NCBI RefSeq assembly: GCF_014696345.1
Contig: NZ_JACJPY010000050.1
Coordinates: 1 to 33,170, forward strand
Source: Pseudanabaena cinerea FACHB-1277
Lineage (GTDB): Bacteria; Cyanobacteriota; Cyanobacteriia; Pseudanabaenales; Pseudanabaenaceae
Direction of reading: 5' to 3'
DNA: 33,170 nt
Each line of letters starts with the position of its first letter. Position 1 is the stretch's first letter. A program made the position numbers and the translations under genes. Below the pieces are notes generated by a model. It had not been told where the DNA came from. It made no database searches and saw nothing but the letters and a program-made list of their open reading frames with translations. Positions 1 through 33,170 of this stretch are shown here, piece after piece.

Positions 1-98
1 AAGGGTTTTTCGTGCTTTCCCTACTTTTCCTTGCATTTTACCAGTTTTAGATCTCCTTGGATACCATTGCTTGTATGGTTTTCTTGTTTTTTCAGCAA
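1..98. other. Non-coding left edge
   Basis: AT-rich DNA with no supportable gene. It is not in frame with the DUF5615 tail that begins at 99 and does not resemble the corresponding part of the DUF5615 gene at 2172-2480. It is therefore the outside flank of the rearranged patch. A small imperfect hairpin (ACCAT/ATGGT near 63-79) is the only structure seen. Confidence 0.6.
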
Positions 99-116
99 GC
101 CATAGGTAAGATCATT
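99..116 (+). repeat. 18-bp direct repeat, left copy
   Basis: GCCATAGGTAAGATCATT is identical to 2427-2444, in the same orientation. It marks the breakpoint between the two halves of the DUF5615 gene. Similarity stops on the left side here and on the right side at the other copy. Confidence 0.85.
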
Positions 117-194
117 GATGACTTAGAATTATTTATTTGTTGTAGCGAGCCTGAAGAATATGAGGGTCAAGTTCTTTTCATACCTTTTTCTTAA
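99..194 (+). pseudogene. C-terminal fragment of a DUF5615 (PIN-like) protein
   Basis: Read from the GCC codon at 99, this stretch encodes AIGKIIDDLELF, then ICCSEPEEYEGQVLFIPFS and a TAA stop. That is the usual C-terminus of DUF5615 proteins (acidic helix, C/S-EP-x-E-W/Y-EGQV-x-PL-type end). There is no start codon or N-terminal part upstream. The first 18 bases are identical to 2427-2444 inside the DUF5615 gene at 2172, and in the same reading frame. That gene lacks exactly this tail. Joining 2172-2444 to 117-194 would give one complete protein. The fragment is probably not translated. Family assignment is from memory of the family pattern. Confidence 0.7.
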
Positions 195-259
195 AGTGCG
201 ATCGCCGCTCTTGTAGGATTCATTAATGAAATGTAACGAACCTCTTTTCTTTAGTCAAA

Positions 260-673
260 CTATTTTTGGCTAATCTCAAACGCTGATTCAGATCTGTAAA
301 AACACACATCGAATGCAGGAAAGAAATTCATATGTCCCAATATTAGCGGTGCATATTTATCTTGAGTCCAAGCAAAAGCCAAATCCACAGCAGGGAACTC
401 TTCAACAGTGGCATTTACAACCAAGGCACGAGCTTCAAATCTAGCTAAATTACCTCCTAATGGTAAGGACAGCTTTTGATTTTCCCAGACCGCACCCAAA
501 GCCAGACCCATTTCATAAGGCAAAACATTAACACTAGAGCCAGTATCCAAGAGACCCGAAACATTTAAGGATTGACCTTGATAAGTTAACGTCAATGGTA
601 AATAAGGAAGATTACTTAATGCACCAAGACTAGGATCTACCTCAGTGAAAGCAAATCTTACTTTATTAGCCAT
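260..673 (-). CDS. Retropepsin-like aspartic protease domain protein
   Basis: A 137-residue protein with a single retropepsin-type active site: LLDTGSS at residues 41-47 (catalytic Asp43), preceded by the short beta strands expected (PLTLTYQG). Near the end PLILGHMNFF matches the hydrophobic-hydrophobic-Gly motif of the fold. Like retroviral proteases, one chain carries one DTG, so activity would need a dimer. There is no signal peptide or membrane anchor. The start overlaps the stop of the upstream gene (666-887) by 8 nt, so the pair is translationally coupled. The natural substrate is unknown. Pairing with a tiny upstream gene suggests a two-gene module, perhaps toxin-antitoxin-like, but that is inference. 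Confidence 0.75.
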   Translation of the reverse strand: MANKVRFAFTEVDPSLGALSNLPYLPLTLTYQGQSLNVSGLLDTGSSVNVLPYEMGLALGAVWENQKLSLPLGGNLARFEARALVVNATVEEFPAVDLAFAWTQDKYAPLILGHMNFFPAFDVCFYRSESAFEISQK

Positions 674-683
674 GAGTCAATTC
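664..683 (+). repeat. 20-bp direct repeat, copy 1
   Basis: TATTAGCCATGAGTCAATTC is identical to 2016-2035. This copy spans the overlap of the two protease-module genes. The other copy is the point where the DUF433 remnant loses its normal N-terminus. Confidence 0.8.
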
Positions 684-887
684 TTGTTTCTCTTTCAATG
701 CTTGAGCAAGAATAGCAGCAGCCTCAAAAGAATCGTGTAAACCTTGTCTAGGTAAATCGTCCTGAATAGATAGCGGCACAATACCAGACTCTCTGAGCAA
801 CTCAGATACAAGAAAATTAAGCAACAACAGCTTATCGGAGTGAGACAATTGCCTAAGCATGGGAACAAATTGAGTAGTTGTCAGCAT
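666..887 (-). CDS. Small protein coupled to the retropepsin-like gene
   Basis: A 73-residue soluble protein with no family I can name. The N-terminal half is predicted helical and leucine-rich (SHSDKLLLLNFLVSELL), resembling the helical N-termini of small cyanobacterial antitoxin-like proteins. The C-terminal half is charged (AQALKEKQEL). The ATG is at 885-887 with no clear Shine-Dalgarno sequence. The 3' end overlaps the protease gene by 8 nt (ATGGCTAA contains the protease start and this stop). The context suggests a partner or regulator of the protease. Function is unknown. Confidence 0.6.
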   Translation of the reverse strand: MLTTTQFVPMLRQLSHSDKLLLLNFLVSELLRESGIVPLSIQDDLPRQGLHDSFEAAAILAQALKEKQELTHG

Positions 888-1027
888 ATTTTGAGAAAAC
901 TATAGATCTTGATTTCTTGCACTCAATCTCATTATAACATCACCTTCGCGCTAACCATCATCCCCGAAAGCACTCTAACTAGTCTTTCTCGTTGCTATGA
1001 TGAATATGTAGAGATTAGTACCCTGCC

Positions 1028-1189
1028 ATGAAATATCCTCTCCATACCCAATCTAAGCCTGTTTCAGGGCTTGCTGCGAAGAAACTGCTAGAAGCGATCG
1101 ACTCTGGTGTGGCAGTTGTTAATGATCGAATGATCGCTCTTGCAAAACGTATTGTCGCCCATCGCCGCAAAACACAAAAGCATGGCTAG
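1028..1189 (+). CDS. Hypothetical 53-residue protein
   Basis: The ORF runs from ATG at 1028 to TAG at 1187-1189. It encodes a basic peptide starting MKYPLHTQSKPVSG and ending in KRIVAHRRKTQKHG. It contains one HIP1-like GCGATCG site. It lies 59 bp upstream of xisH, on the same strand. No family is recognised. A small DNA-binding or antitoxin-like protein would fit the basic tail, but this is a guess, and the ORF may be non-coding. Confidence 0.35.
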   Translation: MKYPLHTQSKPVSGLAAKKLLEAIDSGVAVVNDRMIALAKRIVAHRRKTQKHG

Positions 1190-1248
1190 TTCTGGTAAGT
1201 TTGATGGAGTTGATTTCTCTCAAATCATCACAAATTGTAGTTATAAAT

Positions 1249-1665
1249 ATGTCTGCAAGAGATCTATTCCATGAAGCCGTCAGGCAAGCACTTCAAAAAG
1301 AACAATGGGTGATCACAGACGATCCACTAAAATTTAAGTTTGGAAACGTCAACTTTCAAGTTGATCTAGGAGCAGAGAAGATTGTAGCGGCGGAGAGAGC
1401 AGGAGAAAAAATTGCAGTTGAGATTAAAGGTTTTTTAAATCCCTCTGCGATTACCGATTTTTATTCGGCATTGGGACAGTTCTTGAGTTATCGCCTAGCC
1501 ATAGAAGCAAATGAACCAAATCGAACTCTGTATTTAGCCGTACCATTAGATGTATACCAAACATTTTTTCAGCTTGAATTTACCCAAACTGCTGTACAAC
1601 GGTATCAAATCTTGCTAGTTATATATAATCCAGTAAATGAGGTAATTGTGAAATGGATAAAATAA
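1249..1665 (+). CDS. xisH: XisH family protein (fdxN element excision-controlling factor)
   Basis: From the ATG at 1249 the protein is 138 residues and begins MSARDLFHEAVRQAL, as XisH proteins do. An in-frame TTG at 1201 would add 16 residues that do not fit the family, so 1249 is preferred. XisH has a PD-(D/E)XK nuclease-like core. Here the likely motif is D-L-G-A-E-K followed by AVEIKGF (residues about 40-64), with a later GQFLSYR helix. In Anabaena, XisH with XisF and XisI is required for excision of the fdxN element, but most xisHI pairs, like this one, have no recombinase beside them. It overlaps xisI by 13 nt, which implies coupled translation. Confidence 0.88.
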   Translation: MSARDLFHEAVRQALQKEQWVITDDPLKFKFGNVNFQVDLGAEKIVAAERAGEKIAVEIKGFLNPSAITDFYSALGQFLSYRLAIEANEPNRTLYLAVPLDVYQTFFQLEFTQTAVQRYQILLVIYNPVNEVIVKWIK

Positions 1666-1988
1666 GCAAATATCGAGAATATATTCAAAACTTGATGACT
1701 CGATATGCTAGTGGTGATGTATCAGATGAAGAAGTTGAGGTACAGCTTCTTTTTGACACAGAACGAGATCATTATCAGTGGATAAATATTGGCTGGCAAG
1801 AGTTAAATCGAGTCTATCGGTGTGTGATGCATTTCGACATTAAGGACGGTAAGATCTGGCTCCAACAAAATTTAACAGACCAGAACCCTGCCGAAGAATT
1901 AGTGGAAATGGGAGTATCTAGGCAAGATATAGTACTGGGATTGCAACCGCCCTACAAGCGACCATATACAGCGTATGGAGTTGCCTAG
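1653..1988 (+). CDS. xisI: XisI family protein (fdxN element excision-controlling factor)
   Basis: A 111-residue acidic protein starting MDKISKYREYIQNLM. Family hallmarks seen are the VQLLFDTERDHYQWINIGW stretch, RVYRCVMHFDIKDGKIW, and the end NPAEELVEMGVSRQDIVLG...PPYKRPYTAYGVA. Length is normal for XisI. The start lies inside the 3' end of xisH (13-nt overlap). XisI is the usual partner of XisH. Their frequent presence in large numbers without excision elements has led to suggestions of a toxin-antitoxin-like role, which is not shown here. Confidence 0.9.
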   Translation: MDKISKYREYIQNLMTRYASGDVSDEEVEVQLLFDTERDHYQWINIGWQELNRVYRCVMHFDIKDGKIWLQQNLTDQNPAEELVEMGVSRQDIVLGLQPPYKRPYTAYGVA

Positions 1989-2015
1989 TAACGCTATTCC
2001 CACCAAAATCAAAGG

Positions 2016-2035
2016 TATTAGCCATGAGTCAATTC
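2016..2035 (+). repeat. 20-bp direct repeat, copy 2
   Basis: Identical to 664-683. It supplies the ATG and first codons (MSQF) of the DUF433 remnant that follows, so it is a recombination scar joining unrelated sequence to DUF433 coding sequence. Confidence 0.8.
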
Positions 2036-2170
2036 GGCTCAAGTCGGGTAACACTAGATAGCCTCCTTGCTTCATATCACAATGGCTCCACTCCTGTTAC
2101 TCAAAAGCACGACCTCGCGAACCTAAGGCAGCGCTTGCTTGTTCGTCAGTTACAAAAAGAATCGAGATAA
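2024..2170 (+). pseudogene. Decayed DUF433 antitoxin-like gene
   Basis: The ORF is 48 codons. Residues 5-20 (GSSRVTLDSLLASYHN, then GSTP) match the GT/SRVTLD-x2-L-x-A-x3-G-x-TP core of DUF433 proteins. DUF433 normally has about 20-40 more residues in front and a YPSL...DVYAVIGYYL region after. Both are missing. The last residues (LRQRLLVRQLQKESR) resemble the far C-terminal tail of longer DUF433 proteins, so there seems to be an internal deletion as well as a replaced N-terminus. The stop is 1 nt from the DUF5615 ATG, the classical DUF433-DUF5615 gene order. It could still be translated as a short peptide. Confidence 0.55.
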
Positions 2171-2426
2171 AATGCGCTTTCTAACTGACGAGAATTTTAA
2201 TGGGGCTATATTGCGTGGTCTAATGAGACGTTTGCCTACATTGGATGTAATTCGTGTTCAAGACGTAGGGCTGAGGAATACTGATGATCCAGTTATTTTG
2301 GAATGGGCGGCGAATGAGGGACGTATCTTGCTTACCCATGATGTAGCCACCATTACGATGTATGCATATGAGCGAGTCAACCAAGGATTACCCATGACTG
2401 GAGTTGTGGAAGTGATTGCGACAGCC

Positions 2427-2444
2427 GCCATAGGTAAGATCATT
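2427..2444 (+). repeat. 18-bp direct repeat, right copy
   Basis: Second copy of GCCATAGGTAAGATCATT. It is the last DUF5615-like sequence in this gene; downstream DNA is unrelated to the family. Recombination with 99-116 would release a 2,328-bp circle carrying an intact DUF5615 gene. Confidence 0.85.
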
Positions 2445-2455
2445 TTTAATCTTTT

Positions 2456-2475
2456 CCACCCTTTCGTAAGGGTGG
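2456..2475 (+). terminator. Perfect 8-bp hairpin at the truncated DUF5615 end
   Basis: CCACCCTT (2456-2463) and AAGGGTGG (2468-2475) form an uninterrupted stem with a TCGT loop. The run of T residues lies before, not after, the stem on this strand, so it is a weak terminator for + transcription. On the minus strand a short U-rich stretch follows. It may be a small dispersed palindrome. Confidence 0.45.
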
Positions 2476-2570
2476 GCTAGGGGGGATCAATCAGTATTGT
2501 TAGCGAATGTCCAGCCTTTGCAAACAGTCTCTTAAATCTCTATTAATAATGAATGCTTGAATCCTGTTGA

Positions 2571-3077
2571 CTACCACCACTTAGTGCCTAATTCACCCTT
2601 AAATGGTCCGACAATATCTGACGTAATCCAGCCGCCGTAAAAGTCGCCTGCTTGCGGTGTCACTTGCTCTTCATCAACATAACAAGCATCCATTAAATTC
2701 ACATAGAAACTGCCGTAATGAGCGATCGCTGCAAAGCTAGGGTTCGGTTCAGGATAGCTCCACATAGCATTAGGAATATAGCGATCGCCGATCTTTACAT
2801 CAAAATAGCGACACCAGCCCTTCCATTCGCACCAAGTTTTACGAGGATTTTCAACGAGATATTCTAGCTTGATATCTTCGGGTGGAATGTAATACATCGG
2901 CGGGTGACTAGTTTCTAAAACCCTAATTCCTTTTGTGGTTTCAGCGAGAATAATATCTTGGCAAATTACGCGCAAGTTTTTGGTTGTATATTCCCATATG
3001 GCAGGACGGGGATAGTTCCAGACAGATTCTTGTCCTGCTTGTGGTTCGATTGGAGTTGGATGTGGTTGGATATTCAT
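2571..3077 (-). CDS. DUF427 domain protein
   Basis: A 168-residue soluble protein of the DUF427 (NTP_transf_9) family. Features seen are VWNYPRPAIWEYTTKNLRV, ILAETTKGIRVLETSHPPMYYIPPEDI and KTWCEWKGWCRYFDV. These match the family's Y/W-P-RP...S-HPP-YY-P-DV...WKG-A-YW pattern. The fold is a small beta barrel. The biochemical role is not established. The extra C-terminal segment (about 125-168) is typical of the longer cyanobacterial members. The gene is monocistronic by spacing: 90 bp downstream of the DUF5615 remnant (convergent) and 114 bp from hli. Confidence 0.85.
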   Translation of the reverse strand: MNIQPHPTPIEPQAGQESVWNYPRPAIWEYTTKNLRVICQDIILAETTKGIRVLETSHPPMYYIPPEDIKLEYLVENPRKTWCEWKGWCRYFDVKIGDRYIPNAMWSYPEPNPSFAAIAHYGSFYVNLMDACYVDEEQVTPQAGDFYGGWITSDIVGPFKGELGTKWW

Positions 3078-3191
3078 TATCGATAGATCAAGAAAAAACC
3101 CTACTTTTCAGTGGGGTTAAAGAATCGTTTTTAATTTGTTTTAATTTGTCTTACTTTGTTCTACAAGTCTTATGCAGAGGCAAAATTGGGG

Positions 3192-3398
3192 TTATAGATT
3201 TGCCAACCACCAAATCAAGCCATGTCCTGTGGCAACTTCCATGACTAGGAGAGAGGCGAAACCAATCATGGCAAGGCGACCATTCAATAATTCTGCGTAA
3301 GGAGTGAAGCCAGCCTTCTCACTTTCTTCAACATACATTTTTGGCTCGACTGCGAAATTGTTGAGAACACCACGTTCGTTAACTGTATAGCTGCTCAT
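3192..3398 (-). CDS. hli: High-light-inducible protein (one-helix chlorophyll-binding protein)
   Basis: A 68-residue protein with one transmembrane helix carrying the chlorophyll-binding signature [12 protein letters not shown] (about residues 37-48), followed by [13 protein letters not shown]. These thylakoid proteins protect photosystem assembly intermediates and chlorophyll biosynthesis under light stress. The N-terminal extension of about 35 residues is soluble. Start is ATG at 3396-3398, preceded by AAAGGAG on the minus strand. An HLR1-type motif lies 25 bp upstream of the start (3424-3441), consistent with RpaB control. Confidence 0.93.
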
Positions 3399-3423
3399 TG
3401 CTTTCTCCTTTGTTTTAGTTCCT

Positions 3424-3441
3424 TATGTAAAGAAATATAAC
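3424..3441 (-). promoter_or_regulatory. HLR1-like motif (RpaB site) upstream of hli
   Basis: The minus strand reads GTTATATTTCTTTACATA. It fits the HLR1 consensus of two (G/T)TTACA(T/A)(T/A) half-sites separated by 2 bp, with one mismatch (T for C in the first half). RpaB represses high-light genes by binding HLR1 near the core promoter in low light. The position, 25 bp before the hli ATG, fits repression if transcription starts close by. The start site itself was not identified. Confidence 0.55.
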
Positions 3442-3549
3442 AAAGTATTACAAACTATGAATCTAGCTAAAGACATGGATAGCTTAAGATGCTTACCTTC
3501 ACAAAGATATACAGGGCTTTGCACTGAATTTAAACCCAGATAAGAATCT

Positions 3550-5160
3550 TTAGTTGCTGAGCAATGCTTCGACAAATTCATAGCTGGAGAATGGGCGCAG
3601 GTCTTCAATGCCTTCTCCTGCTCCGATAAACCTAATGGGCAGGCCAAGCTGTTGCACCACAGCGATCGCTACCCCACCCTTAGCCGTGCCATCAAGCTTA
3701 GTGAGAATCACCCCCGTAATATTGGCGGATTGGGCAAATACCTCTGCTTGCTTCAGTCCATTTTGACCGAGGGTAGAATCTAGAACTAGCAAAGATTCGA
3801 TTTTGGCATCGGCGGATTTTTTATCGACAATGCGGCGAATTTTGCTAAGCTCTTCCATCAGGTTTTTCTTGTTTTGCAAGCGTCCTGCGGTGTCGACTAG
3901 CAATAATTCTGTGCCTCTTGCCTGTGCCGCCGCGATCGCATCAAAAACCACCGCCGCAGGGTCAGCATTTTGGGCAGGGTTAGCAATTACTTCCACATTC
4001 GATCGCAGTCCCCAACTCTTGACCTGTTCCACTGCTGCCGCTCGAAAGGTATCCGCCGCCGCAATTAGGGTTTTGTAGCCAGACTTAACACTGAGATGGG
4101 AGAGCTTGCCAATGGTTGTCGTTTTACCTGCACCATTTACGCCTGTAATTAACCAAATATTGAGTTGATTTTTTTCAGGAATCAGCATCGGGATCGGCTC
4201 ACCACCCTTTTGGGTCGCGACATCTAGCATCTCGCGCAGAATTTGCTTGAGATAGGCGATCGCTTCCTCTGGGGGCAGTACTTCCGAGCGCAATTTGTCC
4301 TGTAATTTGGCAATAATTTGATCGGTTGCCTTCACGCCCACATCCGCTTGCAGGAGCAATGCTTCGATATCATCAACGGCTTCAGGATTTAAAGGGCCTT
4401 GTCCAACGATAGATTTGAGTTGATTGACCAGTGATAGGCGAGTTTTGTCTAAGCCTTGACGCAAACGATTGAGCCATGTAATTTCCTCGGCAGAAATTTC
4501 TTCGGGGCGGCGACCCTGCGAGGCAAGCACTTCGGCTGACCAGATAAAATCATCATCAAATTTGATGGTGGCTTTGCGCCGAGGGGCAGGTTTAACTTCG
4601 GGCTCAGGGGCAGCGATCGCTGTCGCTTCGAGGGCGGCGATCCGCGCTAGGCGATCGCTTTCCGACTGCATCCAGAAGGGAACGGGGGCATCGGCATTTG
4701 GAGCAGTTGGTTCAATTATTGGTTCAATTATTGGCTCAGTGACTAGCTCAGTTTTTTGCTCAACTTCAGGGGCGATCGCTTCTACCAATGGCGATCGGTC
4801 TACAGGCTCTGTAATAGACTGTGTAATTTCTGTAACAACAGAATCATTAGTTTCAGGCTCACTCACCGCCGTCTCTGTAGCCTGAGTTTCTGTCGCTGCC
4901 TCTGAAGTGACAAGCTCCGCCTCAGTCGTAACCGCATCAGCTACCTCTGGCTCAGCCACCTCAGCAACTTCTGCTTGCTGCTGCACATTGGCATAGGCAG
5001 CCTTTGCCCAGTTCAATAAATCCTGTGATGCTGGGGGCGTGGCTGTAGCTTCAGGTTCTGGCGCTTGCTCTTCAGTGACAACTGGCTCTACAGCTTGATT
5101 TGGTTGATTTTGAGCATCCTTGTCATCATCAAACTTTCTCCGAAACCAGTTAAACACCAT
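3550..5160 (-). CDS. ftsY: Signal recognition particle receptor FtsY
   Basis: SRP GTPase that docks SRP-ribosome complexes at the membrane. The start is ATG at 5158-5160 (MVFNWFRRKFDDD), giving 536 residues; the in-frame TTG at 5178 is less likely. The first 170 or so residues form an acidic, Ala/Glu/Val-rich A domain of low complexity, with a tandem IIEP repeat. Then come the N domain and the G domain with GVNGAGKTTTIGKL (P-loop), DTFRAAA, DTAGRLQNK, TKLDGTAKGG and the closing GAGEGIEDLRPF. All GTPase motifs are intact. It is followed by hli on the same strand but with its own spacing, so a shared transcript is unlikely. Confidence 0.97.
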   Translation of the reverse strand: MVFNWFRRKFDDDKDAQNQPNQAVEPVVTEEQAPEPEATATPPASQDLLNWAKAAYANVQQQAEVAEVAEPEVADAVTTEAELVTSEAATETQATETAVSEPETNDSVVTEITQSITEPVDRSPLVEAIAPEVEQKTELVTEPIIEPIIEPTAPNADAPVPFWMQSESDRLARIAALEATAIAAPEPEVKPAPRRKATIKFDDDFIWSAEVLASQGRRPEEISAEEITWLNRLRQGLDKTRLSLVNQLKSIVGQGPLNPEAVDDIEALLLQADVGVKATDQIIAKLQDKLRSEVLPPEEAIAYLKQILREMLDVATQKGGEPIPMLIPEKNQLNIWLITGVNGAGKTTTIGKLSHLSVKSGYKTLIAAADTFRAAAVEQVKSWGLRSNVEVIANPAQNADPAAVVFDAIAAAQARGTELLLVDTAGRLQNKKNLMEELSKIRRIVDKKSADAKIESLLVLDSTLGQNGLKQAEVFAQSANITGVILTKLDGTAKGGVAIAVVQQLGLPIRFIGAGEGIEDLRPFSSYEFVEALLSN

Positions 5161-5301
5161 ACTCTTATTCTCACGCAATGCCTAAAGCTAATATACTACA
5201 GTGCCTTGCGCTGAATTAAAACCGCAGAGAAAGAGTGACTATACTTGGGGTCGCCACCCTTTTTCTATAGTTTTGACGAGACGAGCGACTGCTATAAATA
5301 T

Positions 5302-5336
5302 TACTTAGCAAGTACTTAGCAAGATTACTTAGCAAG
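5302..5336. repeat. Three copies of an 11-bp repeat at the hemerythrin 3' end
   Basis: TACTTAGCAAG occurs at 5302-5312, 5313-5323 and 5326-5336. The last copy contains the stop codon and final codons of the hemerythrin gene. The others look like duplications of the gene's end into the 3' untranslated region. Confidence 0.8.
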
Positions 5337-5738
5337 GCTTTCTTGGACACAAGCTCCAATTTGCGTATCAATAGTCAAAATGTGGCTAACCAGCCATTCG
5401 CTTAGCTCTTCATAGACTTTTCTAGCCACATCTTCACTAGCATCACTCTGGCGATATTGGTCATGGAGTTTGCCAAAGGTATCGATAAATTTGCGATGGG
5501 CGGCTTGGTTGGTTGCGGCGATCGGGCATTGATGCTTTGCCGCGCAGTTTTCCTCATTGCCAAAGTGCCATTCTGCATAAAACTTTAGGAATGACAATAG
5601 TTTTTTGATTGCAGTTGTACTATTGCCTCTAGCGATCGCCTCACCAATTTCGTTAGTAGCAGCAATTAGTTCTTTGTGCTGCGTATCAATCATCGGCACG
5701 CCCGTACTCAGAGACTCGCTCCATTCAAATTTTTTCAT
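5325..5738 (-). CDS. Bacteriohemerythrin-type protein
   Basis: A 137-residue four-helix hemerythrin with W6 and DTQHKEL (His21) in helix A, HFGNEE (His58, Glu62) in helix B, AAHRKF (His81) in helix C and SHILTID (His119, Asp124) in helix D. The family binds a di-iron centre and carries or senses oxygen. The helix C motif is normally HxxxH. Here the first His is replaced by Asn77, so one of the five His ligands is missing, a variant I associate with a cyanobacterial subgroup having the CPxAxxNxxAH pattern. It is monocistronic. It may act as a sensor or store rather than a reversible oxygen carrier. Confidence 0.9.
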   Translation of the reverse strand: MKKFEWSESLSTGVPMIDTQHKELIAATNEIGEAIARGNSTTAIKKLLSFLKFYAEWHFGNEENCAAKHQCPIAATNQAAHRKFIDTFGKLHDQYRQSDASEDVARKVYEELSEWLVSHILTIDTQIGACVQESLAK

Positions 5739-5800
5739 TTTTTTGTAAGTCCTAGAAATTTTTGTTGGTTTGACTTAGAGCGCAAAGCGCTATAACAACC

Positions 5801-6508
5801 TTAACTCAAATGATTAGCCGCTAGGCTCCAAAGTTGCCAGCCAATCCCTAGCCCAACTAAACAGGGAACCGTGATCATAGCGATCGCCACGACCAATTTG
5901 CGCTTTTGTTTGAGCAAATATTCTCCCACAAAGGCAACCATCGTAATGCCAATCCAAATAATCACAGCTAAAACCGTGAGATAAAAGCGCATTCGCAACC
6001 AAAAGATAAATGCCCCAACCACTAGCAAACCACTGAGTAAATATCCCCATTTCATCAAGCCATAGTCAGCGAAGGCGGTGACAATTGGTAAAATGCCCAT
6101 GATCGTAAAACCTGCGATCGCCAATACTTGCCGATTAGGAATAGTCATCAGCACTGATAGGAAATAACCCATGCAGACATAGCTGAGCATAATTACCAAT
6201 AGCCAGAGTAACAACCAGTTACGTGGCTTTGCTGAAGCTGGCAGCTTAAAGCTAATCTTAGGGAGCTTGACCTTGGCGATATTGATCTTAGGTAAATGCC
6301 ATGATCTGGCATTAATATCCCAAAAGCGTCTTTTCTTGTTAGGTTTATTCTCTGGCTTCTGAGTGGGGCGACTATCAGGCTGACTGCTAGCTTGTTGCCC
6401 ATTTTGGGGCGCAGCCTGACTAGTGGGTATATCACTGGGGCGCTCTGGCTGAGCTTGGGCCTGTTGATTTTGAGCCTGCTGAGATTGAGTTTCCGTTCGC
6501 TTTTCCAC
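5801..6508 (-). CDS. Unrecognised membrane protein with Gln/Pro-rich N-terminus
   Basis: A 235-residue protein of no family I recognise. Residues 1-60 are low complexity, rich in Gln, Ala, Ser and Pro (QSQQAQNQQAQAQPERP), ending in the basic stretch KPNKKRR. About 70-95 holds Lys-Pro motifs with regular spacing (LPKI, LPKISFKLP). Then follow about five hydrophobic helices (from NWLLLWLLVIMLSY near residue 100 to the LVVAIAMITVPCLVGLGIGW end). A cytoplasmic disordered tail with a membrane domain is the natural reading. It is co-directional with argB, with 57 bp between them, so it could be the second gene of an argB transcript. Confidence 0.65.
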   Translation of the reverse strand: MEKRTETQSQQAQNQQAQAQPERPSDIPTSQAAPQNGQQASSQPDSRPTQKPENKPNKKRRFWDINARSWHLPKINIAKVKLPKISFKLPASAKPRNWLLLWLLVIMLSYVCMGYFLSVLMTIPNRQVLAIAGFTIMGILPIVTAFADYGLMKWGYLLSGLLVVGAFIFWLRMRFYLTVLAVIIWIGITMVAFVGEYLLKQKRKLVVAIAMITVPCLVGLGIGWQLWSLAANHLS

Positions 6509-6565
6509 AATTAACCTCCCACAAATCCATCAAATCAATTTTTACCACATCAAAATCGCGATCGC

Positions 6566-7438
6566 CTAAGGCAATGCTGTTTCTGAAGCCACAATCATTG
6601 AACCGACCCCAGAGTTTGTAAAGATCTCTAACAACAGTGAATGGGGGACGCGACCATCAACGATATGAGCAGCCTTCACCCCTTGTGCGAGCGATCGCAC
6701 ACAACACTGCACTTTCGGAATCATACCGCCACTAACCACATTTTCGTTCATCAGTTCCCGTGCCTTTTGAATAGTCAAACTGCGATAGAGGGTGCTAGGG
6801 TCTTTGTAATTATGGAGAATACCCGCAATGTCGGTCAACAAGATCAGCTTCTCGGCTCCTAGTGCCGCCGCCAATTCACCCGCAACTGTGTCCGCATTAA
6901 TATTATAGGACTGTCCCGTCTCATCGGTTGCCACGCTCGACACTACTGGAATATGCCCCGCCTCTAGCAAAGTCGAAAGCAGCCCAATGTTAATGCCGCT
7001 AACCTCGCCCACAAAGCCAATCTCATCATTGCCCTGCGGACGCGCCCGAATCAGGTTGCCATCTTTGCCACAGAGTCCCACGCCCGATCCCCCTGCGAGG
7101 TTGATCATTTCCACAATTTGCTTGTTGACACGCCCGACTAGCACCATCTCCACCACTTCCATCGTGGCAGCATCAGTGACCCGCAAGCCATTAATAAATT
7201 GCGGTTCGATATTCAGCTTGGTGAGCCATGTATTGATCTCAGGTCCACCGCCATGCACTAACACAGGACGCAAACCCATAAACGACATAGTGACAACATC
7301 GCGGATCACGTCCTGTCGCAGGTTTTCTTCTTTCATTGCCGCGCCGCCATACTTGACGACAATGGTGCGCCCCGAAAATAACTGCATATAGGGCAGAGCT
7401 TCACTCAAAACCTGAACGCGATCGCTGTCTGTTAGCAT
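6566..7438 (-). CDS. argB: Acetylglutamate kinase
   Basis: Second step of arginine synthesis: phosphorylates N-acetylglutamate. The 290-residue length is normal. Seen are KYGGAAM near residue 29, [11 protein letters not shown], the NAG-binding GLRVTD, the [10 protein letters not shown] segment, [30 protein letters not shown] and the SGGMIPKV nucleotide-binding end. The N-terminal helix ([21 protein letters not shown]) is the extension linked in other cyanobacterial and plant enzymes to arginine feedback and control by the PII protein GlnB. PII contact is inferred from family knowledge. Confidence 0.97.
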
Positions 7439-7585
7439 TTAACGCCTCAACTAATCCTGAAAATACTAATTTTAACTAACTTTATAATTTCTAAAGCCAT
7501 AGATATCAATTTTAGACTCACTTAACTGTATTTTTTGCATCATACGGCGCTATACATTGAGTTGCCGATCAAGTAATCCGCCATA

Positions 7586-7624
7586 AAAAAGTGAAAGCGG
7601 CACAATGTACCGCTTTCACTTTTT
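7586..7624 (-). terminator. Rho-independent terminator after groEL
   Basis: AAAAAGTGAAAGCGG (7586-7600) pairs perfectly with 7610-7624 around the 9-nt loop CACAATGTA. In the groEL direction the stem ends in a run of U residues. Because both ends are A/T runs, it could also stop transcription arriving on the + strand. It separates groEL from argB. Confidence 0.9.
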
Positions 7625-7663
7625 AGTCTTTAATTTTTTATGGGTTTTAAACTAGGGTAATGA

Positions 7664-9495
<1,832 letters not shown>

Positions 9496-9807
9496 CTATT
9501 CAACGATCGCTAAGATATCTCTCTCTGCTAAGAGCAAGTAGTCAACGCCGTCTAGTTTGACTTCGGTGCCTGCATATTTGGAGTACAGTACTTTGTCGCC
9601 TGCCTTTACTTCGAGGGCAACGCGATCGCCTTTGTCATTTCTAGTACCAGCGCCAACGGCGGTTACTTCACCGATTTGGGGCTTTTCTTGGGCTGTATCT
9701 GGTAAGAAAATACCACCAATGGTCTTTTCTTCTTTGGTTGCAACTTTTACCAGTAGGCGATCGCCTAGGGGCTGTAAGGTGCTGGTGCTTAATGTCAATG
9801 CTGCCAC
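9496..9807 (-). CDS. groS: Co-chaperonin GroES (10 kDa)
   Basis: A 103-residue lid of the GroEL chamber. [10 protein letters not shown], the mobile loop [36 protein letters not shown] and the end [10 protein letters not shown] are all intact. The start is a GTG at 9805-9807, with a strong AAGGAGG 10 nt upstream; no ATG is available between them. It is the first gene of the groESL operon, and CIRCE lies about 50 bp upstream. Confidence 0.97.
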
Positions 9808-9854
9808 TATGTATATACCTCCTTAAAATCTATTCAGAGTAAGCTGTACAAGCT

Positions 9855-9881
9855 TTAGCACTCTAAGTCATTGAGTGCTAA
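9855..9881 (-). promoter_or_regulatory. CIRCE operator (HrcA site) of groESL
   Basis: TTAGCACTC (9855-9863), 9-bp spacer, GAGTGCTAA (9873-9881): a perfect match to the CIRCE inverted repeat. HrcA binds CIRCE and represses groESL until heat stress. On the minus strand TATATT directly overlaps the operator edge and could be the -10 element. Confidence 0.97.
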
Positions 9882-10108
9882 TATACTGTGAAACGAGTCA
9901 GTAACTAGATCGGCTTACCGTACATATGGCGGCTCTGAAATGCCACACACGAAATATCACTAATAACAACATGGCAAATACGTAAACCATCAAATCCATT
10001 AAATCAAATCAACTAAATCCAATCGGAAACCATTCTGCACCTGCATCCAAAACATTGTAAACTTATATTAAGAAATTTAATAAGATTCTTAAAATTTAAA
10101 AGCTTAAT
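9882..10108. other. Divergent intergenic region, groES / quinone methyltransferase
   Basis: Includes the presumed groESL promoter next to CIRCE and, on the right, AT-rich DNA (10055-10108) leading to the methyltransferase. I see no ORF, RNA gene or terminator in it. A weak AT-rich promoter for the + strand gene is likely in the last 60 bp but cannot be placed. Confidence 0.5.
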
Positions 10109-11107
10109 ATGAGTTTAACTATAGATATTTGGACAACCCTTGAAATTATTGCCGCACTGTCATTTTTAGGCTTGGCGATCTATGCGATCGCGGCTCGCCC
10201 TTACCAATCGGCGGAATCCGTAGCACAATCCTATGACGAATGGACGGAGGATGGCATCCTTGAATTTTATTGGGGCGATCATATTCATTTGGGGCATTAT
10301 GGCTCACCTGCACAGTCCAAAGACTTTCGGGCGGCAAAGGTAGATTTTGTACGGGAAATGGTGCAGTGGGGCGGCTTAGACAAATTAGCAAAGGGCAGTC
10401 AGCTTTTAGATGTGGGCTGTGGCATCGGTGGCAGTAGTCGCATTTTGGCTAAAGACTACGGCTTTGAGGTTACAGGGGTGACAATTAGCCCCCAACAGGT
10501 GAAACGCGCCCAAGAGCTTACCCCTCCCGAATTAAACGCCAAATTTCAGGTTGATGATGCGATGGCGCTATCCTTTGCTGATGCGAGTTTTGACGTGGTT
10601 TGGTGTATTGAGGCAGGGCCCCATATGCCCGATAAGGCAGTATTTGCTAAAGAATTATTGCGGGTCTTAAAGCCCGATGGCATCTTAGTGGTCGCTGACT
10701 GGAATCAACGGGACGATCGCGCCAAACCTTTAAATGCGATCGAAAAATTAATTATGCGTCAACTGCTAGATCAATGGTCACATCCTGCCTTTGCCAGCAT
10801 CGAAGGCTTTGCCGAACTATTGGCTGCAACTAACTTAGTGCGGGGTGAAGTCGTGACTGCTGACTGGACTCGTGAGACTCTGCCATCATGGCTAGACTCG
10901 ATCTGGCAAGGGATTATCCGCCCATCGGGTCTAGTAAAATTTGGTCTTTCAGGATTTATTAAGTCTTTGCGAGAAGTACCAACTCTGATTTTGATGCGAA
11001 TTGCTTTTGGCACAGGTATTTGCCGATTTGGGATGTTTCGGGCAGTGCGCGGCGTGATTGCTCAAAATTCTGAATCCTTAGTTGGTAGTAGTGTTTACAA
11101 TCGCTAA
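10109..11107 (+). CDS. MPBQ/MSBQ methyltransferase (Sll0418-like), tocopherol/plastoquinone pathway
   Basis: A 332-residue SAM-dependent methyltransferase. An N-terminal membrane helix (IIAALSFLGLAIYAIAA, about residues 13-29) is followed by YDEWTEDGILEFYWGDHIHLGHYG and motif I LLDVGCGIGGSSRILAKDYG. Next come GVTISPQQVKRAQELTPP, FDVVWCIEAGPHMPDK and LVVADWNQRDDR. Sequence and length agree closely with what I recall of Synechocystis Sll0418, which methylates 2-methyl-6-phytyl-benzoquinol in vitamin E synthesis. The membrane anchor fits a lipid substrate. Three co-directional genes follow, but spacing suggests they are not functionally linked. Confidence 0.88.
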   Translation: MSLTIDIWTTLEIIAALSFLGLAIYAIAARPYQSAESVAQSYDEWTEDGILEFYWGDHIHLGHYGSPAQSKDFRAAKVDFVREMVQWGGLDKLAKGSQLLDVGCGIGGSSRILAKDYGFEVTGVTISPQQVKRAQELTPPELNAKFQVDDAMALSFADASFDVVWCIEAGPHMPDKAVFAKELLRVLKPDGILVVADWNQRDDRAKPLNAIEKLIMRQLLDQWSHPAFASIEGFAELLAATNLVRGEVVTADWTRETLPSWLDSIWQGIIRPSGLVKFGLSGFIKSLREVPTLILMRIAFGTGICRFGMFRAVRGVIAQNSESLVGSSVYNR

Positions 11108-11154
11108 TTCTGCTTGGGTGTTAGCTTTATGTATAGATAAAATATAAAAAAGTT

Positions 11155-11553
11155 ATGTCTTTACTCGATCCGTTACCTGCAAATTTACATGACAAAATAA
11201 TTGTCTGCTCCTATGTAAATGCTACTAGTAAAATTCAGATTGCTCGGATCACTGATGTACCCCAATGGTACTTCGAGAGAGTGGTATTTCCGGGTCAAAA
11301 CTTGATCTTTGAGGCGATCGCCTCGGCTCATGTGGAAATCCATACGGGCATGATGGCAAGCTCGATTTTATCAGATACGATTCCTTGTATTCAGTTACAG
11401 GTGGAGGAGGCTAGTCCCACCTTGCCAAACTGGGTTCCGATGAAACATATCGATCAAGTAGAGCAAGAACTAGGCTTAGGCAATTTGGCAAAGGCTGAGG
11501 TTTTGAGTGTGTCAGAAGCGATCGCCCTAACGGAAGCAGAAGTGGTATCTTAG
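11155..11553 (+). CDS. DUF1830 domain protein
   Basis: A 132-residue soluble protein with the DUF1830 signature: IIVCSYVNATSKIQIARI, then YFERVVFPGQNLIFEA and HVEIHTGMMASSILSD. DUF1830 is largely restricted to cyanobacteria and has no assigned function. The C-terminal 45 residues are acidic and variable (EAIALTEAEVVS). It lies 47 bp after the methyltransferase and 35 bp before the MBOAT gene, so co-transcription is possible. Confidence 0.88.
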   Translation: MSLLDPLPANLHDKIIVCSYVNATSKIQIARITDVPQWYFERVVFPGQNLIFEAIASAHVEIHTGMMASSILSDTIPCIQLQVEEASPTLPNWVPMKHIDQVEQELGLGNLAKAEVLSVSEAIALTEAEVVS

Positions 11554-11588
11554 CGATCGCGCTGCTTTAGTTCATCTCAATCCTGATT

Positions 11589-13034
11589 ATGGATTTTCTT
11601 TCCCTCGATTATGGGCAATTCCTGATCGGTACTGCCATTATTTATTGGCTACTGCCCAATAGCCAACTGCGATTGTTGATAATTTTGACAGCCAGTTTGC
11701 TGTTTTATTCATTTATCCAAAGACAATATGTATGGCTGCTAATTGTAATGTTGGCGCTCAACTATTGGCTAGGCAAGGAAATTCGTAAGGGTGAACAGTT
11801 TCTCAGGCAGTGGTTGCTGTTTGTGGGCATATTTATCGATGTGTTGGTGTTATTTGGGTTTAAGTACATTCCCTTTGTGGCATCGGCGATCGGCAATATT
11901 GCGGGGTTGCCTGCGGGCAGTGCTTTGGCTATTTGGGCAAAGTCAAATATTGTGCCGCCAATTACTTTGAGTTTTTTTGTATTTGAGTTAATCGCCTATT
12001 TAATCGACATCTATCGTGGTAATAGCCCTGCCAAAAACTTTCTCGATTTCGCGGCTTACAAATTGTTTTTCGCCAAGTTGCTGTCTGGACCAATTACCCG
12101 CTATCAAGAGTTTGCGCCGCAGTTGGTGACGCGATCGCGAGCAATTTTGCCTGACATCGTGGAGGGACTGTGGCTATTTGCCTGTGGGGCGATCAAAAAA
12201 GGGATTATTGCCGACAATATGGGGCGCTTGGTCGATATTTGCCTACGCAACAGCGATCGGGCGGGTAGTGTCGATCTGTGGCTGGCACTTTTGGGCTATG
12301 GCATCCAGATTTATTGTGACTTTAGCGGCTATATCGATATGGCAAGGGGGAGTGCCTTACTATTTGGCTTCAGATTGCCGCAGAACTTTGATTTTCCTTA
12401 TTTTGCCGCCAGTATTTCCGACTTTTGGCGGCGCTGGCACATGACCCTTGGTGCATGGATGCGAAATTATCTGTACATCCCCCTTGGTGGCTCGCGGGGT
12501 GGTTTATGGCGCACCTGCTTTAACCTAGTACTGGTAATGCTGGTGGTGGGGATTTGGCATGGAGCAAACTGGGGCTTTATTATCTGGGGGCTTTGGCATG
12601 GAGCCGCCCTTGCCTTGCATCGCCTGTGGATGGAGCTATCGTTAGTATTTGAATTTCTACAAAAAATGTGGAAGCCCTTGCCCATGCAAATCTTGGCAGT
12701 GGCAATCACGCAGTTAGTTGTATTTTTAGGTTGGATTCCCTTCCGTCTGCCCAATCCCATTGATATGAACTTATTTATCCAAAGACTTTGGGGCTATGAA
12801 AGCGATCCGCAATTTGGCATCAAAATCTATGTGGAATCCCTTGGCATTACGATTGGGCAGATTGCGCTGTTAATGTTCATGATTTTAGTGGCATCCCTGA
12901 TCGCCTATCGTTGCGATCGCGCCAAGTGGCAACTAAACTGGCAAATCAAACTATTTCTCGTTCCCCTCAGCCTTTTCCTAGTCAGCATCCTCAGCCCCGA
13001 TAAGAAACTGCCCTTTATTTACTTTGATTTTTAG
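11589..13034 (+). CDS. MBOAT family O-acyltransferase (AlgI-like)
   Basis: A 481-residue polytopic membrane protein with about 10-12 hydrophobic helices. The MBOAT core is clear: FFAKLLSGPITRYQEF, YCDFSGYIDMARGSALLFGF, then SDFWRRWHMTLGAWMRNYLYIPLGGSRGG and VVGIWHGANWGFIIWGLWHG, whose His is the conserved catalytic His of the family. AlgI/DltB/PatA-type members pass acyl groups across the membrane to an extracellular acceptor, usually through a separate SGNH or AlgJ-type partner. No such partner is encoded nearby. Acetylation of an exopolysaccharide is the likely but unproven role. Confidence 0.9.
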   Translation: MDFLSLDYGQFLIGTAIIYWLLPNSQLRLLIILTASLLFYSFIQRQYVWLLIVMLALNYWLGKEIRKGEQFLRQWLLFVGIFIDVLVLFGFKYIPFVASAIGNIAGLPAGSALAIWAKSNIVPPITLSFFVFELIAYLIDIYRGNSPAKNFLDFAAYKLFFAKLLSGPITRYQEFAPQLVTRSRAILPDIVEGLWLFACGAIKKGIIADNMGRLVDICLRNSDRAGSVDLWLALLGYGIQIYCDFSGYIDMARGSALLFGFRLPQNFDFPYFAASISDFWRRWHMTLGAWMRNYLYIPLGGSRGGLWRTCFNLVLVMLVVGIWHGANWGFIIWGLWHGAALALHRLWMELSLVFEFLQKMWKPLPMQILAVAITQLVVFLGWIPFRLPNPIDMNLFIQRLWGYESDPQFGIKIYVESLGITIGQIALLMFMILVASLIAYRCDRAKWQLNWQIKLFLVPLSLFLVSILSPDKKLPFIYFDF

Positions 13035-13098
13035 TCAAGTTTTGCATGGTGGGGCAGCAAAACAGGGGAAAGCAGGGGCGGTTAATGAATCACCCCTA

Positions 13099-13154
13099 CG
13101 CTGAAATCATGGCGCTGAAATCATGGCGCTAAAATCATGGCGCTAAAATCATAG
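13099..13154. repeat. Four tandem 14-bp repeats
   Basis: CGCTGAAATCATGG at 13099-13112 and 13113-13126, CGCTAAAATCATGG at 13127-13140, CGCTAAAATCATAG at 13141-13154. It lies between the converging MBOAT and trpD genes and has no coding frame of note. Confidence 0.9.
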
Positions 13155-13177
13155 TTTTGAGTCCTTTTACGCCCTAA

Positions 13178-14227
13178 CTATTTCAAAAATGCCACTAATG
13201 CTTCAGCCTTTTGCCATGCTGCACCACTACTAATAATGGTGGACGCAAGACTCACGCCCTCTTGCCAACTTGCTGCTGCGCCACCAATTCGCAATGCCAA
13301 GCCGCTATTTAGCGCCACACAATCTGTTTGTGCTTGTGTGCCTTTACCTTGCAGCACAGCGCGTAAGATTTCAGCATTTTCCTGCACATTGCCGCCCTTA
13401 AGTTGGTCAATGGCAGCGCTCTTTAGTCCTAATTCTTGAGGGGCGATCGCCTCCTCAAAAACTTGACCATCGCGCAAAAATGCCAGATCCGTTAAGTCCC
13501 CTAAACCCGCTTCATCCATGCCTTCGCGACTATGCAGAACCACTGCCTGTTGGCGATCGAGCAGGCGCAAGGTTTCAGCGATCGTGTGGGTAAGCTGGCG
13601 GTTGTACACTCCCAAAACCTGCACCGTGGGATGTAATGGATTAACTAGCGGACCAATTAAATTAAATACCGTTCTTACGCCCAAGCTTTTGCGGATCGCG
13701 CCCACTGCCTTCATCGCAGGATGCCAACCAGGGGCAAATAGGAAGGTAATCCCCACGGTTGCCAATGCCTCATAAATTTTGGCGGTGGGTGCGGACAAAT
13801 TAACGCCGATCGCTTCGAGAACATCGGCAGAACCAGATCGACTGGATACTGCCCGATTGCCATGCTTTGCCACCGCGATCCCTGCTGCTGCCACCACAAA
13901 AGCCACCGCCGTAGAAACATTAAAAGTGGATGCACCATCGCCACCCGTGCCGCAGGTATCCATTAACGGTTTGGCGCGATCGACAAAATGTCCAAACTCT
14001 GCATTCAAGCGCTGCCCTTCACTTTGGGATTGCAATACTAGCGCCATTGCTGCTAGTTCTCCTGCCTCCACGCCCTTAAATTGCAAAGCCGTCAGAATTG
14101 CCCCTGACAATTCGGGGGCGATCGCCCCTTCTAGCCAACCCTGCATTAGTTCTGTTGCCTGCTCTGGGTTGAGACTTTGGCGCTCCATCAGTTGTTTGAG
14201 CAACTGCGACCAATTTTGTGTTGCCAT
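13178..14227 (-). CDS. trpD: Anthranilate phosphoribosyltransferase
   Basis: Second step of tryptophan synthesis: joins anthranilate to PRPP. It is 349 residues, normal length. Motifs: [17 protein letters not shown] (PRPP/Mg site), [23 protein letters not shown]-type stretch, [25 protein letters not shown] and [10 protein letters not shown]. It stands alone, not in a trp operon, as is common in cyanobacteria. Start is ATG at 14225-14227. Confidence 0.97.
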
Positions 14228-14380
14228 TGTGTATCTATATAATGTGAGTAATGTAAATAATAATGTGAATAATATGACGCTAATTTGTTCTCTAATGCTA
14301 CAGCGCTGCTGTCAGCAATACTAGCGCCCAGCACGCAAACCCCAACAATCGCATCGCCATTTTTTACTTATGTCCCTCTT

Positions 14381-15259
14381 ATGTCCCTAATGTTGGTCGC
14401 GCAAACTGCTCAATTACCATTCTGGGCATGGATTACCGAGCCTTTGACCTTGGAATTTATGCGAAATGCCCTGATCGCTGGCGCGATCGCTGGTGTCATT
14501 TGTCCTGCGATTGGTTGTTTTTTGATCGTGCAGAGGATGTCTCTCTTGGGGGATGTGATGACCCATACGGTGATGCCAGGCATGGCGATCGCCTTTTTTT
14601 GGCGCATAGATGTGGCGATCGGTGCATTTGTGTCGGGCTTGGGCAGTGCTTTTTTGATTGCCCTCTTGCGATCGCAGACCCGCGTTAAGGTCGATGCGGC
14701 GATGGCGCTAACCTCTTCTAGTTTTTTTGCGATCGGCATTTTATTAATATCGATCCTAAAAATCAAAATCGATCTCCATGGATTTTTATTTGGTGATATT
14801 CTCAGCGTCACCCAAACCGATATAAACCGCGCTGCGATGATTGCGGTGATTGTATTGACGGCGATCGCCATTTTTTATAAACAGCTATTGTTTTACACCT
14901 TTGACCGCATCGGGGCGCAGGCTTTGGGACTGCCCATAAATTTAATTTATCTAGGACTGATGGCAGGTGTCACCCTGACGATTATTGCCAGTATGCAAAC
15001 TATGGGCGTGGTATTAGTGGTATCCCTATTGGTTGGCCCTGCGATCACTGCCTATTTATTAGTCAAGGAATTGCATCAGATGATTTTTGTGGGGGCTGGG
15101 GTGGGGCTGTTGGCGAGTGAGATCGGGCTGTATGCCAGTTACTATCTCAATCTGCCCTCTGGTCCTGCGATTGTGGTGATGGTGTTGCTGCTATTTGCCC
15201 TAGCCCTTATTTTTAGCCCCAGTCAGGGCTTGCTATTGCCGCGCTTACGCAAGCACTAA
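14381..15259 (+). CDS. Metal ABC transporter permease (ZnuB/MntB type)
   Basis: Inner-membrane channel subunit of a Mn/Zn-type (ABC-3) importer. About eight hydrophobic helices; the family block RMSLLGDVMTHTVMPGMAIAF is present, then DILSV and DRIGAQALGLPINLIYLG, and the VVSLLVGPAITAYLL end. The reading frame opens at a TTG at 14285; ATG codons at 14381 and 14390 sit just before the first helix, and I chose 14381 without a convincing Shine-Dalgarno sequence. No ATPase or binding-protein gene lies beside it, so it must work with subunits encoded elsewhere. The stop overlaps the stop of the convergent NYN gene by 3 nt. Confidence 0.88.
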   Translation: MSLMLVAQTAQLPFWAWITEPLTLEFMRNALIAGAIAGVICPAIGCFLIVQRMSLLGDVMTHTVMPGMAIAFFWRIDVAIGAFVSGLGSAFLIALLRSQTRVKVDAAMALTSSSFFAIGILLISILKIKIDLHGFLFGDILSVTQTDINRAAMIAVIVLTAIAIFYKQLLFYTFDRIGAQALGLPINLIYLGLMAGVTLTIIASMQTMGVVLVVSLLVGPAITAYLLVKELHQMIFVGAGVGLLASEIGLYASYYLNLPSGPAIVVMVLLLFALALIFSPSQGLLLPRLRKH

Positions 15260-15801
15260 TTTAAACGATTGCGCCATTGGGCTAATTTGGCTTTAGTATC
15301 CCCATCAATGCGGTTGCCCAACAGGTTTTTCGTATCAGCTTTTTGGGGCTTTTGACGATGTTGTACCGATCGCCATGTTGCCTCCACCTCTTGCTCAAGG
15401 GCGATCGCCGATAGCCATTCTGCCCCAAAGCCCACCGCCGTTAATTGTTGAGCGCGATCGGAAGTGACCACAATAATCCTTTTTAAATGCCTGAGTGGGT
15501 CGCGGCGATATTTGCCGCATTGGCGCTCGATGTATGTATCGGCGGTTTCATTATGATCGGTGAAGTACAGCCTGAGATTTTTAGTGATTTTTTCGGCACG
15601 GGCGGGGGTCGCCTGTATATAAGCATCAAAAACTAATGTGGTTTTGTAACCGTGATAGGCACTGAAATTTACCATTTCTTCCGTCAATTGCGATCGCGCC
15701 AAATCAAACCCTTGCAGATCGCGGATTTCCTGCAAGCGCCGCCACATCCCAATCACGTTGTAACCGTCCACCAACATAACTGGTGGATGTTCCGATGGCA
15801 T
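15256..15801 (-). CDS. NYN domain protein (YacP/Rae1-like RNase)
   Basis: A 181-residue protein with the NYN (DUF901) nuclease domain: MLVDGYNVIG at the start (first catalytic Asp), then TTLVFDAY, the NETADTYIERQ segment and IVVTSDRAQQ, which supply the other acidic residues of this PIN-like fold. In Bacillus the relative Rae1 cuts mRNA in the ribosome A site. The last 35 residues are basic (HRQKPQKADTK), suiting RNA or ribosome contact. Convergent with the metal permease gene, with overlapping stop codons. Confidence 0.88.
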   Translation of the reverse strand: MPSEHPPVMLVDGYNVIGMWRRLQEIRDLQGFDLARSQLTEEMVNFSAYHGYKTTLVFDAYIQATPARAEKITKNLRLYFTDHNETADTYIERQCGKYRRDPLRHLKRIIVVTSDRAQQLTAVGFGAEWLSAIALEQEVEATWRSVQHRQKPQKADTKNLLGNRIDGDTKAKLAQWRNRLN

Positions 15802-15882
15802 AATGCTAGACCGCTAGATAAGGTTACTCATTTATAATTATTATAGATCTACCTGCACAGCTAAAGAAAAAGGACTTTCATT

Positions 15883-15918
15883 AATTATTTCACCAATTAT
15901 TTCATCAATTATTTCAAT
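15883..15918. repeat. Three tandem 12-bp repeats
   Basis: AATTATTTCACC, AATTATTTCATC and AATTATTTCAAT run head to tail in the region between the NYN and kinase genes. Confidence 0.85.
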
Positions 15919-16084
15919 TGTGATTGTTGCGTTTTGCAAATGAATACTTACACATTTGCAATCAAAAAACGATACAAAAAATGATACTAGTAAGGGATAT
16001 TAATTTTTAGATTACTGTAGATAATATGAATAATATGGTATGAGGGGTGAATCAGGTATCTATTGCTCAAACTATGAAGCTTTC

Positions 16085-16090
16085 AGGAGG
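16085..16090 (+). promoter_or_regulatory. Ribosome binding site that fixes the kinase start
   Basis: AGGAGG lies 7 nt before ATG 16098. The upstream in-frame GTG at 16047 has no such site, so translation most likely begins at MPDYAKK. Confidence 0.85.
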
Positions 16091-16097
16091 TAAGAAT

Positions 16098-19000
16098 ATG
16101 CCAGACTACGCTAAGAAAACTGCACATACCCTCGATGACTTGCAGAAAAAGTTGCAGCGAGAGCAGGCTGTAAGTCGATTGGCTCACCAGATTCGCTCCT
16201 CATTAAGTCTGCAAACGATCCTTGATACTGCCGTTGAGCAGATTCAGCAAATCATCGGCGGCGATCGCGTCAATATTTGGAAATTTGAACCCGACTACTC
16301 CAGCGTAGTGGTGGCAGAGTCAACCTGCCTACCGCGATCGCTAATGGGCAAAAAGGTCTTCGATCATTGTTTTCAGTCAAACTTTACCGAAATCTATCGT
16401 GAGGACTATATTCGGATTGTCCCTGACATTGACATCACCGAGATGACAGAGTGCCACCGTGAGTTTTTGCGAGAGCAACAAATCCGCGCCAAGGTGCTGC
16501 TGCCGCTTTTCTGTCGGGGGCAGTTGTGGGGCTTGCTAAATGTCGTGGAAAGTCAAACAACGCGGGACTGGCAGGAGGATGAAATTGATCTATTGCGTTG
16601 CGTGATGACGCAGTTGGAGATCGCCATTCAACAGGCTTCAACCCACGAGCAGTTGCAAGCAGAATTGCGAGAGCGTCTTCAAGTGGAGGCTCAACTGCGG
16701 CAAAGTAACCAACGTTTGCAGGATGCCCAACGGATTGCTCACCTTGGTAATTGGGAACTAGATCTTCAGCACAATACGCTCTATTGGTCAGAGGAGATTT
16801 TTCACATATTTGAAGTCGATCCACAGCAATTTAGCCCATCTTGTGAAGCCTTTCTGAGTTTTATCCATCCCGACGATCTAGATGCTGCTAAATCTGCCTA
16901 TAGGCAACATCTGCGCGATCGCCAGCCCTATAGTCTAGTGCATCGCATCCCCATGGCAGATGGTCGCATTAAGTATGTGTGCGAGAAATGTGAGAGCGCA
17001 TTTAGTGCTGACGGCAAGCCTCTGTTTTCGTGGGGTACTACTCAAGATATTACGCAGCAGCGAGAGATGGAAATGCGACGCGATCGCGCCGAAGCTTCTC
17101 TGCGTCAAGTGATTGAAGGGACTGCTGCTGTAACAGGTGAAGCCTTTTTTCCTGCTCTAGTACGTCATGTTTCTGAAGCCTTGGGAGTGCGCTATGTTTC
17201 GGTTGACCAAGCAATGCCCAATGGGTTTCAGGTCTTGTCATTTTTTGCAAATGGGGAATTTCGCTTCCCTAAGTTTGTGGCTTACGATGCAGTGCCATGT
17301 TGCTACCAATCGCTCCAAGATGGAAGTTTTTGCCAACCTGCGGGTATGCAAGCAATCTATCCCGACAATGCCCTGTTTAATGAATTGCAGGTAGAAAGTT
17401 ATCTGGGGGTAAGGCTACAAAATGCCGCAGGTGAACCCATTGGTATTCTCTATATTCTCCATGATGCCCCTTTAGCTGATCCTGACTGGAGCCAAAAACT
17501 GCTCACGATTTTTGCAGCGCGGGCGGGGGCAGAGCTAGAACGACTGCTCACTGCTCAAGCCCTAGAGGCTCTAAATACTGAGTTAGAGGAGCGCGTAAGC
17601 CAACGTACTGCGGCTTTAGTCGAACGGGAAGCTCGATATCGAGGTTTATTAGAGGGGGCGGCCGATGCCATTTTGATAGCCGATCTTCAGGGCAATATTC
17701 TAGAGGCTAACCAGAGAGCCGAATTGTTGTTGGGCTATCCCCTAGCAGAACTGACCACCCTACATTTTACACAACTGCATCCTGCGACAGAGCTAGACAG
17801 AATCAAGGTAAACTTTGCCGAAATAGTACAGAAACAACACGCTCAGATCTTGGATGTAATCTGCCATCGACGCGATGGCAGCACTGTACCCGTGGACATT
17901 ACGGCTAGTGTCATTAACATTAACGGGGAAATCATGGTGCAGGGGATTTTTCGGGATATCACCGATCGCAGACAGACAGAACTAGCCCTAAGAGAAAGCG
18001 AAACTCGATTTCGGCGAGTGTTTGATTCCAATGTGGTGGGGATGATGTTTACCGACTTTAACGGGGTGATCTATGATGCCAACGATCGCTTTCTAGACAT
18101 TATTGGCTATAGCCGCGCCGACCTAGCAGCAAACCGTATCAATTGGGCTGAAATCACCCCTCCCGAATATGTGGAATCGGATTGTCAGGCGATCGCATAT
18201 TTGCAGAAACATGGAGAAATTGCCCCTTGGGAAAAGGAATACTTACGTCCAGATGGTAGTCGAGTATCGGTTCTGCTTGGTGTTGCCATGCTGCTCTCTA
18301 AGGTTGATGGGCGCTGTGTTTGTGTGGTAATAGATATCAGCGATCGTAAGGCAGCCGAAGCCAAGTTGCAGCGCACCAACGCCGAGTTAGAACGTGCCAC
18401 CCGTCTAAAAGATGAGTTTCTTGCCACCATGAGCCACGAACTCCGCACGCCTCTTAATGCCATTTTAGGTATGACAGAAGGCTTGCAAGAGGGAATCTTT
18501 GGCAACATCAACGAGAGACAACTCAACGCCCTCAGTACTGTGGAAAACAGCGCCTCTCACCTGCTCACTCTCATAAACGATATCCTAGATGTCTCCAAAA
18601 TTCAATCTGGGAAAATCAATTTAGACTATAGCCAAGTTTCCATAGAACATTTATGCTCCTCTAGCATTGCTTTCGTCAAGCAACAGGCTTTTAGCAAACG
18701 CATTCAACTAATAACGAAAATCTCTCCTCATCTGCCTGATATCTTAATCGATGAAATCCGCATGAGACAAGTCTTACTGAACTTGCTCACCAATGCCGTG
18801 AAATTCACCCTAGAAGGTGGAACCGTTACCCTCACTGCTGCATTATTACCTCCAGAGTCACCTGATTCCCAAATCAGCTATCTGCATATTGCCGTTACAG
18901 ATACTGGCATTGGCATTACACCTGAAAATATGACAAAACTATTTCAGCCCTTTGTGCAGATAGATAGCGCCCTCAATCGCAAATATGCGGGTACTGGCTT

Positions 19001-19565
19001 GGGACTAGCCCTAGTTAAGCAGATTGTGGAACTGCACGGCGGTCGGGTTGGGCTAACTAGTGAACTAGAAGTGGGAAGTTGTTTTACAGTCGATCTTCCC
19101 TACCAGATTCAGGTTGCTCCCGATGCGTATTCCGCAAGTTTGGCGATCGCCATCGAACCTGACCATAGCCCTGTTAATGCACCTTCCCTTAACCGATCGC
19201 CTTTAGTTTTGCTGGCAGAAGACAATCTCGCTAATGTTGTAACTATATCCAGTTATTTGGAAGCGAAGGGATATCGTCTATTGTTTGCTGATAATGGACA
19301 GGAAGCCGTTGCCCTTGCGATCGCCAACCATCCAGATGTGATTTTGATGGATGTACAGATGCCCAATGTTGATGGTTTGGAAGCGATGCGGCAAATTCGG
19401 CAACAGGAAAGTCTGCGGCATATTCCCATCATCGCCTTAACTGCCCTAGCCATGAAGAGCGATCGCGATCTCTGTTTGGCGGCTGGGGCTAATCACTATC
19501 TCAGTAAACCCGTTAAGCTCAAGCAACTGGACATTTTGATAAAAAATATTCTCGCTCAGCCATGA
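16098..19565 (+). CDS. Hybrid sensor histidine kinase (GAF-PAS-GAF-PAS-PAS-HisKA-HATPase-REC)
   Basis: A 1,155-residue soluble kinase. Order: GAF about 23-180 (phytochrome-type GAF core with DRVNIWKFEPD, then RAKVLLPLF); PAS/PAC about 205-330; a divergent GAF about 335-495; PAS about 510-625; PAS about 630-750; HisKA with His780 in MSHELRTPLN; HATPase with NLLTNAVKFT, DTGIGI and GTGLGLALVKQ; receiver about 1035-1155 with Asp1085 (VILMDVQMP) and Lys of LSKPVK. No membrane segment, so the input is cytoplasmic. The first GAF lacks an obvious bilin Cys in the canonical place. The signal is unknown. No response regulator gene is adjacent; the phosphate probably goes through the internal receiver to an Hpt protein. 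Confidence 0.93.
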   Translation: MPDYAKKTAHTLDDLQKKLQREQAVSRLAHQIRSSLSLQTILDTAVEQIQQIIGGDRVNIWKFEPDYSSVVVAESTCLPRSLMGKKVFDHCFQSNFTEIYREDYIRIVPDIDITEMTECHREFLREQQIRAKVLLPLFCRGQLWGLLNVVESQTTRDWQEDEIDLLRCVMTQLEIAIQQASTHEQLQAELRERLQVEAQLRQSNQRLQDAQRIAHLGNWELDLQHNTLYWSEEIFHIFEVDPQQFSPSCEAFLSFIHPDDLDAAKSAYRQHLRDRQPYSLVHRIPMADGRIKYVCEKCESAFSADGKPLFSWGTTQDITQQREMEMRRDRAEASLRQVIEGTAAVTGEAFFPALVRHVSEALGVRYVSVDQAMPNGFQVLSFFANGEFRFPKFVAYDAVPCCYQSLQDGSFCQPAGMQAIYPDNALFNELQVESYLGVRLQNAAGEPIGILYILHDAPLADPDWSQKLLTIFAARAGAELERLLTAQALEALNTELEERVSQRTAALVEREARYRGLLEGAADAILIADLQGNILEANQRAELLLGYPLAELTTLHFTQLHPATELDRIKVNFAEIVQKQHAQILDVICHRRDGSTVPVDITASVININGEIMVQGIFRDITDRRQTELALRESETRFRRVFDSNVVGMMFTDFNGVIYDANDRFLDIIGYSRADLAANRINWAEITPPEYVESDCQAIAYLQKHGEIAPWEKEYLRPDGSRVSVLLGVAMLLSKVDGRCVCVVIDISDRKAAEAKLQRTNAELERATRLKDEFLATMSHELRTPLNAILGMTEGLQEGIFGNINERQLNALSTVENSASHLLTLINDILDVSKIQSGKINLDYSQVSIEHLCSSSIAFVKQQAFSKRIQLITKISPHLPDILIDEIRMRQVLLNLLTNAVKFTLEGGTVTLTAALLPPESPDSQISYLHIAVTDTGIGITPENMTKLFQPFVQIDSALNRKYAGTGLGLALVKQIVELHGGRVGLTSELEVGSCFTVDLPYQIQVAPDAYSASLAIAIEPDHSPVNAPSLNRSPLVLLAEDNLANVVTISSYLEAKGYRLLFADNGQEAVALAIANHPDVILMDVQMPNVDGLEAMRQIRQQESLRHIPIIALTALAMKSDRDLCLAAGANHYLSKPVKLKQLDILIKNILAQP

Positions 19566-19620
19566 GAGGGTAAGCTGATTGCCTGACAAATCTTAACCAT
19601 AAACGGGCAAGATGAGCGTT

Positions 19621-19661
19621 CCACAAGGATTCTGCCTTTGTGGGTCAGACATCTTGTCTGA
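19621..19661. repeat. Double palindrome of cyanobacterial intergenic type
   Basis: CCACAAGG/CCTTTGTGG (19621-19643, one bulge) and TCAGACA/TGTCTGA (19645-19661, 3-nt loop) form two consecutive hairpins after the kinase gene. It resembles the dispersed CCACAAG...GCAGGCATCTTGCCTGC elements I recall from other cyanobacteria. It could end kinase transcription, although no U-run follows. Confidence 0.65.
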
Positions 19662-19734
19662 CAAGGCTTGCAAGCACGCTTTAATTTGACGCTAAAGTAT
19701 ATAAAATATAACCGTTGTCCTTTGGTTACACCCC

Positions 19735-20301
19735 ATGATTGCCACCCTGCAACGCCAACACAGCCTTGATGAATATCGGGCGATCGCCGATATCTCTGAA
19801 GAAAAATGTGAATACCACGATGGAGAAATTATTAAAATGGCAGGCGGAACCATTAACCATAGCCGTATTGGTCGTAATATCCTTAACCTCTTGGATAATA
19901 AATTGCGAGATACCGAATTTGAAGTGATTAACAGCGATTTACGGCTGTGGATTCCAGAATATCGGCGGGGGGTATATCCTGATGCGATGGTTTTTGCCAA
20001 GCCTGTGCAGCTTAATGGCGATCGCCAAGACGAGGTTCTCAATCCTCTTTTAATTGTGGAAGTGCTATCAACCTCAACGGAAGAATTCGATCGCACTGAT
20101 AAATTTAGAATGTATCGTTCTATTCCTAGCTTTTGTGAATATCTATTGATCCGTCAAAATAAGGTGCTTGTGGAACGTTTTAGCAAGCAAGAGCAAGGTT
20201 GGTTATACAGCGATTTTGATGGGTTAGATCAAGCAATTAATCTCGAATCCTTGCAGATTCAATTAGCGATCGCAGAAATTTATCGTAGTATTAATTTCTG
20301 A
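19735..20301 (+). CDS. Uma2 family PD-(D/E)XK protein
   Basis: A 188-residue Uma2 (DUF820) protein, a nuclease-fold family greatly expanded in cyanobacteria. Seen: EYHDGEIIKMAGGTINHSRIGRNI, YPDAMVFAK (catalytic Asp), LIVEVLSTSTEEFDRTDKFRMYR (Glu and the Lys/Tyr helix) and EYLLIRQNKVLVERF. The restriction-like core is complete, but physiological roles remain unclear. Single gene, 34 bp before the aspartase gene on the same strand, so possibly co-transcribed by chance. Confidence 0.9.
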   Translation: MIATLQRQHSLDEYRAIADISEEKCEYHDGEIIKMAGGTINHSRIGRNILNLLDNKLRDTEFEVINSDLRLWIPEYRRGVYPDAMVFAKPVQLNGDRQDEVLNPLLIVEVLSTSTEEFDRTDKFRMYRSIPSFCEYLLIRQNKVLVERFSKQEQGWLYSDFDGLDQAINLESLQIQLAIAEIYRSINF

Positions 20302-20335
20302 TAACAGCCACGCACAAAATTCGCATACAAAATTT

Positions 20336-21724
20336 ATGACCAGAACCGAACGCGACTCCATGGGCGAAATGTCCTTGCCCGACGATGTTTATTACGGGAT
20401 TCAGACTGTAAGGGCGATCGCCAACTTTCAAATCAGTGGACTCAAACCCCTTGCGACCTTTGTGGATGCGGGGTTGCTGATCAAAAAGGCAACGGCATTG
20501 GTCAATGCGGAGCTTGGCTGTATCCCAGTCGGCATGGGCATGGCGATCGCGGCGGCGGCGGATGAAATTTTAGATGGCAATCTGCGCGATCAATTTGTGG
20601 TGGATGTCTATCAGGCGGGGGCTGGCACATCGCACCATATGAATATCAATGAGGTACTCGCTAATCGCGCCCTCGAAATTTTGGGCGATATTAAGGGCAA
20701 CTATGCCAACGTCAACCCTAACGATCATGTGAACTATGGACAGTCAACCAACGATGTGATCCCCACTGCCATTAGAATTGGCGCATTATTAGCACTAGAT
20801 AAAACCCTGTTGCCAGCATTGGCAAGCCTTGACGAACAGCTACGCATCAAGGCGATCGCCTTTGCCCCTATCGTCAAATCGGGGCGCACCCACTTACAGG
20901 ATGCAGTCCCCGTGCGTCTTGGTGATGAATTTCAAGCCTATGCCCAGATCATCAGCGATCACATTAAACGCATCAGTCTTGCCTCTGAAGACCTCAAAGT
21001 GCTGGGACTTGGTGGCAGTGCCTCTGGTACGGGTTTAAATACCCATCCTCAATATTGCGATCGCGTGGCAGAGAAACTTAGCGAAATCACAGGCTTTGCC
21101 TTAAAACCTGCTCCAAACCTGATGGCAGCGATGCAGAGCATGGCTCCCTTTGTGAATGTATCAGGGGCAATCCGCAACCTCGCCCTAGATACCTGCAAAA
21201 TTGCCAATGACCTGCGCCTGATGGATTCAGGACCAAAAACAGGCTTGCGGGAAATCATGTTGCCGCCTGTGCAACCAGGGTCATCGATTATGCCTGGCAA
21301 ATATAATCCTGTGATTGCGGAAATGATCAACATGGTTTGCTATCAGGTAATCGGCTATGACAGTGCGATCGCCTTTGCTGCCCAAGCAGGACAATTGGAA
21401 TTAAATGTGATGATGCCGCTCATTGCCTATGACTTGATCCAAAGTATTGAGATTTTAGGCAGAGCGATCGCCACCTTAGCATCCAAATGTATTCAGGGCA
21501 TCGTTGCTGTCGAAGATCGTTGTCTTGCCTATGCTGAAGGCAGTCTCTCCCTAGTCACTGCATTGAATACCCACATCGGCTATCTCCATGCGGCAGATGT
21601 GGCGAAGGAATCCCTAGCCACTGGGAAATCATTGCGTCAAGTGGTCTTAGATAAGGGGCTAATGGATGCAGAGAAGCTAGCGGAAATTCTCGACTTAGAA
21701 CAGATGAGCCGCCCCAATGGTTAA
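20336..21724 (+). CDS. aspA: Aspartate ammonia-lyase
   Basis: Member of the aspartase/fumarase superfamily, 462 residues; aspartase makes fumarate and ammonia from aspartate. Seen: RDSMGEMSLPDDVYYGIQTVRA, GAGTSHHMNINEVLANRA, NPNDHVNYGQSTNDVIPTA, VKSGRTHLQDAVPVRLG and the SS loop GSSIMPGKYNPVIAEM with the catalytic Ser. YYGIQT and the NYGQSTND wording favour aspartase over class II fumarase, but fumarase activity cannot be excluded from sequence alone. Confidence 0.88.
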   Translation: MTRTERDSMGEMSLPDDVYYGIQTVRAIANFQISGLKPLATFVDAGLLIKKATALVNAELGCIPVGMGMAIAAAADEILDGNLRDQFVVDVYQAGAGTSHHMNINEVLANRALEILGDIKGNYANVNPNDHVNYGQSTNDVIPTAIRIGALLALDKTLLPALASLDEQLRIKAIAFAPIVKSGRTHLQDAVPVRLGDEFQAYAQIISDHIKRISLASEDLKVLGLGGSASGTGLNTHPQYCDRVAEKLSEITGFALKPAPNLMAAMQSMAPFVNVSGAIRNLALDTCKIANDLRLMDSGPKTGLREIMLPPVQPGSSIMPGKYNPVIAEMINMVCYQVIGYDSAIAFAAQAGQLELNVMMPLIAYDLIQSIEILGRAIATLASKCIQGIVAVEDRCLAYAEGSLSLVTALNTHIGYLHAADVAKESLATGKSLRQVVLDKGLMDAEKLAEILDLEQMSRPNG

Positions 21725-21883
21725 TATTGCGGGTTTTCGTTGAATATAGCCCCCAAAAAGTTAAGGGCGATTTTATGAATTGCCCCTACCTTTTCTAACA
21801 CATTCATTAGTGAATAGCAATGTAGCTAATCGTTTTGTTTGATTTGTCCTAATGCAAGTGGCTACAACAATAAGTCTTATACC

Positions 21884-21948
21884 GAACACAGAGATGGCTA
21901 TGTCATTGCTGTGTTCCAAAACCCACAATGGGTTTGGTTTTCAACCCA
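21884..21948. repeat. Nested and mutually exclusive hairpins
   Basis: GAACACAG (21884-21891) pairs with CTGTGTTC (21909-21916). AAACCCA (21919-21925) pairs with TGGGTTT (21929-21935). TGGGTT (21929-21934) can instead pair with AACCCA (21943-21948). It may be a dispersed palindromic element or a structured leader. Confidence 0.6.
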
Positions 21949-22322
21949 TAAAGGTGTAGTCACACTTTTGCGGTTTGGTATTAATGGTTTTGGCGGATAG
22001 ACAAAAGTTAAGTTTAATGTGTGATTTTGACTCAGGGGTAGAAATAAAATAATATAGAAATTAAGAAATATCTATTTAGTCCTTCCCTTTACAGCTTTTA
22101 ACCAAAGCAATTATGTAGCATTTAGGAATTCAATTCGTAGCTTATTAGCATGAATCGAACAAAAATTACTGCCAATTTGCGTAAATAGAGGTAAAGAGCA
22201 TCTCACTTAAGCGCAGCCTTAATTCGGCATAGAGACAATGAGTTTTAGACTCTTAGCTCTATCAGATGTTCTTAATTGAGAGGCTCTCGGTAAATGTGAG
22301 GGTCATCTGCACTCATTTGGGC

Positions 22323-22327
22323 GGAGG
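22323..22327 (+). promoter_or_regulatory. Ribosome binding site that fixes the PatA-like start
   Basis: GGAGG ends at 22327, so the GTG at 22327 overlaps it and cannot be the start. The next in-frame GTG at 22336 is 8 nt away and is preferred. Confidence 0.7.
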
Positions 22328-22335
22328 TGAAACCA

Positions 22336-23601
22336 GTGCAAGGCAAATTTCACAACCAACAACTGCTAGCTCTGTTAAAAAAACTAGAGAGCGTAGCTTT
22401 TTCAGGAACTGTAAACCTTGACTTAGAAATCAAGGATCAGAATTTATCGAAATGTATTCTGGCTTGGCGCAATGGCTCACTGATGTATGCAGTGCCATGT
22501 CTGCCCGATATCCATGCAATTATTGACTTTCTTGAACATAAATTGCATCGTCAATGGATTGCACCAGCCGTTGTCTTCGCTTCGCGGCAGCTTAAAGACG
22601 AACATTCAACCCAAGAATTAATAGAACGTTTGATCGCCATGGAACTTTTCACATGGGGGGAGATTGAAGCAGTTTTCTATGCTCAAACGATTGTGCGTTT
22701 GGAACAGATTTGGGAATGTGGAGGCAGTTTTCAAATTGAAAAGAATGTCAATCTGGAACTACGGAGTGCATGGAAAGTTGGCGATTTATTATTAGAACTA
22801 GCTCACCGTAAAGATCGTTGGGCAGCGATTAAGCCAGTGATCCCTTCGCTCAAACTAATTCCCATGATTGCTACGGCAACAGAATCATCACCTATGCCCC
22901 ACAGCGTCAAAAAGCACTTGGTGGAATGGGTGGATGGCAAGCGATCGCTCTGTGACATTTCCCAAGGTTTAGACAAAGATCCTTTGCAAATCGCTCAGTT
23001 TTATGCAAAGTGGTCAAAGGAAAAATGGGTTAATTTCATTTCCGAAGAAACCAACGCCATGCCATTAATTTTGGCGATCGATGATAGTGCCGTTGTCCAG
23101 CAAATGATTCAACGCACGCTCTCTTCTTTTTGTCGGGTTGCAGTGGCAAGCAATGCCGTTGATGGACTAAGCGTGATGTATCACCAACCTGTAAAGTTGC
23201 TGTTGCTAGATGTGATGATGCCTGAAATCGATGGCTTAGAAGTTTGTCGTACCATTCGCCGTATGCCGCAATTTAGCAATTTGCCAATCATTATGTTGAC
23301 GGGTAAAGATGGCTTCTTTGACAAAATGAAGGGTAAAATGGCTGGCTCCAATGAGTACATTACCAAGCCCTTTGAAGCCTCAAGCCTCAAGCAGTTGGTG
23401 CGCCAATACTTAAATTTGCCGATGCCGATGACAGATTCCAATGCAGAAGCCATATCAGAAACCAAAACTCAAGCAAGATCACCAGCCAGATCAGCAGGAC
23501 AGACCGTAGATCAGCTTCTAGGCAATAGGGCAACTGCTTGTAAGCCTAAAGATACTTCCGATGATCAAATGGCAACCAGCATTCAGTATCAATGTAGTTA
23601 G
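22336..23601 (+). CDS. PatA/PixG-like response regulator (DUF4388/PATAN + receiver)
   Basis: A 421-residue protein from GTG 22336. The N-terminal PATAN/DUF4388-type region (about 1-230) opens with FHNQQLLALLKKLESVAFSGTVNL and contains the ILAWRNGSLMYA element. The receiver (about 235-360) has IDDSA, the phospho-acceptor Asp292 in LLLLDVMMPEIDG and Lys of ITKPFE. The last 60 residues are low complexity. In Synechocystis the same type (PixG) heads the pix phototaxis operon and others control pilus motility. It is the first gene of this cluster and is the likely output regulator, not DNA-binding by sequence. Confidence 0.9.
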   Translation: MQGKFHNQQLLALLKKLESVAFSGTVNLDLEIKDQNLSKCILAWRNGSLMYAVPCLPDIHAIIDFLEHKLHRQWIAPAVVFASRQLKDEHSTQELIERLIAMELFTWGEIEAVFYAQTIVRLEQIWECGGSFQIEKNVNLELRSAWKVGDLLLELAHRKDRWAAIKPVIPSLKLIPMIATATESSPMPHSVKKHLVEWVDGKRSLCDISQGLDKDPLQIAQFYAKWSKEKWVNFISEETNAMPLILAIDDSAVVQQMIQRTLSSFCRVAVASNAVDGLSVMYHQPVKLLLLDVMMPEIDGLEVCRTIRRMPQFSNLPIIMLTGKDGFFDKMKGKMAGSNEYITKPFEASSLKQLVRQYLNLPMPMTDSNAEAISETKTQARSPARSAGQTVDQLLGNRATACKPKDTSDDQMATSIQYQCS

Positions 23602-23619
23602 TGGGGCGGTAGAGCGATT

Positions 23620-24753
23620 ATGTTATCTCAAGAACTTATCCCCAAATATTATGTAATCTTTTCACTGCATGGCTTGATCTATGGCATTGATGCGATCGCT
23701 GTAAAAGAGATCTTCTCCTTACCAGAACTAGCGATCGCCATTGATGCACCCAAAGATATCATTGGTTTGCTAAATTTGCGGGGGCATTTAGTTCCAGTAA
23801 TGGATCTCAATCATCGTTTTGGTTATCCATTCCAAGAATATCAGGTGAGTGATTCCGTAATTGCCCTCGAACAGGATGGGGAAATGCTGGGGATCGTGGT
23901 TAATCAAGTGCGGGAGGTGGTAGCGATCGCCCCTGATGCAATAGAAACCACAATTTATACACGCCATCCTTCTAAGCTAATTAGCAGTGTGGCAAAGCTG
24001 CAATCAGAGACGATCGCCTTATTAAAAACTGCATCTTTGTTTGATTGTGTGGAAATTGTCGATGGGGCGATTACTACCAAAGAAATCACCGAGCTTCATC
24101 ATGATTCCCATTTTGAGGATCATCATAATGATTACCGTAATGATCACTATGAGCATCATGCCGATCATTACGGTGAACACCATTGGATCGAGAAACAAGG
24201 CAACTTTTTTGATACCTTCTGTCCCCATATCACTGAGCGAGAGCGGCTGACTTTTCATACCCGTGCAGAACAATTGATGCAAGCTTCCCAGCGCAATGAC
24301 TTTATGGGTTTGCGTCCCCTCGCCGTAGTCGGTTTGGGCGATGAATACTTTGGTTTAGATTTGGAAGTCGTCCGCGAATTTACGGAATTTCACAAAGTCA
24401 CACCAATTCCCTGCTGTCCCGACCATGTGGTCGGCAATATCAATTTGCGGGGCGAAATCGTAACGCTGATTGATATTCGCCGCGCTCTGCATATGCAGAT
24501 CGATGAACACCATCCCACTTCTAAAGCGATCGTTGTCCATATAGACGATCTGATCATGGGCATTCCTGTGGAGAAGGTATTTGATGTGCTGTATTTGCAA
24601 AAGAGCGACATCAAGCCCAATCCCATGGCAACCAGTGAAGGCGATCGCGACTATTTACAGGGGACAGTTCTGTATCAAGAAAAAATGATGGGAATTTTGA
24701 ACCTTGCCAAAATTTTTGCAGAAGGGAATCTTTCGGTAAACGAAGAAGTTTAG
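23620..24753 (+). CDS. cheW: Double CheW-domain coupling protein with His-rich linker
   Basis: A 377-residue scaffold linking receptor to CheA. CheW domain 1 is about residues 8-150 (YYVIFSLHGLIYGIDAIAVKEIF, IIGLLNLRGHLVPVMDL). CheW domain 2 is about 225-370 (PLAVVGLGDEYFGLDLEVVREF, VVGNINLRGEIVTLIDIR, VVHIDDLIMGIPVEKVFDVL). Between them, residues 160-188 hold 11 His in 29 positions with Asp/Glu/Tyr between, a possible metal-binding or pH-sensitive linker. Ordinary CheW proteins have one domain of about 150 residues. Gene position is PatA-like then cheW then receptor, as in pix operons. Confidence 0.92.
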   Translation: MLSQELIPKYYVIFSLHGLIYGIDAIAVKEIFSLPELAIAIDAPKDIIGLLNLRGHLVPVMDLNHRFGYPFQEYQVSDSVIALEQDGEMLGIVVNQVREVVAIAPDAIETTIYTRHPSKLISSVAKLQSETIALLKTASLFDCVEIVDGAITTKEITELHHDSHFEDHHNDYRNDHYEHHADHYGEHHWIEKQGNFFDTFCPHITERERLTFHTRAEQLMQASQRNDFMGLRPLAVVGLGDEYFGLDLEVVREFTEFHKVTPIPCCPDHVVGNINLRGEIVTLIDIRRALHMQIDEHHPTSKAIVVHIDDLIMGIPVEKVFDVLYLQKSDIKPNPMATSEGDRDYLQGTVLYQEKMMGILNLAKIFAEGNLSVNEEV

Positions 24754-24757
24754 CCAA

Positions 24758-24799
24758 TCACCAATCACCAATCACCAATCACCAATCACCAATCACCAA
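24758..24799 (+). repeat. Six tandem TCACCAA heptamers before the chemoreceptor gene
   Basis: Six exact copies follow the cheW stop almost at once and end 14 bp before the receptor ATG. Same unit, same copy number and same orientation relative to the downstream gene as before groEL. AGGA at 24802-24805 is the only Shine-Dalgarno candidate for the receptor. Confidence 0.95.
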
Positions 24800-24813
24800 T
24801 TAGGACTAAAACT

Positions 24814-26265
24814 ATGTTTAATAATTTGAAACTCAGGGGCAAAATGCTATTTGGCTATTCTGTACCAGTGGCTTTGATTGCAGGATTGGCGATCGGGGTA
24901 TATACCACATCGCAAATTGTTGATAAGAGCTTTGAGCACGCCTTGGTTGCTAATGATCGCGCTAGAGTTTCCGATGCCTTGGAATTAAGAGTTTCGCAAA
25001 TTGCTCGACAGTCACGGGGCTATGCCCTCACTCTGGATAAGGAGTTATTGGATCGCTATGAAAGCGGCGTAAAAAACCTGAATGAAGTGCAAGATAAGGC
25101 TTTGGTATTGGTGAAAGATGCTTTGCCTGAGCAAAAGGAACGCATGAATAAAATGGTAGCTTTTACTGATCAGTACGAAAAAATCACGCGCAGTCAGATT
25201 GAGGCGGCGAAAGCGGGCAACCGTAAATTGGTGGTGGATAATGTGGAACAGGGCGCAGAACTCCTTAAATCCTTTGAAACTGTGATGAAGGAGTTTGACA
25301 CGCGCCAAGCTGAGGTGATTAAGAATGCGGAAAACACCACCAAGAATGCTCTGGGGCTTTTGGTTACAATGTCGGTACTTGGCGCTTTGGCTTCTTTGGT
25401 AATTGCTTTAATAGTTGCCTTTGTGATTTCTTCGGCGATCGCCAACACCCTCAACCAAGCCGCCAGCGAAATCGCCAGTTCTTCAGCACAAATTGCCAGC
25501 GCAGTCGAGGAACAAGAGCGCACCGTCTCGCAACAGGCAAGCTCGGTCAATGAAACCTCAACGACAATGGGCGAGCTTGGCACATCCTCAAGGCAATCGG
25601 CAGAACAGGCGGAAGTCTCAGCTTCAGGCGCACGCCATGCCCTCTCGCTCACCGAAAGCGGCACAAAGGCAGTCCGTCAAACCCTCGATGAGATGACCAC
25701 CCTCAAGGATAAAGTCGGTGCGATCGCCGAACAAATTCTCAGACTTAGTGAACAAACCAACCAGATCGGCAATATTTCAGGACTTGTGGGCGACCTCGCC
25801 AACCAAACCAATATGCTGGCGCTCAATGCTGCTGTAGAAGCCGCCCGTGCGGGAGATCACGGCAAAGGCTTTGCGGTAGTTGCCGAAGAAATTCGTAAAC
25901 TTGCCGATCAAAGCAAGAAGTCCGCCGAAAAAATCAACACCCTCGTTTCCGACATTCAAACGGCGATTAACTCCACCGTCATGGTCACGGACGAAGGCAA
26001 CAAGACCGTCAACGAAGGTCTATCCCTCGCTCGCAGCATGGCAGAAGCCTTTACAGGCGTTTCTGACTCGATCAATAACGTCTTTATCAGCAGTCAACAA
26101 ATTTCGCTCAATGCCAAACAACAGGCTGTAGCCATCAATCAAGTAGTGGAAGCGATGAATGCCATCAACCTTGGCTCAAGGGAAACCGCATCAGGTGTAT
26201 CGCAAATCAAGGTCAGCACCCATCAGCTTAATGCGGCGGCGCAAAAGTTACAGGCAGTGGTGTAG
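24814..26265 (+). CDS. Methyl-accepting chemotaxis protein
   Basis: A 483-residue transmembrane receptor. TM1 is about residues 12-32. The extracytoplasmic domain (about 33-185) is all-helical with the [18 protein letters not shown] pattern of CHASE3-like sensors. TM2 is about 188-212. The signalling hairpin has its conserved tip [21 protein letters not shown], then [17 protein letters not shown] (about 325-365). I see no HAMP domain between TM2 and the coiled coil. Glu/Gln/Ser-rich stretches on both flanks could be methylation sites for the CheR and CheB of this cluster. Two conventional transmembrane helices and no GAF: this is not a PixJ-type photoreceptor by sequence. Confidence 0.93.
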
Positions 26266-26267
26266 AC

Positions 26268-26365
26268 CCTCACCCCTAGCCCCTCTCCCATTGAGGGAGA
26301 GGGGGACTAGAAAGTTGATGGCTCCCCTTCTCCCCTAGTGGGAGAAGGGGCTGGGGGATGAGGGG
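26268..26365. repeat. MITE-like imperfect palindrome between receptor and cheA
   Basis: The left end CCTCACCCCTAGCCCCTCTC (26268 on) is inversely repeated by the right end GGGAGAAGGGGCTGGGGG (26339 on, followed by ATGAGGGG). Internal GGGAGAGGGGGA and TCCCCTTCTCCC arms add further pairing. It resembles a dispersed cyanobacterial intergenic palindrome, about 100 bp, with no ORF. It could reduce read-through to cheA. Confidence 0.75.
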
Positions 26366-26390
26366 CAAGTATTAATAAGGAGTGCCTATT

Positions 26391-28979
26391 ATGTATATCC
26401 AAGATGAAGAACTGAGAAATGTCTTTAAGATTGCTAGTGAAGAACATATTCAGAAGTTAGAAGAAGACTTCCTATTTCTTGAGAAAAATCCACAGGATAA
26501 GGCGCACTTAGAGGAAGCATTGCGAGAAGCGCATACCCTCAAAGGTGATGCGCGGATGCTGGGTATTTCGGGCGTGGAGACGCTCACCCACCAAGTTGAA
26601 GATCTGCTGGGAGCCGCGAAACGGGGAGAGTTGGAAATATCAGGCAAAATGCTCGATCGCCTATATTTGGGACTTGATGCGATCAGGCAATTGGTGCATG
26701 AGGCAATCACCGATGAGGAGGCACGAATTAGTATTTTTGAAGTGCTGGCGCAGTTAATGGGAGCCGAGGTGCAGGTGGCAGAGCCGACCCAGGAAAGCGA
26801 TCCCTTTAGCGATCCCTTTGAAGATACTGGCGATGTGATGATGAATACGCAGCCTGCGGTCGAAAATTTACAAGCACTACCAAATAATATTGTGCCTATT
26901 GGGGCTATGCCTGAAATAGTGAGCCTTAATAGAGTGAATGGTAATGGTCATAATGGTCATAATGGTCATCAAAACAATGGCAATAATGGCGTAGCGATCG
27001 CCCCTCTGTCCGAAAATTCTACCAACCCCAAAACTAACCCCACCATCCCTGCGGCTCCTCCCTTAAATCCCAATCCTCAGCCAGTGCGATCGCCTGAAAA
27101 ACCGCCTGAAAGTGCAATCCATCCTGATCTGCGATCGGCTAATGGCAATATTAATAGCACTAATGCCATTAACAACAGTTTAAACGCCACCTTTAGCGAA
27201 ACTGATAAATATCGGATTGATACAATTCGCGTTGATCCCCAGAAGCTCGATGCCCTGATGACCCAAGTTGGTGAGCTAACCGTTACCAAAATCCGCATCT
27301 CCCAAAGACTTACGGAAATTGAAGAAATTATTAGTCTCTGGGAAGAATGGAGCCGCGATACCTTTGTCAGCCGCCTTGCCCTCGAAAAAAATGGCAAAGT
27401 TCTATCTGATATTTCTCTAAGTAAAGAAGACGATCGCCATAGTCCTAAAAACAGCAACTTCCACCGCCGCCTCGAAGAAAGACTCGATCGCCTTGGCAAT
27501 CAACTCAATCATCTGCGCCGCAATACTTACGAAGACACCGCCCGACTCGACTCGATCGCAGGGGATCTCAAGGAAGGCATTCGCACTTTGCGATTACTGC
27601 CCCTTGCCACTGTTTTTAACTTATTTCCGCGCATGGTGCGCGATCTGGCACGACAACAAGCCAAAGAGGTCGAGCTAATCATCGAAGGCGGCGACACCTC
27701 CGCCGACAAACATATTCTCGAAGAAATCAAAGATCCTTTGATGCACCTGATCCGCAATGCGATCGATCATGGCATCGAATTGCCCTCCGAACGCGAAAAG
27801 GCTGGCAAGCCCAGAGTCGCCACAATCCGCCTCAAGGGTTTGCAAAATGCCCGCAGTGTGATCATCGAAATCAGTGACGATGGCAGAGGGCTAAATATAG
27901 ATCAAATTCGTCAAGCCGCAATCCAGCGCGGTATTTGCCGAGAAGAAGAGTTAGCCTCCATGTCGGAAGCGCAAATTCACAATTTAGTATTTACGTCAGG
28001 CTTTTCCACTCGCCTTGCTGTTACCCAAATGTCGGGGCGCGGCGTGGGCTTGGACGTAGTTCGCACCAATATCGAACGGCTCAAGGGCGATGTTTGGGTA
28101 GAATCTCGCGCGGGGCAAGGTTGCCTGTTCCGTATGCAGATTGACACCACCCTCGCCACTACCCATGTCCTGATTGCCGCCGTCAAAGATACGCCCTATG
28201 CCATGCCTGTGGAATTTGTGCAAACTACGCGCCTGATTCCCCGTCAAGATATTTTTTCCATCGAAGGCAGTCACACGATTACGATCGATGATCATCCCGT
28301 ATCCGTCGCTTGGCTATCGGATTTGTTAGAACTAGATGTCAGCGATCGCAGTTTCAATCACAAGTCCTTGCCCTGTATCATCCTCAAAATCGGAGTCGAA
28401 AGACTAGGCTTAATCGTTGATGCCCTACTTGATGAGCAAGATGTGGTGATAAAACAGCAAAGCAAGCTGCTCAAAAGGATTCGTAACGTCAGTGGCGCGA
28501 CTATTTTAGGCACAGGCGAAGTCTGCATGGTACTCAACCCATCGGACTTATTAAAATCAGCGCGGAAACGTGCAGGATTTGTGTCAGCGAGTAAACTGTT
28601 AGAATCCGTACAACGCAAGAAAATAGTCTTAATGGTCGAAGATTCGATAACAGTCCGCACCCAAGTCAAACGCATTCTCGAAAATGCGGGTTATGAAGTC
28701 ATTGCCGCCGTTGACGGCTTAGATGGCTACGAAAAACTCCGTACCAAATCCGTTGATGCCGTAGTTTCTGATATTCAAATGCCGCACCTTGATGGGCTAG
28801 AACTGACCGCCCGTATCCGTCAGCACAAAGAATACACCGATCTGCCCGTAATTTTAGTTACGTCCCTTGCCTCTGAAGAGGACAAACGCAGGGGTGTAGA
28901 GGTGGGGGCAAATGCCTATATTGTTAAGAGTGCCTTCGATCAAAATGTGCTTCTAGAGACATTAGGGAGACTGATCTAA
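26391..28979 (+). CDS. cheA: Hybrid CheA chemotaxis histidine kinase with C-terminal receiver
   Basis: The central kinase of the cluster, 862 residues from ATG 26391, which has AAGGAG at 26377-26382; the GTG at 26382 overlaps that site. Order: Hpt about 1-110 with His48 in REAHTLKGDARMLG; a disordered linker about 150-265, containing NGNGHNGHNGHQNNGNNG; dimerisation about 275-400; HATPase with LIRNAIDHGIELPSEREKAGKP, DDGRGL and GFSTR...MSGRGVGLDVV; CheW-like domain about 580-735; receiver about 745-862 with Asp794 (VVSDIQMPHLDG). No separate CheY/CheB-binding P2 domain is evident. The fused receiver may act as a phosphate sink or be the output. Stop abuts cheB. Confidence 0.96.
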   Translation: MYIQDEELRNVFKIASEEHIQKLEEDFLFLEKNPQDKAHLEEALREAHTLKGDARMLGISGVETLTHQVEDLLGAAKRGELEISGKMLDRLYLGLDAIRQLVHEAITDEEARISIFEVLAQLMGAEVQVAEPTQESDPFSDPFEDTGDVMMNTQPAVENLQALPNNIVPIGAMPEIVSLNRVNGNGHNGHNGHQNNGNNGVAIAPLSENSTNPKTNPTIPAAPPLNPNPQPVRSPEKPPESAIHPDLRSANGNINSTNAINNSLNATFSETDKYRIDTIRVDPQKLDALMTQVGELTVTKIRISQRLTEIEEIISLWEEWSRDTFVSRLALEKNGKVLSDISLSKEDDRHSPKNSNFHRRLEERLDRLGNQLNHLRRNTYEDTARLDSIAGDLKEGIRTLRLLPLATVFNLFPRMVRDLARQQAKEVELIIEGGDTSADKHILEEIKDPLMHLIRNAIDHGIELPSEREKAGKPRVATIRLKGLQNARSVIIEISDDGRGLNIDQIRQAAIQRGICREEELASMSEAQIHNLVFTSGFSTRLAVTQMSGRGVGLDVVRTNIERLKGDVWVESRAGQGCLFRMQIDTTLATTHVLIAAVKDTPYAMPVEFVQTTRLIPRQDIFSIEGSHTITIDDHPVSVAWLSDLLELDVSDRSFNHKSLPCIILKIGVERLGLIVDALLDEQDVVIKQQSKLLKRIRNVSGATILGTGEVCMVLNPSDLLKSARKRAGFVSASKLLESVQRKKIVLMVEDSITVRTQVKRILENAGYEVIAAVDGLDGYEKLRTKSVDAVVSDIQMPHLDGLELTARIRQHKEYTDLPVILVTSLASEEDKRRGVEVGANAYIVKSAFDQNVLLETLGRLI

Positions 28980-30074
28980 ATGCCTAAGTCACCGATCCGC
29001 GTATTACTGGTTGACGATTCCCACATTGCCCTAGAGATTTTGCAACGGATTCTCTCCCAAGCCCCTGATATTTTAGTAGTAGGCTGTGCGAAGGATGGCA
29101 TCGAAGCCCTAGCCCTCTTGCCTCAAGTTAATCCTGATGTGATCTGCACTGATTACCATATGCCCCGCATGAATGGTTTGCAGCTTACAGAATTAGTGAT
29201 GATGAAATATCCGCGTCCCATTTTGGTAATTAGCATTTCCGTACAGACTGAAGATGCGCGAACTATTTTTAAAATGCTGGAATCGGGTGCTGTCGATGTA
29301 TTTCCCAAGCCCCCCAGTGGCTTGTTTGAAGATTACAAAAAAATTCAACAGGATTTAATCGAACGGATTCGGGTTTTATCAGGGGTGTCGGTATTCACCC
29401 GCACTAAGCGCAATACTTTACTGTCTCTCGAAAAACAAACCTATAAAGAACCCGCCCCACCACCCGTATTTTTTGCGATCGCCCCTGATACCCAAATCGT
29501 CACCATCGGCGCATCCACAGGTGGTCCCCAAGCCATGCAAACCCTATTAACCCAAATCCCTGTAGGATTTCCTGCGCCCATCGTCTGTGTACAGCACATT
29601 AGCCGTGGCTTTTTAATGGGATTGATCGATTGGCTCGGCTCCCTCTGCCATCTGCCTGTCAAGATTGCCGTCCAAGGCACAATGCCCGAAGCTGGCACGA
29701 TTTACTTCGCACCAGAGGATCGCCAACTGGAATTTGACGATCGCGGCAGATTTTTCTACACTGCTGCCTTCCCTGTGGATGGACATTGCCCATCGGTGAC
29801 AGTTACTTTTCAAGCGGCCGCAAAAATCTATGGGGCGCGAAGTATTGGCATTTTGCTCACAGGCATGGGACGCGATGGCGCAACGGGCTTAATGGCAATT
29901 CGCAAAGCGGGCGGCGTGACGATCGCCCAAAATGAAGCCACCAGTATCGTGTTTGGGATGCCACAGGTAGCGATCAAAATGGGAGCCGCCCAAAATGTTC
30001 TCGCCATCCAAGAAATAGCCCCCTTTGTGATGAATCACATTCTCACCACTCAAACCAGTTCGATTTCTTTCTAG
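28980..30074 (+). CDS. cheB: Chemotaxis response regulator protein-glutamate methylesterase
   Basis: Removes methyl groups from receptor glutamates when phosphorylated by CheA. 364 residues. The receiver is about 1-120 with DD at 12-13 and Asp58 (VICTDYHMPRMNG). The esterase domain is about 165-355, with the triad Ser179 (GASTGGPQ), His206 (CVQHISRG) and Asp299 (GMGRDGATG). Spacing matches the enteric enzyme. The ATG follows the cheA stop with no gap, so the two are coupled. CheB is absent from the well-known cyanobacterial pix and tax operons; its presence implies methylation-based adaptation here. Confidence 0.96.
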   Translation: MPKSPIRVLLVDDSHIALEILQRILSQAPDILVVGCAKDGIEALALLPQVNPDVICTDYHMPRMNGLQLTELVMMKYPRPILVISISVQTEDARTIFKMLESGAVDVFPKPPSGLFEDYKKIQQDLIERIRVLSGVSVFTRTKRNTLLSLEKQTYKEPAPPPVFFAIAPDTQIVTIGASTGGPQAMQTLLTQIPVGFPAPIVCVQHISRGFLMGLIDWLGSLCHLPVKIAVQGTMPEAGTIYFAPEDRQLEFDDRGRFFYTAAFPVDGHCPSVTVTFQAAAKIYGARSIGILLTGMGRDGATGLMAIRKAGGVTIAQNEATSIVFGMPQVAIKMGAAQNVLAIQEIAPFVMNHILTTQTSSISF

Positions 30075-30123
30075 TTACCCAATCATCTTGTAAGTTAAAG
30101 CATATAAATCCTGAAATACCTCT

Positions 30124-31185
30124 ATGAAGTCAATCATTTCGCTATTTTCTGGTTGTGGAGGATTAGATTTAGGTTTTTCTAAAGCAGGTTTTGATGTGGT
30201 TTGGGCGAATGAGTTTGACAAAGCTATCTGGGAAACCTATGAAAAAAATCATCGGCATACTTTTTTGGATCGGCGAGATCTTAGACAAATAGCTTCACAG
30301 GATATTCCTGAATGTATCGGCATTATTGGCGGATCGCCTTGTCAGAGTTGGAGTGAGGCAGGAACTCAAAGAGGTTTTAATGATGAGCGAGGACAATTAT
30401 TCATGGAATATGTGCGCGTCCTCAAAGATAAACAGCCCTTATTTTTTCTGGCGGAAAATGTTTCAGGAATGCTGCACAAAAAACATAGTGGAGCTTTGGC
30501 AAATATTATGACTGCCTTTGAAGAAGCTGGTTATTCCATTACTTACAAGTTAGTTGATGCCAAGGATTACGATGTGCCTCAATCTCGGAAAAGAATTATC
30601 TTTATCGGTTTTCGGGCTGATTTAGGCAAGAAATTTGCATTCAAGGCATTAGCCACATCTCCTGATATTCCTAACTTAAAACAAGCGATCGCCGATTTAC
30701 AAGGCAAAGAAAAACCAGCGATCGGGCGTAGCAAGTCTAATATTCATGATTGCAATATCCCTAATCATGAATATATGCAGGGTGATTTTTCAAGTATGTA
30801 TATGTCGAGAAATCGGGTGCGTAAATGGGATGAGCCATCTTTCACTATTCAAGCGGGTGGTCGTCATGCACCGATCCATCCCCAAGCCAATCGCATGATT
30901 CGGATCAGTCAAGACAAATGGATCTTTGATCCAGAGTCACCATTGCCCTATCGGCGGTTAACGGTGAGGGAATGCGCCAGAATCCAAACTTTTCCCGATG
31001 ATTTTATTTTTTATTATCAAGATCTAACCCATGCTTACAAAATGATTGGCAATGCAGTTCCTGTCAATTTGGCATACGCGATCGCGCAATCGATTAATCA
31101 ACAGTTGAAGTTAGATTTCTCGTTAGAGAACTATCAAAATCAGGAGCAAGAATATTTTAAAATTCCTTCAGGAATATCTAGCTAA
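30124..31185 (+). CDS. DNA cytosine-5 methyltransferase, HaeIII/NgoPII-like (inferred GGCC)
   Basis: A 353-residue C5 methyltransferase with motif I SLFSGCGGLDLGFSKAGF, motif IV GGSPCQSWSEAG (catalytic Cys73), LAENVSGM (motif VI ENV) and QSRKRIIFIGF (motif VIII). In the target region SSMYMSRNRVRKWDEPSFTI is close to what I recall of M.HaeIII, and motifs IX/X (RRLTVRECARIQTFPDDF, YKMIGNAVPVNLAYAIA) are intact. GGCC methylation is inferred from that and from the NgoPII-type endonuclease 15 bp downstream. AT-richer than the che genes but with at least one full HIP1 site (near 30687), so acquisition may be old. Confidence 0.93.
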   Translation: MKSIISLFSGCGGLDLGFSKAGFDVVWANEFDKAIWETYEKNHRHTFLDRRDLRQIASQDIPECIGIIGGSPCQSWSEAGTQRGFNDERGQLFMEYVRVLKDKQPLFFLAENVSGMLHKKHSGALANIMTAFEEAGYSITYKLVDAKDYDVPQSRKRIIFIGFRADLGKKFAFKALATSPDIPNLKQAIADLQGKEKPAIGRSKSNIHDCNIPNHEYMQGDFSSMYMSRNRVRKWDEPSFTIQAGGRHAPIHPQANRMIRISQDKWIFDPESPLPYRRLTVRECARIQTFPDDFIFYYQDLTHAYKMIGNAVPVNLAYAIAQSINQQLKLDFSLENYQNQEQEYFKIPSGISS

Positions 31186-31200
31186 ATATATGGAGGCAAT

Positions 31201-32088
31201 ATGATAGATCAAGCTGCAACAAATATTCTAAAAGCAATTAAGGTAGTAGTCGAGTGTGGCATTCCCAATGTAATTGATTTTTATCGTAGTGAAAATCGGA
31301 TTAACTCCGTTGGTGACGCTTTAAAATTATTTGCTAAGGATATATTTGCTGATTCCGTAAATATTAATAACTTGCATCAAAAAGAAGAAGCTCACAGAAA
31401 AGTATTTTCTTGGGGAGGCAATGCCAATAATCCGCCAGATTTTATGATTAAAGGTGGTGATGCTGTCGAAGTTAAAAAAATTACATCGACCAAATCCAGA
31501 ATTGCGCTCAATAGCTCTTATCCATCGGCAAAACTTTTTGCAAATAGTCCTTTATTGCTATCAGAATGTCGAAATTGTGAAGATTGGCAAGAGAAAGATA
31601 TTATTTATTGTATTGGTTGTATTGATGGCAAAGATACTAATCAGCGCTTATCTTCACTATGGCTAATTTATGGTGATTGCTATGCAGCTAGTAAGGATTG
31701 TTATGAACGGATTAAAGCAACTATTACTCAAGGAATTCAAGCGATTTCAAATGTAGAACTTAGTCCAACTAATGAACTAGCTAGAGTGAATAAAGTCGAT
31801 CCTTTAGGTATCACTAACTTAAGAGTTAGAGGAATGTGGGATATTGCCCACCCTGCTACTTTATATAGTTATTTAAATCTTGATTCAAATCAAAAATCTT
31901 TTCCAAAATCTTTTCAGATGATCGTCTTAATGACAGCATCAAAATATAATTCTTTCCCTAATCTTGATAAGGAATATATAGAGTTATTAAAACATCAAAA
32001 ACACATAGGGATTAGAGATATAGAAATTAAATCTCCCAATAATACTATGCAGAGTATTTTAGCCAAGCTATTCATTTACGAGATATAA
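31201..32088 (+). CDS. Type II restriction endonuclease, NgoPII family (inferred GGCC)
   Basis: A 295-residue protein matching R.NgoPII as I recall it: NSVGDALKLFAKDIFADS, KVFSWGGNANNPPDFMIKGG, then the core DAVEVKKI with the PD-(D/E)XK residues (PDF...EVKK), WQEKDIIYCIG, ELARVNKVDPLGITNLRVRGMW. It would cut GGCC, protected by the neighbouring methyltransferase. GGAGG at 31191-31195 precedes the ATG by 5 nt. AT-rich, and I see no HIP1 site in it, unlike most genes here, which suggests recent transfer. No frameshift or early stop is visible, so it is probably active. Confidence 0.92.
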   Translation: MIDQAATNILKAIKVVVECGIPNVIDFYRSENRINSVGDALKLFAKDIFADSVNINNLHQKEEAHRKVFSWGGNANNPPDFMIKGGDAVEVKKITSTKSRIALNSSYPSAKLFANSPLLLSECRNCEDWQEKDIIYCIGCIDGKDTNQRLSSLWLIYGDCYAASKDCYERIKATITQGIQAISNVELSPTNELARVNKVDPLGITNLRVRGMWDIAHPATLYSYLNLDSNQKSFPKSFQMIVLMTASKYNSFPNLDKEYIELLKHQKHIGIRDIEIKSPNNTMQSILAKLFIYEI

Positions 32089-32090
32089 AA

Positions 32091-33170
32091 ATGGTAACTA
32101 TTCCTCAATCGGTTTTAGATAAATTAAAAGCAGCGATCGCTGAGCGTTTTGGAATTTACATCCGTCCTCAAGATGATGCGCCTTTTTGCAAAAAAATTCA
32201 TGGCAGAGTGCAGGAATTACGACTCTCCACCTACGAATCCTATTGCGACCTTTTAAACAGTGCCTCCGATATGAGTCACTCAGAATGGCGCGAACTCGTT
32301 CGCCAAATCACGATCTCTGAAACCTATTTCATGCGCGATAAAGGGCATATCAATTTATTGCAAAATAATATATTGCCTGAAATTATTAAAGCGCAGCAAA
32401 ATACGAAGACTCTGCGTATTTGGAGTGCGGGCTGCTCAACGGGAGAAGAAGCCTATTCCATCGCCATTTTATTACAGGAATTAATTCCTGATCCTCAGAA
32501 CTGGAAATTAAAGATTGTCGGGACTGATCTCAATCCTGAAGTAATTCAAAAAGCAAAGCAGGCAGTATATGGCGATTGGTCATTACGGAGCCTCACCCCA
32601 AAACAAAAAAGTCTCTACTTCACCCAGCAGGGCAATCTCTGGCGGCTCCATGAGAATCTGTGCAAAATGGCAGTCTTTTATTCTAATAACTTAGTGGATG
32701 AAGATTTTAGTCGGTCATCTTCCGAATTTTCTAATTTTGATTTGGTTTTGTGCCGCAATGTCTTTATTTACTTTGAGCCGCAGGCTATTAAAAAAGTTTT
32801 ACATCGTTTTCAAGTAGCACTTAAAACTAACTGCTACTTGATTACAGGTCACATGGAACTGCATGGGCAAAATCTTGATGGATTTAAGGTCAATGTGTTC
32901 CCTGATGCAGTGGTTTATCAAAAATGCGATCGCCCCAATGCCTATAGCACCGAATCCTATGGCAGTCCTGATTTCCGCAATTATCCTATTTCCCATGCTA
33001 GTAATTTTAATCCATCAGCCAATAATTCCTTTAATCAGAAAATAGATTATACAAATCATTTATTCTATGCCCCAAGTTCTCCTAACTCGAACAGTTCTGA
33101 GAAGTCAGTAACTCCTGCCGATCCCCTTAGTTCCACTTGGGAATCCTATCGCCATGCTTCCAATAACTAT
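32091..33170 (+). CDS. cheR: Chemotaxis protein methyltransferase CheR, 3' end outside the window
   Basis: An open frame of 360 codons from ATG 32091 to the window edge without a stop. N-terminal helical domain (FGIYIRPQDDAPFCKKIHGR), then ITISETYFMRDKGH and SAM-binding IWSAGCSTGEEAYSIAILLQEL, VGTDLNPEVIQKAKQAVYGDWSLR, FDLVLCRNVFIYFEP and LITGHMEL. After about residue 275 comes a Ser/Asn/Pro-rich linker, ending STWESYRHASNNY, which looks like the start of TPR repeats as in long CheR proteins. The ATG is 2 nt after the endonuclease stop with only a weak Shine-Dalgarno sequence, so translation depends on that gene. Methylates receptor glutamates with SAM. Confidence 0.93.
   Translation, partial: MVTIPQSVLDKLKAAIAERFGIYIRPQDDAPFCKKIHGRVQELRLSTYESYCDLLNSASDMSHSEWRELVRQITISETYFMRDKGHINLLQNNILPEIIKAQQNTKTLRIWSAGCSTGEEAYSIAILLQELIPDPQNWKLKIVGTDLNPEVIQKAKQAVYGDWSLRSLTPKQKSLYFTQQGNLWRLHENLCKMAVFYSNNLVDEDFSRSSSEFSNFDLVLCRNVFIYFEPQAIKKVLHRFQVALKTNCYLITGHMELHGQNLDGFKVNVFPDAVVYQKCDRPNAYSTESYGSPDFRNYPISHASNFNPSANNSFNQKIDYTNHLFYAPSSPNSNSSEKSVTPADPLSSTWESYRHASNNY

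What the first reader, a model, noticed from the sequence alone, without database searches (positions are those of the whole stretch)
30075..32090. Restriction-modification pair lodged between cheB and cheR
A complete HaeIII/NgoPII-like system is placed in the che operon in the same direction, and cheR begins 2 nt after the endonuclease stop. cheR expression is then tied to the R-M genes. It could be a recent insertion that happened to preserve expression, or a linkage that protects the R-M genes from loss. I see no repeats or integrase at its borders.
Basis: partly seen in the sequence, partly recalled or inferred. Interest (0 to 1): 0.6.

Follow-up and report, generated by a model that had tools for sequence, protein, structure and literature searches.

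The report
Restriction genes inserted in chemotaxis operon
A two-gene DNA-cutting and DNA-protecting system has slipped between two neighbouring chemotaxis genes of a cyanobacterium and left both readable; a sister species still has the two genes touching, and such operon insertions are already known for this kind of system.

Summary
A complete Type II restriction-modification pair (M.HaeIII-like cytosine methyltransferase, NgoPII-family endonuclease; predicted GGCC) lies between cheB and cheR in the same direction, 2 nt before cheR. It is a derived insertion. The nearest congener held (CheB 98% identical) has the empty site: cheB stop and cheR ATG overlap there (ATGGTAA), and the window has 2,029 nt (30062-32090) where that genome has 9 nt. 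Of 28 more distant cyanobacterial CheR loci examined, 10 have cheB adjacent; none has M or R. No target duplication or integrase was seen. cheR is intact (547 aa, as in the sister) and conserved (dN/dS 0.057), so it is probably still expressed. Whether it depends on read-through from the R-M genes, or gives them stability, is untested. 'Operon insertion' of R-M systems and replacement of a short target segment are both in print: a new member of a known kind. An unexpected point: GGCC is about 16-fold depleted in sampled stretches of the genus (one GC-rich, probably foreign contig left out), also where no HaeIII-like methyltransferase was found, and the sister carries another such methyltransferase elsewhere. 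The pair probably entered a genome already purged of its target.

The parts
28980..30074 (+). cheB; its last codons and its stop lie in the inserted block (ends ...TSSISF, sister ends ...TSSASSW)
30062..32090 (+). inserted block of 2,029 nt; the sister genome G002 has 9 nt here
   Evidence: blastn collinearity 24178-30061 and 32091-33170 with G002; junction letters
30124..31185 (+). M gene, 353 aa, M.HaeIII-like C5-cytosine methyltransferase, predicted GGCC
   Evidence: PF00145 2.5e-97; M.HaeIII 1DCT 1.3e-113
31201..32088 (+). R gene, 295 aa, NgoPII-family endonuclease, predicted GGCC; conserved PD(79-80)...E90-V-K92 retained
   Evidence: PF09521 1.7e-104; alignment A1 of 14 sequences
32091..33170 (+). 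cheR (first 360 codons; continues on contig C29 to 547 aa)
23620..28979 (+). upstream genes of the same che cluster: cheW-like, MCP, cheA

Best explanation
A complete GGCC-type Type II R-M pair of probable cyanobacterial origin was inserted by non-transposon (illegitimate) recombination at the cheB/cheR junction, replacing about nine nucleotides before the cheR start. The block brought its own stop for cheB and ends 2 nt after the R stop, so both che proteins stayed intact apart from the last residues of CheB. The overlapping cheB-stop/cheR-start of the ancestor was exchanged for an R-stop/AA/cheR-start arrangement. cheR is most likely now translated from che transcripts that read through M and R, possibly with an added promoter near M. 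The R-M pair protects the cell against GGCC-bearing DNA and may resist its own loss by post-segregational killing. Shown: the insertion, its polarity, its borders, intact genes, pairwise purifying selection on cheR. Inferred: donor group, recombination route, co-transcription, enzyme activity and GGCC specificity.
For: Empty site in G002: cheB and cheR overlap by 7 nt, and G002 has no match to R at E 0.001. Over 24178-33170, collinearity with G002 at 90-91% nt identity breaks only between 30061 and 32091. Outgroups: of 28 class-wide CheR loci (L056-L083), 12 have cheB upstream on the same strand, 10 of them within 150 nt, including one of the same family (G027, L070), and none of the 28 has an M or R hit. 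R-M homologs lie elsewhere: 28 fetched R loci (L005-L009, L040-L054, L084-L091; some are the same place) show no cheB or cheR hit. Over full length M and R share one nearest relative among the loci fetched, Phormidesmis priestleyi L051 (M 73%, R 74% and 60% in two pieces). Codon third-position GC is 0.35 for M and 0.22 for R against 0.50 for cheB. cheR is 547 aa in both species with dN/dS 0.057, and 0.029 in the first 278 codons.
Against: Only one genome holds the orthologous empty site; no third species of the 26 genus genomes searched has this che operon. Other che operons do have genes or long gaps between cheB and cheR (L072; L095), and in 16 of the 28 CheR loci no cheB lies within about 1.5 kb. 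A partial M in L040 is 76% identical over 123 aa while its R is 57%, so the shared nearest relative is not clear-cut. cheR itself is AT-richer than cheB, so composition alone proves little. The selection values are pairwise and do not isolate the branch after insertion. No expression or methylation data exist here. The predicted fold of R matched nothing in the PDB at E below 0.28, so the nuclease assignment rests on the sequence family.
Confidence: 0.9

Rival explanations
1. The R-M pair is ancestral in this operon and was precisely lost in the sister species.
For: One deletion would also explain the two-species comparison.
Against: 10 of 28 distant loci, one in the same family, have cheB next to cheR, and none of the 28 has M or R. 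Deletion would have to create an overlapping stop/start. No fetched R-M locus lies beside cheB or cheR.
Confidence: 0.05
2. Selected linkage: the R-M pair is kept here because co-expression with the che operon is useful (for example restriction tuned to motility state), or because addiction to the R-M genes preserves cheR.
For: Same strand, 2-nt gap, intact R-M genes and a conserved cheR. The literature proposes that operon insertion may impose operon maintenance through post-segregational killing (PMC4615327 section 8; PMC10273834 passage).
Against: Seen in one genome only. A neutral insertion that left the che proteins intact predicts the same picture.
Confidence: 0.2
3. The pair arrived as part of a recognisable mobile element (IS, integron, prophage) whose ends are now unrecognisable.
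For: Inverted matches of 8 nt (30072/32093) and 9 nt (30082/32169) lie near the two borders. Homologs occur on plasmids such as pFV1.
Against: Shuffles of the two border stretches reach an 8-nt inverted match in 65 of 1000 (the 9-nt match lies outside the stretch tested). No exact direct repeat of 8 nt or more between the border regions. The only other ORFs of 60 aa or more in the block lie inside M and R in other frames.
Confidence: 0.08

Closest known systems
Operon insertion of R-M systems (PabI-family pairs in putative glutamate and histidine operons of Helicobacter/Campylobacter; PMC4615327 section 8 read, PMC10273834 passage seen; the survey they cite, Furuta et al. 2010, was not held)
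   Same: R-M pair on the same strand inside a functionally linked gene cluster
   Different: Here the host cluster is a chemotaxis operon of a cyanobacterium, the system is NgoPII/HaeIII type, and the borders are known to the nucleotide from an empty site
R-M insertion replacing a short target segment (PabI pair in Staphylothermus hellenicus replaced a 62-bp segment; PMC4615327, passage seen)
   Same: Simple substitution of a short target
   Different: About 9 nt replaced here, directly before a start codon
NgoPII / MthTI / FnuDI isoschizomer group (PMC4081073, passages seen; pFV1 plasmid pair)
   Same: Same endonuclease family with an adjacent cytosine methyltransferase
   Different: M precedes R here, whereas in pFV1 R precedes M; 43% identity of R to the pFV1 protein

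Membership tests
Type II R-M system, NgoPII/HaeIII (GGCC) type | Endonuclease of family PF09521 | tested here: met
   1.7e-104 over the full profile
Type II R-M system, NgoPII/HaeIII (GGCC) type | Adjacent M.HaeIII-like C5-cytosine methyltransferase | tested here: met
   PF00145 and M.HaeIII 1.3e-113; gap 15 nt
Type II R-M system, NgoPII/HaeIII (GGCC) type | Catalytic residues kept in the endonuclease | tested here: met
   P79, D80, E90, V91, K92 agree with invariant or nearly invariant columns of A1; that these are the catalytic residues is inferred from the PD-(D/E)XK pattern (recalled)
Type II R-M system, NgoPII/HaeIII (GGCC) type | PD-(D/E)XK fold | tested here: inconclusive
   Model pLDDT 77; no PDB match with E below 0.28
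Type II R-M system, NgoPII/HaeIII (GGCC) type | Cleavage and methylation at GGCC | not testable with these tools
   Only indirect: GGCC is depleted in the stretches sampled, but equally in relatives without the pair
Operon insertion of an R-M system | R-M genes on the same strand between genes of one functional cluster | tested here: met
Operon insertion of an R-M system | Relative with the contiguous cluster (empty site) | tested here: met
   G002
Operon insertion of an R-M system | Co-transcription with the host operon | not testable with these tools
   No RNA data; the one terminator-like site in 29900-32400 is on the - strand
Insertion with long target duplication / IS-flanked R-M | Direct repeats of target or IS at both borders | tested here: not met
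   No exact direct repeat of 8 nt or more between the border regions

The most novel reading that the evidence does not exclude
The genus keeps GGCC scarce over long times while the modules that cut it come and go at different places with unrelated endonucleases. A genome purged of GGCC accepts a new GGCC R-M pair at low cost; here the new pair took over from the kind of module that the sister carries elsewhere and this genome lacks, and hooked itself into a che operon that now carries it.
Probability: 0.25. Interest if true: 0.55.

Novelty: new member of a known kind. Interest (0 to 1): 0.36.

Why it matters
It is a clean natural case, with filled and empty alleles in two close species, of an R-M system entering an operon without breaking it. 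The borders are defined to the nucleotide, so read-through expression, loss of translational coupling and operon maintenance by post-segregational killing can be tested directly. The scarcity of GGCC in the genus, whichever module is present, bears on whether site avoidance eases acquisition of new R-M systems.

Tried and rejected
Donor search: no close donor; the nearest pair is about 71% identical in DNA over 30143-31688. Plasmids gave 7 records and phages 1, each 33-43% identical in protein. Rfam found nothing at its gathering scores in 22000-33170 and ARAGORN found no tRNA in the window, so nothing points to tRNA-associated integration. The promoter-like scan was no better than shuffles (10 found, mean 9.3) and was not used. 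The border inverted match of 8 nt was tested and judged chance-like (65 of 1000 shuffles); a second of 9 nt (30082/32169) was not shuffled. The structure route failed: the R model has pLDDT 77 and no usable PDB match. The idea that GGCC depletion proves long residence of this R-M pair was rejected, because the sister without the pair is depleted too. HaeIII-type endonucleases (PF09556) as the usual partner of the genus's other HaeIII-like M genes were rejected: 2 of 58 genomes match, G012 of the genus among them but not G002.

Dropped rows: in the GGCC pools, genome G024 was left out (60 observed, 55.1 expected, GC 0.585, probably a foreign contig). With it, the pool without a HaeIII-like M would be 66 observed against 148.7 expected (ratio 0.44). 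That pool used 11 of the 15 genus genomes without such an M, G024 among them; the pool with M used 10 of 11, own genome included (G012 not given). One search was a first, coarser grouping with G024 inside (68 observed against 193.7), replaced. In one search hits under 50 bits were not printed.

Full report
What is there. The window is one whole contig (C126) of a 4.77-Mb genome. It is cyanobacterial by its neighbours: class-level relatives include a genome (G124) with a contig as long as Phormidesmis priestleyi NZ_LXYR01000001.1, and the window holds 64 copies of GCGATCGC, a repeat common in cyanobacteria (PMC4390886, start of abstract in the listing). Genes run cheW-like, MCP, cheA, cheB, M, R, cheR, each on the + strand. 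M is a PF00145 cytosine methyltransferase whose closest solved relative is M.HaeIII. R is a full-length member of PF09521, RE_NgoPII. PMC4081073 (passages seen) calls MthTI, NgoPII and FnuDI isoschizomers of common origin, gives GGCC for HaeIII, and names HaeIII, NgoPII and BsuRI together as an example of convergent evolution. GGCC for this pair is a prediction from these families.

Empty site. Of 26 genus genomes searched, own included, only G002 has another close copy of this CheB (98%); the next best are 34-37% over most of the length, or 43% over half of it. In G002 cheB and cheR overlap by 7 nt in the string ATGGTAA. DNA is collinear from window 24178 to 30061 (89.9% identity) and again from 32091 to 33170 (90.9%). 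Between them the window has 2,029 nt and G002 has 9 nt. G002 has no match to R. The inserted block supplies a new stop for cheB and ends 2 nt after the R stop. R is not truncated: its C-terminus aligns with those of relatives.

Polarity. In a class-wide sample of 388 genomes, 56 have a CheR match at 1e-60. I held 30 loci. Leaving out the window's own and G002's, 28 were examined. In 12 of 28 cheB lies upstream on the same strand. In 10 of 28 it is within 150 nt: L056, L057, L060, L061, L062, L070, L075, L079, L082, L083. L070 is from the same family; L056, L057 and L061 are from one genus; for L079 the distance is to the start of the alignment. In L063 the cheB frame is interrupted but a second piece lies next to cheR, and L072 has about 0.9 kb between. 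In the other 16 no cheB lies within about 1.5 kb. None of the 28 has an M or R hit. Conversely, 28 fetched R loci show no cheB or cheR hit; their flanks range from under 1.5 kb to 6 kb. The insertion is therefore derived.

How it got there. There is no exact direct repeat of 8 nt or more between the border regions, and the only other ORFs of 60 aa or more in the block lie inside M and R. The simplest route is illegitimate recombination with substitution of about 9 nt. The 9 nt could also have diverged by drift, so the exact size of the replaced segment is uncertain. Over full length the nearest relative of both M and R among the loci fetched is one locus in Phormidesmis priestleyi, which fits transfer of the pair as a unit among cyanobacteria; in that locus R is broken into two frames. 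Against this, the partial M of L040 is slightly closer (76% over 123 aa) while its R is 57%.

Consequence for cheR. The complete cheR, read across the contig overlap (101 nt, one mismatch), is 547 aa, as in G002. dN/dS between the two species is 0.031 for cheB, 0.080 for cheA, 0.057 for cheR and 0.029 for its first 278 codons, with dS 0.32-0.44. These are pairwise values and do not isolate the branch after insertion. By eye R has a good ribosome-binding site (GGAGG) before its start, M has none evident, and cheR has only a weak one. The ancestral overlap of cheB stop and cheR start suggests coupled translation, and the present TAA-AA-ATG could allow coupling to R instead; this is inference. 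No + strand terminator-like site was found in 29900-32400; three + strand promoter-like matches lie inside R, in a scan that is at chance level.

The GGCC surprise. In the window GGCC occurs 7 times against 136 expected from a Markov model, and in 36 kb of G002, which lacks this pair, 3 against 98. In stretches of 10 genus genomes with a HaeIII-like M, own and G002 included, the pool is 27 against 429.6; in 10 without one it is 6 against 93.6, from about 3.5 kb each (G024 dropped, see Tried and rejected). Other cyanobacterial che loci (L056-L083) show a ratio of 0.51. Eleven of 26 genus genomes, own included, have a HaeIII-like M at 1e-60, but only 4 of 26 have an NgoPII-type R. G002's own M (65% identical) sits at another place beside a convergent gene of 317 aa as called, with no Pfam match. 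Its 293-aa counterpart in G009 has no match in NCBIfam, PADLOC or PDB sequences. The window's genome appears to lack that module: it has a single M at 1e-60, and the matches to the genes flanking the G002 module lie on separate contigs without it. Avoidance thus does not date this insertion. PMC4687349 (section 19 read) reports that genomes often avoid sites of R-M systems encoded only by relatives and reads this as traces of lost systems. That fits, and suggests the pair entered a genome already poor in its target. Other GGCC enzymes of unrelated families were not searched for and could contribute.

Comparison with the literature. [quoted passage not shown] A passage of the same paper reports an R-M pair that replaced a 62-bp segment. 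PMC10273834 repeats the operon point (passage). The survey they cite, Furuta et al. 2010, was not held. A search for papers with restriction-modification, cheR, cheB and inserted gave three papers (listing only, not read), none of which by title or start of abstract concerns such an insertion. So the kind is known; this instance in a che operon was not found in print by that one search.

Verdict. It is a new member of a known kind, with a tidy two-allele comparison that makes tests easy.

Noticed in passing
L112:4725-5678 (G002:C8), L115:4665-5546, L117:1998-2873, L118:1215-2096: A gene of about 291-317 aa, convergent with and slightly overlapping a HaeIII-like M gene in 4 of the 7 congener loci fetched (grouped by eye on their first residues); no match where searched (Pfam for the G002 copy; NCBIfam, PADLOC and PDB sequences for the G009 copy). 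Candidate endonuclease of an undescribed family for GGCC.
   Followed up: partly
L052:4936-6831: In a Defluviitaleaceae MAG the homologous M and R are one open frame of 631 aa (M-R fusion) with what looks like a relict ribosome-binding site and start at the join; the ORFs on both sides are 5 and 8 nt away on the same strand, so it may be another operon insertion.
   Followed up: no
window 1-33170; L093-L094: GGCC and CCGG are both very scarce in the window (7 against 136 expected and 1 against 55.5) and in the G002 stretch (3 against 98 and 7 against 52).
   Followed up: partly
window about 24000-24180: The protein with two CheW stretches has a very histidine-rich linker (23 His in 377 aa), and window 24001-24177 is not aligned with the sister genome.
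   Followed up: no
L051:5992-6994: In Phormidesmis priestleyi, the nearest relative of this R-M pair, the R gene is split into two frames while M is intact.
   Followed up: no
window 30072-30079 and 32093-32100; 30082-30090 and 32169-32177: Inverted matches of 8 and 9 nt lie near the two borders of the insert; 65 of 1000 shuffles reach 8 nt in the stretch tested, which did not include the 9-nt match.
   Followed up: partly
window 33070-33170 and L003:8300-8400: The contig ends inside cheR; contig C29 carries on, overlapping by 101 nt with one mismatch.
   Followed up: yes
window before about 21981: Collinearity with the 36-kb G002 stretch fetched stops upstream of 21981; the earlier part of the window found no match in that stretch.
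   Followed up: no
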